A stretch of 64,000 nucleotides of DNA from contig CANNAM010000004.1 of the NCBI GenBank assembly GCA_947502595.1, forward strand, positions 1 to 64,000. The letters run 5' to 3'. Of the stretch, positions 1-64,000 are shown piece by piece. Source of the DNA: an uncultured Marinicella sp. GTDB lineage: Bacteria > Pseudomonadota > Gammaproteobacteria > Xanthomonadales > Marinicellaceae. The number at the start of each line of letters is the position of its first letter. The stretch's first letter is position 1. The notes below the pieces were generated by a model, which worked only from the letters and a program-made list of their open reading frames with translations, made no database searches and was not told where the DNA came from. The position numbers were made by a program, and so were the translations under genes.

Positions 1-32
1 AATCAACCTTGAACAAACGCAATCACCAACCC

Positions 33-89
33 CGCCTGAGATCTTTCGACTGCGCTCCGCTGCGCTCAAGATGACAGAGTTTCTGTCAT
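33..89. repeat. Dispersed palindromic repeat, copy R1
   Basis: First of five copies of a roughly 57-bp element; the others begin at 12756, 13258, 13386 and 13530. It holds a GCGCTCCGCTGCGC core and ends in a small hairpin, TGACAG pairing with CTGTCA. It lies just downstream of rarD. The copies are nearly identical, so the element is recently spread or under copy correction. No coding function is apparent. Confidence 0.85.
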
Positions 90-136
90 CACTTTTTATG
101 CAGAAGTGGTGATTGTGCAAGACGCTTGATTCAGTT

Positions 137-1033
137 TTAAGCCGGGCGGTATTTTTGTTGTAAACGCTTGGCCAGGGGTTGGCCGCTGACCAACAATAAG
201 GCCAACCAAATTCCCGTGAACGCCACTTGATGACCCCAGGTGAATACCTCGCCAAAAAACAGCACCGCAATCAAGAAGCTGATGGTGGGTGCAATGTACT
301 GCAAGAAGCCGATCCAGGTTAAGCTCAATTTTTTCGCAGCATAATTAAAAGCAATCAAAGGCAACACCGTAACCAATCCAGCCAGTACCAATAAAGCCAG
401 CGTTGCGTTGTTGTACGCAGTTGAGTTATCAGTGGATGCTAAGGTGCTCAAATAAATAATGGCCGGCAACAACAATAAACTGGTTTCCCAAAACAAACCC
501 ACCAACGGCCGCACATCAAGCTGTTTTCTGACCAAACCATAAAAGCCAAAGCTGAACGCCAGCGCCAAAGCAATCCAAGGCGGCTGACCTAAAAACCAAC
601 CCAAGTAAACGGTGGCCGAAGCAGCCAACAACAAAGCCACAGTTTGGGTTTTGTTCAGCCGTTCTTGGAGGAAAATCATGCCCAGTAATATGTTCACCAA
701 AGGATTGATGAAATAACCCAAAGAAGTGGCCAGTATTTGATCGTGGTTTACCGCCCAAACAAAAATCAACCAATTGGCCATCACCAAACAACCACTGAAC
801 AACAGCACCAATAACTGTTTGCCGCTCACTTTCAAAACTTGCAAAAGTTTACGACGTTCCCTGATGGCCAGGAAAATCAGCAACATACAAGCGGCCCAAA
901 TAACTCTGTGGGCAATGATTTCGGTGGCAGGTACGTGTTTTAACAGTTTGAAGTAAACCGGTGCAAAGCCCCAGAAGACAAAACAAAATAAACTGGCGTA
1001 CAAACCTTTTTGAGCATCGTTTAACATCGGCAT
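137..1033 (-). CDS. rarD: RarD-type EamA/DMT family transporter
   Basis: A 298-residue inner-membrane protein with about ten hydrophobic segments. The N-terminal GLYASLFCFVFWGFAPVYFK stretch, a conserved HR in the second helix (AHRVIW) and the late QYIAPTISFLIAVLFFGE region are typical of RarD within the drug/metabolite transporter (EamA) superfamily. RarD was named from chloramphenicol-sensitivity phenotypes, but the substrate is not established. The ATG at 1033 is followed by a second ATG two codons later; either could be used. It is transcribed away from the TonB receptor and stands alone. Confidence 0.85.
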   Translation of the reverse strand: MPMLNDAQKGLYASLFCFVFWGFAPVYFKLLKHVPATEIIAHRVIWAACMLLIFLAIRERRKLLQVLKVSGKQLLVLLFSGCLVMANWLIFVWAVNHDQILATSLGYFINPLVNILLGMIFLQERLNKTQTVALLLAASATVYLGWFLGQPPWIALALAFSFGFYGLVRKQLDVRPLVGLFWETSLLLLPAIIYLSTLASTDNSTAYNNATLALLVLAGLVTVLPLIAFNYAAKKLSLTWIGFLQYIAPTISFLIAVLFFGEVFTWGHQVAFTGIWLALLLVSGQPLAKRLQQKYRPA

Positions 1034-1685
1034 ATTGTAATTGACAGTAAAGATGATTTGTCAGATTAGACTGTATAATTAAGTTTGAATATGATTATGC
1101 AGAAAGCCGTAACCGGACGTGCCTATATACATATATGTGTAATATGACTATATAGTATAGCCCAGTGCCAAAATCATGTCGCATGATGACAATTGAGTAT
1201 AGAATTTATGCAATAGGCACAAACGCATCCATTTAAATTTAAAAGCACAGTGCGATAACTGGATAAAAATAGATTTATCCATGCAGATCAGTGATTTACT
1301 TATAATACGTAATATATTACTGGAGTAAATTAGCCTTATTTAATGAATAGCATGGTGAAATAATGGTATATTATCCGCTGCCAAAATATTTATAAGGCTT
1401 AATTTGAAGCAGTTGTTAAGAGTTTTGTGGCAAGTTAAGCAGGGTATTTATGGTGAAATGAGCACCTTTAGGTAAGTGATTTGGTCGCTTTGGTGACTTT
1501 TTAAAGACTTTGTCTGGCAGCTAAACGATAAAAAAAGAAGAATTTAATGTTAAGAAAATGTAAAAAAACTTAAATTGTGGCTTTTTTTTAATAAATGAAA
1601 GTGTTAGTATGTGCCGGATAGGGAATCTATATAGATGCAATTTTTTTGAGTTAACTCATGGATAACAATTTGGAGAACAAATAAA
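1034..1685. other. AT-rich intergenic region between rarD and the TonB receptor
   Basis: A 652-bp gap between divergent genes. It should carry both promoters. A TATAAT hexamer lies at 1074-1079 but has no convincing -35 at normal spacing on the plus strand, and another TATAAT at 1301-1306 is far from the gene. The part next to the receptor is very AT-rich and ends in a GGAG ribosome-binding site at 1672-1675. I see no gene, RNA or clear operator. Confidence 0.5.
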
Positions 1686-4310
1686 ATGAAAATGAAACGT
1701 AATCCTATTACTAATGCTGTGCAAAAAGCATTATTTACAGGTTTTATCGCTTCTTCTGCTTTTGGTACTGTCGCTTTAGCGCAGGACAATGACGATGAGT
1801 CAGTAGAAGAGCAAGGTAAAATCACTGTAACGGGCTCTCGTATTAGATCAACAGATTTAGAAGGTCCTAAGCCTTTAACTGTAATTACTAGAGAAGACAT
1901 CGAATTATCAGGTATGCAAACTGCAGCTGATATTTTAAGAACAACTACTTTTAACAGCTTCGGTTCTTTCAGAGAAAGATCTGGTTCAAGTGGTGGTCAA
2001 GCTGCATTGGTTAACATGCGTGGTTTGGGTGCTTCAAGAACAGCTGTTTTAATTAACGGTCGTCGTTTACCTGGTTCAGCTTTGTTTGGTACATCTGCTG
2101 CCAACTTGAACACGGTACCTATTGCCGCAATTGAGCGTGTTGAAATTTTAACTGGTGGTGCTTCATCAATTTATGGTGCTGACGCCATTGCTGGTGTAAT
2201 TAACATCATCTTAAGAAGCGATTATGAAGGCGCTGAAATTTCTGTAGGCATGGCCAGACCTGAAGCGGCTGGTGGTGACGAAGAAAATGGTTCTTTCGTA
2301 GTTGGTGCTAACTCTGATAGAGCCAACGTAGTATTTGCTGCTGAATTTTTCCGCAGAAACCCAGTTTTCGATGGTGACAGAGATTACTCAGGTGTAAACA
2401 TTACTGGTACAGATTTTGGTGATGCTGGCGGTGTTTCTGGTTACGGTAACACTGGTTTCCCTATGGATTACTCAAGTGCATTTGCTGTTGGTGAATGTAG
2501 AACTGTAGAAGAAGGCGGTTTATACGCCGGTGTCTTCACCAATCCTTTCGGTATTGCTGGTGAAGGTTGTGGTTTTGGTTACGCTGATGTATCAGCACAA
2601 ACTGGTGACATCAATCGTTCTAACACTTTCTTAAGTGCTACTTACGAAATCAATGATGACCACACTTTGTTCTTCCAAAACACATTTGCTAAAGTTCAAT
2701 CATTTGGTCGTTATGCTCCTGCAGCTGGCGCCTTCACAGTTTCTGCCGAATCTGCTTTGAACGACAGAGGTGAAGACTTCAGATTGGGTCACAGATTCAT
2801 TGGACATGGTCCAAGAAACGAATACTTCAATGACTTCACTGTTGATAACGTATTGGGTGTGCAAGGTGTATTGTTTGATGACAAAGTCAACTACAGCACT
2901 TACTGGCGTTCTTACACCAGTAACATCTCTAACTTAGGTGAAGGTTACATCAGCATTTCTGCTATTGAAGCCGCTGTTGCTGATGGTTCATATAACTTTG
3001 TTAACCCAACTGATCCTTCAAACGCACAAGGTATTATCAATACTGCAGCAACCACTACTCGTGATTTGGCTACTCGTTATAACGAAGCCGCTGTTTTCTT
3101 TGATGGTTTTGCTTGGGAATTACCTGCCGGCGATATCGGTTGGTCTGTTGGTGCTGAGTGGTCTCAAGAAGACTACCGTGACAGATACGATGCTGGCCGT
3201 GAAGCTGGTAACGTATTAGGTTCTGCGGGTAACTCTTCAAACGGAAGCAGAGAGCGTATCTCAGCCTTTGGTGAGTTGTCAGTTCCTTTACTTGACACTT
3301 TAGAAATGTCTTTAGCTGCTCGTTATGATGACTACAGTGATTTCGGTGACAACGTTTCTCCATCTGTTGCTTTAAGATGGCAGCCTCTGGATAACTTAGT
3401 TGTTAGGGCTTCTTACACAGAAGGTTTCAAAGCACCTAACTTAACCAGCTTGAACTCTTTACAAGCGGAATCAAATAACAACGTGACTGATTTCTTGCAA
3501 TGTGATGCAGCTGGTACTCCAGAAGAAGATTGTCCAACTTTCCAAGTTAGAAACTTCTCAGGTGGTAACCCAGGTCTTAAAGCTGAAGAATCAGAAGGCT
3601 TTGATGTAGGTGTAGTTTGGGAACCAATCGACAACTTAACTATTGGTGTTGATTACTTCGAAACTGACATCACTGACGCCATTACTACTATTGGTTTGGC
3701 TACATTGTTAAGATTGGAGCGTGATGGTATTGCTTTACCTCCTGGTACTTCTATTGTCAGAAACCCTCCTTCATTCCCTGGCGACCCAGGTCGTATTTCT
3801 ACGATTTACACTGGTAGCGCTAACGTTGCAGAGTTTAATGTAACGGGTATGGATGCTAAAATTGGTTATAGATTTGTTACTGACAGAATGGGTTCATTCT
3901 CTGCTCAGTTACAGTACTCAAAATTATTTGATTACATCTTTACTTCTTTACCAGCTCCATTGGGTGTACCTTCAGAGCAATTAGGTTTACAGTTTACTCC
4001 AGATCAAAGAGCAAACTTCTCAGCTAATTGGAACTACGGTGACCACACTGTATCGTTGGTCAGCTACTGGGTTGACGGTACTAAAAACAATGCCGGTAAT
4101 GAAGAGCCAGGTGTTCCTTCTTTCACCAACCATAACTTAAGTTATGTATACCGCACTTCGTGGAATGCTGACGTAACAGTTGGTGTAAGAAACATTGCTG
4201 ACAGAAAACCATCAATCGACCCATTAACAGGTTGGGATGGTACTCCAGAGCCTCAATTGTATGATGTCTTTGGTAGAACTCCGTTCGTTAACTATACGCA
4301 ACGTTTCTAA
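1686..4310 (+). CDS. TonB-dependent outer-membrane receptor
   Basis: An 874-residue outer-membrane active transporter. Residues 1-32 are a signal peptide ending in a VALAQ-type site. The plug follows: ITVTGSRI near residue 47, then PLTVITREDIE, a VNMRGLGASRTAVLINGRR region, and ERVEILTGGASSIYGADAIAG. The rest is a beta-barrel ending in the aromatic residue F874, as expected for BAM-assembled proteins. The plug is that of the large class of receptors taking peptides, oligosaccharides or siderophores; the substrate cannot be read from sequence. A GGAG site lies about 10 nt before the ATG and a strong terminator follows. Codon use is strongly biased (TTA/TTG Leu, GGT Gly, AAC Asn), unlike most neighbours, suggesting very high expression. 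No TonB/ExbB or binding partner is adjacent. Confidence 0.93.
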   Translation: MKMKRNPITNAVQKALFTGFIASSAFGTVALAQDNDDESVEEQGKITVTGSRIRSTDLEGPKPLTVITREDIELSGMQTAADILRTTTFNSFGSFRERSGSSGGQAALVNMRGLGASRTAVLINGRRLPGSALFGTSAANLNTVPIAAIERVEILTGGASSIYGADAIAGVINIILRSDYEGAEISVGMARPEAAGGDEENGSFVVGANSDRANVVFAAEFFRRNPVFDGDRDYSGVNITGTDFGDAGGVSGYGNTGFPMDYSSAFAVGECRTVEEGGLYAGVFTNPFGIAGEGCGFGYADVSAQTGDINRSNTFLSATYEINDDHTLFFQNTFAKVQSFGRYAPAAGAFTVSAESALNDRGEDFRLGHRFIGHGPRNEYFNDFTVDNVLGVQGVLFDDKVNYSTYWRSYTSNISNLGEGYISISAIEAAVADGSYNFVNPTDPSNAQGIINTAATTTRDLATRYNEAAVFFDGFAWELPAGDIGWSVGAEWSQEDYRDRYDAGREAGNVLGSAGNSSNGSRERISAFGELSVPLLDTLEMSLAARYDDYSDFGDNVSPSVALRWQPLDNLVVRASYTEGFKAPNLTSLNSLQAESNNNVTDFLQCDAAGTPEEDCPTFQVRNFSGGNPGLKAEESEGFDVGVVWEPIDNLTIGVDYFETDITDAITTIGLATLLRLERDGIALPPGTSIVRNPPSFPGDPGRISTIYTGSANVAEFNVTGMDAKIGYRFVTDRMGSFSAQLQYSKLFDYIFTSLPAPLGVPSEQLGLQFTPDQRANFSANWNYGDHTVSLVSYWVDGTKNNAGNEEPGVPSFTNHNLSYVYRTSWNADVTVGVRNIADRKPSIDPLTGWDGTPEPQLYDVFGRTPFVNYTQRF

Positions 4311-4330
4311 ATCACTTTCCAGTGATATGA

Positions 4331-4364
4331 AAAGACCCCAACCATTTTGGTTGGGGTTTTTTTT
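4331..4364 (+). terminator. Intrinsic terminator of the TonB receptor gene
   Basis: A 9-bp stem, ACCCCAACC (4335-4343) with GGTTGGGGT (4349-4357), a five-base loop and a run of T from 4357. It begins about 20 nt after the stop codon. Confidence 0.92.
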
Positions 4365-4748
4365 GCTTTAAATATTTTGAAATGTATAATTTCAACATTA
4401 ATTGATTCAGTGTTTTCAGTTGGTGTATGTTGTAGTTGGTTGTTTTAAGTTAGCAGTCTAAGTGTGTGCTGCTGCTACCAAGTAATGCTGGTCACTGTTA
4501 TGTATGGTTTTTCAATTATGTGGTGTTTAATTTGGCATGAAATTAGAATCATAGCTAGATGATAGTTATAGACGATGTTTACCTTATTTGGCTCAAAAAA
4601 CAACACATGCATGCCTATTTTCAACTGCTGTTCAGTTGGCTTTAGCTGTTAATAAATTTTAAATAGCGTGCTGTTGTTACTATCTATTTGTTGATCGACT
4701 GCGGTTAAATAGCAACTCAGGTAGGTGGTGCACAATGGCTTTAATTTA
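4365..4748. other. AT-rich gap with no recognised feature
   Basis: About 380 bp between the receptor terminator and the convergent TPR-sulfotransferase gene. I see no ORF of note, no clear hairpin with a T-run for the minus-strand gene, and no repeat. Confidence 0.5.
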
Positions 4749-6749
4749 TTATTTGGTATACCCAAGTTTATCTATCCATTGGCTGATTTCAGCCACAAAA
4801 ATATCTAAATGAGTTAAATAATTAATATAGCGAAACTTTTTATTGGCGTAAATGGATTGGTTGACTTGATTGTATGAGGGATTATGGATCATGCGTTGTG
4901 CTGATTTCTGTTGGTTGAAATTCAAGTACTGTTCATTCCACCTAAGACCCGCAAATTCTATCAATGATTTAATTTCACTTTTTGTTTCAGTGACCAATTG
5001 TTCATATTGAACTGTTTTGGCATTGAGGTTAATTTGTGTAGCCATGCTGTCCCAAATTTGCATGACATTATGGTAAGTTTCAGCGATTGAATGTTCAGAT
5101 GAAAGGGCATGCATAAGTTCAGGGTTGGCCCTGAAGTTTTGCATAAAACAACTGATACAAACATCCAGAGGATGTCTTTTGGCCATAATTATTGCCGCAT
5201 CTGGAAACAAGGTGTGTATCAGTAAAGTATGGATTATGTTCAAAGGCGACTTATCGATAATCAGGTCATTTTCTTCAACCAGAGCATATTCTTTTATTCG
5301 ATTAAAGTATGTTGTTCTTAAGTCAGCTATTTCGCTTTCAGATAAACTGAGGATACCATCTATATAGTTATCAAATTTATATTTGTTAATTACCTGATCA
5401 GCTATGTCTGCCAGTAACTGTGTTTCGTCCAATAAAGTCGTTTTGCCTTGACTGCTTAATATGCTGTCAATCAGTGTAGTGCCCGAACGCGGAAAACCAA
5501 TGATAAAAATGAGTTTTTTAGGACTTTGATTTATTTGTATAGCTGGTTTTAAATTGTCTAATGTTTTTAACTGTCCGGTTAAGTTAAGCAATTTCTGATT
5601 AAATAAATCTGTTTTTTGAACATCCAATAGGCTGTTGGCTTGTTGAGCGGTTGACCAGGCTTTATCGAAATTTTTGGTCTTATCGTAACAGTCAGCTAGT
5701 CTAAATAAGGATTCAATCTGGATGGTTTTTTCTGCAGATTGAGACAATGTAGACAATGATTCTATGGCAGAAATATAATTCTTGGATGACATCAAAGCTT
5801 TGCATCTGAGTAAATTGAGTTCCTCATTCTGTGGAAACTCAAGGCTCAGTTTTTGTAGGGATGGGTTATCTATTTGCAGCTTGTTGTTCATTTCCATAAG
5901 GGTCAATTCAAACACATCGATACCAATGTCATCTGGTTGGATTGATTTCAGTTGTTTAATTAAATTTTTGGCCTTTGCGTGTTGAGAAGTATAGCTGTAA
6001 CTGATAGCTAGGTTCATTAATGTATCCACAGACATTGGGTGAATGTGTAATGCTGTTTTAAAGGATTTTATGGCTACCGGGTATCTGGACATCTTTAACG
6101 AGCTTAAACCATGGTAGTAATGCGCTTCTGCTGATTTGGGCGCTGTGTGGATAATGTTTGATGTTAATTCAATGGCTTTGCGATAATTGCCTAATTGAAT
6201 GTAACATTGAACTGCCAGTAACATTGTTTCTAAGGATGGTGTGGTTGATTGTTGTAAATTGTGTATTTGGGATAAACAAGCAGTGTAATTACGTAAATTA
6301 AAATGGCTTTTGCATAAATTTAAACGCAGGCCATGATTATGAGGGTCGATGGATAAGGCCCTTTGGTAGTAATGAGTGGCCGCTTCATAGGATTTATTTG
6401 TGTTATGAATATTGCCTAAGTTAATTAATGCAAAGACGTGATTTGGATTAAGTTCAGTGGCTTTTTTATAGCCTTCAATGGCTTGTTCATGGTTGCCAAA
6501 CATGCTCAAAATAATGCCATAGTTATAATGTATTTCACTGTTGTTGGGGTTGGTAGAAACCAACTGCTTAAAAGTACCCAGTGCAATTTCTTGGTTCTTT
6601 AAATGCGCATTAGCTATGCCATAGATGAATAATGCATGGCTTGAGTCTGGGTCATTTCGCAATACATTCTTGGCTTGAATTATTGCTTGTTTATAATTTT
6701 GTGCGGCTAAATGCGATGATGCGTTTTGCAGTAATTGTTGTGGATTCAT
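4749..6749 (-). CDS. TPR-repeat sulfotransferase
   Basis: A 666-residue soluble protein. Residues 1 to about 390 are tetratricopeptide repeats, with regular 34-residue units such as ALINLGNIH..YEAATHYYQRALSIDP. The C-terminal domain is a sulfotransferase: the 5'-phosphosulfate loop FPRSGTTL at 419-426 and the 3'-phosphate site RHPLDV at 525-530, both for binding PAPS. This architecture belongs to the Sulfotransfer_3 group related to tyrosylprotein sulfotransferases, so a protein or glycan acceptor presented by the TPR region is plausible. There is no signal peptide, so action is probably cytoplasmic. It is a single-gene unit. The acceptor is unknown. Confidence 0.85.
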   Translation of the reverse strand: MNPQQLLQNASSHLAAQNYKQAIIQAKNVLRNDPDSSHALFIYGIANAHLKNQEIALGTFKQLVSTNPNNSEIHYNYGIILSMFGNHEQAIEGYKKATELNPNHVFALINLGNIHNTNKSYEAATHYYQRALSIDPHNHGLRLNLCKSHFNLRNYTACLSQIHNLQQSTTPSLETMLLAVQCYIQLGNYRKAIELTSNIIHTAPKSAEAHYYHGLSSLKMSRYPVAIKSFKTALHIHPMSVDTLMNLAISYSYTSQHAKAKNLIKQLKSIQPDDIGIDVFELTLMEMNNKLQIDNPSLQKLSLEFPQNEELNLLRCKALMSSKNYISAIESLSTLSQSAEKTIQIESLFRLADCYDKTKNFDKAWSTAQQANSLLDVQKTDLFNQKLLNLTGQLKTLDNLKPAIQINQSPKKLIFIIGFPRSGTTLIDSILSSQGKTTLLDETQLLADIADQVINKYKFDNYIDGILSLSESEIADLRTTYFNRIKEYALVEENDLIIDKSPLNIIHTLLIHTLFPDAAIIMAKRHPLDVCISCFMQNFRANPELMHALSSEHSIAETYHNVMQIWDSMATQINLNAKTVQYEQLVTETKSEIKSLIEFAGLRWNEQYLNFNQQKSAQRMIHNPSYNQVNQSIYANKKFRYINYLTHLDIFVAEISQWIDKLGYTK

Positions 6750-7023
6750 AAAATTGGCATATACTCAGCTATTAACTAGGTGGTTGATGTGCTATGTTAT
6801 GAAGATTATAACCAAATCAAAGCTGGGTGTGTTGTTGGCGATAGAATTATCGGCTGATATCAGTTTGGGTTAAAAGCGCAGGCTAGAAAAGAATGTATTG
6901 GTTTTGCTTGTTGGGAAGGGAATTGTTAGATATTTTTACTGTATGCGATTACTAAGCCAAGGATTAACCAACAATTCTTAGGGGACAGAATGTTGGTTAT
7001 CCATTGGTAATAAGTTTAAAAAA

Positions 7024-7341
7024 TCAGTTGCCTCTCTTGTTGATGGCGTTTCTGGTGGCGTTGTGTTGGATGTTATCACTGATTTTGCGTTGATCTTCAA
7101 TTCGATCCAATTCAATTTGTTTTCTGGTTGAACAGCGTTTAGTGGTTAATCTGCTACCAGTTTTACTGACTCTTTTGCATACAATCTCTTCGTCAGAATT
7201 TTTGTCTGCCAAAGCTTCTGATGCGGCGCTGTCAGTAGCGTAGTACTCGTCGCCTACTTTAACGGCAACAATGTCAGTGGGTTTTTGTGAGCATGCCGCC
7301 AACAAAAATGTTAAAATTAATATTGCTATAATTTGCTTCAT
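7024..7341 (-). CDS. Small putative lipoprotein
   Basis: A 105-residue protein beginning with a lipoprotein signal, lipobox LLAAC with the acylated Cys at position 17. The mature part carries an EIVCKRV..TGSRL..KRC pattern: two cysteines about 20 residues apart around a Gly-Ser-Arg, which could form a disulfide in the periplasm. I have the impression of similar short exported proteins in other Proteobacteria but know no function. The C-terminus is charged and probably helical. It is monocistronic and has its own upstream gap. Confidence 0.7.
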   Translation of the reverse strand: MKQIIAILILTFLLAACSQKPTDIVAVKVGDEYYATDSAASEALADKNSDEEIVCKRVSKTGSRLTTKRCSTRKQIELDRIEDQRKISDNIQHNATRNAINKRGN

Positions 7342-7506
7342 AAATCCTCTACGTTAACTTTAGTACTAACATCTTAATACATTGCAAATTAATTATCAAG
7401 TTAATCGAGATTAAACTTTTAAAATGGCATAGTTTAATGACAGCATTGCTTGATCATATTAACGCAACGGCTTTAATTAATTTACTATCTATATTAAAAT
7501 AGTCAG

Positions 7507-8151
7507 ATGGAAGTTAAACATTATTTCTCAACTCCTTTCTTGCACGATAACTTACAAGACTCACAGTTTTGTGATGAGTTGTATGATTTTATTTTATCTT
7601 CAATGAATGAAGAGAATAAAGTCGTTGACGCGCCGCAAAGTGCGCATCCTGGGCTGTATGAAAGCGAGTTTAATTTTTTGAACTGGAATGTGCCTGAAAC
7701 TAATAAATTAAAACAGTTGATGTTAAAGTTTTTATTCAAATTTGTAAGTGAAGTCAACGACTTAACTCAAGCACAGCTACAAAAAATCAGGTTTGTACAT
7801 GAATCTTGGTTTCATGTGGCTAATGATGGTGGTTACTTCCAAAACCACACCCACCCAAACCATTCTTGGTCTATGGTGTGTTGCGTAAACCCAGGCAGTA
7901 ACGACGGGGACGTTGCGTTCGAACAAGGCAAGTTGGTGTTTTGGGACCCCCGAGGTAATGCATCTATGTTTCTGGATGAGGCCAATGGACGAATGAAGCG
8001 CCCATACTCATTTTCAGGTTTTAAAGTACAGCCCAAAAAAGGCAGCATAATTATTTTTCCATCCTATCTTCAGCATGCCGTTGAACCTTACCGAGGAAAA
8101 GATTACCGTGTGACTGTTGCGGCTAATTTCAGGTTTCATTTTGATGAATAG
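7507..8151 (+). CDS. TIGR02466-like putative 2OG-Fe(II) oxygenase
   Basis: A 214-residue cytoplasmic protein. An HTHPNHSWS motif at residues 114-122 and a distal H190 followed by R196 and R201 (HAVEPYRG..RVTVAANF) fit the double-stranded beta-helix fold, whose histidines hold Fe(II) and whose arginine binds 2-oxoglutarate. The proximal acidic ligand is not obvious from the motif alone. The overall pattern matches the uncharacterised family I know as TIGR02466. The next gene, a methyltransferase, overlaps its end by 8 nt, so the two are translationally coupled and may modify the same molecule. The substrate is unknown. Confidence 0.75.
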   Translation: MEVKHYFSTPFLHDNLQDSQFCDELYDFILSSMNEENKVVDAPQSAHPGLYESEFNFLNWNVPETNKLKQLMLKFLFKFVSEVNDLTQAQLQKIRFVHESWFHVANDGGYFQNHTHPNHSWSMVCCVNPGSNDGDVAFEQGKLVFWDPRGNASMFLDEANGRMKRPYSFSGFKVQPKKGSIIIFPSYLQHAVEPYRGKDYRVTVAANFRFHFDE

Positions 8152-9112
8152 ACTCAGTTCAGAGCATTGGAGTAATTATTGGGATAAGGGTACAGTCACC
8201 ACTTTCTATAAAAAATTCAATAATAATTACGACAAAGAAATTAAATCGCACTGGGAGAAAGCATTCAGTCAATTGCCAAACCCAGCACATGTGGTGGATT
8301 TAGCCACTGGAAATGGTGCGTTGTTGTCACTGTTAAACCAATATGCTGGAGTAAATAATATGCCTTTCAGCGCCATTGGTATCGACTTTGCTGAGCTCAA
8401 CCCCAAAGTCACTGAAAAAGTCATCAATGAAAATGTCAGTATGGTTGAAAATACATTGATTGAAGACACCCAACTGGATGGAAGCTGCATAGATTTAGCC
8501 ATCAGTCAATTCGGTTTTGAATATGCTGATATACCGGCTGCGGTTACAGAGCTGGATAGGATCCTGAAACCCAAAGCATCGATCAACTTTATTATGCACG
8601 CCCACAATTCTCAAATTATTAATGATGGGCACAATTCACTTAAACAAATTGAATTGGTTAATAATCAATTAAAAATCAATAAAATTATTCGTAAAATAGT
8701 ACCTGCTATTCACAAGTTAAGAGAAACAGGTCAACAAAGATTTAAACTGCGGGCAGACCATTTAAGAGATCAACTTAATGAATCTATAGCCATTATTTCA
8801 AAGTTTGCAGAATCGATAGCAGACCCTGGATATATAGATTTTTACTATGAACATGCATTGTCATTGTTTAAGGGTCAGATTTCTCAAACCTATACCGTTG
8901 AACAAAAAATGCAACAACTCGATTGGGTTGAATCTGAAACCGCCAGTTTAAAACTTAGGATGCAAGATTTGACTTCAGTCGCTATGACAGAACAGGCCAA
9001 TAAAAACCTGACTGATTTATTAGAACAAGTTGGATTTAAGGATGTAGAAATACAGCCTTTTGAATACAATAACGCCATCATTGGACAAACTTTACTGGCA
9101 TCCAGAGGATAA
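8144..9112 (+). CDS. Class I SAM-dependent methyltransferase
   Basis: A 322-residue protein with a Rossmann SAM site: motif I VVDLATGNGALLSLL, an acidic motif II in the GIDFAEL region, and AISQFGFEYAD in the motif IV position. The ATG at 8144 is preferred because it overlaps the oxygenase stop (ATGAATAG). An in-frame ATG at 8117 would lie well inside the oxygenase. The middle (about residues 165-240) is helical and may bind the acceptor. The substrate is not recognisable; the coupled oxygenase suggests consecutive modifications. Confidence 0.8.
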   Translation: MNRLSSEHWSNYWDKGTVTTFYKKFNNNYDKEIKSHWEKAFSQLPNPAHVVDLATGNGALLSLLNQYAGVNNMPFSAIGIDFAELNPKVTEKVINENVSMVENTLIEDTQLDGSCIDLAISQFGFEYADIPAAVTELDRILKPKASINFIMHAHNSQIINDGHNSLKQIELVNNQLKINKIIRKIVPAIHKLRETGQQRFKLRADHLRDQLNESIAIISKFAESIADPGYIDFYYEHALSLFKGQISQTYTVEQKMQQLDWVESETASLKLRMQDLTSVAMTEQANKNLTDLLEQVGFKDVEIQPFEYNNAIIGQTLLASRG

Positions 9113-9157
9113 GCCAAATATTTGTCTGTCTCATCTAACCTCCAGATTAAAAATACT

Positions 9158-11050
9158 ATGAAAAAAACCACCTTATTTATATTGTTATGCTTTGTCGTTT
9201 TTGCTAAGGCAGCATTACCTATTGAAGATTTATTCAGTCCAGCTGAATTTACAAATATGATCATCTCACCTGATGGCAAACGGATTGCTGCCGTACAAGA
9301 AGGGGAGGCCAGAGACAAACTGACCATACTCGATCTGGCCAAAATGAAAGTTTTGTCGAGTTTTGAATTTGGTGAAAACCGTCGCATACGTGCCCTGTCT
9401 TGGGTTAACAATGATTTTGTAACAATGAATGTAAGTAAGTTTGTAGGTAACCTGGATCGCAAAGGTCGTTTTGAAGGGGTGTTTCTAGCAAAGTATAACG
9501 GCAGTCAGAGGGAGTATATATTCAGTGGCGATGGCGATGGCTTAAGTGCTGGAATACTCAGGGATTCTTTACCAGCCGATTCAAGAAATTTACTGGTAAC
9601 GTCCTACCCTGGAAATGGGATTAAAAAATACAACATCAAAAGTAAAAGGAGCAAAGCCTTGGCACTGCCCAAGGCTAATATAGGTTACCAAATTGGCGGG
9701 TATTTTTTAGACAAAAAATACCAGGCACGGTTTTTTATTGAATACAACGACCAAAGAAATTTCAGGTACCACTATTTACCTGCCAAGCAAATCAAATGGG
9801 AAGAGTTGAGCATTGACAGCCCAGCGTATGAATTGAGTTTAAGACCTGTGGGCCTTGCTGCGGATCCTGATGTTATTTACGTGTTATCGAACCATGAAAA
9901 CCCAGTTACTGGGTTGTATAAATTTTACCTTAACTCAGGTAAATTAGAGTTTGTGTATCGCCATGAGTTTGTCGATATTGACGGCACAATCGAAAACATA
10001 AAAGGAAACTTGGTTGGGGTGACAATCGAGCCAGATTATCCTCAAACCGTATGGTTAGACAAAGATGAAGCATACGTTAAGACTTTGATGACATTACAAG
10101 CCAGTTTCCCTGGCCATGAAGTTCAGATTATTTCTTCGACTAAAAATGGTGACAAATCAATCGTAAGAACCAGAAGTGATAAACAACCCAGTGTGTTCTA
10201 CGTATATAAAAATAAGGAAGCCAAGTTAGAATATTTAGCAGGCAGTCGATCAAAATTTAAACCAGAGATGTTCGCTGCAATGAAACCCATTTCATTCACT
10301 GCCAGAGATGGTGTGCAATTACATGGATACCTTACATTACCGAAAGACAAAGACCCTAAAAACCTACCTATGGTGGTCAATCCTCATGGCGGCCCTCATG
10401 GCATAAGAGACAGTTGGGGTTTCAATCCAGAGGTTCAGTTATTGGCGGACAGAGGCTATGCGGTGTTACAGATTAACTTTCGTGGCTCAGGTGGCTATGG
10501 GCAAGATTTTATTGAATCAGGCTACTTGAAATGGGGCAGAGAAATGCAAGATGACGTGACTGATGCGACTTTGTGGGCAGTAGATCAAGGTTATGCAGAC
10601 CAACAACGCTTGTGTATTTATGGTGGCTCGTATGGTGGTTATGCTGCATTACAAGGCGTGGTACGAGAACCAGATTTATACAAGTGTGCAGTTGGTTATG
10701 TTGGGGTCTATGATTTGGAACAATTCAAGACATGTGGTGATGGTGCTGGTGACAAAATGAGGACCAATATTTTGGCTGAATATGTAGGGACTGATAAAGA
10801 AATACAGCGAAAATATTCGCCTGCTTATAATGCGGATAAAATTAAGGCTGATTTGTTTATTGCACACGGATCAGACGATGTTCGGGTTCCAATGTGTCAA
10901 GGCAACGCCTTAAAGAATGCATTAGAAGATGCAGGCAAAGATTTTATTTGGATGGTCAGAGATGAGGGGCACGGTTATCAGGATATAGAAAATATCAAAG
11001 ACTTTTATGGCACCATGCTGAAGTTCTTAGATAAAAACATTGGTAAATGA
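9158..11050 (+). CDS. Secreted S9 family prolyl oligopeptidase-like peptidase
   Basis: A 630-residue protein from the ATG at 9158, where a clean signal peptide (MKKTTLFILLCFVVFAKA) begins; an in-frame TTG at 9122 would put 12 polar residues in front. The N-terminal half is a degenerate beta-propeller. The C-terminal alpha/beta hydrolase has the nucleophile in GGSYGGY (S491), an Asp in HGSDDVRVP (D573 or D574) and the His in DEGHGYQD (H605). S9 enzymes cleave short peptides, often after proline or acyl-amino acids; a periplasmic role in peptide use is likely. It starts 45 nt after the methyltransferase and may be read from the same transcript. Confidence 0.88.
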   Translation: MKKTTLFILLCFVVFAKAALPIEDLFSPAEFTNMIISPDGKRIAAVQEGEARDKLTILDLAKMKVLSSFEFGENRRIRALSWVNNDFVTMNVSKFVGNLDRKGRFEGVFLAKYNGSQREYIFSGDGDGLSAGILRDSLPADSRNLLVTSYPGNGIKKYNIKSKRSKALALPKANIGYQIGGYFLDKKYQARFFIEYNDQRNFRYHYLPAKQIKWEELSIDSPAYELSLRPVGLAADPDVIYVLSNHENPVTGLYKFYLNSGKLEFVYRHEFVDIDGTIENIKGNLVGVTIEPDYPQTVWLDKDEAYVKTLMTLQASFPGHEVQIISSTKNGDKSIVRTRSDKQPSVFYVYKNKEAKLEYLAGSRSKFKPEMFAAMKPISFTARDGVQLHGYLTLPKDKDPKNLPMVVNPHGGPHGIRDSWGFNPEVQLLADRGYAVLQINFRGSGGYGQDFIESGYLKWGREMQDDVTDATLWAVDQGYADQQRLCIYGGSYGGYAALQGVVREPDLYKCAVGYVGVYDLEQFKTCGDGAGDKMRTNILAEYVGTDKEIQRKYSPAYNADKIKADLFIAHGSDDVRVPMCQGNALKNALEDAGKDFIWMVRDEGHGYQDIENIKDFYGTMLKFLDKNIGK

Positions 11051-11075
11051 TGTGGCTGTAACCAGCTAATCAAGG

Positions 11076-11130
11076 AGTTAGATCCTTCAACTTTTGGGCT
11101 GTTGCTGATAAGTTGAAGGATCAATTAACT
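11076..11130. terminator. Large inverted repeat, probable bidirectional terminator
   Basis: A perfect 12-bp stem, GATCCTTCAACT (11081-11092) with AGTTGAAGGATC (11111-11122), extended by AGTTA/TAACT on the outside. It sits between the convergent S9 peptidase and gmk. There is no long T-run on either side, so it is a weaker terminator candidate than the others. Confidence 0.45.
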
Positions 11131-11171
11131 GGATAAAGATTAAGTAGTTAACAAGTCTGCAAGCATTGGAG

Positions 11172-11798
11172 TTACTTAATCAAGCGATTGATTAAACGTT
11201 GATTGATGATTTGTTGTTTGGCGGTGGTCATCCGATTGGATTTAACGATTGATTTCAGACTTTTCAAAGCCTCTTCAAAATCATCATTAACCACCAAAAA
11301 GTCCGCTTTGTGGTAGTGCTTTAGTTCCGCTATGGCTTTGGTCATACGGGTTTTGATGACTTCTGCTGAATCTTGGCCACGTGACTCCAAGCGTTCTTGT
11401 AAAGCCTGCACACTGGGCGGTAAGATAAAGATGCTGATGGCTTCTGGAAAGCGCAGTTTGATTTGCTCCGCACCTTGCCAATCAATTTCTAACACCACAT
11501 CATGGCCTTCTTCCAGCATTTTTTGTACCGCATCCTGTGAGGTGCCGTAATGGTTGCCAAACACATTGGCTGATTCCATGAACACACCGGCGGCTTCCAT
11601 TTGTTTGAATTTATCGGTAGAAATAAAATGGTAATTGTAACCATCGATTTCTTTGGGTCGCGGTTTGCGGGTGGTGTGTGAGATCGACAGCTTCAAATGG
11701 TTGGTGTCTCTGACCAAAGCGTTGACCAAAGAAGTCTTGCCGGTACCAGATGGAGCGGAAACGATGTATAAAGTGCCTGTGAGGTTTTTATTTGACAT
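11172..11798 (-). CDS. gmk: Guanylate kinase
   Basis: A 208-residue cytosolic enzyme converting GMP and ATP to GDP and ADP. The P-loop is APSGTGKTS (residues 15-23). The GMP-binding region follows with SHTTRKPRPKEIDGYNYHF, then the VLEIDWQGA motif and the lid region (RLESRGQDS). Length is normal for bacterial Gmk. It lies 17 nt downstream of yicC, the usual pairing in Proteobacteria. rpoZ, often next to gmk, is not here. Confidence 0.97.
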   Translation of the reverse strand: MSNKNLTGTLYIVSAPSGTGKTSLVNALVRDTNHLKLSISHTTRKPRPKEIDGYNYHFISTDKFKQMEAAGVFMESANVFGNHYGTSQDAVQKMLEEGHDVVLEIDWQGAEQIKLRFPEAISIFILPPSVQALQERLESRGQDSAEVIKTRMTKAIAELKHYHKADFLVVNDDFEEALKSLKSIVKSNRMTTAKQQIINQRLINRLIK

Positions 11799-11815
11799 GT
11801 GATTCAGTGCAATGT

Positions 11816-12682
11816 TTATTCGATGTTTTGGATTTGTTCACGCATTTGTTCAATCGTGACTTTCAAATCTATGCTGGCATTAGAGGTGGTGATGCTGGCT
11901 GATTTAGAACCTATGGTATTGGACTCACGATTCAGCTCCTGAACCAAGAAATCCAACCTTCTGCCCACTGGCTCTTCTAAAGTCAGCACGCGGTCCAGTT
12001 CAACAACATGCGCATCCAAACGATCCAATTCTTCGGTGATATCAACTTTCTGTAACTGCATCGCCACTTCCTGTTCAAACCGTTCAGGGTTCACATCAAT
12101 CGCCAAGTCAGCCAATTTATCCTTCAGTTTAGTGGCCAAGCCAGCATTAATGGTCGGTACAAAAGTTCTGATTTCATTGGTCAGTGTTTGGATGGTGCGG
12201 ACTTTTTCTTGTAAAATTTTCAGCATGGCTTCGCCTTCACGATGACGGGAGTCAATCAATTTTTCAATGCTTGCATCAACCAACTGAATGGCCAATGCAT
12301 TCAGTTCAGAGGTGTCAGTAGGCTGTTGAATGACCACATCAGGCCAGCTCATGTACTGTGATGTGCTCATGTTGTTGTTCAGCTGGTGGCCGTTACTGAT
12401 TTCAGCCGCCGCCTCTATCAACTGCGTCAACAGCGCTTTGTTGACACTGAGTTTGGTCAGGCTGACAGTATCATTCGGAAAAAAACGGATGAATACCGCC
12501 ACCTTACCACGCGACAAGTGTTTATTAAATGACTTACGGAACTGCGTTTCAGCCGCCCGCAAAAAATCAGGGCACTTGATGGTTAAGTCTAAAAACCGCT
12601 GATTCACGGAACGAATTTCGCAAGTTAAGCGACCTAAGTGGTTCTCCGCTTCATGCGAAGCGAAAGCTGTCATTGATTGCAT
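11816..12682 (-). CDS. yicC: YicC family protein, putative endoribonuclease
   Basis: A 288-residue protein with the family N-terminus MTAFAS (after two extra residues), the EIRSVNQRFLDL motif and the C-terminal DFLVQELNRESNTIGSKS block. YicC proteins are reported to act as endoribonucleases affecting small-RNA turnover with PNPase in E. coli. The MQ residues before the second Met leave two possible starts. It is the first gene of a two-gene unit with gmk. Confidence 0.93.
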   Translation of the reverse strand: MQSMTAFASHEAENHLGRLTCEIRSVNQRFLDLTIKCPDFLRAAETQFRKSFNKHLSRGKVAVFIRFFPNDTVSLTKLSVNKALLTQLIEAAAEISNGHQLNNNMSTSQYMSWPDVVIQQPTDTSELNALAIQLVDASIEKLIDSRHREGEAMLKILQEKVRTIQTLTNEIRTFVPTINAGLATKLKDKLADLAIDVNPERFEQEVAMQLQKVDITEELDRLDAHVVELDRVLTLEEPVGRRLDFLVQELNRESNTIGSKSASITTSNASIDLKVTIEQMREQIQNIE

Positions 12683-12755
12683 GGCATCATGTCTGAATAA
12701 ATAGTGCCGCTATTATAAAGCAAAACCAAACCCCATGCTCAGCACTGATGTCAAC

Positions 12756-12811
12756 GAGATCTTTCGGCTGCGCTCCGCTGCGCTCAAGATGACAGAGTGT
12801 ACTGTCATTCA
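12756..12811. repeat. Dispersed palindromic repeat, copy R2
   Basis: Second copy of the element seen at 33-89, here with GGCTGC in place of GACTGC and ending in TGACAG and CTGTCATTCAG. It lies 145 bp before the GIY-YIG nuclease gene and in the same orientation as copy R3 just after that gene. Confidence 0.85.
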
Positions 12812-12955
12812 GTGTAAAGCGAGTGGGATGTTGCTTAGTTAGTTACATGAGCTTTAGCGGAGTCTAAAACAATATACTAACGAATAAATTAAACCTACTT
12901 TGTAACTGTATTTATAAAAACAAATATTAAAAGCGCCATAAAGTACAATATAACC

Positions 12956-13240
12956 ATGAAAACGTATTGGGTTTATATACTAAGTAACCAAAACAACCGA
13001 GTCTTATATATTGGTGTTACAAGCAATTTAGAGCAAAGAATATACCAACATAAAAATAAAATGATTCAAGGGTTCACTGAAAAATACAATGTAAACAAAC
13101 TGGTGTATTTTGAAGAAACCTCAGACGTAAACAGTGCCATAAATAGGGAAAAACAGTTGAAAGGTTGGAGTCGTATAAAGAAAGAAGCATTGATTAATAA
13201 AATAAACCCAGAATGGCAAGATTTAAGTGCGGCGTTTTAG
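12956..13240 (+). CDS. Small GIY-YIG nuclease domain protein
   Basis: A 94-residue single-domain protein. VYIL near residue 6 and LYIGVT at 17-22 are the GIY-YIG pair, R28 and H32 follow in LEQRIYQH, and the metal-binding glutamate is E65 in NREKQLKGW. These are the core residues of the UvrC/UPF0213-type nuclease fold. No DNA-recognition domain is attached. Upstream sequence is AT-rich. It lies between direct copies R2 and R3 of the dispersed repeat, and its stop codon is 18 bp from R3, which suggests a link between gene and repeat. Confidence 0.85.
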   Translation: MKTYWVYILSNQNNRVLYIGVTSNLEQRIYQHKNKMIQGFTEKYNVNKLVYFEETSDVNSAINREKQLKGWSRIKKEALINKINPEWQDLSAAF

Positions 13241-13257
13241 AGCAGTTGAAACAACTC

Positions 13258-13318
13258 CGCCTGAGATCTTTCGGCTGCGCTCCGCTGCGCTCAAGATGAC
13301 AGGGTTTCTGTCATTCAG
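13258..13318. repeat. Dispersed palindromic repeat, copy R3
   Basis: Third copy, directly after the GIY-YIG gene. It starts CGCCTGAGATC and ends TGACAGGGTTTCTGTCATTCAG, so the terminal TGACAG/CTGTCA hairpin is intact. Confidence 0.85.
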
Positions 13319-13385
13319 ATGGAGCGACAGCGACTGAAGAATCTCCCAATGCCAACGCAATCCTAAACAAGCACCACACCAACTC

Positions 13386-13447
13386 CGCCTGAGATCTTTC
13401 GGCTGCGCTCCGCTGCGCTCAAGATGACAGAGTGTACTGTCATTCAG
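13386..13447. repeat. Dispersed palindromic repeat, copy R4
   Basis: Fourth copy, full length, with the same GAGTGTACTGTCATTCAG end as R2 rather than the GTTTCTGTC end of R1 and R3. Confidence 0.85.
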
Positions 13448-13529
13448 GGAGAAACTAAAAAGAAACATGTCATTGCGAAGGAGCGAAGCGACTGTGGCAA
13501 TCTCCTAAAGCAAACGCAATCCTCAACTC

Positions 13530-13585
13530 CGCCTGAGATCTTTCGGCTGCGCTCCGCTGCGCTCCGCTGCGCTCAAGATGACAGG
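13530..13585. repeat. Dispersed palindromic repeat, copy R5, truncated with internal duplication
   Basis: Fifth copy. The GCTCCGCTGC unit is duplicated, adding 10 bp, and the CTGTCATTCAG end is missing. Both fit slippage or incomplete copying. Confidence 0.8.
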
Positions 13586-13693
13586 GTGTTTGAGCCTGCT
13601 CCAGTGAAAGTGGGAGGGGCTGTTTATAGGGATGTCATAAAGCACACCCAGTGTGTGCAGCAAACACGCGCAGCGTCCTGTTTAATCCACAAC

Positions 13694-14551
13694 TCAGCCG
13701 ATTAACTGGGCCCATTGTTGGCGGCGGATTCTGAACTGTTGTACGGCATCGGCAGTTAGGTTGTGTTGAATCAGTTGTTGGCATTGTTGTTGTGCCCATT
13801 GGAACAGGGGGGTATCGGCCTGGTTCATTGATTCTATAGAGTGTAAATCGGTGGCTGACAGTTGTTGGCGGTTGATAAATCGGGTGGAGACGTTGTGTTT
13901 GCTGGCGTAGATGTCTTTTAATTGCAGGCGTTGTTGTAGCAGCAACAAACCTTCATCGAACATACCAGTGGTCAGTACCAGAGAAAAACAGTGCGTCAAG
14001 GTCTGCTGTGCCACTTTAAATAAAGTCTCATCATCGGCAGTGCCGCTGTGTAAATAACCACTGAAGCGTTTGGCTTGGCCGTTACGCAGTTCGGGGCTGG
14101 GCGCGTGGTGTAAAAATTCGGCCAAGGAAGTCGCAGCATAGCGGTGCATCGGGTGATCGGTTTTGGCTTTGACGTAATTAAAGTAAGACAACACCCGATC
14201 GACTGGGTCGCGCAACAGAGTCAAATGAAACAATGGCCGCTGTGGTAACAGCTGGTACAACAAGCCATGCAGAGGGTGGTGACCACAGATCAGCTTAGGC
14301 GGGTTTTTCTTCAAAGCCAATAGCTCAGGACAGCGGTTCAAATCAGGTGCGTTGATGTGCAAAACTTCGGATAGTTGAAAGTTTTTTGCCAGGATGTTTT
14401 CTAAACTGGTGCCAGCGGTTTTTGGCACATGTGAGAAGCACAGCGTGTGCTGTTGTGGGTCAAAAGGCCCTAAAACCAGCTGTTTTTGCAGCGCAGCGCG
14501 GTTGTTCTCAAAGTTTATTTGGTCGCTGTTATTAAACCATTGTTGGGGCAT
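13694..14551 (-). CDS. Sulfotransferase family 2-like protein
   Basis: About 285 residues from the ATG at 14551. FSHVPKTAGTSL is the 5'-phosphosulfate loop and LTLLRDPVDRVLSYF the 3'-phosphate motif, both for PAPS. GHHPLHG between them is typical of the Sulfotransfer_2 family, which includes enzymes sulfating glycans. In-frame starts at 14650 (ATG) or 14656 (TTG) would add a poorly conserved, oddly cysteine-containing N-terminus, so the shorter form is preferred, with doubt. It has no signal peptide. It lies beside the pilin/glycosylation region, so a surface glycan acceptor is possible but unproven. Confidence 0.78.
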   Translation of the reverse strand: MPQQWFNNSDQINFENNRAALQKQLVLGPFDPQQHTLCFSHVPKTAGTSLENILAKNFQLSEVLHINAPDLNRCPELLALKKNPPKLICGHHPLHGLLYQLLPQRPLFHLTLLRDPVDRVLSYFNYVKAKTDHPMHRYAATSLAEFLHHAPSPELRNGQAKRFSGYLHSGTADDETLFKVAQQTLTHCFSLVLTTGMFDEGLLLLQQRLQLKDIYASKHNVSTRFINRQQLSATDLHSIESMNQADTPLFQWAQQQCQQLIQHNLTADAVQQFRIRRQQWAQLIG

Positions 14552-14833
14552 GATGCTATATACTGTGGGGCTTGAGAGGGTAGAAAGTGTAGCACAACCA
14601 GCCATAAAAGCCGAAAAATTAGCCATTGGGTGACAAAATCTGTCAATCATGAGCAACTGTAATTTGAATTGTTACACAATGACATAAAAAAGTTTACATT
14701 TGCGCGATAAATGTTAGCTGAGTCACATTTAAACCAAGCAGTTGTTGTTGTTAGGGAACTAATCACATAATCTATATTCGTGGATGAAATTTGAATCACC
14801 ATTTTTAAAATAATTATTTTGAGGTAACAAAAC

Positions 14834-15259
14834 ATGAAAAAAAGAAATCAACAAGGTTTTACATTAATTGAATTAATGATCGTAATCGCGATTATCGCGA
14901 TCTTAATGGCTTACGCCATTCCTGCATACCGTGATTACACAGTTCGTGCAAAAGCCGGTGAGTGTATGTCAATTTCAGCTGCTGCCAAGCAAGCTGTGAG
15001 TGAGTTCTACACCAATGAAGGTCTTTACCCAGCAGGTAACGTAGCTGCGGGTATTGCTCCAGCTGCTAATATCACTGGTGAAAACGTAGCATCAGTTACA
15101 GTTAACGCTGGTGTGATTGAGTGTGCTTATAACGCAGTAGATGGTACATTAACTGGTAACACTCTGTTTTTAACACCTTCTACTACTCCTGGCAGTATTG
15201 AGTGGCGTTGTAGTTCAACTTTGGACAACCGCTTCTTGCCTGTAGATTGCAGAACTTAA
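14834..15259 (+). CDS. Type IV major pilin-like prepilin (pilin 1)
   Basis: A 141-residue prepilin. A short positive leader ends at G8, then the mature N-terminus [20 protein letters not shown] with E5 of the mature protein present, the site for PilD cleavage and N-methylation. The rest is a globular head with four cysteines, two near the C-terminus (WRC and VDCRT) forming the usual D-loop and two more (GECMS, VIECAY) that could form a second disulfide. GAGGT at 14821-14825 is the ribosome-binding site. A strong terminator follows. Codon bias matches the TonB receptor (TTA Leu, GGT Gly), suggesting high expression. A GT-C gene follows immediately. No sigma-54 site was seen upstream. Confidence 0.92.
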   Translation: MKKRNQQGFTLIELMIVIAIIAILMAYAIPAYRDYTVRAKAGECMSISAAAKQAVSEFYTNEGLYPAGNVAAGIAPAANITGENVASVTVNAGVIECAYNAVDGTLTGNTLFLTPSTTPGSIEWRCSSTLDNRFLPVDCRT

Positions 15260-15280
15260 GAATCAGTTAAGTTTATCAAA

Positions 15281-15310
15281 AAGACCCCGGCATCTGCCGG
15301 GGTTTTTTTT
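15281..15310 (+). terminator. Intrinsic terminator after pilin 1
   Basis: An 8-bp stem, ACCCCGGC (15284-15291) with GCCGGGGT (15296-15303), loop ATCT, and a run of eight T. It separates the pilin transcript from the downstream glycosyltransferase genes. Confidence 0.92.
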
Positions 15311-15384
15311 GAGCTGAATAATCTAGTTTCTTAACTGGCTTAATATTCAGTATAATCAAATCACTCAAATCATTAATAAAAACC

Positions 15385-17322
15385 ATGCCTTTGCTTAAAT
15401 CTCCACAACCAAAACTATATGGGCTGTTAAAGGCGCTGTTGTTATTAACTGTATTACTGGTATCTGCTTGGTATGCCTATAAACCAGGTTTAACAGGTGG
15501 GTATATTTTTGATGATTACCACAGTTTAAAAAAGTTGGCGATTATCGATGGTGAGGTTAACCTTCAAAACAGTTTGGATTACTTTAAATCTTCCGACACT
15601 GGGCCATTGAAGAGACCGATTTCTGTATTCTCTTTTCTGCTTGATGCTCAGGATTGGCCCGCTGATGCTTATTCTTTCAAAAGAACTAATGTCCTGATTC
15701 ATCTGATTAACGGTGCCTTGCTGTTTATGTTGATATGGCAGGTATTAAGTCACCACACACAACACCGAAACGTTCGGTATGCAGTGGCATTTTTTGCCAC
15801 TGGATTTTGGCTGCTGCATCCATTTTTAGCATCAACCACATTGTATATCGTGCAACGCATGGCCATGTTACCGTTAACCTTTATGCTGCTTGGAATGCTC
15901 ATGTATGTTTGGGGCAGGTGCCGACAGCAAAGGTCGCAAAGTGGCTTGAATTATTTGATTTTAATGACTGCAGTGTTTGGTGGTACATTACTGGCTATGT
16001 TAAGCAAAGAAAATGGGGTGTTATTTCTGCCTTTGATGGCTTTGTTTGAATTGTTCATCGTGCAAAAATATTTACAGCTACCACCTTTGTCTAGAACGGT
16101 AAGAAGCCTGTTGTTTTACCTGCCCATTGCGGTAATTGTGGTTGGTATATTGTTGGCTTTACCTGGCTTTATGCAACGGTATGATGTCAGAGATTTTACC
16201 GCATATGAAAGACAGCTCAGCCAATTCCGGGTGTTAACAGATTACCTGTACCAACTGCTGATTCCTAAGTATTTTACTTACGGAGTATTTACTGATGGTT
16301 TTAAGTGGTCGCAGGGTTGGTTGCAGCCGGTAACAACTTTGTTTTCATTGGTTTTTATTATGGTGTTGTTAGGTGGTGCATGGGTGCTGAGGAATCGATA
16401 CATTTGGTTCAGCTTTTCGGTATTTTTCTTTTTCATTGCTCACAGCATTGAATCTACCATAATCCCCTTGGAAATGTATTTTGAACACCGTAATTATGTC
16501 GCAGCTGTATTTTTAGGTGTGCCTTTGAGTTTTGCTGCCATAAAAATTGTGAGTAAAACCAAATTGTATTATGTGATACCCATGGCTGTTTTGGTCTTTT
16601 TGGGCTTCATAACTTTTGTAAGAAGCAATGTTTGGAGTGATAATTTTAAATTACACTCAATGACCATGGCTAAATTTCCAGAGTCAGTGCGAGCGGCCAC
16701 CATGACTGCTGATTTTTATGCCCGACAAGGATCGCCCGAATGGACACTGATGATACTGAATCAGACCATTGAACGTCATGAGAATTTAAGTTTACAGCTA
16801 AATAGGTTGCAGTATTTATGTAACCGAGAAGGCGTTACGGCATTGCATTATGAAAATTATTTTAAGCAGCTGTTTGAAGATTTTAGAGTGGTCAGGTTTA
16901 CCCAAGAGGACATGGTGCCTTACACCACTTTATTTAAAAAGTTATTGCGTTCAGAGTGTGGAACCAGTAATGACAACGGGTATGCAATCAAATTATATGA
17001 ATCATTGTTGGTCAATCCAGCCAATGATCGCCAATACATGCAAGCCTTGGTAGATGTTTATGGCATGCATTATTATATTGAAACCAAACAATTCGAGAAA
17101 GTCAGTGATTCTTTGACTTTGGTAATTACAAAATACCACGGCTACAAAGATGCGTTCCAAGGCCTCAATGCTTTGATAGAAGAAGAGCAGTACCTGAAGG
17201 CGCAAACAATTTTAAATATTTTGGAAAAGGACTACCAACAACAGTACAGCTTAAAACCTGACCTTGAAAACATTGGTGAACAAATCAGGGCATTCAAAGA
17301 TTTATTAAAAGAGCGTATATAG
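15385..17322 (+). CDS. GT-C fold membrane glycosyltransferase with TPR-like tail (TMTC-like)
   Basis: A 645-residue protein. After one membrane segment there is an FDDYHS acidic motif (about residues 43-48) in the first outer loop and an LKRPISVFSFLL stretch, then many membrane segments to about residue 415, including HLINGALLF and LLHPFLASTTLYIVQR. The tail is soluble and helical and looks like degenerate TPRs. This order (acidic pair in loop 1, an RP motif, IHL.NG, TPR tail) recalls TMTC-type GT-C O-glycosyltransferases. Its place directly after a pilin gene, like TfpO or TfpW in Pseudomonas, suggests it glycosylates pilin 1 in the periplasm from a lipid-linked sugar. The pilin link is inference. 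Confidence 0.65.
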   Translation: MPLLKSPQPKLYGLLKALLLLTVLLVSAWYAYKPGLTGGYIFDDYHSLKKLAIIDGEVNLQNSLDYFKSSDTGPLKRPISVFSFLLDAQDWPADAYSFKRTNVLIHLINGALLFMLIWQVLSHHTQHRNVRYAVAFFATGFWLLHPFLASTTLYIVQRMAMLPLTFMLLGMLMYVWGRCRQQRSQSGLNYLILMTAVFGGTLLAMLSKENGVLFLPLMALFELFIVQKYLQLPPLSRTVRSLLFYLPIAVIVVGILLALPGFMQRYDVRDFTAYERQLSQFRVLTDYLYQLLIPKYFTYGVFTDGFKWSQGWLQPVTTLFSLVFIMVLLGGAWVLRNRYIWFSFSVFFFFIAHSIESTIIPLEMYFEHRNYVAAVFLGVPLSFAAIKIVSKTKLYYVIPMAVLVFLGFITFVRSNVWSDNFKLHSMTMAKFPESVRAATMTADFYARQGSPEWTLMILNQTIERHENLSLQLNRLQYLCNREGVTALHYENYFKQLFEDFRVVRFTQEDMVPYTTLFKKLLRSECGTSNDNGYAIKLYESLLVNPANDRQYMQALVDVYGMHYYIETKQFEKVSDSLTLVITKYHGYKDAFQGLNALIEEEQYLKAQTILNILEKDYQQQYSLKPDLENIGEQIRAFKDLLKERI

Positions 17323-18191
17323 TGTATTCAATTATTATTCCAGCTAAAAATGAAGCAGCAAGTTTAATTAATTTGTTGCCAGAGTTACAGACCGCCTTGT
17401 CGGGTGCGGAAATCATTGTTGTCAATGATGGTTCAACCGATGATACCCGTCAGATTTGTGAACAAGCAGGCGTTAAAGTCGTCAACCACCCTTACAGTCG
17501 AGGCAATGGTGCAGCGATAAAATCTGGCGCTCGTGCAGCAACTGGCGATGTTTTTATCTTTATGGATGCCGATGGGCAACATCGACCGAAAGACATACGA
17601 GGTCTGCTTGATCGCTACAATGAAGGTTACGATATGGTGGTTGGTGCGCGTGGCAGTGAGTCACAAGCATCTAAAGCACGGTTATTCGGTAATGGGCTGT
17701 ACAACCGCATTGCCAGTTACATGACTGGGCAAAAAATTGTCGATTTAACTTCAGGTTTTCGGGTGGTTAACGCTGAAAAGTTTAAACAGTTTTTGTACCT
17801 GCTGCCGAATGGATTTTCCTATCCTACCACCACCACCATGGCGTTCTTTCGGGCTGGATTTGGGGTGGCTTACGAACCCATAGTCGCGCCTGAGCGGATT
17901 GGTAAAAGCCACATCAATTTACTCAAAGACGGTACTCGCTTTTTTCTGATTATTTTTAAGATCGGAACTTTGTATTCGCCGATGAAATTATTCTTTCCAG
18001 CAAGTTTGGTGTTTTTCATATTGGGTTTGGTTTATTATATATTTACCTTTTTTACTGATGGTCGGTTCACTAATATGGGGGTTTTGCTGTTTACCACGTC
18101 TGTGATGATATTTTTATTGGGTTTGATTTCAGAGCAAATTACGGCATTGTTTTATCAGACCAGGTCGAAAAGTGACGGTAAGGCCGACTGA
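17322..18191 (+). CDS. GT2 glycosyltransferase, polyprenyl-phosphate sugar synthase type
   Basis: A 289-residue GT-A enzyme starting at a GTG that overlaps the previous stop by one base. YSIIIPAKNEAASL, VVNDGSTDDT, the DXD-type FMDADGQH and the acceptor region SGFRVVNAEKF are the features of dolichol-phosphate mannose synthase-like GT2 enzymes. Two C-terminal membrane helices (about residues 228-285) anchor it. Such enzymes load a sugar onto undecaprenyl phosphate, the donor needed by GT-C enzymes, so it probably supplies the upstream GT-C protein. Its last 53 bp overlap the convergent flippase-like gene. Confidence 0.85.
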   Translation: MYSIIIPAKNEAASLINLLPELQTALSGAEIIVVNDGSTDDTRQICEQAGVKVVNHPYSRGNGAAIKSGARAATGDVFIFMDADGQHRPKDIRGLLDRYNEGYDMVVGARGSESQASKARLFGNGLYNRIASYMTGQKIVDLTSGFRVVNAEKFKQFLYLLPNGFSYPTTTTMAFFRAGFGVAYEPIVAPERIGKSHINLLKDGTRFFLIIFKIGTLYSPMKLFFPASLVFFILGLVYYIFTFFTDGRFTNMGVLLFTTSVMIFLLGLISEQITALFYQTRSKSDGKAD

Positions 18192-19038
18192 GCTTAGCTG
18201 CCATGAAATACAGTGCGGTTTCTGCAAAGATGGCAATCAGCCGAATCAAAGCTATTATAATCAATGCTTCATGTTCAGCCATTTTAGGTGTGCACAATAA
18301 GATAAACACCACCTCTCTAACGCCAGTGCCACCTGGGGCACCTGGTATCACATAACCAGCCATCCAAGATGCCGCAAAACAAGCCGTAATATACAAATAG
18401 GGCTGTGGTTCAAAGCCAAGGGCGAAAATCAGTAAGTAGCTGATCCAGCCCATGCCCATAAAGTAAATCAAATAACAGCATAGGGTACTGAATATGCCAG
18501 ATTTCTTGAGCAGTTGTAAAGCCAACACAATGCCTGTAACTTCAAACAACAACACCGGCCAGTAAGGCATCGGTAACCAACTGGTTAACCAGTTTACTTG
18601 TTCGGGCCAAAACAATAAAAAATGACTTGCCAGTAGGGCTGCTACAAGCAGAACGATGGTTTCGTGGACAGCGGCTATGGCCAGTTGTTGATGACTGAAA
18701 TTGGCGTTTTGGGTTTTTTGATGGCGGTAAGCAAAATGAAAAATATTGCCAGGCAAGTATTTCATGATTTGGCTTTGGAAATAAATGCTCGCGCACCGCT
18801 GTGGCTCAACGAAGCGCAACAAAATCAGCCAAGCACATACCAAGCCCATCATGACCAGTATATAGGTGGTAAAAGCGAGCGCCAATGTACCCATAAACAG
18901 AAGTTTATTGTGGATTTTAATGGCTTGCAAAGCTGTGAGGTTGTTTTGAATAACCTTATAAATAAAAAAACAAGCCAGTATAAACACCGCGACTTTAACT
19001 GCGCTGAGTGCTGAATCGAGCCAAAATTTGCGGTTCAT
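18139..19038 (-). CDS. Flippase-like/LPG-synthase-TM family membrane protein
   Basis: A 299-residue polytopic protein, about eight hydrophobic segments, from the ATG at 19038, which overlaps the stop of the upstream methyltransferase (TAATG). An ATG at 19071 would add an 11-residue hydrophilic leader. The pattern, including PGGTGVREVVF in the seventh segment, is that of the UPF0104/lysylphosphatidylglycerol-synthase TM family, members of which are proposed to flip lipid-linked sugars (AglD and YbhN group). Here it could move the sugar lipid made by the GT2 enzyme. Its 3' end overlaps the convergent GT2 gene. Confidence 0.75.
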   Translation of the reverse strand: MNRKFWLDSALSAVKVAVFILACFFIYKVIQNNLTALQAIKIHNKLLFMGTLALAFTTYILVMMGLVCAWLILLRFVEPQRCASIYFQSQIMKYLPGNIFHFAYRHQKTQNANFSHQQLAIAAVHETIVLLVAALLASHFLLFWPEQVNWLTSWLPMPYWPVLLFEVTGIVLALQLLKKSGIFSTLCCYLIYFMGMGWISYLLIFALGFEPQPYLYITACFAASWMAGYVIPGAPGGTGVREVVFILLCTPKMAEHEALIIIALIRLIAIFAETALYFMAAKLSRPYRHFSTWSDKTMP

Positions 19039-19643
19039 TATGTTTTGGTTTTGGCTAACACCATGGTCCAAGGTAATGGTTTGTTGACTGCCACTGTATC
19101 AAGCTCAGAGTTAACAAAATCTATAAATCCACGGGTACTCCAATGGTTGCGGTGATCGGGTGTGTTGCCCCAATCTTTCATGTATTTACCACGCATAAAA
19201 TTAAGTGCCCGCCACAACGGTTCTCTGGGAACGCTGAACAGGTAATAATCAGCATTTAATGCAGCCATTTTTTGCAAAGCGAGTTGTGGGTTTTCTAAGT
19301 GTTCAAGTACCTCGCAGCAAACCACAAGATCAGCTTGCTCTTCAGAATTTATAGCATAGATACTTTTTAAATACAGATGGGTGTTGTTTCTTAACTTGTT
19401 GGCTTCAGCAATTTCGACGTCAGGTGCATCTATATCTAAACCTTTAACTTTGGCTTCAGGAAAGAGGTTTTCTAAGTGGCGATTTACATGACCTTGTCCG
19501 CATCCGCATTCTGTTATTGAATTGACTGGAGTTTCGATGGCTGCAGTAAGTTGAGTTATGCTGCGCATAAATCCTTGTAGCATCTTTTGCGCGATCGGGT
19601 TTTTAGAGTCGTATTTTTCGTGCAGGTTTGTTGAGTCAGGCAT
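19038..19643 (-). CDS. Class I SAM-dependent methyltransferase
   Basis: A 201-residue protein with motif I ITECGCGQGHVNRHL, an acidic GLDIDAPD in the motif II position and DLVVCCEVLEHLENP as the post-motif region. That is the UbiE/SmtA-like Methyltransf_11 pattern. It is first in a two-gene minus-strand unit, translationally coupled to the flippase-like gene. With a GT2 and a GT-C enzyme nearby it may methylate a sugar on the pilin glycan or lipid carrier; that is inference. Confidence 0.75.
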   Translation of the reverse strand: MPDSTNLHEKYDSKNPIAQKMLQGFMRSITQLTAAIETPVNSITECGCGQGHVNRHLENLFPEAKVKGLDIDAPDVEIAEANKLRNNTHLYLKSIYAINSEEQADLVVCCEVLEHLENPQLALQKMAALNADYYLFSVPREPLWRALNFMRGKYMKDWGNTPDHRNHWSTRGFIDFVNSELDTVAVNKPLPWTMVLAKTKT

Positions 19644-20030
19644 GGGTTCTAATCGCTTAAAATGATTAACATTATAATGTAATGCGAGGTATTGTTCTGT
19701 GACTTTTTATTGCCACTAAAGTAGGCTATCGGGTCTGGGATTTAGGTTTTCAATGAATGTTTAGTAAAAACATGTGAGTTTTCTACCATTAACTACTGTT
19801 AAACAAAACAGTCAAGTTTATCTTATGTGAGATAAGGATCACACAGTGTGCAGCTTGTGGGTTGGTTAAAAACCGTCAAAAATTGTCAGTTAATAAGATT
19901 CATGCAGGCACTTAGCTGTCCGTGCAGCACTTGGCAATCTGATTGTACTTAAAATCAACAATCAATGTTTACAGTACGCATTGTATGACTCAATATTAAA
20001 ACCAGTGATAATAGATGAATGGGTGAAAAC
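19644..20030. other. Intergenic region upstream of pilin 2
   Basis: A 387-bp divergent gap between the methyltransferase and pilin 2. It contains a sigma-54-like site (separate entry) and a small ACTGTT/AACAGT inverted repeat at 19795-19812. No ORF of note. Confidence 0.5.
19932..19947 (+). promoter_or_regulatory. Possible sigma-54 promoter of pilin 2
   Basis: TGGCAA at 19932-19937 and TTGTA at 19943-19947 have the -24/-12 spacing and resemble TGGCAC-N5-TTGCA. The -12 GC is GT here, a real weakness. Transcription would start near 19958, giving a 5' leader of about 70 nt. Pilin genes in Pseudomonas are driven by sigma-54 with PilRS. No such site was seen before pilin 1. Confidence 0.35.
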
Positions 20031-20483
20031 ATGGTAAATAAGCCGAAAAAAACAACAGGCTTTACATTGATTGAGTTGATGATAGTCATTGCAATCATTG
20101 CTATTTTGATGGCCTATGCCATTCCAGCCTATCGAGACTATACAGTGCGGGCCAAAGCCGGTGAAGGTTTAACCCTGTCATCTGGGCTGAAATCATATAT
20201 TTCAGAACAGTGGGTTAATACAGGGGATGTGGCTACTTTAAGCAGTGGAATTAACGGGGTTCCAGTTGCCAACACCATAACCGGTGAAAACGTCAGCCAA
20301 GTAGCAGTGAATGCAGGTGTCATAACGGTCAGTTATTTTAATGATGCCACTCTGCTTGGCAATACATTGACTTTATCACCTGCTGTTCCTGGATCAGCGG
20401 GCAACCCAGGCACCAGTTTGTTATGGATTTGTACCTCTTCTTTGAATAACCGTTATTTGCCTATCAGTTGCAGAACACCATAA
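20031..20483 (+). CDS. Type IV pilin-like prepilin (pilin 2)
   Basis: A 150-residue prepilin from the ATG at 20031, preceded by GGGTGAA; an ATG at 20019 would add four residues. The leader ends at G10 before FTLIELM. The first 36 residues from GFTLIELM match pilin 1 exactly, as do most of an ITGENV..V.VNAGVI stretch and the C-terminal NR.LP..CRT, yet the codons differ widely, so this is an old paralogue. Only two cysteines remain (WICTS and ISCRT). Codon use is ordinary, unlike pilin 1. A TfpZ-type accessory gene follows. Confidence 0.92.
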
Positions 20484-20507
20484 CTTTAAGTTGGGATATA
20501 TTATTTT

Positions 20508-20537
20508 AGGCCAGTTTAATTTAAACTGGCCTTTTTA
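20508..20537 (+). terminator. Intrinsic terminator after pilin 2
   Basis: A perfect 11-bp stem, AGGCCAGTTTA (20508-20518) with TAAACTGGCCT (20522-20532), a three-base loop and TTTTT-rich sequence after it. It lies between pilin 2 and the tfpZ-like gene, so the accessory gene probably depends on read-through or its own promoter. Confidence 0.85.
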
Positions 20538-20551
20538 TTGAGACAATTGGC

Positions 20552-21223
20552 ATGAATAAAATAAAAGCAGCTGGGCTTCATTTTACGTTGAGTTTACTGG
20601 TAATTGGTGGGTTCATAGTATTTTTAAACTATTTTTGGTACCAGAACCTTGTGCGTGTGACAGGGGTAGTTGAACCACTGAAGTTGTTGGTACTAATTGA
20701 TGTGGTATTGGGGCCACTTTTGACTTTTATAGTTTATAAAAAAGGCAAAAGAACGCTTAAATTTGATTTGGCAGTAATTGTACTGATGCAACTGAGTGCA
20801 TTTGTTTATGGCGCTTATACCATATACCAAGGTAAGCCCAGTTGGTTGGTTTTTAATGCCAATGCTTTTGAAGTGGTTTATGCAAAAGAAATCAAGTCTG
20901 CACCAACAGGTTTAGAAAATAACAGTATTTTCAGCCGCCCAAAATTGGCTTATATTCCGTATCATAACCAAACAATGGGGTTGGCCGCGCACCATAATTT
21001 TAAGTCAGCTTTGCCATTGGGTCTGAATGATTGGGACAATATCAAATACCAATCCATTGGCAGCAAAGAAGCGGCAGTCCTTGCTGGCATGGCAGAAGAT
21101 GAGATTAAGACCAAAGTACAGTCTAAAGAAATGTACCGCATCAGTAATGATGGTTTGTTTTCTGTGATGGTGGTCGTAGATAAAAGCCGGAACAAATTTT
21201 CGAGCTTTACTCAGTTCCATTGA
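20552..21223 (+). CDS. TfpX/TfpZ family type IV pilin accessory protein
   Basis: A 223-residue inner-membrane protein with about three N-terminal helices and a C-terminal periplasmic part. LKLLVLIDVVLGPLLTFIVYKKGK, then KFDLAVIVLMQLSAFVYGAYTIYQGKPSWLVF, is the family core. In P. aeruginosa strains carrying group III or V pilins, tfpY/tfpZ-type genes sit right after pilA and tune pilin assembly. The same position after pilin 2 supports that role here. A Met start 28 nt after the terminator T-run is used. Confidence 0.88.
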   Translation: MNKIKAAGLHFTLSLLVIGGFIVFLNYFWYQNLVRVTGVVEPLKLLVLIDVVLGPLLTFIVYKKGKRTLKFDLAVIVLMQLSAFVYGAYTIYQGKPSWLVFNANAFEVVYAKEIKSAPTGLENNSIFSRPKLAYIPYHNQTMGLAAHHNFKSALPLGLNDWDNIKYQSIGSKEAAVLAGMAEDEIKTKVQSKEMYRISNDGLFSVMVVVDKSRNKFSSFTQFH

Positions 21224-21302
21224 TACAATCCCAACCTCCGGCACATGTTCAAGGGCTTTTAATGGTCTATAATAATGGTATATTTTTATAGTCATAATCT
21301 TT

Positions 21303-22319
21303 ATGGAAAACCGATACGCCAATCAATCCACACAACGCCGAGCCAAATGGTGGCTGTATGCCCTGTTGGTCTTTTTGGTCCTGCAAATACTGATGGCCAT
21401 GTATTACGATCAGGAGCCAGCATTTTTTAATGTCAAGGCCAATGCCGAACAGCGGGCGGCTGCACACAACCATGATTTAATGGTCACTGGTTTCACCAGT
21501 GGTGCCACTTTTATGCAGGTCACTGATGTGTTATTAAATAAACCAGGTGGTTATATGTCGAATGATGTGATGCCACCATTCGTGCTGATGGATAATATTC
21601 CGAATTGGGAATATGGTGTGCTGGTGCAGGTGCGTGATTTTGCGCGGGTGATGCGCAATGACATCAGTCGCTCACAGAGTCAGTCGGAAGAAGACGTGGA
21701 TTTAACCGCTGCCGACCCCAAGTTTCATAATGACAACGACAAATGGATTTGGCCGCGCACCGAAGGCCGTTACCGTGAAGGGCAAAAGCATTTTCATGAT
21801 TACCTGACCAGGTTGTCCGATCCCAGTAAGCCTGATGCGCAGTTCTTTGCCAGAACCGATAATTTGGTGACTTGGTTGAATTTGGTCGAGAAGCGCTTGG
21901 GTGCTTTGTCACAAAAACTCAGTGCCAGTGTCGGTCAAGACCGGGTCAACACCGACACCGGTGGTGATGAAGTGGCCACCACCTCTACTTATAAGCCCAG
22001 CGAGTTGCGGGTACAAACCCCGTGGTTACAGATTGATGACAACTTTTATGAAGCCAGGGGTGCCACTTGGGCCTTGATTCACTTCATGAAGGCCGTTGAG
22101 GTTGATTTTAAGGGTGTCTTAGAGAAAAAGAATGCATTGGTATCAATGAAGCAAATTGTGCGTGAGCTGGAAGCAGCACAAGACACCATTTGGACGCCGA
22201 TGATACTGAATGGCTCGGGGTTCGGCTTCTTCGCCAACCATTCTTTGGTGATGGCATCCTACATTTCACGCGCCAATGCCGGGGTGATTGATTTACGGCA
22301 GTTGCTGGAAGATGGTTGA
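21303..22319 (+). CDS. DUF2333 family protein
   Basis: A 338-residue protein with one membrane segment near residues 16-36 and a large periplasmic domain. LLNKPGGYMSNDVMPP, DNIPNWEYGVLVQVRDFARVMRND and the SRSQSQSEEDVDL..P.FHNDNDKW block are the DUF2333 signature. No function is established for this gammaproteobacterial family. It follows the pilin accessory gene by about 80 nt and is convergent with the GT39 gene. It might relate to the envelope, but nothing in the sequence shows how. Confidence 0.88.
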   Translation: MENRYANQSTQRRAKWWLYALLVFLVLQILMAMYYDQEPAFFNVKANAEQRAAAHNHDLMVTGFTSGATFMQVTDVLLNKPGGYMSNDVMPPFVLMDNIPNWEYGVLVQVRDFARVMRNDISRSQSQSEEDVDLTAADPKFHNDNDKWIWPRTEGRYREGQKHFHDYLTRLSDPSKPDAQFFARTDNLVTWLNLVEKRLGALSQKLSASVGQDRVNTDTGGDEVATTSTYKPSELRVQTPWLQIDDNFYEARGATWALIHFMKAVEVDFKGVLEKKNALVSMKQIVRELEAAQDTIWTPMILNGSGFGFFANHSLVMASYISRANAGVIDLRQLLEDG

Positions 22320-22334
22320 TGCCTCGATGATGCC

Positions 22335-24083
22335 TCATTCGGGGTAAATTGTTGGGCTCATTACTGTCAGTTCGGGGTAGTTAAACTGCACTTGGTAGGC
22401 ACTGTTGCTGGGGGTGTTGGTGAACTTGAACTCAAGCAACTGGTACTGCTGGTCATCTAAACCTTGAAACAAGGCATTGTTTCCTAGTGGTGTCGCTTTG
22501 GGCTTGTAACTGGGGTTACCAAATACAGTATTGAGTCGGATTTTGGGTGGTTTATCTTTGGCTGTAAGCACCCAACCGCTTAACTGACCAGTTTCTGGTT
22601 CGAGGTAGCTGATGGGTGGCAGCAGGCACTGACCACCGCCGGTGGTGAAAAAGTGATGGGTTTTTAATCCCTTCGCATGGTCCAAGGTGTCGGTCAGGGC
22701 GATGCCATTCAGGGTTTCACAGGCAGACAGGTAGAAAGGCATCATTTGTGTCAATTTCAAAGCGCTGTGTTCAACAACCAACAAACCATTGCCAGTCCTT
22801 TTACCTTGTATATAACCCATGATGTTCAGCTGCTGTTCGCGGCCATGCTTCAAATTGGCTGGGTGGCTGAGGCTGGTGATTTTGGCTGTATCGGTATAAT
22901 ACTTCAGCTGGGCCAAGGTCATGAAATGATCGGTGACGATGTAATCATAATTACCTGCATGGCTCACTGCAGTGGTTTTATCTGCCAAAGCTTGCCAACC
23001 GCGAAAGTTTTCAGTCAACCGGGCATTCAGCTGGCTAACCGGTTGGGCGATGTGCAGCGCATAAAACAACACAACCAGCAAAGCCACACTGCCAAGCACG
23101 CCGGTGATGATGGCCCCTGACTTGAGGGCTTGACCGTTGCGGCCAGAACCTGCCACCAACAACAACAAAAAATAACTGAATAGGGGCCAATGCGCATTGA
23201 ACCTGAGGTTGTCTGAAAAGAAACCGATGAGTGCATAACAAAGCCAATGCAACAGCGCTATGTACAGCACGGTTCGTTGATTGCGGCGCAAGGATTTCAT
23301 GTGAACCATAGGCCGCATGCACAAACAAAACACCAATGGTGTAACAAGCAAGAATTGCACCACAAAGAAACTGAAGTGAGTGGCTTGAAACTGCCAAGGG
23401 TGGCGGTCGCTGAGTTGAAAATTTAACAGTGCAAAATCTTGCTGCAGGTTAAACCACAGGATGGGCAGCAAGCCAAGAGCCAACACCGGTAAGGTGTAGC
23501 CGAGTAATTTAATGATGGCTGCTTTGTGGTGTCTGTACTGCCAAAATACCACGCCACTGGCCAGCAACAGTATCAGCCAAAAGCGCACGTGGGTGTTGAG
23601 GCCAAGGGCCAACAATAAACCAAGTAACAGGTAGTCAGTGGGTTTGTTATTGGCCAAGCAGTTGAACCAGGCCCACAAACTTAAAGTGCCAAAAAACAGC
23701 AGCCAAATATCTGGCACAGCCATAATTCCGGCAACCGCCAATAAAGGCAGACTCAGCAACAGCAAACCCGTTTGCCAGCTGCTGTTGGTAGCGGTCAGTT
23801 GTTTATGTAAGGCCATGCCTAACCAAGGCAAGCTCCAAGCAGCCAATAAGCCGGGTAATCTGATGGTGAATTCATTGGCTGGCAACAACCATTGGCTGAA
23901 AGCTATGCTCCATTGTGTCCAACCAGGTAATTCAGTGTATGACCAAGCCAAATGCTGGCTCTCTAACCAGTAAAAAGCTTCGTCGCCAAACAACTGGTGG
24001 TGCCAAGCTGAATATACCTGCAGACAGACTAAAGTGGTGTATGCACCGATGAACAGTAACTTGGGTTTCTGCTCAATCAGCAT
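22335..24083 (-). CDS. GT39-type (ArnT/PMT-like) membrane glycosyltransferase
   Basis: A 582-residue protein with about ten to twelve membrane helices in its first 350 residues and a periplasmic C-terminal domain. The first outer loop carries DEAFYW (residues 34-39), the acidic catalytic pair of GT-C enzymes, followed by ELPGWTQWSI, as in family 39 enzymes that use polyprenyl-phosphate sugars. The acceptor could be lipid A, another lipid or protein. It starts inside the 3' end of the upstream lytic transglycosylase (7-nt overlap), so the two are coupled, which hints at an envelope role. Confidence 0.8.
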   Translation of the reverse strand: MLIEQKPKLLFIGAYTTLVCLQVYSAWHHQLFGDEAFYWLESQHLAWSYTELPGWTQWSIAFSQWLLPANEFTIRLPGLLAAWSLPWLGMALHKQLTATNSSWQTGLLLLSLPLLAVAGIMAVPDIWLLFFGTLSLWAWFNCLANNKPTDYLLLGLLLALGLNTHVRFWLILLLASGVVFWQYRHHKAAIIKLLGYTLPVLALGLLPILWFNLQQDFALLNFQLSDRHPWQFQATHFSFFVVQFLLVTPLVFCLCMRPMVHMKSLRRNQRTVLYIALLHWLCYALIGFFSDNLRFNAHWPLFSYFLLLLVAGSGRNGQALKSGAIITGVLGSVALLVVLFYALHIAQPVSQLNARLTENFRGWQALADKTTAVSHAGNYDYIVTDHFMTLAQLKYYTDTAKITSLSHPANLKHGREQQLNIMGYIQGKRTGNGLLVVEHSALKLTQMMPFYLSACETLNGIALTDTLDHAKGLKTHHFFTTGGGQCLLPPISYLEPETGQLSGWVLTAKDKPPKIRLNTVFGNPSYKPKATPLGNNALFQGLDDQQYQLLEFKFTNTPSNSAYQVQFNYPELTVMSPTIYPE

Positions 24084-25375
24084 TTAGGTACTTTGAGCTT
24101 TTTCCCTGCATTGATCAGATAGCGGGGGGCTTTGAGCGCATTCAACTGGGCAATTTCACGGCGTGAACTGCATTTGAATTTGCGGCTGATGGTGCTGAGG
24201 GAGTCGCCCTGTTTGATTTTATACCAGGTAAAAGCCGGTCGATCAGGGAAGTCGGCATCGTGGATGGTTTTCGCCAAAGCCATCAACTCGCTGTTATGGC
24301 AGTTGTCTTCATACACCTCTTTCAACTCATTAGGAATCACTACCACGGCATTTTGTTGGATCACCCGTTTGGCTTTGATCGTTGAGTTCAGGTTCCTTAG
24401 GATGCGGTACCAGCCCATTTCCTTGTTGTATTGACCAAAACAAATCGACAGTTCACTCAAAGAGGTGGCGTTTTTAGCGCGAATCAAGGTGGTGGTGCCA
24501 TCGTGGTGTGGCAAATCGACATTATAGGCTTCGGGGTTTTCGTAAATCAGTTTAGCCGACAGCACAGTGCCAATGTAATCCTGAGTTTCACTGGGTAATT
24601 CATAAAACAACTGGCTGTCCCAAATCGGTTTGTTCTGGTGTTTGGTGTTCAAACGCCTGAAGCGGTTTTCACCGGCGTTGTAGGCAGCCAGAATTTTGCC
24701 GTAGTCATCGGCATACAAGCCACGCTGTTCTTCGATGTATTTGGCGGCCCCTTTGGCTGCAGTTTCTGGGTGGTAACGGGCATCGTAATCACCAATGGTG
24801 CCAAGCACCCCAAAACGTCTGGCGGTGGCAGGCATGAATTGAAACAAGCCACTGGCACCTGCAGAGGACATGGAATGTACCCGACCACCGCTTTCTTGGG
24901 TGATGATGGCCAGTAGCAAAGATTCAGGGATGTTTTTCTCCGCGAACGGTGGGTAGATTTTATTGCGCAGAAATTGGTAGTTGTTCCAAGTTTCAATTAA
25001 TTTAGGTCGTTTCCAGGTCAGCCATTCATTCAAAGCGGCTTGAACTCGGACGTTGCTCAGTAAAGGTTCATCCAAATCTATGGCCGGTGGGGCAGTGGTC
25101 AACTCGCTGGCTGTGAAATTACCTTCAGTTTCAATTTGGGCCTCAGGTGGTTGGTTATCGGCCAGTTCGGCTTCAATTTTGGCTTGGTGGGCCAAGTCGA
25201 TAAAGTGTTGGTTGAGTTGTTCTAAGCAGCTGGGGTCTTTTTGACACTGTTCAATGCCTTGTAATAAAACGGCAGTTTCTAAAGGCTTAAGTTCGGCCTG
25301 TGACTGTGGTTTAACGGCTTGCTTTTGGCAAGCTGAGAAGATAAGCAGGGCTAATAATGTCAAAATCAGTCGCAT
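24077..25375 (-). CDS. MltD-like membrane-bound lytic transglycosylase with LysM
   Basis: A 432-residue lipoprotein: signal with lipobox FSAC (C16), a linker, then a lysozyme-like SLT domain from about residue 145 with the catalytic Glu E161 in ITQESGGR, followed by SSAGASGLFQFMPATA. A C-terminal LysM (about residues 385-430, YKIKQGDSLSTISRKF) binds peptidoglycan. It cleaves glycan strands to 1,6-anhydro-muropeptides at the outer-membrane inner face. E. coli MltD usually has two LysM repeats; one is clear here, and a degenerate earlier one may lie around residues 300-345. It is coupled to the GT39 gene. Confidence 0.88.
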   Translation of the reverse strand: MRLILTLLALLIFSACQKQAVKPQSQAELKPLETAVLLQGIEQCQKDPSCLEQLNQHFIDLAHQAKIEAELADNQPPEAQIETEGNFTASELTTAPPAIDLDEPLLSNVRVQAALNEWLTWKRPKLIETWNNYQFLRNKIYPPFAEKNIPESLLLAIITQESGGRVHSMSSAGASGLFQFMPATARRFGVLGTIGDYDARYHPETAAKGAAKYIEEQRGLYADDYGKILAAYNAGENRFRRLNTKHQNKPIWDSQLFYELPSETQDYIGTVLSAKLIYENPEAYNVDLPHHDGTTTLIRAKNATSLSELSICFGQYNKEMGWYRILRNLNSTIKAKRVIQQNAVVVIPNELKEVYEDNCHNSELMALAKTIHDADFPDRPAFTWYKIKQGDSLSTISRKFKCSSRREIAQLNALKAPRYLINAGKKLKVPKC

Positions 25376-25446
25376 AAAAGTTATTTGCAGCAGAGAAGAG
25401 TATTGTGTATTATCAGTATTTCAGAGACATCAGCAAGCTTTCACCC

Positions 25447-25899
25447 ATGAAATTATTCAGTTCAATCAAATCACTGTTGCAGTTTAACCCAACTGATCGC
25501 CAGCTGAATGAGGCCGAACAAAATGAACTGAATCATGCCATAGTTGAGCTGATGATGGAAATGGTCAGGGCGGATTTTGTCGAGCTTTATGCCGAAAAAA
25601 CCGTGTTGGCAAAATATTTATCTGATAAGCTGGGCTTCACCACAGCTGATGTAGACAGCTACATCGAAGCCGCTGAAATACGCGCTGAATTCTCAATTTC
25701 GCTTGAATCTCAAACCAATGTCATCAATAATTACTTGGCTAACTCACAGAAAGTCGATTTGATGCAACACTTATGGGCTTTGGCTGAAGCGGATAACGAA
25801 GTACATTTATTAGAACAAAATTTATTTTATAAGGCAGGATTGCTGTTGGGCATTAAAAAATTACAACTTGACGAAATTTGTCAATCCGCTGAGATCTAA
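25447..25899 (+). CDS. TerB-like family protein
   Basis: A 150-residue helical protein from the ATG at 25447; an upstream in-frame start at 25405 adds 14 residues. HAIVELMMEMVRADFVE and, later, LMQHLWALAEADNEVHLLEQNLFYKAG are two copies of the acidic helical motif of TerB-like domains, which may bind metal. Function in most bacteria is unknown; the tellurite link comes from the ter operon, which is absent here. It ends 19 nt before pilU and may be co-transcribed with it. Confidence 0.8.
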   Translation: MKLFSSIKSLLQFNPTDRQLNEAEQNELNHAIVELMMEMVRADFVELYAEKTVLAKYLSDKLGFTTADVDSYIEAAEIRAEFSISLESQTNVINNYLANSQKVDLMQHLWALAEADNEVHLLEQNLFYKAGLLLGIKKLQLDEICQSAEI

Positions 25900-25918
25900 A
25901 CCAACTGAAGAGAATATT

Positions 25919-27007
25919 ATGGATTTAACCCACTTTCTGAAAACCATGCGTGAGAACAACGGATCTGACATGTACTTAAGTACGGGTGCGCCGATCAGTG
26001 TCAAAACTGAAGGTGTGTTGGAGTCCTTGAGCAGCACTGGGCTGCCGCCTGGCATTGTGGAAAAAATTGCTTATTCACTGATGGATGAACGTCAGATCAA
26101 GGAATTTGAAGCGACCATGGAATGCAACCTCGCGGTTTCAATCAAAGGTGTAGGCCGCTATCGAGTCAATGTGTTCAGACAACGGGGTGAAGTGTCGATG
26201 GTGATTCGAACCATCAAAAGCACCATACCAAAGTTGGATGAATTGAATATGCCGCCGCATTTATATGATTTGATTATGGAAAAGCGTGGCTTGATTTTGG
26301 TGGTGGGTGCCACCGGTTCGGGTAAATCCACCACCATGGCGTCGATGATTGATTACCGCAACTCCAGTAAAACCGGTCATATTTTAACGGTGGAAGATCC
26401 AATTGAATATGTACACAAGCACAAAATGTCGGTGGTCAACCAACGTGAAATTGGCATTGATACTTTGGGTTATGCGCCGGCATTGAAAAATGCCTTGCGA
26501 GAAGCCCCGGATTTGATTTTGATTGGTGAAATCAACGACGCTGAAACCATGGAAGCGGCCGTATCGTTTGCTGAAACCGGACATTTATGTATGGCCACAT
26601 TACATGCCAACAACTCGGACCAAGCCATGGAGCGGGTGTTGAACTTTTTTCCCAGCGACATGCACAGCAACGTGCTGATGAATTTGGCCTTGAACCTACG
26701 TGCGGTTATTTCGCAGCGTTTGGTGGTTGATGTGGATGGCAAACGCAGACCAGCCTGTGAGGTGTTGATGAACACCCCGCAAATACGTGAAATGATCCGC
26801 CGTGGTCAAATCAGTGAACTGAAAATGGCGATGGATCAATCACTTGAAGACGGCATGCAGACCTTCGATCAAGCCTTGTATCAAATGTACAAAGACGGCA
26901 TCATCACCCTAGAAGAAGCCCTAAGTAACGCCGATTCAGCCCAAGGCTTAGAAGTTCGCATCAACCTCAGCAGCGAAGACGATTCTGGCAGTGACGATTA
27001 TTTTTGA
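25919..27007 (+). CDS. pilU: Type IV pilus retraction ATPase PilU
   Basis: A 362-residue cytosolic hexameric motor ATPase. A PAS-like N-domain is followed by Walker A GATGSGKSTT, the Asp box and Walker B region LILIGEINDAETMEAA (with INDAE in place of PilT's IRDLE-type sequence), and the His box GHLCMATLHANN. The extended acidic C-tail (DDSGSDDYF) and the FFP..MH..VLMNLALNLRAVISQRL segment are PilU-like rather than PilT. The ATG at 25919 is chosen because longer in-frame versions run into the previous gene. PilU assists PilT in pilus retraction, but pilT is not next door. Confidence 0.9.
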   Translation: MDLTHFLKTMRENNGSDMYLSTGAPISVKTEGVLESLSSTGLPPGIVEKIAYSLMDERQIKEFEATMECNLAVSIKGVGRYRVNVFRQRGEVSMVIRTIKSTIPKLDELNMPPHLYDLIMEKRGLILVVGATGSGKSTTMASMIDYRNSSKTGHILTVEDPIEYVHKHKMSVVNQREIGIDTLGYAPALKNALREAPDLILIGEINDAETMEAAVSFAETGHLCMATLHANNSDQAMERVLNFFPSDMHSNVLMNLALNLRAVISQRLVVDVDGKRRPACEVLMNTPQIREMIRRGQISELKMAMDQSLEDGMQTFDQALYQMYKDGIITLEEALSNADSAQGLEVRINLSSEDDSGSDDYF

Positions 27008-27021
27008 TGTCCATAGATAGA

Positions 27022-27903
27022 TTATGTTCTGTGCCTTTTAGTCAATGCTAACATCAAGTGATGGCTGGTGTCGGAGTGCAGTAAATAATCAGCAGTGATT
27101 GTTTCGTATGAGTCTTGGCTGTGACTGAGTTTAGTTACTTGATAACCTTCTGCGTAAATTTGCTTGATTAACTTCTCCACATTTTGGTATCTGGCTCGAT
27201 TGAATTCCATTAAGATAACCATATTCGGGTTTTTATCTCTGACCTTGACGCTACCATACCAAAATTTATCTTCTGAACCCTCAATATCTACTTTGATGAA
27301 ATCAATCGGCTGACCATGTGCAAACAGTTCATCTATGGAGTTAACACTGACTTTTATTAAATTTGGATAATATTTTTCCTGAGACTGCTTTGAGATGTTG
27401 CCGGTTATGAGTCCGTTCATTGGTGTATCATCACTGTATGCGAAATCAATGTCTTCTGCAGCTGTATCTGAAACACCTTTATTTATAACAGTTAATTTAT
27501 TTTCAAAGCCATTTACTTTACTGCTTTTGGCGATCAAAGAGCACAAATAAGGATTGGCATCTAATGCAGTGACCGTACCTTCAGCACGAACAAGGCTTGA
27601 CATCAACATTGAAAAATAGCCGTAATTGGCACCGACATCCAGAACATTCATACCGGTATTTACATTGCGAGCAATGAACTCAGTAACATTCATTTCCCAA
27701 AAGCCATTCATCTGTAACTGTATGCCCAGCCTTTCATCCAGAGTGCTGACAAACATTAAATAGTGTCCTAAAACTCTACAGACTGATTGGTTGTTGCCTA
27801 GATAACTGCTGTGGGCTAAAGACCTTATGGTGCTGATATTTTCTGCTCTGTGCTTTTCATTTTTAAGTCGATGTATTTGAAAAAGTCCATTGGCTCCAAT
27901 CAT
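27022..27903 (-). CDS. FkbM family methyltransferase (copy 1)
   Basis: A 293-residue SAM-dependent methyltransferase. Motif I is NVLDVGANYGYFSMLMSS, with TALDANPYL next. The FkbM signature IDFIKVDIEGSE lies near residue 215, and ILMEFNRARY follows. FkbM enzymes O-methylate sugars or polyketides, often surface glycans. About 45 percent of residues appear shared by eye with the second copy at 30139, including the unusual N-terminal ISTI..L.H..YLG...CR.LG...MFV.T stretch. It is convergent with pilU, 14 bp apart. Confidence 0.85.
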   Translation of the reverse strand: MIGANGLFQIHRLKNEKHRAENISTIRSLAHSSYLGNNQSVCRVLGHYLMFVSTLDERLGIQLQMNGFWEMNVTEFIARNVNTGMNVLDVGANYGYFSMLMSSLVRAEGTVTALDANPYLCSLIAKSSKVNGFENKLTVINKGVSDTAAEDIDFAYSDDTPMNGLITGNISKQSQEKYYPNLIKVSVNSIDELFAHGQPIDFIKVDIEGSEDKFWYGSVKVRDKNPNMVILMEFNRARYQNVEKLIKQIYAEGYQVTKLSHSQDSYETITADYLLHSDTSHHLMLALTKRHRT

Positions 27904-28040
27904 GATTTTTAGCTTATAATTAAAGATTTATCATATCATTAAGCTTGAAATAAATGAATATATAGTGGTATGAATCAAAGTGTTTAGACAAAATTGCTGT
28001 CATTATTATAACAAAGCCATTGTGGAGGCAATAAAAAAGA

Positions 28041-30119
28041 ATGGACAGAAGGAACTTTTTAAAATCGACAACGGTGGCCAGTCTATTGCCTTTGGCTGCT
28101 TGTTCGAACAAGATAAAAGACACCACTGAAATAAGCTGCTTTATATTTTCAGATGCCCACATTGGCTTCAGTGGAATTGATCAACCCAGTTTAGAAACAC
28201 AGGCCGCAATGATTCAGGTAATTAAACAAAAATTTCCGAATTGTGACTTGGTGTTTGATACAGGTGATGTGCATCATGCCACAATTTATAATGAAGAAAG
28301 AAGACTGGCCAGAGAGTTTTGGCTGCAACAGATGGCTGGTCAGTTTTTTGAAAGTTTTTTTCACTACATCCCTGGTAACCATGAGTTAGACCGGGGTCGC
28401 TATGATGCAGAGGTGACGGCTGGAGAGTTGGGTAGTTTTAACTTCAGGCCATACTACAGTTTTGACTACAAAGGCATTCACTTTGTTTCTTTACCCCAGC
28501 TTTTGGATACTATTTATATCACCAAAGAATCTTTAAATTGGTTAAAACAGGATCTGGTTTTTAATGCCAGTAAAACCACCCTGATTTTTTCTCATAATAG
28601 CCTGAGGGGTACCACTTTCAATAATGGTGAAACTGGCTACAGAGAAACAGTTAATTCTCAAGATGTCATGGACATTATTGATTCACATAAACAGGTTTTA
28701 GGCTGGTTTCATGGGCACAACCACCAGTATGAAATAGTAAAAAATCACGGTCGCTTGTATGTATCAAATGGAAGGATTGGTGGTTTCAATCCGCCAAAAC
28801 ACTGGGGGGATTTTGGTCAGGACCACTTAGGCGGCATTCACCTAAGAATTAACAGCAAAGGGCTGGAGGTGAGGGCTTTCAGCGCGACAGAAGGAAAATT
28901 CATGGATCAACTTGGCTTTCCCAAGCTATCCAATTTTATTAAAACAGACACATCTTTTGACCCAAACGGTAAAGTGAATTATTATTTTGGTCATGGAAGA
29001 CTGGTCAATGGTGTCCCACATCAATTAAATAACCACTATTTATCCACCAAAAGCACCGAAGTATTTGTCACCAGCAACAACACCAGTCAGTTTAATGAGA
29101 ATGTGGCATTTGAAAACCCCAGCAAGCTTTATTTTGCTGGCCGAGAAACAAATCGAATCATGGGTTTTCGAGTCAGTCCGAAAAACACTCAATATGAAAC
29201 CAATAAAACAGGTTTAGAAATAAAACTTAATAAAATAGCCTATGTTCATGTCCCAGATTGGCGACTGAATAAAGCCAATTACATGGCGAGAAGTGGTTAC
29301 TACCGATGTGCACCTGGCCAAGCGCTTAAATTGAACATTGACTGCAAGCAACTTAATGGTACTGAAAAAATATATTACCAGTACAGCTTATACAGCAGGT
29401 CGCATGAATTAATTTATAAACAGGAGTATTCACAGATTAAATTGATCAATGGTCGCAGTGAAACTCTGATACAAACACCAAAAAAATTAAGTAAAAATTT
29501 AAACTCAGATAAATTGTATGTGGTGTTTATACTTAAAATCCTTGGTCAAAATGAGGGCTTTGTATTACAAAAAATAGAGCTTAATCAAGTTGCTTCAATC
29601 AATGATAAGGATAAGGGTTATGTTAATGAAATTCAGGTCAATAAAAAAAGTTTGAAGTTCAATTCAGTTGGTCATCTCAGGGTTGATGTTAATACTCTGT
29701 TTCAAAACGGCACTGCAAACATCAAGCTTCAAAATAGCAAAGACACGCAAACTGTATACTTCCAAATTCCTGACGTCAAATGGCTAATCAGGAATGCAGT
29801 GGCTAGTTTTAAAAACAATACAATAATTATTCATCGCCTGCGTTCAAATTTTCAAACCAACCAAGAAATCATCCTTACTCCAGTTAATTGTATTGAAAGC
29901 TACATAGCAAAAACCCACTATATGACGGAGTGCGAACTTACAATTGAGCAAAAAATAATAAAAATCAGAACCAATGATTTTAACCCTAAAGCAGCTGTAA
30001 TGCTTAAAACAAAATCTCAAGTCAAATCAATAACAGGGGGAAATATAATCAAGTCAGCAGGTGTTGGCATACATTGGATTGCACTGGAGTCATCCGTTCT
30101 GGAAATCCACCTGGAATAA
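28041..30119 (+). CDS. Calcineurin-like metallophosphoesterase, predicted Tat lipoprotein
   Basis: A 692-residue protein starting MDRRNFLKST, a twin-arginine motif, with a lipobox LAAC ending near residue 21. So it is probably exported folded and lipid-anchored. The phosphoesterase domain has all blocks: DAHIG, GDVHH, GNHELD, SHNS and HGHNH, which hold two metal ions. It covers about residues 30-290. The remaining 400 residues match no family I know and are rich in Lys, Asn and Ile, probably beta-rich. The gene is noticeably AT-rich, especially at its 3' half, suggesting transfer. It sits between two FkbM paralogues on the opposite strand. The substrate is unknown. Confidence 0.82.
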   Translation: MDRRNFLKSTTVASLLPLAACSNKIKDTTEISCFIFSDAHIGFSGIDQPSLETQAAMIQVIKQKFPNCDLVFDTGDVHHATIYNEERRLAREFWLQQMAGQFFESFFHYIPGNHELDRGRYDAEVTAGELGSFNFRPYYSFDYKGIHFVSLPQLLDTIYITKESLNWLKQDLVFNASKTTLIFSHNSLRGTTFNNGETGYRETVNSQDVMDIIDSHKQVLGWFHGHNHQYEIVKNHGRLYVSNGRIGGFNPPKHWGDFGQDHLGGIHLRINSKGLEVRAFSATEGKFMDQLGFPKLSNFIKTDTSFDPNGKVNYYFGHGRLVNGVPHQLNNHYLSTKSTEVFVTSNNTSQFNENVAFENPSKLYFAGRETNRIMGFRVSPKNTQYETNKTGLEIKLNKIAYVHVPDWRLNKANYMARSGYYRCAPGQALKLNIDCKQLNGTEKIYYQYSLYSRSHELIYKQEYSQIKLINGRSETLIQTPKKLSKNLNSDKLYVVFILKILGQNEGFVLQKIELNQVASINDKDKGYVNEIQVNKKSLKFNSVGHLRVDVNTLFQNGTANIKLQNSKDTQTVYFQIPDVKWLIRNAVASFKNNTIIIHRLRSNFQTNQEIILTPVNCIESYIAKTHYMTECELTIEQKIIKIRTNDFNPKAAVMLKTKSQVKSITGGNIIKSAGVGIHWIALESSVLEIHLE

Positions 30120-30138
30120 TGGATGACTCGTGATATTC

Positions 30139-31026
30139 TTAGCTACTTGGTTGAATTAACAACATAATGTCTTGTTGTTTGGCTTGTTCCAAGGCGCCCA
30201 GTTTGTCAATATCAACAGTCCTGGCATCTTTGTGTAAACGCTGAATACTGTAACCCTCAGCAAAAATAAGGTCTATGAATTGACCTGGGTTTTCATACCT
30301 GGCAGCATTGAATTCTAGTAGAAAACTCATGTGTGGATTGTCTTTTCTGACTCTTTCAGCACCTTGCCAAAACTGGAACTCTGCACCTTCAATGTCAACT
30401 TTAGCAAAATCAATTTTGGTTCCCGGTGGGATGAACTCATCTAAAGTGGTGGTTTTAACTTGTATACTGCCCTCAGGAGCTTCGCCATGGTAACGTTTTT
30501 CTCGGCTCGATATCAGGTGCCCATTCATGGGCGCATTGGGTGGTACATAAAAAGCGGCATTATCTGACTGTTCATTGCTTAAGGCTATGTTGTTAACTGA
30601 GACTCGGCTTTTAAAGCCGTTGATGGTAACGCTGTCGTTAAATAGTTTACTCAAAAATGGGTTGGCTTCAAACGAAATCACTTTGCCTTCTTTGGGGCCC
30701 ACCAGTTGTGCCATCAGTACAGAATAATAGCCATAGTTGGCGCCAACATCCAATACCACCATACCATTCTTTACATGACCTGCAATATATTCTGTGATGT
30801 ACATTTCCCACAAACCCCGCATCAATAAATGCATACCGATGCCACGGTCACGGGTGTCTACAAACATGTTGAAGCGCCCTAAAATCCTACATATGGTTTT
30901 GTGGTCGCCCAAATAAGCGTTATGACACAGTTCTGAAATGGTGCTGATATTGCTGTTGCGGTTGTCAGGGTTGGCCAATTTTTGGAATTTAAACAATCCA
31001 ATTAAATCTTTATTTTCTGATGGCAT
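30139..31026 (-). CDS. FkbM family methyltransferase (copy 2)
   Basis: A 295-residue paralogue of the gene at 27022. Motif I VVLDVGANYGYYSVLMAQ, then the FkbM core IDFAKVDIEGAEFQFWQG and FLLEFNAARYENPGQ. Both copies share an N-terminal extension of about 75 residues before the Rossmann fold. It ends 20 bp from the convergent phosphoesterase. A role in O-methylation of a surface sugar is likely from the family and from the adjacent Wzm/Wzt-sulfotransferase operon. Confidence 0.85.
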   Translation of the reverse strand: MPSENKDLIGLFKFQKLANPDNRNSNISTISELCHNAYLGDHKTICRILGRFNMFVDTRDRGIGMHLLMRGLWEMYITEYIAGHVKNGMVVLDVGANYGYYSVLMAQLVGPKEGKVISFEANPFLSKLFNDSVTINGFKSRVSVNNIALSNEQSDNAAFYVPPNAPMNGHLISSREKRYHGEAPEGSIQVKTTTLDEFIPPGTKIDFAKVDIEGAEFQFWQGAERVRKDNPHMSFLLEFNAARYENPGQFIDLIFAEGYSIQRLHKDARTVDIDKLGALEQAKQQDIMLLIQPSS

Positions 31027-31534
31027 TAGAAGGGTGATGACATTATATTAGATGAGTTAAATTATACTGTGAATTGCTGGTTTTCACAATCAGGCTTTGA
31101 TTTATTCAAGGCAGTCCTTGTGGCCTATTTAAGCAACAATGAACTGACTGGGCAGTTAATATCACCCACGATATGTGCGAAAACTCCGAAGGCAATGGTT
31201 TTAAAGCGGACAACAGCAGGCGCTGACACAATTATACTGAAATAACTGAGAGGACATTCAGTGGTAATTGTTGTTCATTATGTGACTGCATGGGTTAATT
31301 GCAATAAAAAATAATATACAATAGCGCCCCAGCTCTGACTCAGTTTGGCGGAAATAACATCAGTGAATGGATGCCAGCATACCTATTTTTCAGTGGTTTG
31401 TAGTTTATCAGCGCGACATTGAACATTTATAGGCTTTATTACGCAGTAATTTGGTTTGAATGTGGTAATTTAGCGCGATCACTTTTTTAATAACAAGAAT
31501 GGCTAAAGTAAGTCTAAATTATTGACACTAAATT
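31027..31534. other. Intergenic region upstream of the wzm-wzt operon
   Basis: A 508-bp gap between divergent genes that should hold the promoter for the 8-gene polysaccharide operon. I searched for a JUMPStart/ops element (GGCGGTAG) and did not find one. TATACA at 31315-31320 is a possible -10 but has no good -35. No gene or repeat is evident. Confidence 0.45.
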
Positions 31535-32317
31535 ATGGAATTTTTTAAAGACGTAGTTAACGGATTTTCTAGGCGTAGACTGTGGAAAAAACTTGCTGTT
31601 TTAGAGCTGAAATCTAGGTTTCAAGGGGCTTTTGTCGGTTCTTTTTGGATTGTGCTGGCATTGATCATTAAAGTGATGATGCTTTCCTTGGTGTATTCAA
31701 TGGTGTTGGGCAAAAACTTCAGTGATTATGTGATGTTTCTGGCACTGGGTTTACTGACTTGGAATTTCATTTCAGCCATCATAGTCACCAGTGGTACAGT
31801 GTTTAAAAAATCAGCTAATTTTTTACAGCAAATGGACTTGCCGCATTCAACCTTTGTCTATCAAAATGTCTACCGCGAAGTGGTGTCCTTGATCATGTAC
31901 CAATTATTTGCCATTCCTTTGGTTATTTTCATCAAAGGTTGGGATTTTGTCGGTTGGGTGTGGTTGTGGGCCTTATTGGGTTACTTAATTATTGTTATCA
32001 ATGCTTTTTTTGTCTGTATGTGGCTGGGTTGGTTGTCGGTCAGGTACCGAGACGTACAGTCTTTACTGAACAGCATTGTGATGATTATATTCTTGGTGAC
32101 ACCGATACTGTGGCCACCGCCGCCTGAGTTTGCAGGCAGTCTGTATTTTCAGCTCAATCCGTTTTATCATTTAATTGAATTGGTCAGGGCGCCTATTTTA
32201 CATGCGCAGGTGCCAGTCATTTCATGGTATGTCAGTTTGGGTGTGCTGTTTTTTAATACAGTCATCTGTCTGATCTTTTATCGCAAGGTTAAACATAAGT
32301 TGGTATTATGGCTTTAG
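31535..32317 (+). CDS. wzm: ABC-2 polysaccharide/glycoconjugate export permease (Wzm-like)
   Basis: A 260-residue inner-membrane protein with six predicted helices. ELKSRFQGAFVGSFWIVLALII at the N-terminus and LNPFYHLIELVRAPIL near the C-terminus are typical of the ABC-2 permeases that export O-antigen, capsule or teichoic acid. It pairs with the overlapping ATPase gene. It is the first gene of a tightly packed operon running to 40169 that also holds sulfotransferases and one glycosyltransferase. Confidence 0.9.
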   Translation: MEFFKDVVNGFSRRRLWKKLAVLELKSRFQGAFVGSFWIVLALIIKVMMLSLVYSMVLGKNFSDYVMFLALGLLTWNFISAIIVTSGTVFKKSANFLQQMDLPHSTFVYQNVYREVVSLIMYQLFAIPLVIFIKGWDFVGWVWLWALLGYLIIVINAFFVCMWLGWLSVRYRDVQSLLNSIVMIIFLVTPILWPPPPEFAGSLYFQLNPFYHLIELVRAPILHAQVPVISWYVSLGVLFFNTVICLIFYRKVKHKLVLWL

Positions 32318-33054
32318 ATATGACAAAAATTTCGATAGACAACATCACTTTTTCATACAAGTATTTTCCATCGATTAGTGGTGGCCTATTGAAAAGCAAT
32401 GCTGGACTGAAAACTCAAACTGCATTGTCTGAATTCAGTTTGGACATTGAACATGGTGACAGGGTTGCACTGTTTGGAACCAATGGTTCAGGTAAGTCCA
32501 CATTATTAAAAATAATCGCTGGGATTTACAAGCCTGAAATGGGAGAAGTCAGAACCACTGGAACGGTTTACAGCTTCTTGGGCAGAAATGTAGGGGTGAT
32601 GCCGCAACTTTCTGGTTATGACAATCTGACCGTTAGGGGCTTGCTGCTTGATTTGCCAGATGCTGTAATTGCCGAAAAAATTGAAAAAATCATCGAATTC
32701 TCAGAATTAGGCAATGACATACATCGGCCGGTTTCTACCTATTCGATGGGCATGCGGGCCCGCTTAACTTTTGGTATGTTGATGTTTGTTGATGCCGATA
32801 TTTTGTTGATTGATGAAGGTTTGGGTGCTGGTGATCAGTTCTTTCTTGAAAAGGCCAGGAAGTTTGTTAATGGACTTTTAGACAGTTCAAAAATATTGAT
32901 ATTTGCCAACCATTCCAATAAATTGTTGAGTGAATTTTGTAATAAAGGCTTGTTAATAGATAACGGTAATATGGTTGCTTATGGCGCATTCAAGGATGTA
33001 CTGCACCAATACAATCACATCAAAGACAACAATTCTCAGCGATCAGCTCAATGA
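32308..33054 (+). CDS. wzt: ABC export ATPase (Wzt-like, no C-terminal sugar-binding domain)
   Basis: A 248-residue ATPase overlapping wzm by 10 nt. Walker A is GTNGSGKSTLL, the signature is the Wzt-type YSMGMRAR, and Walker B is ADILLIDEGLGAGDQFF. Family members that recognise the end of a modified O-antigen have about 150-200 more residues forming a beta-sandwich; that part is missing here, as in KpsT/TagH-like forms. An alternative ATG at 32320 would shorten it by four codons. Confidence 0.9.
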   Translation: MALDMTKISIDNITFSYKYFPSISGGLLKSNAGLKTQTALSEFSLDIEHGDRVALFGTNGSGKSTLLKIIAGIYKPEMGEVRTTGTVYSFLGRNVGVMPQLSGYDNLTVRGLLLDLPDAVIAEKIEKIIEFSELGNDIHRPVSTYSMGMRARLTFGMLMFVDADILLIDEGLGAGDQFFLEKARKFVNGLLDSSKILIFANHSNKLLSEFCNKGLLIDNGNMVAYGAFKDVLHQYNHIKDNNSQRSAQ

Positions 33055-33108
33055 GCTTTACCAAACAGTTATAATACAATTTGCCATGAATATAATTTGG
33101 AAACAACA

Positions 33109-34497
33109 ATGAATCAGTGGGTCAGTAAATTATTAACTAAGTTGATTCCAGGCGCTTCTGAAAAAACCCATCAGCATAAACTTAAAACTAAATATATGCC
33201 GTATAAGGGAGCGTACTTTTTTACCCATGTACCTAAGACAGGTGGCACCAGTTTTATTGTCTTTCTAGATCGTTTTTTTCCAGCCAAAGTCATCTTTCCG
33301 CACCAACTTTGGATAGAGGTTGGGGATTTTAAACAAGTTGACAAGCAAGCCTACAATTTAATTCGGGGGCATTTTGGTGGTTGTGCGATTGATGTACTTT
33401 CGGATAAAGAAATCAAGTACCTAACCATTTTAAGAGACCCAGTGAAATTGGCGTATTCTACTTATGAATATGTCAGAAGAGAACAAAATACAGCGTTGCA
33501 TCAATTTGTAGTGGCAGAAAACATGTCGTTTGAAACGTTCTTATCACACCCCAGAACCAAGCACTTGGTCTCGGATCGAATGGTGCATAATTTGGTTTTC
33601 GGGCACAATTACGATAAATCAGTTGAGAACATGGTGTTAACTGATAAGAGCTTTTCACAGTTCAGAAAGCGCATCAATAAAGGTCAAAAGGAGCTGACCA
33701 ATGAACAGCGGTTACAAATCTCAAAGTCATTCATAGACCGTTGTCTTTGGTTTGGCGTCTTGGAGCGCTATGATGATGCGGTCAGGCTGTTGTGTTACAC
33801 AATGGCTTGGCCACCTCAAGGCCAATCGCAAAGGCTGAATGTCAATAAAATCAAACCAGTGATCACCGCGGAGGCCAAAGCCACTGCCTTGGCACAAAAC
33901 ACATTGGATTCTGCTGTGTATGAGTATGCAATTGAGCGCTTTAACCAGGAATATGAGCAGATGCTGGGTGCGTTGAATGTGGCGCCAGAGATTGGGCCCA
34001 CTGAACTTGATGAGGTTTTGGATCGGCATTATCAAAACAATTATGTCGACCGTTACAACTACCGATTGACAGATCACATTGATTATGACTTTTCAGAAAT
34101 TTTACTGGGCAGCCAATGGCACCGTCGTGAATGGAATGCCTTGGGTCAATACTATTTCAGGTGGACGGGACCTGGCAATACTTCATCCATTGATTTTTGG
34201 ATGTTGCCTAATAACTATCGGATCACCATACACACAGTCGATGCCATCAATAAAAATTTCTTAGATCAGCTGAAAATTGACATCAACAACAAGGATAAAT
34301 CTGTGGTTGAGCGTGGTGGTGGTAAAAGCAGAACGCTACAAGTTGAGTGCCAATCTGCTGAAATTGGTGCCAATGGACTGCTGAGAATCAACTTTCACAG
34401 CCAAGGCCTGCAAAGCCACAAGAGTTACTTTTCTTCTGATGACAGTCGAGTGGTGGGTTTTGCTGTGCGCAGTATTCAAATTGAAAAAATCGACTGA
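33109..34497 (+). CDS. Sulfotransferase with conserved C-terminal extra domain (ST-A)
   Basis: A 462-residue protein from the ATG at 33109; an in-frame TTG at 33097 is less likely. The sulfotransferase part has FTHVPKTGGTSF (5'-phosphosulfate loop) near residue 40, RGHFGG, and LTILRDPVKLAYSTYEYVRR (3'-phosphate motif). The C-terminal 130 residues form a second domain, probably beta-rich, with DYDFSEILLGSQWHRREW, YYFRWTGP, SIDFWMLP and a SSDDSRVVGFAV end. The same domain recurs in ST-B and ST-C of this operon. The likely job is sulfation of the exported glycan, with the extra domain gripping sugar; that is inference. Confidence 0.8.
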   Translation: MNQWVSKLLTKLIPGASEKTHQHKLKTKYMPYKGAYFFTHVPKTGGTSFIVFLDRFFPAKVIFPHQLWIEVGDFKQVDKQAYNLIRGHFGGCAIDVLSDKEIKYLTILRDPVKLAYSTYEYVRREQNTALHQFVVAENMSFETFLSHPRTKHLVSDRMVHNLVFGHNYDKSVENMVLTDKSFSQFRKRINKGQKELTNEQRLQISKSFIDRCLWFGVLERYDDAVRLLCYTMAWPPQGQSQRLNVNKIKPVITAEAKATALAQNTLDSAVYEYAIERFNQEYEQMLGALNVAPEIGPTELDEVLDRHYQNNYVDRYNYRLTDHIDYDFSEILLGSQWHRREWNALGQYYFRWTGPGNTSSIDFWMLPNNYRITIHTVDAINKNFLDQLKIDINNKDKSVVERGGGKSRTLQVECQSAEIGANGLLRINFHSQGLQSHKSYFSSDDSRVVGFAVRSIQIEKID

Positions 34498-34500
34498 ACA

Positions 34501-35847
34501 ATGGCGACGCAACCAAGCTGTATAAATGAGCGCGAAACTGATTCAACTGCTGCTGTCTATTACTTTTCTCATATCCCTAAAACAGGTGGCACCAGTTTCA
34601 CCGCCATATTAGACCGTTTTTTTCATGCAGATGAAATATTCTCGCCGCAATTGTGGTGGGATGTTGGTGATGTACAGCAAGTGCGGCAGCAGAAATACCG
34701 TTTTTTCAGGGGCCATTTTGGTATGGGCGCTCAAGCACTGAGTGAATCAAAGCTACACACCCTGACCATCCTGCGAGATCCCTTGAAGATGGCTTATTCA
34801 GCGTACCGCTATGTGCAGCGTGAGTCAAACACCAAAGTTCATGATTATGTCGTAGGACAGGGTTTGACATTTGAAGATTTTTTACAAGATCCCAGAACCA
34901 AAAATTTAGCCCAAAACAGGTTGTTTAAATCACTTGCCTTGGGTGCAGGCATTCCCCTTGATGGTGCCGATTTGGTGGTTACTGCTGAAAACTACAGGTC
35001 ACATAAACGGCAGTGGAATAAGGCAGTTAAGGGCATGGACTCAGAAGAAAAAATCAGCCTGGCCAAAGCCTATTTAGACGGATGTTTTTGGGTTGGCTTT
35101 TTAGAGCAGTTTGAGCTTTCATTGATGTTGTTGTGCCAGCAAATGTCATGGCCAGTTATAGGTGTTACTGAAAAGCTGAATAAGCACCCAGAGCCACCTG
35201 AAATTTCTGAGTTAGCGAAGAGTTTGGTACAAAAAATGAATGGCATTGATTACCAGCTTTACAACCACGCCAAGAGGACCTTCGATCAAAAAGCCGAAGT
35301 GTTATCAGCCGAAGTTAACAGCCATAATGCTGCGCAATACAGCATGGCAGATTGGCTGGATGAAAATTACCAAAAAAATCACCTCAAGCAAACGTCAGGA
35401 GTACTTGCTGAGGCAATTAACTATGATTTTTCAATGCCATTATTGGGTCAGAATTGGCACCAACGTGAATGGCTTGAAATCGAAGGCATTTATTTCAGGT
35501 GGACGGGTCCTGAGGCCATCACGAGCATAGATTTTTGGTTGTCAGCGGGTGACTATGCAGTCTGTATTGAATTTATTAATGTGTCAGATGTTAAGTTACT
35601 CAAACAGCTGGGTGTTGCCGTGAATGGACATGCTGTAAAAGTGTCGGTTAGCAACAATGGCAACGTGGGTGGTATAATGTTCGGCTGTAAAAAAGAACAT
35701 TGCCAAGCAAATGGGTTGCTGAGAATACAAATGACGACTGGGCCATTAAGCTCCCATGACGCTGTTTTTAATTCTGGCGACAGTCGCAAAGTTGGATTTG
35801 CGGTGAAATCAATTACTATAAACAGGCAGGAGCTCACGAGCCCATGA
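34501..35847 (+). CDS. Sulfotransferase with conserved C-terminal extra domain (ST-B)
   Basis: A 448-residue paralogue of ST-A, three nucleotides after it. FSHIPKTGGTSFTAILDRFF, RGHFGMG and LTILRDPLKMAYSAYRYVQRE are the PAPS-binding landmarks, all intact. The C-terminal domain repeats YDFSMPLLGQNWHQREW, YFRWTGP and SIDFWL, with the closing NSGDSRKVGFAV. A tandem duplication is the simplest origin. Its stop overlaps the GT4 start (ATGA). Confidence 0.8.
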   Translation: MATQPSCINERETDSTAAVYYFSHIPKTGGTSFTAILDRFFHADEIFSPQLWWDVGDVQQVRQQKYRFFRGHFGMGAQALSESKLHTLTILRDPLKMAYSAYRYVQRESNTKVHDYVVGQGLTFEDFLQDPRTKNLAQNRLFKSLALGAGIPLDGADLVVTAENYRSHKRQWNKAVKGMDSEEKISLAKAYLDGCFWVGFLEQFELSLMLLCQQMSWPVIGVTEKLNKHPEPPEISELAKSLVQKMNGIDYQLYNHAKRTFDQKAEVLSAEVNSHNAAQYSMADWLDENYQKNHLKQTSGVLAEAINYDFSMPLLGQNWHQREWLEIEGIYFRWTGPEAITSIDFWLSAGDYAVCIEFINVSDVKLLKQLGVAVNGHAVKVSVSNNGNVGGIMFGCKKEHCQANGLLRIQMTTGPLSSHDAVFNSGDSRKVGFAVKSITINRQELTSP

Positions 35848-37133
35848 AAAAAGTGAACATATTGGTAGACGGATTCAACTTGGGTTTGAAAAAAGGCTCA
35901 GGGATTAAAACCTATGGCATGACTTTATTGGATGCTTATGCAGCCATGGGCTATGAAGTGGGCATCTTGATGGACAACAAGTATGTTGCAGGTAAGGATG
36001 GGTTGATTGATGAGGTGACTTTGTTTGACCAGGATGAAATCAGGCCGGTTAAACTGTTTAATTTTGCCTTGTTGCGCAAATTAAAGACCTTGAGTTTTTA
36101 TTTCAGGCGCAGAAAAGGCACTTTGATTGTGCCTAAAATCACGGAGCCAGACCCAGAAAACTACTTGTCTCATGTCAGTGGTAAACGTTACCAATACATC
36201 GAAAACATCGCCGATGTGTTTCATACGGCCAACCGTTTATTTGCGGTGACCAATAAAGTCACTCAGATAAAATTAAACCACCAACCTGATATATTTCATT
36301 TGACCACACCGTGGCCGATTCAGGTCAAGGGAGCCAAAACAGTGGTGACCATCCATGATTTGATCCCCTTAAAAGTGCCTTTCACTACCTTGGATATGAA
36401 GGTGCATTTTTATGAGTTGTTCAAGTGGGCGGCACAAACAGCAGATTTGATTTTATCGGTGTCAGAGCATACCAAAAAGGACATCATGGAAATTTACGGT
36501 GTGCCCGAGGAAAAAATCAAAGTCACTTACCAATCCTATAAAGGTGCCGATATTGCGGTCAATCAAGGTGATGCTGCGGTTTATTTACAGTCAAAAAAAC
36601 TTGAGTCTGAGAAGTACATTCTGTTTGTTGGCAACATTGAGCCGAAGAAAAACATCAAGCAGCTGATTCGAGCGGTGGCTTACATTAACAAAGGCTACAA
36701 ATTAGCCATCGTTGGTCACAAAGCCTGGATGTCTGAATCTCAATTGGTTGGGTTGAAAGGGTATTTGAGCAAAAAAGATTATGAGATGTTGGATTACGTC
36801 ACAGAAGAAGAGCTGGCCATACTTTACTCCAACGCCTTTTGCATGGTGTTTCCATCTTTGTACGAAGGGTTTGGCTTACCAGTATTGGAAGCGATGCAGC
36901 ACAATTGCCCGGTGATTTGTTCGGACCGTTCTTCTTTGCCTGAAGTGGGTGGCGATGCGGTGTTGTATGTAGATCCATATAAGTTTTCTGATATCCGTGA
37001 TCAGATTGAAAAACTCATGGCTAATCCAGAGTTGCGCTTGGAGATGATTGAAAAAGGCCAGCAACGCGTGGCTTTTTTCAGCCCAGAAAATTATGCCAAA
37101 CGTTTACAAGAGGCGTATGAAGGCTTGGTTTAA
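35844..37133 (+). CDS. GT4 family glycosyltransferase
   Basis: A 429-residue GT-B enzyme. The N-terminal domain has LVDGFNLGLKKGSGIKTYG, a donor/acceptor glycine loop, and VTIHDLIPL. The nucleotide-sugar domain has ILFVGNIEPKKNIKQLI and the EX7E motif in FPSLYEGFGLPVLEAM. It transfers a sugar from a nucleotide donor on the cytoplasmic face. It is the only glycosyltransferase of the operon and sits between sulfotransferase paralogues, so this locus extends or caps a glycan rather than building all of it. Confidence 0.88.
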   Translation: MKKVNILVDGFNLGLKKGSGIKTYGMTLLDAYAAMGYEVGILMDNKYVAGKDGLIDEVTLFDQDEIRPVKLFNFALLRKLKTLSFYFRRRKGTLIVPKITEPDPENYLSHVSGKRYQYIENIADVFHTANRLFAVTNKVTQIKLNHQPDIFHLTTPWPIQVKGAKTVVTIHDLIPLKVPFTTLDMKVHFYELFKWAAQTADLILSVSEHTKKDIMEIYGVPEEKIKVTYQSYKGADIAVNQGDAAVYLQSKKLESEKYILFVGNIEPKKNIKQLIRAVAYINKGYKLAIVGHKAWMSESQLVGLKGYLSKKDYEMLDYVTEEELAILYSNAFCMVFPSLYEGFGLPVLEAMQHNCPVICSDRSSLPEVGGDAVLYVDPYKFSDIRDQIEKLMANPELRLEMIEKGQQRVAFFSPENYAKRLQEAYEGLV

Positions 37134-38445
37134 CAAGTGGTTTTCTGACTCCAAAAGACCCCAATCAAAACCTGTTACTTACTTTGTTCATGTGCCGAAG
37201 ACTGCGGGCACCAGTTTTATTGTGTTGCTGGACCGGTTCTTTGCTGCAGCAACCATATTTCCTCAGCAACTGTGGCGAGAAATCAAACAAATTGATCAGC
37301 AGGCCAATCAAAACTATGACCTGTACCGAGGGCATTTGGGCGGTGGTGGACTGAAAGTCTTAACCAATCGACCGATTGAATACCTGACGTTGTTGCGTAA
37401 CCCCATTGAGCTGGCGCAATCGACTTATGAATATGTATTGCGTGAAACCAACACCAAAGTGCATCAGTTGGTGAAAGACAGGTCGATGGATTTTGCTGAG
37501 TTTCTGCAGCACCCAATGACTCAGCCACTGATTAAAAATCGCATGATACGCAACATTTCTTTTGACTTTAAACAGGATCCGGCAGCTCAAGAAGTGTTTT
37601 TGTCGGCGGAAACCATTGAGTTTTTACATACCATCATCAACAACAGATCAACCACTATGGGGGATGATCAACGTTTGCAGCGTGCGGTGGATTTTATCCA
37701 CAAATGCCGTTGGTTTGGTTTGTTAGAACGGTTTGATGAATCCATGCAATTACTGTGTTTTGAAATGGCTTGGCCACCCATAGGTCCCAGCCAAAAGCTC
37801 AATGTGTATGCACAAAAGCCACAACTGCCAGATTCGGTGTTACAGCAATTAGCCGCCATCAATCAACATGATTTTGCCTTGTATCGAGAGGCTGAAAAAC
37901 TGTTTGAAGCTAAATTGCACGCCATGCACAGTGCTTTAGAAAAAAACCGCACCGAGGCCATGCAAAGCACCGATGACTTGCTTGACCTGCATTACCAGGG
38001 TCAGTCACAAAGGCCGGTGTTGGATGGTGTTGAATATGATTTTGGCCAAGTTTTGTTGGGCAGTCAGTGGCATCGACGGGAGTTGATGCAGCCTGAAAAT
38101 GATTACTTCAGGTGGACTGGGCCGCAAGCCAAAGCCAGTATAGATTTCTGGCTCAAACGACAAAATTACCGCATCACCGTGCGCATCATCAACGCCATTT
38201 CAACCGCGGTGTTGAATGCTTTGCAAATCAAACTCAATGGCGAGGTTTTGCACTGGCACACTGTTGATCAGGGGGTGGTCAGGGTGCTTGAAATGGAATG
38301 TACGGCTGCCATGATTGCGGACCATGGTTTGGCGCGCTTGACGATTGATACCGGTACTGTGCTGAGTCATCAACAGGCTTTCGCATCAGCTGATTCAAGA
38401 CTTGTTGGAGTGGCTGTTCATTGGATACAATTCCAGCATGTCTAA
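37117..38445 (+). CDS. Sulfotransferase with conserved C-terminal extra domain (ST-C)
   Basis: A 442-residue paralogue of ST-A and ST-B. The ATG at 37117, preceded by AGAGG and overlapping the GT4 gene by 17 nt, is preferred to one at 37048. FVHVPKTAGTSFIVLLDRFF and LTLLRNPIELAQSTYEYVLRE carry the PAPS sites; the 3'-site Asp is Asn here (RNP rather than RDP). The C-terminal domain has YDFGQVLLGSQWHRREL, YFRWTGP, SIDFWL and a SADSRLVGVAV end. Confidence 0.8.
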   Translation: MKAWFNKWFSDSKRPQSKPVTYFVHVPKTAGTSFIVLLDRFFAAATIFPQQLWREIKQIDQQANQNYDLYRGHLGGGGLKVLTNRPIEYLTLLRNPIELAQSTYEYVLRETNTKVHQLVKDRSMDFAEFLQHPMTQPLIKNRMIRNISFDFKQDPAAQEVFLSAETIEFLHTIINNRSTTMGDDQRLQRAVDFIHKCRWFGLLERFDESMQLLCFEMAWPPIGPSQKLNVYAQKPQLPDSVLQQLAAINQHDFALYREAEKLFEAKLHAMHSALEKNRTEAMQSTDDLLDLHYQGQSQRPVLDGVEYDFGQVLLGSQWHRRELMQPENDYFRWTGPQAKASIDFWLKRQNYRITVRIINAISTAVLNALQIKLNGEVLHWHTVDQGVVRVLEMECTAAMIADHGLARLTIDTGTVLSHQQAFASADSRLVGVAVHWIQFQHV

Positions 38446-39541
38446 AAATCCTATATTCATCACTGGCCGGTTTCGTTCTGGTACTTCGTTCATTTGGCAG
38501 TTGTTCCAGCAGCTTGACGGTTATTGTGCCTGGTATGAGCCTTTGCACCCGCAATTGTTGAGTGCCATTGAGCATGTTGAACCCAAGCAAGACCATGTGG
38601 GAATTGATGATTATTGGCAAACCTACCGCCAACATGCTGAATTCAAAGCCGCTTACTCAATGCAGTTTGCGACCCAACAATTGTATTTAGAAGCCACAGA
38701 TGAATACCCAGAGTTGGAAGCCTATATCCAGCAGTTGATTGATTTATCAGGCTCTGACACACCGGTGTTACAGTTCAATCGAGTTGATTTGCGCTTGGCC
38801 TGGTTGCGAGCCAAGTTCCCGGCGGCCAAAATCATTCACATTGAGCGCAATCCTTTACAGCTTTACCATTCACAGCGCAAACACATTGCCTTGGCGCATC
38901 GGGATGAGGCGCATTATTGGGATGCCTATGAATTGATGCCTTGGTGTCATGCCTTGGCCCAGCAGTTGCCGTTTTTACTGTCAACTGAATACCGGCACGC
39001 GTTTTACCCCTTTTATGCACTGTACCAACTGTCAAAATTGTTGGCGGTGCAGTTCGCTGATGTGACCATCAACTTAGACACCCAAGTGTTCCACAGTGAT
39101 GCGTTCATTCAGCAGTTGTCCACAGTGGTGGCTTTAACTGAGGCACAAAAAACACAGATTAAAAGCATGTCACATGTACCTGAATTGCCGGTATTTGATG
39201 ATGCATTGACCAGTGAGTTGGCAGCCATCATGACAGCAGTGGATGTGCATTTAACTGCCACCGGCTTGGTCGATGAATTTGGCCTTAAACCTTTGCGCAG
39301 CATCAAGCAACGGCACGCAGCATTTTGGCCAGCGGGACAAAACCATGCCCAGTCAACGGCGGCTTTGTTGTTGAACATCAATCAATTGAACAGCGAACTG
39401 ACTCGAATCTTGGCGGAAAATAAATCGCTCAAAGCGCAGCTTGAGCAAATGTCAGCGGCTGCCAAGCCAAGTGGTACTGAAGTCGATGCAGTGATGAATC
39501 CAGCAGAAGATCAAGAATCAGAGGTGGTTAGCGATGAATAA
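38438..39541 (+). CDS. Sulfotransferase family protein with C-terminal coiled coil (ST-D)
   Basis: A 367-residue protein. The ATG at 38438 overlaps the ST-C stop by 8 nt. ITGRFRSGTSFIWQLF is a 5'-phosphosulfate loop and IIHIERNPLQLYHSQRKH the 3'-phosphate site. It is a different subfamily (Sulfotransfer_3-like) from its three neighbours and lacks their extra domain. The last 60 residues include a heptad-rich coiled coil (INQLNSELTRILAENKSLKA). The last gene of the operon, nth, overlaps its stop. Confidence 0.78.
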   Translation: MSKNPIFITGRFRSGTSFIWQLFQQLDGYCAWYEPLHPQLLSAIEHVEPKQDHVGIDDYWQTYRQHAEFKAAYSMQFATQQLYLEATDEYPELEAYIQQLIDLSGSDTPVLQFNRVDLRLAWLRAKFPAAKIIHIERNPLQLYHSQRKHIALAHRDEAHYWDAYELMPWCHALAQQLPFLLSTEYRHAFYPFYALYQLSKLLAVQFADVTINLDTQVFHSDAFIQQLSTVVALTEAQKTQIKSMSHVPELPVFDDALTSELAAIMTAVDVHLTATGLVDEFGLKPLRSIKQRHAAFWPAGQNHAQSTAALLLNINQLNSELTRILAENKSLKAQLEQMSAAAKPSGTEVDAVMNPAEDQESEVVSDE

Positions 39542-40169
39542 AGCCAAACGCACAGAGATATTCACCCGCTGGCGGGACATCAACCCCAACCCAACCACCG
39601 AATTGGAGTTTAATAGCCCATTTGAGTTGTTGGTTGCGGTGGCGCTGTCAGCGCAATCCACCGACGTGGGTGTCAATAAGGCTACGCGCCGTTTGTTTCC
39701 TGTGGCCAACACCCCTGAGGCCATTTTGGAATTGGGTGAAGCCGGTTTAAAGTCGTACATCAAAACCATAGGCTTGTTTAACTCCAAAGCCAAGCACATC
39801 ATCCAAACCTGCCGCATCCTGATTGAACAATTTGATTCAGTGGTGCCAGACAACCGAGCTGATTTAGAATCGTTACCTGGGGTCGGGCGCAAAACTGCCA
39901 ATGTAATTTTGAATACCGCATTTGGTCAGCCAGCCATGGCCGTAGACACACACATATTCAGGGTGGCCAATCGCACCAAAATCGCCACGGGTAAAAACGT
40001 ATTGGAAGTTGAACAGCGGTTGTTGCGATTGATACCCAAAGAGTTTTTACTGGATGCCCACCATTGGATGATTTTACATGGGCGTTATGTATGTAAAGCC
40101 AGAAAGCCGTTGTGTAAAGAATGTGTGATCGTCGATTTGTGTGAGTTCAAGCAAAAAGTTTTGGACTGA
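39534..40169 (+). CDS. nth: Endonuclease III
   Basis: A 211-residue DNA glycosylase/AP lyase removing oxidised pyrimidines. The helix-hairpin-helix with the catalytic lysine is LPGVGRKTANVIL and the catalytic Asp lies in AVDTHIFRVANR. The C-terminal [4Fe-4S] cluster is C-x6-C-x2-C-x5-C (CKARKPLCKECVIVDLC). Its ATG lies inside the stop of ST-D (8-nt overlap), so this repair gene is probably translated from the polysaccharide operon transcript. In many Gammaproteobacteria nth follows the rnf genes instead. Confidence 0.96.
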   Translation: MNKAKRTEIFTRWRDINPNPTTELEFNSPFELLVAVALSAQSTDVGVNKATRRLFPVANTPEAILELGEAGLKSYIKTIGLFNSKAKHIIQTCRILIEQFDSVVPDNRADLESLPGVGRKTANVILNTAFGQPAMAVDTHIFRVANRTKIATGKNVLEVEQRLLRLIPKEFLLDAHHWMILHGRYVCKARKPLCKECVIVDLCEFKQKVLD

Positions 40170-40267
40170 GTTGGTACACCGCCAAATGCCGTTTCAGAAC
40201 ACCTGCAGCAGATGCAAATACGTCGCTGTTTTGGTATAACTGTACCCCCTGAAAATTTTTCCTGTTC

Positions 40268-42472
40268 ATGAAATCTATTGTTACTATTGTTGGTTTAATT
40301 ATGACTTTATCTATGCAAACTGCAGCCGCTGAACTGCTCACTTTGGAGCGTATATTTGCCAGTCCTGATTTATCGGGCAGCAGTTTACGCGCTTTGAAAA
40401 TGTCGCCAGATGGTCAGCGGGTGACGTTTTTACAAGGCAAAACTGAAAACAAGGACCAGTATGATTTGTGGGAATACCACATTGCAGAGCAGCAGCGTAG
40501 GTTGTTGGTGGACTCTAATTCATTGCTGGTGGGTGATGAGGTGTTGTCGGCGGAAGAACAGGCCCGCAGAGAGCGTCAAAGGTTGGCCAATGTCAAAGGC
40601 ATCATAGATTACGCGTGGTCTGAGGCTGGTGATTCTTTGTTGTTTCCTTTGAATGGAGATTTGTATGTGTACCATTTAGCCACGCAAAAAACCAAACAAC
40701 TGACCGAGTCCACAGCTTTCGAAACCGATGCTAAATTTTCACCGCATGGTAACTATGTGTCATTCATTCGTGAACAGAATGTATTTGTGGTTGATGTCAA
40801 AACAGGAAAAGAGCAGCAATTGACCTTTGATGGCGCTGGTTTAATCAAGAATGGCATGGCTGAATTTGTGGCGCAGGAAGAAATGGATCGAGACACCGGC
40901 TATTGGTGGTCACCTGACGAGCAGCACATCGCCTTTTTACAGGTGGATGAATCACCAGTGGCCATCACCAAGCGGTATGAAATCAACGCCGATGATGTGC
41001 AAGTCATTGAGCAGCGTTATCCCTACACTGGCGAGGACAATGTGCAAATAAAACTGGCCACAGTGAACTTGAAAAGCCAAGCCATTCAATGGATTGATTT
41101 GGGTAAAGAAACTGACATTTACATTGCCAGGGTTGCTTGGCTGCCAGATGGCAAACTGCTCAGCTACCAATGGCAAAGCCGTGACCAACAAACTTTGAAG
41201 TTGAAGTTTGCTGACCTAGAAGGCCACAGCAAAACCATCATCACGGAAACCAGTGACAGTTGGATCAATTTGCACCATGATTTGCGCTTTCTGAAAGACG
41301 ATCACTTTATTTGGGCTTCAGAACGCAGTGGTTTTAAGCACCTGTATTTGTACGATTTACAGGGACAATTGATCAGGCAATTAACCGATGGCCAGTGGGT
41401 GGTGGATGCAATTGAAGGTGTGGATGAAGACAGTCATTGGCTGTATTTCACTGGCAGTTTGGACTCACCCCTAGAAAAGCATTTATACCGCACGAATTAC
41501 ACCGATGGTGGTGCGCCGCAACCTATTACGGTAGCAAGTGGTTTTCATGAAATCACCATGGATGCATCGGCTCAGTTTTATATAGATCATTGGTCGGATC
41601 GTGACCACCCGCCTAAAATTTCACTGCATCGAGCCAATGGCCACAGAACAGCTTGGTTGAATGAAAATAAAGTGGCAGAGGGTCACCCTTATTTTCCGTA
41701 TGCGAAAAATCATTTGCCCAATGAATTTGGTGAGCTGCAGTCGGCAGATGGCCACACTTTACATTACCGCATGATTAAGCCATTGGGCTTTGATGCGAAC
41801 CAACAATACCCCGTGTTTCAATACGCATATGGTGGTCCACATGTGCAGTATGTGACCAAATCTTGGGGGCGTTGGATTGAGCAGTACATGGCACAACAGG
41901 GGTTTATTGTGTTTGTGCTGGACAACCGAGGCAGTGACCGCCGTGGGTTGCAATTCGAGTCGGTGATCTATAAACAAATGGGCACGCCAGAATTGGCCGA
42001 CCAATTGGTTGGCACCAATTACCTTAAGTCCCTGCCTTATGTGGCGGCCGATAAGATTGGCTTTTTTGGTTGGAGCTATGGTGGTTTTATGGCCTTAAAA
42101 GCCTTGACCAATGCGCCAGATGATTATGCTTTGGCGGTAGCGGTGGCACCGGTGACCGATTTTGCTTTGTATGACACCCATTACACCGAAAGGTACATGT
42201 CTACACCGCAATTGAATCCAGCAGGTTACCGCAAGACTGCGGTGTTTGACAACGCCAAAAACATCAAAAAACCGTTGTTACTGATTCATGGCATGGCCGA
42301 TGACAATGTGTTGTTTTTGAACAGCACCAAGCTGATTAAAGTGTTACAAGATGCGGGGATATTGTTTGATACCATGATTTACCCAGGTGGTAAACATGGT
42401 ATCAGCGGCCAAAAAGCCCAGTTTCATGTTTACAGCACCATTGCAGATTATTTTATTAAGCACCTTAAATAA
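40268..42472 (+). CDS. Dipeptidyl-peptidase IV (S9B family)
   Basis: A 734-residue exported peptidase with a signal peptide ending near AAAE. The N-terminal eight-bladed propeller includes EFVAQEEMDRDTGYWWSPD, the Glu-Glu motif (EE) that holds the substrate amino terminus in DPP IV. The hydrolase domain has GWSYGGF (S603), HGMADDNV (D679) and GGKHGI (H710). It removes X-Pro dipeptides in the periplasm. The gene stands alone, 98 bp after nth, and is convergent with DUF2254. Confidence 0.92.
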   Translation: MKSIVTIVGLIMTLSMQTAAAELLTLERIFASPDLSGSSLRALKMSPDGQRVTFLQGKTENKDQYDLWEYHIAEQQRRLLVDSNSLLVGDEVLSAEEQARRERQRLANVKGIIDYAWSEAGDSLLFPLNGDLYVYHLATQKTKQLTESTAFETDAKFSPHGNYVSFIREQNVFVVDVKTGKEQQLTFDGAGLIKNGMAEFVAQEEMDRDTGYWWSPDEQHIAFLQVDESPVAITKRYEINADDVQVIEQRYPYTGEDNVQIKLATVNLKSQAIQWIDLGKETDIYIARVAWLPDGKLLSYQWQSRDQQTLKLKFADLEGHSKTIITETSDSWINLHHDLRFLKDDHFIWASERSGFKHLYLYDLQGQLIRQLTDGQWVVDAIEGVDEDSHWLYFTGSLDSPLEKHLYRTNYTDGGAPQPITVASGFHEITMDASAQFYIDHWSDRDHPPKISLHRANGHRTAWLNENKVAEGHPYFPYAKNHLPNEFGELQSADGHTLHYRMIKPLGFDANQQYPVFQYAYGGPHVQYVTKSWGRWIEQYMAQQGFIVFVLDNRGSDRRGLQFESVIYKQMGTPELADQLVGTNYLKSLPYVAADKIGFFGWSYGGFMALKALTNAPDDYALAVAVAPVTDFALYDTHYTERYMSTPQLNPAGYRKTAVFDNAKNIKKPLLLIHGMADDNVLFLNSTKLIKVLQDAGILFDTMIYPGGKHGISGQKAQFHVYSTIADYFIKHLK

Positions 42473-42500
42473 GGAATACAGCAAATAACCACACTGGGCT

Positions 42501-43790
42501 TTATTCAAAGCGTTTGAGTTTGGCTGACAGGTGGTCTAAATCTTGTTGGTTGCTTAATTTATGCTTGGCATCATCAATGATATTTAAAGCTTCTTTTTTG
42601 ATGGTTTCATGGTAGCCAGGATCGCAACAGCTTTGTTGTAACAGGTATTTACACATGTGCAATAACTTGGAAACGATGATGATGTCATGTGAACAATAGG
42701 CCCTGAATGGTGCGAGGATGGTGTACAACAACTGTTCAAAAGGGGTGATGTTGATTTGAATTTTTAACTGCTGGTCTTGACCAATCAGCAGGCGGTCAGA
42801 TTTTTTCATGCGCAAGGTCAACAGCTCAGTCAGGTAATCAATACAGGTCAATGCCGTACCTGGGTCGTTGATGCCGGGCGACATGGCTTTGATGGCAATT
42901 TCGGTGATTAACTGAAAAGCCAGGGCGTAATTCTCCTCCATTGATTCGGTGTCATCAATGATGAATTGTTCCAAGAACTTGTTGGCCGTGACCTCATCCA
43001 GTGCTTGTTTTGATTTGAAAATAGGGATGCCTTTGAGTAAAAAGGTGTTTTTTCTGGGCAAAACCTGAATCAAGGTATCGGCTTCAACTGTGAGTTCTAA
43101 CAACCGGTTGGCCCTGATGGTTTGGATGTAGCCGGATTTGGCCACATAGTATTCATGCCAGTCATCGGTGTTGGCGTGGTACTGATTTTCATCTATCAAA
43201 GTTTCACTTTCTGTGTCGTATTCAATCAACAGTTCCAACCTTCTTTTGGCTGATTTAAACACCGATTTTAAAATATGGTCGACTTGAATCGATTGTGAAA
43301 TGGAGTGAATAAAGTAAATAAAAGCACCCAATGAAACACTGATGAAAAAGATGGCGACCAGTACCGAAAAGCCCGGCAGTTGGTAGTTGGTGTCGGTTGG
43401 TTCAATCGAAATCAGGGTGATTAAACAGTAGAACACCCCGGACAAATGAATGCCGAGGATGCTTTGGTGTTTTTTATTGGAAATCAAACCGGGCAGCAGT
43501 CGTGGTGAGAAGTTACTCGAGGCTTGGTTGAGGATAATCATCACCATTGAAAAGCTGAACACCAAAATTGAAATCAAGCCACCAATTAAGCTGCTTAAAA
43601 TCACCCGAGCAGTTTCTAAATCATCGATCACCAGCACGGGCAGTACTTTTTGTAGGTATTTTGAAATACCGTACTGTTCAGCTGAAACCATCAGCAGGGC
43701 AAAAATCACGCCCCACAGCGCGATTAAGCTGGGATAGAAAGCAATTTTATTTTCAATTTTCCAAAAGAATTGGCTGATTTTATTGAACAT
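42501..43790 (-). CDS. DUF2254 family membrane protein
   Basis: A 429-residue protein with four membrane helices in the first 170 residues and a soluble C-terminal part. VFSFSMVMIILNQASSNFSPRLLPGL is the DUF2254 hallmark, and ALKAMSPGINDPGTALTCIDYL-like sequence follows in the soluble domain (here AIKAMSPGINDPGTAL). No function is established. It is transcribed alone. Confidence 0.9.
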   Translation of the reverse strand: MFNKISQFFWKIENKIAFYPSLIALWGVIFALLMVSAEQYGISKYLQKVLPVLVIDDLETARVILSSLIGGLISILVFSFSMVMIILNQASSNFSPRLLPGLISNKKHQSILGIHLSGVFYCLITLISIEPTDTNYQLPGFSVLVAIFFISVSLGAFIYFIHSISQSIQVDHILKSVFKSAKRRLELLIEYDTESETLIDENQYHANTDDWHEYYVAKSGYIQTIRANRLLELTVEADTLIQVLPRKNTFLLKGIPIFKSKQALDEVTANKFLEQFIIDDTESMEENYALAFQLITEIAIKAMSPGINDPGTALTCIDYLTELLTLRMKKSDRLLIGQDQQLKIQINITPFEQLLYTILAPFRAYCSHDIIIVSKLLHMCKYLLQQSCCDPGYHETIKKEALNIIDDAKHKLSNQQDLDHLSAKLKRFE

Positions 43791-43890
43791 GATGCGATTT
43801 TCCTGCTGGCTGTTTTTGTCGTTAAAGTACAGTATAACCGAGTTCAGTCAAAAATTTGTCGTTCTGAAGCGCATGATTTAAATGCGCTAA

Positions 43891-44352
43891 TCAGTCATTG
43901 GCTGCTGTGGATGTGGCTGTTTTATCCGTCAGCCTTACAATCAATTCATAGCCATAAACCACCGTAAAAGCCATGATTATCTTGGGCAGCCACAGAAAAG
44001 CATTTTGTACCAAGGCAACGTGCAATGGGTTGCCAATGGCAATGTCCATCAACGGTTGGCGCAGTAAAATGCCATTGATTGCCAGCAACAAACCAGCCAT
44101 TAGCAAAGCTGTTTTGAACTGGCCGAATCGCAGCAGCTTGTCTCTTATTAAGTAATACAAAGCGATGATGGCCAAGCCGTACTCGATGGCAGTGGCGGCG
44201 GCTAAATAGCGCACATCCCATGAGGCTTGTACTTGCTTACCTTGCATTTGTGCGCTGATCCAATCAGGCAGCCATTCAACAGCAATCACATGGACAACAA
44301 AGCTGCCAAAAGAAGCGAGGGCAGCTAACAGCATGATTAAAATAACTTTCAT
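43891..44352 (-). CDS. Four-helix membrane protein of unknown function
   Basis: A 153-residue protein from the ATG at 44352, with GAGCTC just upstream; a TTG at 44364 is in frame. Four hydrophobic segments are clear, starting MKVILIMLLAALASFGSF, with an IEYGLAIIALYYLIRDK pair in the middle. No family recognised. It is divergent from the GMC oxidoreductase, with 132 bp between. Confidence 0.6.
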   Translation of the reverse strand: MKVILIMLLAALASFGSFVVHVIAVEWLPDWISAQMQGKQVQASWDVRYLAAATAIEYGLAIIALYYLIRDKLLRFGQFKTALLMAGLLLAINGILLRQPLMDIAIGNPLHVALVQNAFLWLPKIIMAFTVVYGYELIVRLTDKTATSTAAND

Positions 44353-44484
44353 TGTGAGCTCCAATCGACATACAGCATCATTGTAAACTAAAAGTAGGTA
44401 TTTCCTTAAGGAGTAACTGAAACTACACTGTTAGCTGGTCAATGTTGAGCTATAATAACGAACGTTTGAAAGACAGAAAATACT

Positions 44485-46065
44485 TTGGAAAAATTTGACT
44501 ACATTGTGGTCGGTGCGGGCTCAGCAGGTTGTGTGCTGGCCAACCGACTGAGCGCAGATGGCCAACATTCGGTGTTGTTGATTGAAGCGGGTGGTACCGA
44601 TTGGAACCCGTTCATTCACATGCCAGCTGGCTTGGCTAAACTGGTCGGTTTTAAGTCCATCAATTGGAACTATGAAACGGCACCAGAACCACAGTTAAAT
44701 AACCGCCAGTTGTATTGGCCGCGGGGCAAGGTATTGGGTGGTTCATCATCCATCAATGCCATGTGCTATTGTCGTGGTCACCGCAAAGATTACGACCATT
44801 GGCAGGACTTGGGTAACCCAGGTTGGGGCAGTGTGGATGTGTTGCCTTACTTCATGAAAAGTGAAGACAACCAGCGTTTGAACAATGAATTTCACCGCAG
44901 TGGGGGTTTGTTGTCAGTGGCTGACCTTAAATACACCAATCCTTTGAGTGGGGTGTTTATCGATGCTGCCGAAGAAGTGGGTTATACGCGCACCGATGAT
45001 TTCAACGGCCTGCGTCAACGCGGAGTCGGCTACTATCAGGTCACGCAAAAAAATGGCCAACGCCATTCCACCGCTGAAGCTTTCTTGAAGCCAGCCAAAA
45101 GCCGATCTAACTTAACCGTGTGGACCAAAACGCTGGCCCATAAAGTGCTGTTAGCCGATAAAAAAGCCACTGGCTTGTTGGTCGAGCGCAAGGGTAAGGT
45201 TTTTGCGGTACAAGCCAATAAGGAAGTTATTCTATCTGGTGGCGCAATCAATTCGCCACAGTTGTTGATGCTTTCAGGCATTGGTGTGGCTGCAGAGTTG
45301 GCTGAACATGGCATCGAATGTCAGCATGAGTTGCCGGGTGTAGGGAAAAACTTACAGGACCATTTGGATGTATGCTTGGTGCAAGCTTGCAGTCAAAAAA
45401 TCACATATGACACCATCAGTGAAGTACTTTCTGGCTTGAAATATTGGCTGTTCAAACAAGGTCCGGGCACTTCCAATGTGGCCGAAGCTGGGGCTTTTTT
45501 ACAAAGCTCATTGGCGGATGATGACCGCCCAGACCTGCAATTTCATTTTGTCCCAGCCATCCTCGATGACCATGGGCGCAACCGCATTAAGGGCAGTGGT
45601 TACACTTTGCATATGTGTGTGCTCAGGCCTGAAAGTCGGGGGCAAATCACTTTGCAATCCGCCGATCCTAAACAACAACCGCACATCCAAGCCAATTACT
45701 TGGCTGTTGAACATGATTTGCAACTGATGGTAGAAGGCTTCAAAATCCAGCGCAAAATATTCAGTGCAACGGCATTTGATCCGTACCGTGACAGCGAAAT
45801 ATTTCCAGGCAGCGACACCCAGAGTGATGCCGAAATCATCGAATTCATTCGCCGCAAAGCCGAGTCAATTTACCACCCAATTGGTACCTGTAAGATGGGC
45901 AGTGATGTTATGGCAGTGGTCGATCAAAACCTGAAAGTACACGGCATCGAAGGTTTGCGGGTGGTGGATGCTTCGGTGATGCCAACTTTGGTTTCAGGCA
46001 ACACCAATGCGCCGACCATCATGATGGCAGAAAAGATCAGCGACCATGTATTGAGCCGCGCATGA
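44485..46065 (+). CDS. GMC family FAD oxidoreductase (choline dehydrogenase-like)
   Basis: A 526-residue flavoenzyme starting at a TTG codon that places the FAD dinucleotide motif YIVVGAGSAGCVLANRLS at residue 5, as usual. GGSSSINAMCYCRGH is GMC signature 1 and the GGAINSPQLLMLSGIG region signature 2. The C-terminal active-site His lies in YHPIGTCKMG, with NTNAPTIMMAEK closing the FAD site. It oxidises an alcohol to an aldehyde; the substrate could be choline or an aliphatic alcohol. It ends 4 nt before the peptide-type ABC permease genes, suggesting one operon. Confidence 0.88.
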   Translation: MEKFDYIVVGAGSAGCVLANRLSADGQHSVLLIEAGGTDWNPFIHMPAGLAKLVGFKSINWNYETAPEPQLNNRQLYWPRGKVLGGSSSINAMCYCRGHRKDYDHWQDLGNPGWGSVDVLPYFMKSEDNQRLNNEFHRSGGLLSVADLKYTNPLSGVFIDAAEEVGYTRTDDFNGLRQRGVGYYQVTQKNGQRHSTAEAFLKPAKSRSNLTVWTKTLAHKVLLADKKATGLLVERKGKVFAVQANKEVILSGGAINSPQLLMLSGIGVAAELAEHGIECQHELPGVGKNLQDHLDVCLVQACSQKITYDTISEVLSGLKYWLFKQGPGTSNVAEAGAFLQSSLADDDRPDLQFHFVPAILDDHGRNRIKGSGYTLHMCVLRPESRGQITLQSADPKQQPHIQANYLAVEHDLQLMVEGFKIQRKIFSATAFDPYRDSEIFPGSDTQSDAEIIEFIRRKAESIYHPIGTCKMGSDVMAVVDQNLKVHGIEGLRVVDASVMPTLVSGNTNAPTIMMAEKISDHVLSRA

Positions 46066-46069
46066 TGCA

Positions 46070-47014
46070 ATGATGCGCCTGTTGGTCACCAGACTGTTGT
46101 GGGGCATACCCGTGTTGTGGTTGATTTTGACCCTCACCTTTTTTTTATTACGTGCGGCCCCTGGCGGGCCTTTTGATCAAGAGCGGGAGTTGTCTCCAGA
46201 GTTGACCGCCTTGATTGCTGAAAAGTACCAGTTAGATCAACCTTTATTGGCGCAATATTCAAGTTATTTAACCGCCACCATTCAGGGGGATTTAGGGCCC
46301 TCGTTCCAGTACAGTGATTACTCCGTTAACCAGTTGATTGCCCTGGGCTTGCCGGTGTCATTAAAACTGGGTTTGTATGCCCTGTGTTTGGCCTTGGTGT
46401 TGGGTGTTTTACTTGGTATGGTGGCCGCCTTGTATGCCAATAAGTGGCCTGATTTGGTGGCCATGTTACTGGCGGTGATTGGCATCAGCACGCCTAATTT
46501 TGTGATAGCACCGTTGTTGATTGTGGCTTTGGCCGTGAACTTGGGTTGGCTGCCTGTGGGTGGTTGGTCAGGTGGGCAGTGGCACTACATGGTGTTGCCA
46601 GTTTTGACTTTGAGTTTGCCTTATGTGGCGGCTATAGCCAGATTGGTGCGGGCGGGTTTGTTGGAAGTTTTGAATCAGCCTTACATCCGCACCGCTCGAG
46701 CCAAAGGTTTGTCGTCGTTTGGCGTGGTGTTCAAACATGCCTTGCGCCCTGCATTGATGCCAGTGGTCAGTTATTTAGGACCGGCAGCGGTGGGTTTGCT
46801 GACAGGTTCGGTGGTGATTGAACAAATATTTGGTATCCCCGGCTTGGGGCGGTATTTTGTTCAGGGTGCTTTGAATCGTGATTACACCTTGGTATTGGGG
46901 GTGGTGTTGGTGATTGGTTTGATGATGTTGTTGTTCAATCTGCTGGTCGATGTCTTGTACCGCTGGTTAGACCCAAGAGTGGGGCGCGCCACCAACAACA
47001 GGGCGCTGAGCTGA
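46070..47014 (+). CDS. oppB: Opp/Dpp-type ABC transporter permease, B subunit
   Basis: A 314-residue permease with six helices. RAAPGGPFDQERELSPE is the OppB/DppB N-terminal loop, and TARAKGLSSFGVVFKHALRPALMPVVS the EAA motif that contacts the ATPases. GSVVIEQIFGIPGLGRYFVQGALNRDY is diagnostic of peptide-type B subunits. Two adjacent Met codons (46070 and 46073) can serve as start. The partner genes follow, but no substrate-binding protein gene is present. Confidence 0.9.
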   Translation: MMRLLVTRLLWGIPVLWLILTLTFFLLRAAPGGPFDQERELSPELTALIAEKYQLDQPLLAQYSSYLTATIQGDLGPSFQYSDYSVNQLIALGLPVSLKLGLYALCLALVLGVLLGMVAALYANKWPDLVAMLLAVIGISTPNFVIAPLLIVALAVNLGWLPVGGWSGGQWHYMVLPVLTLSLPYVAAIARLVRAGLLEVLNQPYIRTARAKGLSSFGVVFKHALRPALMPVVSYLGPAAVGLLTGSVVIEQIFGIPGLGRYFVQGALNRDYTLVLGVVLVIGLMMLLFNLLVDVLYRWLDPRVGRATNNRALS

Positions 47015-47817
47015 TGAAGCTGAAATTGGGTGCAGGTCTGTTGTTGGTGATCGCTTTGGTGGTATTGATTGGCCCCATGTTTGCTGCCTTTGATGCTGAA
47101 ACCATCCATTGGGATGATATGGCGGTGGCGCCTGATGCGGTGTATTGGATGGGCACCGATGTGATGGGTCGTGATTTATTCATTCGCACCTTACAAGGTG
47201 GCCGCGTGTCACTGATGGTTGGATTGTTGGCCACAATGGTGAGTGTGTTCATTGGGGTGTCATATGGCATGTTGGCAGGCTATATGGGTGCCAGTACGGA
47301 CGCCATTATGATGCGTACAGTAGATGTGCTTTATGCCTTGCCATTTTTATTTTTGGTGATTTTGTTGATGGCATTTTTCGGTCAGCAACTGTGGTTGTTA
47401 TTTGCTGCCATTGGTGGTTATTTGTGGCTCGACATGGCGCGCATCGTCAGGGGCCAAACCATGGCACTCAAAGCCCAGGAATTCGTTGAAGCGGCACATG
47501 CAATTGGCCAACAAAAACGCGCCATATTGGTTAAGCACATCTTGCCAAACCTGCGTGGGGTGGTCATTGTGTACGCCACTTTAACGGTTCCGCAAGTCAT
47601 TATGATTGAATCATTTTTAAGCTTTTTAGGGCTCGGCGTACAAGAGCCGATGACCTCTTGGGGGGCTTTGGTTAATGAAGGTGCGGATAATATGGACTTG
47701 GCGCCTTGGTCATTGTGGTTTCCTGCTTTATTTTTGTGCTTGACACTGGTAGGATTCAATTCAGTGGGGGATGGTCTCAGAGATCGCTGGGATCCTTCGA
47801 TGCAGAAATCAAAATAA
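47014..47817 (+). CDS. oppC: Opp/Dpp-type ABC transporter permease, C subunit
   Basis: A 267-residue permease overlapping the B subunit by one base (TGATG). HWDDMAVAPDAVYWMGTDVMGRDLFIRTLQGGRVSL is the C-subunit N-terminal region and VEAAHAIGQQKRAILVKHILPNL the EAA loop. It is about 30 residues shorter at the N-terminus than typical OppC, with only a short stretch before the first helix. Confidence 0.9.
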   Translation: MKLKLGAGLLLVIALVVLIGPMFAAFDAETIHWDDMAVAPDAVYWMGTDVMGRDLFIRTLQGGRVSLMVGLLATMVSVFIGVSYGMLAGYMGASTDAIMMRTVDVLYALPFLFLVILLMAFFGQQLWLLFAAIGGYLWLDMARIVRGQTMALKAQEFVEAAHAIGQQKRAILVKHILPNLRGVVIVYATLTVPQVIMIESFLSFLGLGVQEPMTSWGALVNEGADNMDLAPWSLWFPALFLCLTLVGFNSVGDGLRDRWDPSMQKSK

Positions 47818-47827
47818 GCTCAGCTCA

Positions 47828-49546
47828 ATGACCATACAATCAACTCAAGCCTTGTTAAGCATCAAAGATTTGTCGGTAGAATTCACTACCGATGCCGGTA
47901 CTGTTACCGCGGTAGATCGCCTGAGTTTTGCGGTTAATCCAGGGCAAACGGTCGGTCTGGTTGGTGAAAGTGGTTCAGGGAAATCAGTCACTGCACTTTC
48001 GATACTGGGTTTAATCCCACAACCGCCTGGCAAGATCACCGCCGGACAGATTGAATTTAATGGTACCGACTTACTGTCTTTGCCTGAGCGTCAATTGCGC
48101 AAGATTCGTGGCAACGACATTTCGATGGTTTTCCAAGAACCGATGACTTCTTTGAATCCGGTGTTTCGGGTTGGTTACCAAATCGCTGAAGTGCTGCGCT
48201 TGCATAAAAAAATGTCGAAAAAACAGGCCCTTAAAAGAACTGTCGAGTTAATGGATTGGGTCGGTATACCCGAACCACAGCGACGAGCCAGGTCTTACCC
48301 GCATGAACTTTCAGGTGGCCAAAAGCAACGGGTGATGATTGCCATGGCGATTGCTTGTGAGCCTAAATTATTGATTTGTGATGAGCCGACCACGGCTTTG
48401 GATGTGACCATTCAACAACAGGTATTGGAGCTGTTACAGCGCCTGCAGCGCGAAATGGACATGAGCATGTTATTCATCACCCATGATTTGGCAGTGATTG
48501 CTGATTTGGCCGATGAAGTGGTGGTGATGTACCGCAGCCAAAAAGTCGAACAAGCCAGCACCGAAAACATGTTTCGCCATCCTCAGCACCCTTACAGCAA
48601 AGGTCTGATGGCCTGTCGACCACAGTTACATGACAACCCGCGGCGGCTACTGACGGTGGCAGATTTTATGGCTGCAGATGGTCAGGAATTAAGCCCCACC
48701 GCGGAGCAACAAGCGCCACAGGTCAAAGTCGATAAATCCAGTCATCCCGTGTTACTTGAGGTCAAACAGCTGAAGACCTATTTCCCGATCAAGTCAGGCT
48801 TTTTTGGTCGCATCAAGTCGCATGTGAAGGCGGTAGATGACGTCAGCTTTACGGTCAAAAAAGGTGAGACCTTGGGTTTGGTCGGTGAATCTGGTTGTGG
48901 CAAAACCACGTTGGGCCGAACTGTTCTGAACCTACAAGCGGCAACAGCAGGTTCTGTGTTTTACGATGGCATTGATGTGTTTGCTCAAACCCCGACCGCC
49001 ATGCGGCATTTACGTTCTCGGATGCAAATCATCTTTCAGGACCCCTATGCCTCATTGAATCCACGGATGAGTGTGGGCCAAACCATCATAGAGCCGTTGT
49101 GTATCCATCAGCCACAGCTGAATAAACAGCAACGCTGGGAGCAGGCAGCAGCGCTGTTGCAGCAAGTGGGTTTGAACCCAGATCAGTTGAATCGTTACCC
49201 GCATGAATTTTCAGGCGGACAGCGACAGCGCATTGCCATTGCCCGTGCTTTGGCGGTTAAACCCGAGTTCATTGTTTGTGATGAGTCGGTGTCGGCCTTG
49301 GATGTTTCGGTACAAGCCCAGGTGTTGAACTTGTTGCTGGATTTACAGCAACAACATGATTTGACCTACATCTTTATTTCCCATGATTTATCGGTGGTGA
49401 ACTTCATTGCTGATCGGGTAGGGGTGATGAACCAAGGCAAAATTGTCGAGTTGAACAGTGCCGAAGAAATCTACCGCAACCCACAAAATCCATACACCCA
49501 AAAATTACTCGACGCCATTCCCAAAGGCGAGCCCAAAAGCATCTGA
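47828..49546 (+). CDS. Fused OppD-OppF double ABC ATPase
   Basis: A 572-residue protein made of two ATPase domains. The first half has Walker [13 protein letters not shown], signature LSGGQKQR and Walker [13 protein letters not shown]. The second, from about residue 300, has [19 protein letters not shown] and [12 protein letters not shown]. In E. coli OppD and OppF are separate; fused forms (YejF, GsiA type) are common for peptide or glutathione importers. The ATG at 47828 is used; a start at 47771 lies in the permease gene. The next gene overlaps its stop by one base. Confidence 0.93.
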
Positions 49547-50052
49547 TGCGGTTGATTACCCCAAGCAGTCGGTACCATGCCAGTTATTTGAGTTACATTG
49601 AAGAACTGGGTGATGAAGAACGTTACCCTTTTCCTTTGGATTTTGAGCACCATGATTTTACCGCGATGCTTGCCAGAATTCGGCAGTTTGAACAGGGCAT
49701 TAATTTACCTGTTGGCGTTGTGCCAAGTTCCACTTATTGGTTGGTTAAAAGCCATGAAATCATTGGTGTAGCAAATTTAAGGCACCAGTTGAATGAGCAG
49801 CTTAAACAAGCTGGTGGTCACATAGGTCTGGGTATCAGGCCATCATTCAGAGGCCGAAAACTAAGTATTCAGCTTTTAAAGCTGACCCTAAAGCAAGCGG
49901 CTAACAAAGGCATTAAAGCAGTGCATGTGCATTGTTACCGTGATAACCTGGCTTCTGCGCGCATGATTGTGGCGGCGGGTGGTCAACTTGATTCTGAGTT
50001 GTCGTCAACCGCTGGCCAAGTCGTACAGCGCTACATCATTAAACAGTACTGA
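49546..50052 (+). CDS. GNAT family N-acetyltransferase
   Basis: A 168-residue protein. HIGLGIRPSFRGRKLSIQLLKLTL is the acetyl-CoA binding motif A (with RGRKLS in place of the usual RGKGLG), preceded by VANLRHQLNE and followed by HCYRDNLASARMIVAAGG. It is closest to the YkwB-like GNATs with an N-terminal LITPS start. It is coupled to the ABC ATPase (TGATG), so it probably acts on the imported compound; that is inference. Confidence 0.85.
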   Translation: MRLITPSSRYHASYLSYIEELGDEERYPFPLDFEHHDFTAMLARIRQFEQGINLPVGVVPSSTYWLVKSHEIIGVANLRHQLNEQLKQAGGHIGLGIRPSFRGRKLSIQLLKLTLKQAANKGIKAVHVHCYRDNLASARMIVAAGGQLDSELSSTAGQVVQRYIIKQY

Positions 50053-50139
50053 CTGCCTTGCAGTTTGGCCACTCTTTTGTGTCGTTGTGGCTTAAGCAAG
50101 GATGAACAACCAATGGCGCTGAGCTGCGTAACACAACCA

Positions 50140-50164
50140 GATACTTGTAGAAGATACTTGTAGA
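50140..50164. repeat. 12-bp direct repeat upstream of the SRAP-umuD genes
   Basis: GATACTTGTAGA occurs at 50140-50151 and again at 50153-50164, 13 bp apart, about 65-90 bp before the SRAP start. Two copies on one face would fit a dimeric regulator. I find no LexA-type CTGT-N8-ACAG box in this gap. Confidence 0.6.
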
Positions 50165-50229
50165 CAGGCAACAAATAATTCAGCACTGCTTTTGGTTTTC
50201 TTGCTGGGTTTTTTGTTTATAATTGAATC

Positions 50230-50886
50230 ATGTGTGGTGCTTACAACGTAATCAATAATCCTTTTACTGAGTCGATAACGACTGAGTTGGGTGTGCCAGC
50301 GGTTGAAACCAGGGGCATCAGGACGCCAGCGTCAATGATTCAAATTGTCACTGAAGACCGACAAGGGCGTTATTTGGAAGAGGCCAAATGGTGGTTACTT
50401 TTGGGTCCTGATGGTAAGCCCAATTACCAGTACGCCACTTTCAACAGCCGGTATGATAAATTGTTTTCATCCAGGCTGACCAAAGGCTTGTTTCAAACTT
50501 CACGTTGTTTGATGCCGGCTTCCAGTTTCATCGAAGGTCAAGATAAGCAGTACCATGAAATCACCTCGGAACGGGGCGCTTTGGCCTTGGCGGGGATTTA
50601 TAAAACTTATCAGATCGCTGGTGAAACCCTCACCACAGCCTCTATAATTACCTGTCCTGGGAATGCCAAGCTTGAGGCCATTCACCGCAAATCAATCCCG
50701 CTGATGATTGATGTCGATGACACTGACTTGGTTGATATGTGGCTGGACCCAGGCATGACCAACAGCGAGGCATTCAGGCCCTTGTTGAACGAAAAAATAC
50801 CGTTTAACTTGGTTGCCACCCCGATACAAGGTGCCCGTAATTTAGCGCCCAGAGATGAACCCATTGAGGTAACCGCAGATGAGTAA
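50230..50886 (+). CDS. SRAP (HMCES/YedK-like) DNA-protein crosslink protein
   Basis: A 218-residue SRAP-domain protein. Cys2, exposed after Met removal, forms the thiazolidine link to abasic sites in single-stranded DNA. N72 (FNSR), E102 (SSFIEG) and H152 (EAIHRKSIPLMI) complete the conserved active site. It protects abasic sites from cleavage during replication. The gene overlaps umuD by 8 nt, a linkage with SOS mutagenesis genes that has been described for SRAP genes in general. Confidence 0.92.
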   Translation: MCGAYNVINNPFTESITTELGVPAVETRGIRTPASMIQIVTEDRQGRYLEEAKWWLLLGPDGKPNYQYATFNSRYDKLFSSRLTKGLFQTSRCLMPASSFIEGQDKQYHEITSERGALALAGIYKTYQIAGETLTTASIITCPGNAKLEAIHRKSIPLMIDVDDTDLVDMWLDPGMTNSEAFRPLLNEKIPFNLVATPIQGARNLAPRDEPIEVTADE

Positions 50887-51298
50887 AGTAACTTTAATCA
50901 AACCACTGACTTCCCGGGTCGAATTGCCTTTGTATGAGTCTAAGGTGCCGGCTGGCTTTCCATCACCGGCCACTGAATATTTGGGTGACACTTTAGACCT
51001 GAATGATTACCTGATCAACAACAAAACTGCCACTTTTTTTGCCAAAGTGGAGGGGGATTCGATGATTGGTGCAGGTATTTTTGAAGGTGATTTGATTGTT
51101 ATTGATCGTTCCATCAATCCCAGCCACAACAGCATCGTGGTGGCGGTAATTGATGATGAATTCACGGTCAAGCGCTTACACATGAAGGATGGCATTGAGC
51201 TGCGCCCCGAAAACCCTGCCTACCAACCAATCAAAGTCTGCGGTGAAATTGAAATGCGCATCTGGGGCGTGGTCACCAGCATCGTTCGCAAGTTATGA
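50879..51298 (+). CDS. umuD: UmuD-like SOS mutagenesis protein
   Basis: A 139-residue S24 peptidase-like protein. Cleavage is expected at A25-G26 in PAGFPSPA; the E. coli site is Cys-Gly. The Ser-Lys dyad is S61 (EGDSMIG) and K98 (FTVKRLH). RecA-stimulated self-cleavage gives the UmuD' that activates UmuC. Length matches E. coli UmuD. It starts inside the SRAP stop (ATGAGTAA) and is separated from umuC by a small membrane-protein gene. Confidence 0.95.
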   Translation: MSKVTLIKPLTSRVELPLYESKVPAGFPSPATEYLGDTLDLNDYLINNKTATFFAKVEGDSMIGAGIFEGDLIVIDRSINPSHNSIVVAVIDDEFTVKRLHMKDGIELRPENPAYQPIKVCGEIEMRIWGVVTSIVRKL

Positions 51299-51336
51299 AA
51301 TGGCGTTAAAGCTTTACTTATAGCGAATTGATTCAA

Positions 51337-51630
51337 ATGGTTGATCTTAAAATTATTTTTTCTGTGGTTGTTACCTGGTTGGTTTTCTGGCATTTGATTT
51401 ATGTGAAAGTTTTGCAAAAAATTAGACCATTGGCTGTAGTTGCCATCAGCTTGCATGTCCTGTTGCTTTGGCTGTTGATCAGTTTACTTTTTTATTGGGT
51501 GTACCTGCAATCTGTTGCCTTGTTTTGGTGGCTGGTTCTCGGTGTGATTTTTCAGTTGGGGTATTTGATTCGTGTCATTGCCAAAAATGAAGCATACAAG
51601 GATGGGCTCCGCCCATCAAAATTTAATTAA
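51337..51630 (+). CDS. Small three-helix membrane protein of unknown function between umuD and umuC
   Basis: About 97 residues from the ATG at 51337; a TTG at 51328 is in frame. Three hydrophobic segments (IIFSVVVTWLVFWHLIYVKV; AVVAISLHVLLLWLLISLLF; SVALFWWLVLGVIFQLGYLI) fill nearly the whole chain. It starts 39 nt after the umuD stop. The C-terminal codons overlap a GATGGGC/GCCCATC hairpin. The gene is open and well formed, but I know no family for it. Confidence 0.55.
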   Translation: MVDLKIIFSVVVTWLVFWHLIYVKVLQKIRPLAVVAISLHVLLLWLLISLLFYWVYLQSVALFWWLVLGVIFQLGYLIRVIAKNEAYKDGLRPSKFN

Positions 51631-51737
51631 ATGCTTTAATTTGAATATTCGGTTGTTGTAGGCCATGTAAGTAACAACATCCTAAAAACCAATTGGCTTC
51701 CTTAAGTGAGTCTGGTGATGGGCAGAGCCCACCCTAC
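51601..51737. repeat. Paired GGGC/GCCC hairpins upstream of umuC
   Basis: GATGGGC TCC GCCCATC at 51601-51617 forms a 7-bp stem. A related TGGGC AGA GCCCA lies at 51719-51731. About 115 bp separate them. They may be remnants of a dispersed repeat or weak terminators between the small membrane protein gene and umuC. Confidence 0.5.
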
Positions 51738-51782
51738 TTCAAATATTTAAAAATCACTTCTCACATTTCGCGAAAGGAGGGT

Positions 51783-51800
51783 ATGATAATTACCCCATGA
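51783..51800 (+). other. Five-codon mini-ORF overlapping the umuC start
   Basis: ATG ATA ATT ACC CCA TGA lies just after a strong AAGGAGG (51774-51780), and its stop overlaps the umuC ATG at 51797. The AAGGAGG is only 2 nt from this ATG and 16 nt from that of umuC, outside normal spacing for both. Translation of umuC could depend on termination-reinitiation here. It may also be chance. Confidence 0.3.
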
Positions 51801-53056
51801 TTGCTTTGTGTGACGTCAATAATTTCTATGTGTCCTGTGAGCGGGTGTTTAACCCGGCGCTGGAGAACAGACCTGTCATCGTATTATCGAATAATGACGG
51901 TTGTGCGGTGGCGCGCTCCAATGAAGTGAAAGATTTGGGTATCAAGATGGGTGCGCCTTTGCACCAGATTCAAGATTTGATCAAGCAACACAACATCGCG
52001 GTGTTTTCATCCAATTATATATTGTATGGTGACATGTCACATCGGGTTGATGACATCATTGCTTTGTACAGTGATCAGATTGAAAATTACAGCATCGATG
52101 AGTCGTTCATTCGTTTTGCTGGCTTTGGGTATTTGGATTTAACCAAGCACTGCCAAAAGCTGGTTAAACAGATTCAGCAGTGGCTGGGTTTACCGGTTTG
52201 TGTGGGCATAGCGCCATCGAAAACATTGGCTAAAATCGCCAATCATTACGCTAAAAGTCTTAAAGTGAATGGTAACGTGCTCGAACTCTCTAGTGATTAC
52301 CACATCAAACAAGCCTTGGCACATTTACCAGTGGGTGAAATTTGGGGCATTGGTCGGCGTTTGTCAACACAGTTGAATTCAATCGGTATTGAAACCGCGT
52401 TACAACTGCGAGAAGCTGATCGCAAAACTTTGCGTAAACGCTTTTCTGTCAATATGGAACGTACCATCATGGAGCTGCGTGGCGTGTCCTGCATTGAGTT
52501 TGATGCCGATCCAGAGAAGAAAAAAGAGATCGTTTGCACCCGCTCATTTGGACAAAAATCCAGTGATTACCAGTTACTCAAAGAAGCGGCGGCTTACCAT
52601 GTCAGCCGTGCTTGTGTGACCTTGCGCCAACAACAGTCGGTGGCGCAATGTTTAACTGTTGGTATCAAGACCAACCCTTTCAGTCAACGCGACCAACAAT
52701 ACAGCAACTCAATCACCATCCAGCTGCCCCAACCCAGTGACTTTACCGGTCATTTCTTGGCTGCGGCCAGCCATGCCTTGAAGCGGATTTTTAAACCGGG
52801 TTTCCAATACAAAAAAGTCGGCATCATGCTGTCTAATTTATCTGATATCGATTCAGTGCAACAAGACCTGTTCAATTCACAGCCGGTGTCCAACAAAAAT
52901 CAGCACCTGATGCAGGTGATGGATCAAATCAATGACCGCTACGGCAAAGGCAAACTCAGAAGCGGTACCGAAGGTTTCGCTAAGCAGTGGGTGATGCGTT
53001 CAGACAGAAAGTCCAGTGAATACACCACCAACTGGGAACAGCTGTTTAAAGTTTAA
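51797..53056 (+). CDS. umuC: UmuC, DNA polymerase V catalytic subunit
   Basis: A 419-residue Y-family polymerase. It begins [20 protein letters not shown] with catalytic D6, matching E. coli UmuC's start, and has the YSIDESF motif with the other catalytic acids near residues 100-105. The helix-hairpin-helix region and little finger follow. It carries out error-prone translesion synthesis with UmuD'. The best ribosome site lies 16 nt from the ATG, and no in-frame start lies nearer. It is convergent with lepB, 15 bp apart. Confidence 0.95.
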
Positions 53057-53071
53057 ACGGCTCAGGCAGCA

Positions 53072-53875
53072 TCAAAGTGCCGTACCAATGCGTTTTAAGC
53101 CCTCAATAAAAGCACTGGGTCGCCAATGCATCCAGATGCGTTCGGCTTTACCAACAATGTTACGTGCTGGAATCAATCCCCAAACCCGACTGTCGGCACT
53201 GAAATCGCGGTTATCACCCATGGCGAAATAATGGCCTTCGGGTACGGTCAAATCAGTGAATTGAAAAGTCCGGTGGATGCGATTTGAATGCAAGATGCTG
53301 TGCTCAGTTTGGCCAGTAGTAACGGTTTCACGGTACAGGCCATTGGGATTGATGTCATCATGTATGCCTAAATAAGCGCCTTGGGATTGTGTTTCAAGCA
53401 AGCGGCCGTTGATGAACAATTGCTTGCTGCTTTGGTCATACCGAAGGTGATCACCAGGTACACCAATGACCCGTTTAATCACATCTGTGGCAGGGTCTTC
53501 GACTGAGCGGAACACCAGCACATCGCCACGTTCAGGTGTGCCCGTTGCAATCAAGGTGTTGTGGAACACCGGCATTTTGATGCCATAAGCGGCCTTGTTG
53601 ACGTAAATGAAATCCCCGGTTAATAAGGTTGGCATCATTGAAGAAGAGGGGATGCGGAACGGTTCAACAGCAAAAGAGCGCACCGAAAGCACCAAAAAAA
53701 GCAACGGAAAAAAGCCGCCAACCGTGGCCAAGTAGCGCAAATGACGCTTGTTGTTGCGCCGTTCACGGAGGGGTGGTTGGTTGAACTTAGTGAACAACCA
53801 AGCCGCCAGTGTTAAAAATGTGCCAATAAATAAAAACACTTCATAGTCCCAATGAAAATCATTCATACCAATCAC
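53072..53875 (-). CDS. lepB: Signal peptidase I
   Basis: A 267-residue inner-membrane serine protease that removes Sec and Tat signal peptides. Two N-terminal membrane segments precede the catalytic Ser S79 in SSSMMPTL; the Lys is K134 in DVIKRVIGVPGD. GDNRDFSADSRVWG is the conserved box E. lepA and rnc, its usual partners, are absent from this window, so the gene seems detached. Confidence 0.95.
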   Translation of the reverse strand: MIGMNDFHWDYEVFLFIGTFLTLAAWLFTKFNQPPLRERRNNKRHLRYLATVGGFFPLLFLVLSVRSFAVEPFRIPSSSMMPTLLTGDFIYVNKAAYGIKMPVFHNTLIATGTPERGDVLVFRSVEDPATDVIKRVIGVPGDHLRYDQSSKQLFINGRLLETQSQGAYLGIHDDINPNGLYRETVTTGQTEHSILHSNRIHRTFQFTDLTVPEGHYFAMGDNRDFSADSRVWGLIPARNIVGKAERIWMHWRPSAFIEGLKRIGTAL

Positions 53876-54026
53876 CTTTGTTGTTTAACAGTGGGTTTAT
53901 AGAGCAATCAATTCAGCAAAGGTTCGCTGCAGCAACAGAAAAACTGCAAAACCTGACTAATGGCACAGCTGGCAGAATCAAGGGTCTTGGTTGTGTTGGT
54001 ATCAACAAAACAGTTATACTCAAATC

Positions 54027-54914
54027 ATGAAAAAGTACATGTTGTTGTTTTTGTTGTTGGCCAGTGTTGGGGTGTTTGCCAGCAGTGAGCAAGCCCGTAA
54101 ATTCGTGGTCACTCAATTCCGTGCCATTGTTGAACCTTTGTTTGCAGAAGGCGAAGCCACGCAACCGAAATTTGATGCTTTTTATGCCGCCATGGTGGCT
54201 GAGTTGCCGCCACAACAACGGGCTGAACGGGCCTTGGAATTAACCATCAATCGCTTTGTAGGAGCGGCTGATTATGTGCTGGAAAACGCACAAAGTTGGC
54301 GTGGAAAAATTGAGGCTAATTCACGTTTAGAGACCCTCACTACGGTGGCTTTGAATGCCCCCTTGATTGAAATCCGCATGGCAGGGTTTGAATTGTATTT
54401 GGCCCAGTATGATCTGGAAAAATCGGTTGAGCAAGTTGATTATTTACTACAACAATATAAACGCCGTCCTGAAAAGAATGCTGCGGGTTCATTGTGGGCC
54501 ATGGCTGCGATTGCGGCACGGGGCATTGATCGCGAACGGGTGTTTGATGTAATCATTGCAGCCACTGAAAACAACAATGCCAAAATCAGGCGTGGCGCCG
54601 TAGAAGCTTTGGCCCGCTTTGGAGGTGAGGAAATCATCGAACCGCTGTTGTACCTTGCCCGCCATGATTCATCGGCTTACATTCAAGAACGGGCTTTTTG
54701 TGGCTTGGCACAAACGGGCACTTTACAGGTGGTTGAGCGGTATGCTGCCTTGCCTGGATTAATGGCTGTTTTGCGCGACCCTTACAGCACCGATCAACAA
54801 CAGGGGTGGGTTTACCAGGCACTGAAAGAAATCAGTAACTTTTATGATGTAGATGAAGACCCTGACCAATGGGAGCAGCGCTTGCTTGAAGTTGATATGT
54901 TGGTGCTTGAGTGA
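54027..54914 (+). CDS. Exported HEAT-repeat-like protein
   Basis: A 295-residue protein from the ATG at 54027, where a signal peptide starts (MKKYMLLFLLLASVGVFAS); an in-frame start at 53991 precedes it. The rest is helical. Residues about 165-270 show HEAT/PBS-lyase repeats (KIRRGAVEALARFGGEEIIEPLLYLARHDSSAYIQERAFCGLAQTG), a scaffold for protein contacts. No function recognised. It ends 21 nt before hutD. Confidence 0.7.
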   Translation: MKKYMLLFLLLASVGVFASSEQARKFVVTQFRAIVEPLFAEGEATQPKFDAFYAAMVAELPPQQRAERALELTINRFVGAADYVLENAQSWRGKIEANSRLETLTTVALNAPLIEIRMAGFELYLAQYDLEKSVEQVDYLLQQYKRRPEKNAAGSLWAMAAIAARGIDRERVFDVIIAATENNNAKIRRGAVEALARFGGEEIIEPLLYLARHDSSAYIQERAFCGLAQTGTLQVVERYAALPGLMAVLRDPYSTDQQQGWVYQALKEISNFYDVDEDPDQWEQRLLEVDMLVLE

Positions 54915-54935
54915 ACAAGGCCAGCAGCCAAAATT

Positions 54936-55508
54936 ATGTATAAAATCATCAACCCCGATGAATTCAAAACCATTCCATGGAAAAATGGCCAAGGCGTGAC
55001 CACTGAATTGGCCATCAGCCCAGGTGGCACTTTGGCTGACTTTGATTGGCGATTAAGTATTGCCAGTGTGGTGGAAAATGGGGTGTTCTCAGATTTCACA
55101 GGTTATGACCGGCAATTGGTGCTGCTGAACGGCAATGGCATGCGGTTAAGCCATGATGATTCACAAGTTGATGAATTAACTGAAGCCCTTGCAGTGGCTG
55201 CTTTTGACGGTGGCAGTCGCACAGTTGGCACATTGCTTGATGGCCCAATTCAAGATTTTAATGTGATGACTAAACAAGGTCATTACCAAGCTGAGCTCAG
55301 AACCTATACAAAACATCAGACCACAACGTGTTCAGCCACTCAGTTGACTTTTATTTACACAGCGCAACAACTCATTGAGTTGCAGGTTAACCAGCAACAC
55401 CTTGAACTGCCTCAAGGGCATTTGTTGCAATTAAGCAATGAAAAAGGAACAAAAATTCAACTCACAGGTCAGGGTTTCATGGTGGTTTTAATACAGTCAC
55501 AGGCTTAA
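54936..55508 (+). CDS. hutD: HutD/Ves family protein
   Basis: A 190-residue bicupin-like protein. FKTIPWKNGQGVTTELAI at the N-terminus and DFDWRLSIASVVENGVFSDFTGYDRQLVLLNGNGMRL are the HutD family core. In Pseudomonas HutD modulates histidine utilisation, probably by sensing formylglutamate or urocanate. No hut genes are visible here; instead the his biosynthesis operon begins 600 bp away. It follows the HEAT gene closely and may share its transcript. Confidence 0.85.
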   Translation: MYKIINPDEFKTIPWKNGQGVTTELAISPGGTLADFDWRLSIASVVENGVFSDFTGYDRQLVLLNGNGMRLSHDDSQVDELTEALAVAAFDGGSRTVGTLLDGPIQDFNVMTKQGHYQAELRTYTKHQTTTCSATQLTFIYTAQQLIELQVNQQHLELPQGHLLQLSNEKGTKIQLTGQGFMVVLIQSQA

Positions 55509-55510
55509 AG

Positions 55511-55545
55511 GTTCCTAAGCATTCCCACGCTGGAGCGTGAGGAAC
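55511..55545. terminator. Two-part hairpin between convergent hutD and nlpC/P60 genes
   Basis: CACGCT (55526-55531) pairs with AGCGTG (55534-55539), and outside it GTTCCT (55511-55516) with AGGAAC (55540-55545). It lies where two convergent genes meet, as a bidirectional terminator would, but has no T-run. It resembles dispersed CCCACGCT-GG-AGCGTGGG-type elements found in other genomes. Confidence 0.45.
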
Positions 55546-55563
55546 AAGTGCGGTTATAAATTA

Positions 55564-56016
55564 TTAATCTAAAACCCGCACAGACTGCCAGTAATTATCA
55601 TGCCAATAGGTATTGGCCAGCGATGAAATAATGACCCCTTTTGAGGTTGAGGCATGTAAAAACTTGTTATCTTCAAGGTATATGCCGACATGATATAACT
55701 TGCCTTGTTTGGGTATTTTAAAAAACAGCAAATCACCAGCCCGTAAATGCCCCTGTTTAACTTTTGTTGGTAACCGCGCTTGCGCCCTGGTGGTGCGTGG
55801 TAATTGAAGTCCAAGTATTTCATTGAAAGTCAATTGTACAAAGCCAGAACAATCAACGCCTTGTCGGCTCATACCACCCAGTTGATAAGGGGTGCCTTGC
55901 CATTGCGCATGTTGTTGATACAGTTGTGTCAATAATGTATTTGAGTCGTTGGACTTCACCGAATGACCACAACTAAAAGTCATCAAAACCAACAGCATTA
56001 ATATGGCGTGTTTCAT
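55564..56016 (-). CDS. NlpC/P60 family lipoprotein peptidase (Spr/MepS-like)
   Basis: A 150-residue lipoprotein from the ATG at 56016, with lipobox TFSC (C16). The NlpC/P60 domain has the catalytic Cys in GVDCSGFV (C56) and His in YHVGIYL (H109), with H121 (FLHAS) as the polar third residue. These enzymes cut peptide crosslinks in peptidoglycan. A longer open frame to 56139 runs through the his promoter and is not used. It is divergent from the his operon. Confidence 0.88.
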   Translation of the reverse strand: MKHAILMLLVLMTFSCGHSVKSNDSNTLLTQLYQQHAQWQGTPYQLGGMSRQGVDCSGFVQLTFNEILGLQLPRTTRAQARLPTKVKQGHLRAGDLLFFKIPKQGKLYHVGIYLEDNKFLHASTSKGVIISSLANTYWHDNYWQSVRVLD

Positions 56017-56095
56017 AACAGCATTATATACCACTGTTGGTGGTGCTTTGTGCTTGGGAAAAAAGATCGGAATACCAAGCGTGCAAAAAAAACCG

Positions 56096-56124
56096 TTGAC
56101 ATTTATTTTTAAGCTGTCTAACAT
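56096..56124 (+). promoter_or_regulatory. Predicted sigma-70 promoter of the his operon
   Basis: TTGACA at 56096-56101 is a perfect -35. TAACAT at 56119-56124 is a 4/6 -10 at the ideal 17-bp spacing. Transcription should start near 56130-56132, at or 1-2 nt before the ATG of leader 1, which would make that leader ORF leaderless. Confidence 0.7.
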
Positions 56125-56131
56125 GCACCAC

Positions 56132-56191
56132 ATGAACACAGTATTTGCACATGTCCATCACCATACGTTAATCGACAACGGGGTGGCTTAG
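56132..56191 (+). CDS. hisL: His leader peptide 1 (attenuator)
   Basis: A 19-residue leader ORF, MNTVFAHVHHHTLIDNGVA, with four His in 6 codons including a CAT-CAC-CAT run at 56156-56164. An ATG at 56123 would add Met-His-His but overlaps the predicted -10. The His codons form the 5' side of a stem, CACC (56159-56162) and CGTT (56166-56169), pairing with AACG (56177-56180) and GGTG (56182-56185). If ribosomes stall at His codons, AACGGGG (56177-56183) is freed to pair with CCCCGTT (56220-56226) of the terminator. This is classic attenuation logic. No Shine-Dalgarno is visible. Confidence 0.82.
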   Translation: MNTVFAHVHHHTLIDNGVA

Positions 56192-56214
56192 TGCCAATGT
56201 AAAAAAATTTTATT

Positions 56215-56249
56215 AAAAGCCCCGTTTGACCAAACGGGGCTTTTTTTTT
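56215..56249 (+). terminator. His attenuator terminator 1
   Basis: A 9-bp stem, GCCCCGTTT (56219-56227) with AAACGGGGC (56232-56240), loop GACC, preceded by AAAA and followed by nine T. It starts 27 nt after leader 1. The second terminator 150 bp on shares 23 identical bases with it (56229-56251 and 56378-56400). Confidence 0.93.
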
Positions 56250-56280
56250 GGGTAAATTTTTAAACCAATAACTTAATTAC

Positions 56281-56334
56281 ATGAATACATATACACCAGC
56301 AGCTGTACACCATCACATGACCGACATATTCTGA
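56281..56334 (+). CDS. His leader peptide 2 (attenuator)
   Basis: A 17-residue ORF, MNTYTPAAVHHHMTDIF, with a CAC-CAT-CAC run at 56308-56316. Its ATG is exactly 149 nt after that of leader 1, and both peptides begin MNT and carry VHHH. An 8-bp stem ACCAGCAG (56295-56302) with CTGCTGGT (56341-56348) spans the His codons. The enclosed ACGGCGC (56334-56340) can pair 6 of 7 with GCCCCGT (56369-56375) of terminator 2, so a stalled ribosome could favour antitermination. No Shine-Dalgarno is seen; upstream is A/T-rich. Confidence 0.78.
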   Translation: MNTYTPAAVHHHMTDIF

Positions 56335-56366
56335 CGGCGCCTGCTGGTATTTGCACTTTACACACG

Positions 56367-56398
56367 AAGCCCCGTCAACCAAACGGGGCTTTTTTTTT
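56367..56398 (+). terminator. His attenuator terminator 2
   Basis: GCCCCGT (56369-56375) with ACGGGGC (56383-56389), loop of seven, then nine T. It lies 33 nt after leader 2 and about 45 nt before hisG, so hisG transcription must pass both terminators. Confidence 0.93.
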
Positions 56399-56443
56399 GG
56401 CCTGTATTCAGGGCCCGAACAAACAACCACAAACGAGTACAAT

Positions 56444-57292
56444 ATGAAAATTAAAATGGCCATCCCCAAAGGGAAACTACAAATTGAAATACTTAAATTA
56501 CTGTCTGATATCGGCATTGATATCATGGGTGATGAACGCAATTACCGCCCCAACTGTTCCGATGACAGGTTTGAAATTAAGCTGTTGAAAGGGCAAAACA
56601 TCCCTTCATTGGTTGAATTGGGGCAACATGACATTGGTTTTGCTGGTTTGGATTGGATTGCAGAACAAAATGCAGATGTGGCCATCATCAAACCCTTGGG
56701 CTTTAATCCAGTACAGATTGTTGCCTGTATTCCAGAGCAGTGGGACTATGCAAGTTTGAAGCAGCGCAAAATCATTGTGGCCACCGAATACATGAACTTG
56801 GCGCAACAATTTTTGGATAACAATGGTTTTGATGCGCAATTGATTCGCTCATACGGTGCCACCGAAGTGTTCCCGCCTGAAGACGCCGATATGGTGATTG
56901 ATAACACCAGTACTGGCAGCACCATCAAGGCCAATCGCCTGAAAATTTGCGCTGAGGTTTACCGCAGTGCCACGCAGTTTTTTGCCAATAAAGCGGCCTT
57001 GCAAGACCCGCAGAAAAAAGCCGTGATTGATGACATGTTGTTACTCATCAATGGCGTAATGAATGCCCGCCAAAGGGTGTTGCTGGAAATGAATTGCCTG
57101 AGTGATGACATTGAAAAAATCGTGGCCTTACTGCCGGCCATGCGGTCACCGACAGTCAGTCAATTATTCAACTCAGACGCTTACTCAGTGCGTGCCGCGA
57201 TTCCTGCCAAGGCGGCCACGGCGTTGATTCCCAAATTAATCCAAGCCGGTGCCTCAGACATCCTTGAATTGCCCATCAGGAAAGTTGTCTGA
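56444..57292 (+). CDS. hisG: ATP phosphoribosyltransferase, long form
   Basis: A 282-residue enzyme joining ATP and PRPP, the committed step of histidine synthesis. IAIPKG-type start (MKIKMAIPKGKL), GFAGLDWIAE, and the PRPP site DMVIDNTSTGSTIKANRL are present. The length and C-terminal domain (LLEMNCLSDDIEKIVALLPAMRSPTV onward) mark the long HisG with its own histidine-binding ACT-like domain, so no HisZ is needed. The ATG at 56444 follows terminator 2; longer in-frame versions pass through it. It is the first enzyme of the operon. Confidence 0.95.
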   Translation: MKIKMAIPKGKLQIEILKLLSDIGIDIMGDERNYRPNCSDDRFEIKLLKGQNIPSLVELGQHDIGFAGLDWIAEQNADVAIIKPLGFNPVQIVACIPEQWDYASLKQRKIIVATEYMNLAQQFLDNNGFDAQLIRSYGATEVFPPEDADMVIDNTSTGSTIKANRLKICAEVYRSATQFFANKAALQDPQKKAVIDDMLLLINGVMNARQRVLLEMNCLSDDIEKIVALLPAMRSPTVSQLFNSDAYSVRAAIPAKAATALIPKLIQAGASDILELPIRKVV

Positions 57293-57295
57293 ACC

Positions 57296-58951
57296 ATGAA
57301 CAAGACTGAACTTAAACTGGACTTCAATGAACGGGCAGACTCTCAACCGGCTTGGCTGCAGTCCTTCCAACTACAAACGCAAGCCTTGTGGCGTTACCCA
57401 GATCGAAGTGCCTTAGAAAATCGTATGGCCAATGACTTGGGTTTAGCTGAAGGTGCTGTACTGTTAACCAATGGCGGTGATGAAAGCATCGAACTGCTGT
57501 ATAAAAACTGTAAACTCAATGCCGAATCATTGTTGGTGCCAGAACCCTGTTTCAGCCAATACACCCACAACCAAGTGGTTTGGCAGAATGACACCATTTT
57601 CACTGCTGCCACAGCCGATTTGTCGATTGATGTGGGGGCACTGAAAGCCAATTTGCGCGCCAAACAGTGGTTGATTCTGACCCGCCCGAACAACCCCACT
57701 GGTGAGTATTTGCCAGTAGCTGTATTGGAGGAACTCATCGAAATGGCGGCCGCCAAAGGGGCTTGGGTGTTTTTGGATGAGGCTTATGTGGAGTTTGCCA
57801 ATGCTGCTGAAACCATTGATTACACCGCGTACCCCAACTTAATCACTTTGAGGACTTTCTCCAAGGCGTTTGGTTTGGCCGGTGCGCGCATCGGTTATAT
57901 TTTTGGCCAAGCTGAATTGGTGGCAAAGTTCAGGCAACTGGCGATGCCATTCAATGTATCGAATGTCAATTTACAGCTGGCCACTGCTGCATGGCAAGCC
58001 CGCGGTGAAATCAGCCCATACTGTCAACGCATCGCTGATAACCGAGCGGTGGTGGCACAGCTGTTGAGTGACCAAGGTTTAGCACCCTACCCAAGTCGTG
58101 GCAATTTTTTGCTGTTTGAAACCAGTGCCGAGAAAAAAGTCTTGTGGGCACGGGTGATGGCTAAATACGGTATCCAAATCAAAACTGAATTGGCCGGTTT
58201 GCCCGCTGCAGTGCGGTTGACCATCCCGGCAGACATCAGTAAGTTCAGTCAGGTCATGCAGTTGATTTTGCAGCCGCAATTACTGGCTTTTGATATGGAT
58301 GGGGTGTTGATAGATACGGCCATGAGCTACGACCAATGTATCAAACGAACTGTGCAGCAATTAACTGGTCAAAACATCAGCCAAACGGATGTTGAGGCGG
58401 TCAGGGCACGTGGTGGCTTCAACAATGATTGGGTGCTGAGTGCTGAATTAATTGCCAATCAAGGGGTTGCAGTGAGCTTTGAGCAAGTGGTTGAAACTTT
58501 TCAAAAACTGTACAACGGTGATGCTGAAACAGCTGGTTTGGTTGAACAAGAAAAGCAGCTGTTGAGCAACTCATTACAACAACAGGTGTTCGACCCTGAC
58601 AGTCCATACTGCACCGCGGTTGTGACAGGGCGACCACGGGCAGAAGCGGAGCATGGCGTGGAAAAACTGCAAATCAAACCTGATTTCATCATCAGTGCCG
58701 ATGATGTCAGCCAACAAAAACCTGACCCAGAAGGCTTGCTGGCAGTGATTGAAGCCAGTTCGCAACAGTTCGGTCAAGGTTTGCGAGCCTGGTTTTGTGG
58801 TGACACCGTTGATGACATGCAAGCGGGCAGACAAGCCGGCTGTGTTTGTATCGGAATTGGTGCAACAACGCCTGAAGCCGTAGATAATTTATACCAAGCA
58901 GGGGCCGATATAGTCCTTGATAACATCAACCAATTAGAGGCTTTGTTATGA
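57296..58951 (+). CDS. hisC: HisC-HAD fusion: histidinol-phosphate aminotransferase plus HAD phosphatase
   Basis: A 551-residue two-domain protein. Residues 1 to about 325 are HisC: LTNGGDESIELL, TRPNNPTGEY, LDEAYVEFA and PLP lysine K190 in TFSKAFGLAGARIGY. Residues about 329-551 are a HAD hydrolase: nucleophile D333 and acid/base D335 in FDMDGVLIDT, T444 in VVTGRP, K475 in QQKPDPEG, and the Mg-binding GDTVDDM (D503, D506, D507). A cap lies between motifs I and II. Since hisB here lacks the phosphatase half found in enteric HisB, this domain is the best candidate for histidinol-phosphate phosphatase, next to the enzyme that makes its substrate. The function is inferred; the fusion is plain. 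Confidence 0.9.
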   Translation: MNKTELKLDFNERADSQPAWLQSFQLQTQALWRYPDRSALENRMANDLGLAEGAVLLTNGGDESIELLYKNCKLNAESLLVPEPCFSQYTHNQVVWQNDTIFTAATADLSIDVGALKANLRAKQWLILTRPNNPTGEYLPVAVLEELIEMAAAKGAWVFLDEAYVEFANAAETIDYTAYPNLITLRTFSKAFGLAGARIGYIFGQAELVAKFRQLAMPFNVSNVNLQLATAAWQARGEISPYCQRIADNRAVVAQLLSDQGLAPYPSRGNFLLFETSAEKKVLWARVMAKYGIQIKTELAGLPAAVRLTIPADISKFSQVMQLILQPQLLAFDMDGVLIDTAMSYDQCIKRTVQQLTGQNISQTDVEAVRARGGFNNDWVLSAELIANQGVAVSFEQVVETFQKLYNGDAETAGLVEQEKQLLSNSLQQQVFDPDSPYCTAVVTGRPRAEAEHGVEKLQIKPDFIISADDVSQQKPDPEGLLAVIEASSQQFGQGLRAWFCGDTVDDMQAGRQAGCVCIGIGATTPEAVDNLYQAGADIVLDNINQLEALL

Positions 58952-59520
58952 TTAAAGTAGCCAGAAATACCAAAGAAACCCAAATAGAGTTGTCACTGGA
59001 CATCAATGGGAACCCCAGTTCCAAGCAAATCAATACAGGTTTGCCCTTTTTTGACCACATGCTCGATCAGCTGGCCTCTCATGCCGGTTGGTATATGGAC
59101 CTGCAGATGACGGCCGATTTAGCTGTGGATGATCACCACGGCATTGAAGATGTGGCAATTTGTTTGGGTGAAGCCTTGTACCAAGCATGGCAAGCAGCCA
59201 AACCCAATCAGCGCTATGGCCAGCGTTTGTTGCCGATGGATGAAGCCTTAACTTTATGTGCGGTGGACCTATGCGGTCGGCCTTATGCAGTGATTGATCT
59301 GCCCTTCTCGCAAGCCCAGCTGGGCGGTATCAACACCGAAATGTGGGAACACTTTTTCTACACTTTGGCCATCAACAGTAAAATCTGCTTGCACCTAAAA
59401 AATCAATATTTCCGTAACAACCACCACTTGGTGGAAGGCGCGTTCAAAGCCCTGGCCTATGCTTTAAAGGAAGCTTTACAACCAGTCAGTGGCGAACGTT
59501 CTACCAAAGGTGTGTTATGA
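58948..59520 (+). CDS. hisB: Imidazoleglycerol-phosphate dehydratase (monofunctional)
   Basis: A 190-residue Mn enzyme making imidazole-acetol phosphate. FFDHMLDQ, DDHHGIEDVAICLGEA and NNHHLVEGAFKALA are the metal and substrate motifs, with the standard STKGVL C-terminus. It lacks the N-terminal HAD phosphatase of E. coli HisB. It overlaps hisC-HAD by 4 nt (ATGA) and hisH likewise. Confidence 0.96.
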   Translation: MIKVARNTKETQIELSLDINGNPSSKQINTGLPFFDHMLDQLASHAGWYMDLQMTADLAVDDHHGIEDVAICLGEALYQAWQAAKPNQRYGQRLLPMDEALTLCAVDLCGRPYAVIDLPFSQAQLGGINTEMWEHFFYTLAINSKICLHLKNQYFRNNHHLVEGAFKALAYALKEALQPVSGERSTKGVL

Positions 59521-60110
59521 ATATAAATGGTGCCAAAGTGGCTGTGATTGACTTAAACTCCGGTAATTTGCTCAGTTTACAAACTGCCATCCAAGCAGCT
59601 GGTGGACAGTTGACCACGGTGCAACAACCCAGTGCGGATTTGTTCACTGAGTGCGATGTGCTGGTGATGCCAGGGCAAGGTCGGTTTGCTTATGTGATGC
59701 AACAAATTGATGACTCTGGTTGGCGAACATTTTTGCTGGAGTGGGTACGGAATGGCAAGCGCTTGGTGGGTATTTGTGTGGGTATGCAGGTGTTGTTTGA
59801 AGGCAGTGAAGAAGACCCTGAGGCGGTGGGTTTGGGCTTGTTCAAAGGTCATTGCAAAAAATTATCTCACCCTAAAACACCGATGGTGGGTTGGGCAAAA
59901 TTACAGTCATATAAGTTGAGCATGCAAGATCAGTTTGCTTATTTTGTTAATTCTTATGCCATTGCTGAGTGCCCTTTTGGTACTGCAAAAGTGAATTATG
60001 GTGGCAGTTTTTGTGCCGCCGTACAACGTGGAAATTTGTATGGTTTTCAATTTCATCCAGAAAAATCAGGCCAATTTGGCCGGGAGCTGATTAAGTATGT
60101 ATGTCAATGA
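59517..60110 (+). CDS. hisH: Imidazole glycerol phosphate synthase, glutamine amidotransferase subunit
   Basis: A 197-residue class I amidotransferase giving ammonia to HisF. The nucleophile is C87 in GICVGMQVLFE and the partners are H180 and E182 in FQFHPEKS. The usual PGVGAF oxyanion region reads MPGQGRFAYVM here, and YFVHSY reads YFVNSY, two departures from the family norm. Its 3' end overlaps hisF by 14 nt. Confidence 0.95.
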   Translation: MNINGAKVAVIDLNSGNLLSLQTAIQAAGGQLTTVQQPSADLFTECDVLVMPGQGRFAYVMQQIDDSGWRTFLLEWVRNGKRLVGICVGMQVLFEGSEEDPEAVGLGLFKGHCKKLSHPKTPMVGWAKLQSYKLSMQDQFAYFVNSYAIAECPFGTAKVNYGGSFCAAVQRGNLYGFQFHPEKSGQFGRELIKYVCQ

Positions 60111-60909
60111 CACCACAGGCAATTCAAAACCAGCCTATCAATCTGATTTGTGTGCGCGCATCATTCCATGTCTGGATGTGGCCAATGGGCGGGTGGTCAA
60201 AGGCACCAATTTCAAACAGTTACTTGATATGGGTGACCCAGTTGAGTTGGCCAAAATGTATGAGCTGCAAGGTGCCGATGAACTGGTTTTTTTAGACATC
60301 AAAGCATCTGTGGATGGACAGCAATCAGCCCTGGATATGGTTAACCAAGTGGCCCGACATTTATCGATTCCTTTTGCTGTGGGAGGTGGCATCAAAAGCT
60401 TGGAAGATGTGCACAAATTTTTTCATGCCGGTGCCGATAAAGTGACTTTGAACACCATGGCCGTCGAACAGCCTGAACTGATCAACCAAATAGCCAATCA
60501 ATACGGTTCACAAAGTATCGTGGTGGCAGTGGATGTCAACCAAGAAGATGATGGTTCTTTGGCCATTTATACCCACGGCGGCTCGCAGCGAGCGACCGTT
60601 AATTATCACCAATGGCTGGCTGAACTGGTGGATCGTGGCGCAGGAGAGGTGTTGCTTACTGCAATGCACAAAGATGGTACAGGCAGTGGTTTTGATACCC
60701 AACTTCTGGCACAATTCGGCGCTGAGTTTCCAGTGCAGGTGATTGCTTCAGGTGGGGCAAATGGCCCAGAGGATTTTTTAGCCGCGATTGAAGCAGGTGC
60801 TGACGCTGTATTGGCTGCAGGTATTTTTCACCGTGGTGAGTATACGGTAGGACAAATCAAATCGTATTTAATTAAACACAACATTAAAATCAGGAACCCA
60901 GGATGTTAA
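60097..60909 (+). CDS. hisF: Imidazole glycerol phosphate synthase, cyclase subunit
   Basis: A 270-residue TIM barrel that closes the imidazole ring with HisH. Catalytic acids are D27 (IIPCLDVANG) and D146 (VVAVDVNQEDDG), offset by 16 from the classical D11 and D130, so this start has about 16 extra residues. A TTG at 60148 would give the usual length, but the ATG at 60097 is kept. hisA-IE follows with a 7-nt overlap. HisF before HisA reverses the common proteobacterial order. Confidence 0.95.
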   Translation: MYVNDTTGNSKPAYQSDLCARIIPCLDVANGRVVKGTNFKQLLDMGDPVELAKMYELQGADELVFLDIKASVDGQQSALDMVNQVARHLSIPFAVGGGIKSLEDVHKFFHAGADKVTLNTMAVEQPELINQIANQYGSQSIVVAVDVNQEDDGSLAIYTHGGSQRATVNYHQWLAELVDRGAGEVLLTAMHKDGTGSGFDTQLLAQFGAEFPVQVIASGGANGPEDFLAAIEAGADAVLAAGIFHRGEYTVGQIKSYLIKHNIKIRNPGC

Positions 60910-62138
60910 TACCAAGTATAGATCTGATGGGCGGAAAAGCCGTTCAATTACAACAAGGCGATAAAAAAATCATCGAACGCGAAGATGTGTTTGAGTTATT
61001 GGAAGCATTTTCTTTGTATGGTGAAGTGGCCATCATTGACTTGGATGCTGCCATGGGCCAAGGTTCTAATCAGGATTTGATTGAACAGATGTTGCGCAAA
61101 CGTCCTTGTCGTGTCGGTGGCGGTATTCGAGACCTTGAAACGGCGAGAGGGTACTTGGCGGCAGGTGCGACAAAAATTATTTTAGGCACATCGGCGACCG
61201 AAGATTGGGTCAAACAGTTGCCCAGGCAGGCGTTGATTTTTGCCATTGATGCCAAGGATGACTATTTAACCACTCATGGCTGGCAGAAAACCCAAGCAGT
61301 TAAGGTGTTGGATATCATCAGCGACTGGGCGCAGTATTGTGGCGAATTCCTGTACACCCAAGTGAAAAAAGAAGGCATGCTGCAAGGCATTGATGAGGCG
61401 CGCATCAGTGCGGTTATTAAGGCCTCGCCGATTCCTGTTACAGTGGCTGGTGGCATCAGCAGTTATGCAGATTTACAATGGATCCACAAGCGTGGCGCCA
61501 ATTCTCAGATTGGTATGGCCATTTACGCAGGACAGATGTCATTGACTTCGGCCTTTATGTCGTTGGTGGATTTCGATAAAATGGCAATGATTCCAACGGT
61601 GGTACAAGATGCCAAAACCCACAAAGTACTGATGCTGGCTTATTCAACTGAAGCCTCCCTTGAACAGGCTTTAAACAGCCGAACGGGCACTTATTTTTCG
61701 CGCTCACGTCAGCAATTGTGGACCAAAGGCGAAACCAGTAATAACACCCAAAAATTGGTGCAAGTTGATATCGACTGTGATGGTGACACTTTATTATTTT
61801 TGGTGGAACAACAAAATAATGCCTGCCATTTTGACCGTTATTCCTGTTTTTCCAGTCAAACTAAAAACTATTCCTTGGATTACTTGGATGAAATTTTCAC
61901 CCAACGCATGAACACCACAGAAGGCCAGTCATTCACGCAAAAACTTTTTGCCAGTGAAGCTTTACAGATTGAAAAGCTCAAAGAAGAATGTGATGAGCTG
62001 ATCGAAGCCACTGAACACAATCACGTGCGTTGGGAAGCCGCTGATTTGTTGTTTTTTACGCTGGTGATGGCCAAAGCCAAAGGGGTGAGTTTTGGAGAAA
62101 TTATCAATGATTTGCGGAGTCGCAACAATGAAAGGTAA
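60903..62138 (+). CDS. hisA: HisA-HisI-HisE fusion: three consecutive histidine steps on one chain
   Basis: A 411-residue protein with three domains. Residues 1 to about 221 are HisA (isomerase): D7 in IPSIDLMGG, D116 in FAIDAKDD and T152 in LYTQVKKEG. About 222-320 is HisI (PR-AMP cyclohydrolase): GTYFSRSRQQLWTKGETSNN, metal-binding DCDGD and Cys in ACHFDRYSC. About 325-411 is HisE (PR-ATP pyrophosphatase): LKEECDELIEA and VRWEAADLLFFTLV. HisIE fusions are common; joining HisA in front is unusual. The three catalyse steps 4, 3 and 2, in reverse order along the chain. The HisA part is about 20 residues shorter than usual. Confidence 0.93.
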   Translation: MLIPSIDLMGGKAVQLQQGDKKIIEREDVFELLEAFSLYGEVAIIDLDAAMGQGSNQDLIEQMLRKRPCRVGGGIRDLETARGYLAAGATKIILGTSATEDWVKQLPRQALIFAIDAKDDYLTTHGWQKTQAVKVLDIISDWAQYCGEFLYTQVKKEGMLQGIDEARISAVIKASPIPVTVAGGISSYADLQWIHKRGANSQIGMAIYAGQMSLTSAFMSLVDFDKMAMIPTVVQDAKTHKVLMLAYSTEASLEQALNSRTGTYFSRSRQQLWTKGETSNNTQKLVQVDIDCDGDTLLFLVEQQNNACHFDRYSCFSSQTKNYSLDYLDEIFTQRMNTTEGQSFTQKLFASEALQIEKLKEECDELIEATEHNHVRWEAADLLFFTLVMAKAKGVSFGEIINDLRSRNNER

Positions 62139-63351
62139 ATACAGCCTGCTTAAAGATTACCAACGCCCGACCTTTAAAGACCAAACTAAAGTTGAGGACA
62201 CGGTGGCTAAAATACTGGACAAAATCAAGGTCCATGGAGACAAGGCGGTGCGCGCCATCAGCCTGAAAATTGACCAACAAGCAGCCCAATACATTGAGTT
62301 ATTACCGTTCGATGATTACGACATACCACCGGCTTTGAAACAAGCCATTCAAAGTGCGCACAAACGCATCAAAAAATTCTGTCAATTTCAAATCAAGGGT
62401 CTGAAGAATGATCAGTACAGTGATGAAATGGGCGAGTTTGGTTTTATTTACCAACCAATTGAGCGCATCGGTGCTTACATTCCTGGTGGTCAGTTTCCTT
62501 TGGTGTCTACGGCATTGATGACTTTGACCCCAGCCCAAGTAGCTGGTTGTCCAGTAAGGGTTGCTTGTTCGCCGTCTGCTGACCCCGCTTTATTGGCGGC
62601 GGCCAGTTTGGCTGGAGCCACCCAATTTTTACAGATTGGGGGCGCACAAGCCATCGGCGCCTTGTCTTATGGTTTTGATCAAACAGCACCAGTTAATATG
62701 ATAGTTGGACCGGGCAATGCCTATGTCAACCAAGCCAAAGCACAATTACAGCACCGTACCCAAATTGATACTTTGGCTGGTCCCAGCGAATTATTGATTT
62801 ACACCAACCAGGTCAAACAGCCAGAGTGGCTGATGTTTGATGCCTTGGCGCAAGCTGAACATGATGCCAATGCCGTCAGTATCGTGGTCAGCGAGTCGGT
62901 TGAAATGTTAGAAAATCTTTACGACCTGTTGGCAGAGCATGACAAAGGTAAAGCCCTGTTAAAAGCCGATAACATAGTCTTGCTGTTGGCAGATGACCAG
63001 CAGCAAGCCTTGGATTTCATCAATGATTATGCGCCTGAACATTTAATGATTACCGATGAATCATTGAAAACATCTTTATTTAAAAATTATGGTTCTCTGT
63101 TCATAGGTGAAAATTCAGCTGTGGCTTTTGGTGACTATTGTGCAGGACCCAACCACACTTTACCCACTGCTGGTGCGGCTAAATTTTCTGGCGGCTTGAG
63201 TGTGCATCAATTCTTGAAAGTGTTGTCAACGCAGAAAATCAGCTCAATGGGTCGTGGGGTATTGGCCAATATTTCAGCCAAATTAGCTGCCGCAGAAGGC
63301 TTGGCGTATCACCAACAAAGTGCCGAAATCCGCAAACAATTGGATGATTAG
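62128..63351 (+). CDS. hisD: Histidinol dehydrogenase
   Basis: A 407-residue Zn enzyme oxidising histidinol to histidine, the last two steps. IERIGAYIPGGQFPLVSTALM, VGPGNAYVNQAKAQL, AGPSELLI and the Zn/catalytic motif QAEHDANA are present, as are VAFGDYCAGPNHTLPTAGAAKFSGGLSV and the closing EGLAYHQQSAEIR. The ATG at 62128 overlaps the HisE end by 11 nt; a longer frame lies upstream. It is slightly shorter than the usual 430. It is last in the operon, whereas hisD is second in E. coli. Confidence 0.96.
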   Translation: MKGKYSLLKDYQRPTFKDQTKVEDTVAKILDKIKVHGDKAVRAISLKIDQQAAQYIELLPFDDYDIPPALKQAIQSAHKRIKKFCQFQIKGLKNDQYSDEMGEFGFIYQPIERIGAYIPGGQFPLVSTALMTLTPAQVAGCPVRVACSPSADPALLAAASLAGATQFLQIGGAQAIGALSYGFDQTAPVNMIVGPGNAYVNQAKAQLQHRTQIDTLAGPSELLIYTNQVKQPEWLMFDALAQAEHDANAVSIVVSESVEMLENLYDLLAEHDKGKALLKADNIVLLLADDQQQALDFINDYAPEHLMITDESLKTSLFKNYGSLFIGENSAVAFGDYCAGPNHTLPTAGAAKFSGGLSVHQFLKVLSTQKISSMGRGVLANISAKLAAAEGLAYHQQSAEIRKQLDD

Positions 63352-63671
63352 GCTGGTTATGTTGAATCTACTCTGATGTGTCGCAGGTTGAATACATAGC
63401 ACCAACTTTGGGTAGGAATTAACTTTTTCAGATAAACAGCAATCCAATTAAAGCGGGAAAGTTTGTTTGTTAGGTTTGGTTGTAGATAGGCCCTCTCAGC
63501 CAAACCTGCATCATCCATAGCTGCTGAAAACCAATCAATAAAGGTGTAGTTATTAGCTGTTTAGACTTCCATAGAAATTATTTTATTTAGTTTTATTGTG
63601 CTGGTATATAATCAAAGTCAACCAGTAAAAAATGACATTCAGCAGTCTGTCTACGACCCACAACTAGCCAC
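63352..63671. other. Gap between hisD and the winged-helix gene
   Basis: A 320-bp gap. AGGTTTGG (63472-63479) and CCAAACCT (63500-63507) form an inverted repeat with a 20-nt loop and no T-run, a weak terminator candidate for the his operon. A promoter candidate is given separately. No ORF of note. Confidence 0.45.
63602..63612 (+). promoter_or_regulatory. Possible extended -10 promoter of the winged-helix gene
   Basis: TGGTATATAAT at 63602-63612 fits an extended -10 (TG-N-TATATA) and overlaps TATAAT at 63607-63612. The -35 region is weak. It lies 60 nt before the ATG at 63672. Confidence 0.4.
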
Positions 63672-64000
63672 ATGAAATATAAATTTTACCAGTTTGCATT
63701 AGACGACAAAAAACAAACTTTATACCACACAGGCAGCGATGGGGTTGAGGTTGAAATTGACATCACCAAAATCAATTACCAAGTGTTGTTGTACTTTGTG
63801 CAACACCATGAGGAAGTGGTGACCAAAGACCAAATCATTGAAGCGGTGTGGCAAGGTAAAATGGTGACTGACAACTCCATAGACCAATCAATATCTAAAA
63901 TCCGTAAATCATTGGCTGCATACGATGATCGGGTGGTAATCAAAACAGCTTATGGTAAAGGATTGGAGCTTGCCCCTGAAGTAACCCAGGAAGATGAGGA
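63672..64000 (+). CDS. Winged-helix transcriptional regulator, OmpR/PhoB DNA-binding type (partial)
   Basis: The first 109 residues of a protein that runs off the window. Near residues 28-90 lies a Trans_reg_C domain: INYQVLLYFVQHHEEVVTKDQIIEAVWQGKMV, DNSIDQSISKIRKSL and VIKTAYGKGLEL, matching the recognition-helix and wing pattern of PhoB/CadC/ToxR proteins. There is no receiver domain ahead of it, so it is more like CadC or ToxR types with the DNA-binding part at the N-terminus; a membrane segment or TPRs may follow beyond 64000. Confidence 0.85.
   Translation, partial: MKYKFYQFALDDKKQTLYHTGSDGVEVEIDITKINYQVLLYFVQHHEEVVTKDQIIEAVWQGKMVTDNSIDQSISKIRKSLAAYDDRVVIKTAYGKGLELAPEVTQEDE

Follow-up and report, generated by a model that had tools for sequence, protein, structure and literature searches.

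Two histidine leader-terminator units in series ahead of hisG in Marinicella form a predicted double attenuator

We have examined the region upstream of the histidine biosynthesis operon in a 64,000-nucleotide stretch of DNA from an uncultured Marinicella sp. (hereafter the window) and in the corresponding regions of related genomes. Two short His-rich ORFs lie directly ahead of the cognate his operon, each carrying three consecutive His codons, with a fourth His close by in ORF1, and in each unit a predicted intrinsic terminator follows the leader ORF, ahead of hisG. The order read from the sequence is ORF1, terminator 1, ORF2, terminator 2, hisG. An earlier reading of the same DNA, the original prediction, had described two His-run ORFs, each with its own intrinsic terminator downstream, and all four elements were found. 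The features are as follows.

56096..56124, forward strand: sigma-70-type promoter, TTGACA-17-TAACAT, the end of the -10 box lying 7 nt before the ORF1 ATG
56132..56191, forward strand: leader ORF1, MNTVFAHVHHHTLIDNGVA, probably leaderless, the ATG being placed at or next to +1
56177..56183, forward strand: unit 1 antiterminator arm r2, AACGGGG, within the final ORF1 codons
56215..56249 including the T-run, forward strand: predicted unit 1 intrinsic terminator (hairpin 56215-56244; r3 56219-56226, r4 56233-56240)
56281..56334, forward strand: leader ORF2, MNTYTPAAVHHHMTDIF, lacking a conserved promoter and, by eye, a clear Shine-Dalgarno sequence
56294..56302, forward strand: unit 2 protecting arm, predicted to pair with 56341-56348 in the no-ribosome state
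56333..56340, forward strand: unit 2 antiterminator arm r2, GACGGCGC, overlapping the stop codon, with one C.C mismatch to r3
56366..56398 including the T-run, forward strand: predicted unit 2 intrinsic terminator (hairpin 56366-56392; r3 56369-56376, r4 56383-56389)
56444..57292, forward strand: hisG, first gene of the regulated his operon, which runs to 63351

An extra in-frame ATG of ORF1 is present at 56123, within the -10 box. An alternative stem capable of breaking each terminator had been proposed, and its arms are present in both units: AACGGGG (56177-56183) pairs with CCCCGTT (56220-56226) in unit 1, while in unit 2 GACGGCGC (56333-56340) and GCCCCGTC (56369-56376) are paired at 7 of 8 positions. 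A scan of 55800-56700 detected three terminator-like sites, terminators 1 and 2 among them, where 0.9 are expected. An HHH run in a short ORF (≤50 aa) is not unusual on its own, occurring at three further places in the window; the leaders stand above chance because they are paired with terminators, are placed before hisG and occur as two units in 26 other genomes.

Downstream, the operon order is hisG, hisC-HAD, hisB, hisH, hisF, hisA-hisIE and hisD. The HisC protein (57296-58951) carries a fused C-terminal HAD phosphatase domain, and the order hisG, hisC-HAD fusion, hisB was observed in 12 of 12 related loci checked, including Kangiellaceae and an Acidobacteria MAG. This HAD domain may be the source of the histidinol-phosphatase step, because the separate HisB matched the dehydratase family only. 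HisA, HisI and HisE domains are joined in one 411-aa fusion protein (60903-62138).

Conservation was investigated in 71 non-redundant hisG upstream regions (25, L001-L025, plus 46 retained after removal of 23 duplicates), a unit being scored as an ORF of ≤60 aa with at least 3 His and a terminator-like hairpin within 110 nt downstream. Partial matches (L026, L100) and members of other families of the order with distant HisG (L027-L030) were left out, and no hisG match was obtained in 3 of the 61 genomes of the first relative search. HisG identity to the window is 74-90% in named Marinicella, 66-72% in the sister genus (73% over a fragment) and about 54-64% in Kangiellaceae and allies. Two leader-terminator units were detected in 27 regions, one in 43 and none in one, so that the suggested search of related genomes for His leaders before hisG recovered both the tandem layout and conserved His runs, with 3-6 His codons per leader ORF in both units of the 27 tandem genomes. 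The tandem layout occurs in 12 of 17 regions of the window's genus, 2 of 9 of the sister genus and all 13 of the clade containing named Kangiella species. Pleionea and Aliikangiella regions examined have one unit each. In this scoring L093 was placed in the sister genus by matching coordinates, L023, also of the sister genus, is cut by a contig end and counts as single though an upstream terminator tail is visible, and L078 and L080 were scored single on scattered His only. At the level of sequence, the tandem arrangement is real and conserved. Named Marinicella and Kangiella strains contribute 11 of the 27 tandem regions, which makes testing practical in both genera.

For comparison outside this group, hisG upstream regions were taken from another gammaproteobacterial order (hisG in 70/79 genomes per search, best 30 loci each), whose leaders resemble E. 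coli hisL. Among the 37 distinct regions from these best loci, 35 have one unit, one has none and one, L122, was rejected as a false double, as its first ORF has scattered His with the terminator 110 nt away. Six loci in which hisG was not located (L116, L119, L140, L150, L152, L155) were dropped and repeats were counted once.

In a quick HisG tree of 61 rows, built without ten distant ones (L083-L090, L094, L095), the unit-number label requires 6 changes versus 20 in shuffles. Single-unit species lie among tandem ones (L005/L007, L010, L014/L016 and most of the sister genus), a scatter which, within the window's genus, fits repeated loss. In L010, the sequence after the lone terminator scores 30.5 against the sequence following terminator 2 of its sister L009 and 2.0 against that following terminator 1, as would be expected of a deletion between two similar terminators. 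A unit can therefore be lost, and both observations lend some weight to a reading in which one unit is the working His sensor and the other a decaying relic whose terminator just lowers expression. However, both His ORFs and both terminators are kept in 27 genomes of differing sequence, including 13 of 13 in the Kangiella clade, and the fold test described below recovers an antiterminator in 53 of the 54 units, making a relic unlikely.

Several neighbouring observations concern other regulatory elements. A single His-rich ORF followed by a terminator-like hairpin precedes hisG outside Proteobacteria in L084-L089 (Melainabacteria/Cyanobacteria and other MAGs), and likewise in L094-L095 (Spirochaetes MAGs) and in L081 and L091 (Acidobacteria/Holophagae MAGs). 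In L027 and L028, the gene directly before hisG encodes a YerC/YecD-type TrpR-related protein (NCBIfam), and by eye L029 and L030 resemble these two upstream of hisG; a repressor-for-attenuator swap is possible. In Kangiella aquimarina, a TwoAYGGAY RNA match lies on the minus strand of L058:1335-1472 (44.9 bits, cut-off 43).

The ORF1 and ORF2 ATGs are 149 nt apart in the window and an identical 23-mer is repeated at the same distance (56229-56251 and 56378-56400), both exactly as originally reported. The 23-mer has only these 2 matches in the window at ≤3 mismatches, with 0.01 expected. The accompanying claim that leader and terminator had been copied together as a 149-bp unit did not stand as a recent event. 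Outside the 23-mer, in-register identity at offset 149 is 35%, whereas other offsets average 26.5% (sd 4.0), and 4 of 129 offsets reach an identity as high; terminator 2 is TACGGGGT, not AACGGGGC, in six close relatives (L002, L003, L004, L006, L008, L009); and ATG-to-ATG spacing ranges from 130 to 194 nt across the 27 tandem genomes. These three observations speak against a recent 149-bp duplication, while an old duplication is a possible origin of the two units. Comparison of Kangiella and Marinicella units gave mean local scores of 20.0 and 18.3 in register and 18.1 and 16.6 out of register, which weakly suggests that each unit shares ancestry with its like-numbered counterpart; a single origin is not claimed.

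Promoter position differs markedly between the two units. Of the tandem loci, 24 of 26 have a -10 box whose end lies 6-8 nt upstream of the first leader ATG, as do 27 of 31 loci with one unit, and the leader promoters have a TTGACA-like box with a spacer of 16-18 nt in the large majority. With the -10 box this close to the first ATG, the leader 1 AUG would lie at or next to +1 and this leader is probably leaderless, a finding towards which the start-codon choice leans, as it favoured a high promoter score and, slightly, a 7-nt distance. No conserved promoter was detected before unit 2 across the tandem loci, a -10 box at 5-9 nt from the ATG occurring in 4 of 26 as against 24 of 26 for unit 1, and mean promoter scores are 9.5 for unit 1 and 7.0 for unit 2 (L004 unit 1 and L068 unit 2 proved unscorable and were left out). 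This distribution bears on the alternative that there are two promoters, each with its own attenuator, such that unit 2 would act on a separate, shorter transcript and not as a second step. In the window a TAACTT does lie 6 nt before the ORF2 ATG, similar by eye to the TAACAT before ORF1, but with the low score and unconserved distance at unit 2 this arrangement is very unlikely, and a second promoter before ORF2 was rejected as a candidate because its position is not conserved across tandem loci. The conserved promoter at unit 1 and the lack of one at unit 2 would thus place the two units in series, and the sequence layout fits both being carried on one transcript and responding to the same amino acid.

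Folding was predicted for each unit transcribed up to the terminator 3' arm (r4), with a ribosome masked on either the second His codon or the stop codon, using a main footprint of 12 nt and repeats at 10 and 14 nt. With the ribosome on His or at the stop codon, respectively, median capture of r3 by the upstream arm was 0.98 and 0.02 in unit 1 and 0.83 and 0.12 in unit 2. At 12 nt, predicted capture with the ribosome on His was higher by more than 0.3 in all 27 unit 1 sequences and in 26 of the 27 unit 2 sequences; the corresponding counts were 27/27 and 26/27 at 10 nt and 27/27 and 25/27 at 14 nt. The proposed check of folding with the His stretch masked therefore bore out antiterminator capture in both units: in 53 of 54 the predicted antiterminator is favoured by a ribosome on His and blocked by one at the stop, the exception being L068 unit 2, which shows no stall-dependent switch in this test. 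Spacer shuffling is a permissive control. In 18 unit 1 and 20 unit 2 sequences, out of 27 each, no more than 3 of 60 shuffles reached the capture observed, leaving 9 and 7, respectively, in which more did; the window units were reached by 7/60 and 8/60 shuffles, and L019 and L068 unit 2 by 20 and 19.

In the finished transcript, by contrast, the terminator is predicted to form at 0.77-1.00 in all 54 units, irrespective of ribosome state, so that any switch must be kinetic. In window unit 1, capture is 0.79-0.89 with the ribosome anywhere from the start codon to His (12-nt footprint), so specificity would rest on His as the waiting point. Capture falls below 0.5 once the ribosome is past the last His by 1-3 codons in unit 1 and 3-5 codons in unit 2, depending on footprint. 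A stem over the His codons had also been predicted, and this was upheld for one unit only. Unit 2 has a predicted protecting hairpin using the stretch just upstream of the His codons, and capture with no ribosome is 0.26; unit 1 has little protection, capture being 0.85, and without a strong protecting hairpin it would read through when no ribosome is present.

That terminators form at equilibrium whatever the ribosome position, and that HHH short ORFs occur at three other window places, could be taken to indicate translation-independent termination, by small-RNA-making or protein-controlled terminators, with the His runs incidental. We regard this as extremely unlikely. Two His ORFs before the same his gene in 27 genomes are hard to explain otherwise, though the units were selected for His ORFs, and the antiterminator arm is positioned to be covered by a ribosome at the stop codon and left free by one on His.

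Pairing between the arms was also examined by covariation, with r2 anchored by sequence alone as the first CGG after the His run and its flank compared with the flank of terminator arm r3. The sample comprised 44 distinct rows from 76 anchored units, 9 of 85 units not being anchorable. With relatedness ignored, own r2-r3 pairing exceeded all 5000 permutations when one or two positions were considered, all but 1 at three positions and all but 3 at four. The common states are AA-CGG with CCG-TT, mostly in Marinicella unit 1, and GG-CGG with CCG-CC, in Kangiella unit 1. Judged by eye, most unit 2 arms and several Kangiella unit 1 arms fail to pair with r3 at one position (T.C or C.C), and the same holds for most of the single arms in Pleionea, in Aliikangiella and in the sister genus. 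We infer that the GGTG of these mismatched arms must also pair with His codons (CACC) in the protecting hairpin.

Combined, the anatomy, conservation, covariation and stall-dependent predicted fold, all derived from sequence analysis, suggest with a probability of roughly 0.8 that the region is a double, same-signal, ribosome-mediated transcription attenuator in which termination would be multiplied. RNA polymerase would start at about 56131-56132 and a first ribosome would load at the RNA 5' end, on the AUG of ORF1, this leader being taken as leaderless. With charged His-tRNA, the ribosome would reach the stop codon and cover r2, allowing terminator 1 to form, while a ribosome stalled on the His codons would permit r2 to capture r3 before r4 exists and the polymerase to pass. 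A second ribosome, translating ORF2, would repeat the same test at terminator 2, and full-length his mRNA would require escape at both. As escape is needed at both sites, basal leak and expression would each be obtained by multiplying two probabilities, and log-sensitivity to His-tRNA charging by adding two sensitivities. A simple race model, given three His codons in each unit and chosen polymerase parameters, has the series double the sensitivity to codon rate, from -2.27 to -4.53 at 4 codons per second. From this model the steeper or AND-like response to charged tRNA-His expected from the outset should follow as arithmetic, and the tandem arrangement should keep the his genes quieter with ample histidine and give a sharper switch-on when it is short. 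Theory for single attenuators is treated in passages of PMC1183508. With a conserved same-signal leader pair and natural single-unit relatives, the effect of stacking on leak and steepness is directly testable, and as ORF1 is probably leaderless the two units may differ in ribosome recruitment.

The units may not act separately in Marinicella. Antitermination at unit 1 would free the 3' arm of terminator 1, ACGGGGC, to capture the 5' arm of terminator 2 and so disarm terminator 2, leaving unit 2 as a proofreader which would mainly catch polymerases leaked past terminator 1 without a true stall. By computed stability the helix between these arms exceeds the unit 2 antiterminator in all 14 Marinicella and sister-genus tandem genomes, with a margin of only 0.1 kcal/mol in four (L011, L012, L013, L018), and in 0 of 13 Kangiella. 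The unit 1 arm is changed in L003 and L006 without a matching change in unit 2, which counts against such cross-talk, and we consider it an unlikely addition to the double attenuator.

In the textbook case of attenuation there is one leader per operon. The closest his-operon counterpart we take to be hisL of E. coli and Salmonella (RF00514), in which, as here, a His-run leader peptide, a terminator and a competing antiterminator precede hisG; the window differs in having two units in series and a first ORF that would lie at the RNA 5' end. Unit 1 reaches 31 bits where the Rfam RF00514 His_leader cut-off is 49 bits, unit 2 is not among the matches listed for the family, and no match at cut-off was found in the window or in 16 related loci. 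As a survey tool this model was set aside as too insensitive, with matches in 7 of the 369 class genomes at E 0.001, 2 of them above cut-off. No T-box match at gathering score was obtained in the window, and the list of 51 matches to 55950-56500 at E ≤10 contains no T-box. T-boxes sense tRNA directly, whereas here that role would fall to the translating ribosome. In Firmicutes, double or tandem T-boxes nevertheless provide repeated same-amino-acid sensors before one operon, for which a sharper response is suggested in the passage concerned (PMC9413887).

Other systems share individual elements with the double attenuator, as far as the relevant passages describe them. The Salmonella mgtCBR leader contains two ORF-based attenuators, but these sense ATP and proline through stem-loops unlike intrinsic terminators, while both units here look His-specific with their own terminator each (PMC3641672). 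In the mefA/msrD double-lock, two attenuators are said to limit basal expression; unlike the window, it senses macrolides and its second attenuator lies inside the operon, controlling msrD alone (PMC10314930). The rimP leader has a second terminator in tandem, with a possible antiterminator, and the passage describing it names no amino-acid leader ORFs, unlike the leaders of the window (PMC2965389). Sinorhizobium meliloti trpL is described as a single Trp unit with a leaderless leader-peptide ORF that starts at the RNA 5' end, as ORF1 would (PMC7298713). Two same-amino-acid leader-peptide attenuators in series are not described among the matches listed by our literature search, most subscription papers lying outside it, and this search returned no paper pairing Marinicella with an attenuator or Kangiella with a leader peptide.

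Upstream regions of other amino-acid operons were read in the same genome, omitting L164 and L172; leuA gave a sub-cut-off match only (L164). A leader with terminator was absent from the 330 nt upstream of the ilvB (L165), two trpE-family (L166, L167) and pheA (L168) matches and of two aspartate-kinase matches (L170, L171). A further aspartate-kinase (thrA-like) gene, L169, is preceded by a single leader rich in Thr and Ile, MLDTIITSTTTAYKLCVMC, and a terminator; a -10-like TATATT lies 6 nt upstream of the leader ATG. Leaderless attenuator leaders in this genus may therefore not be confined to his.
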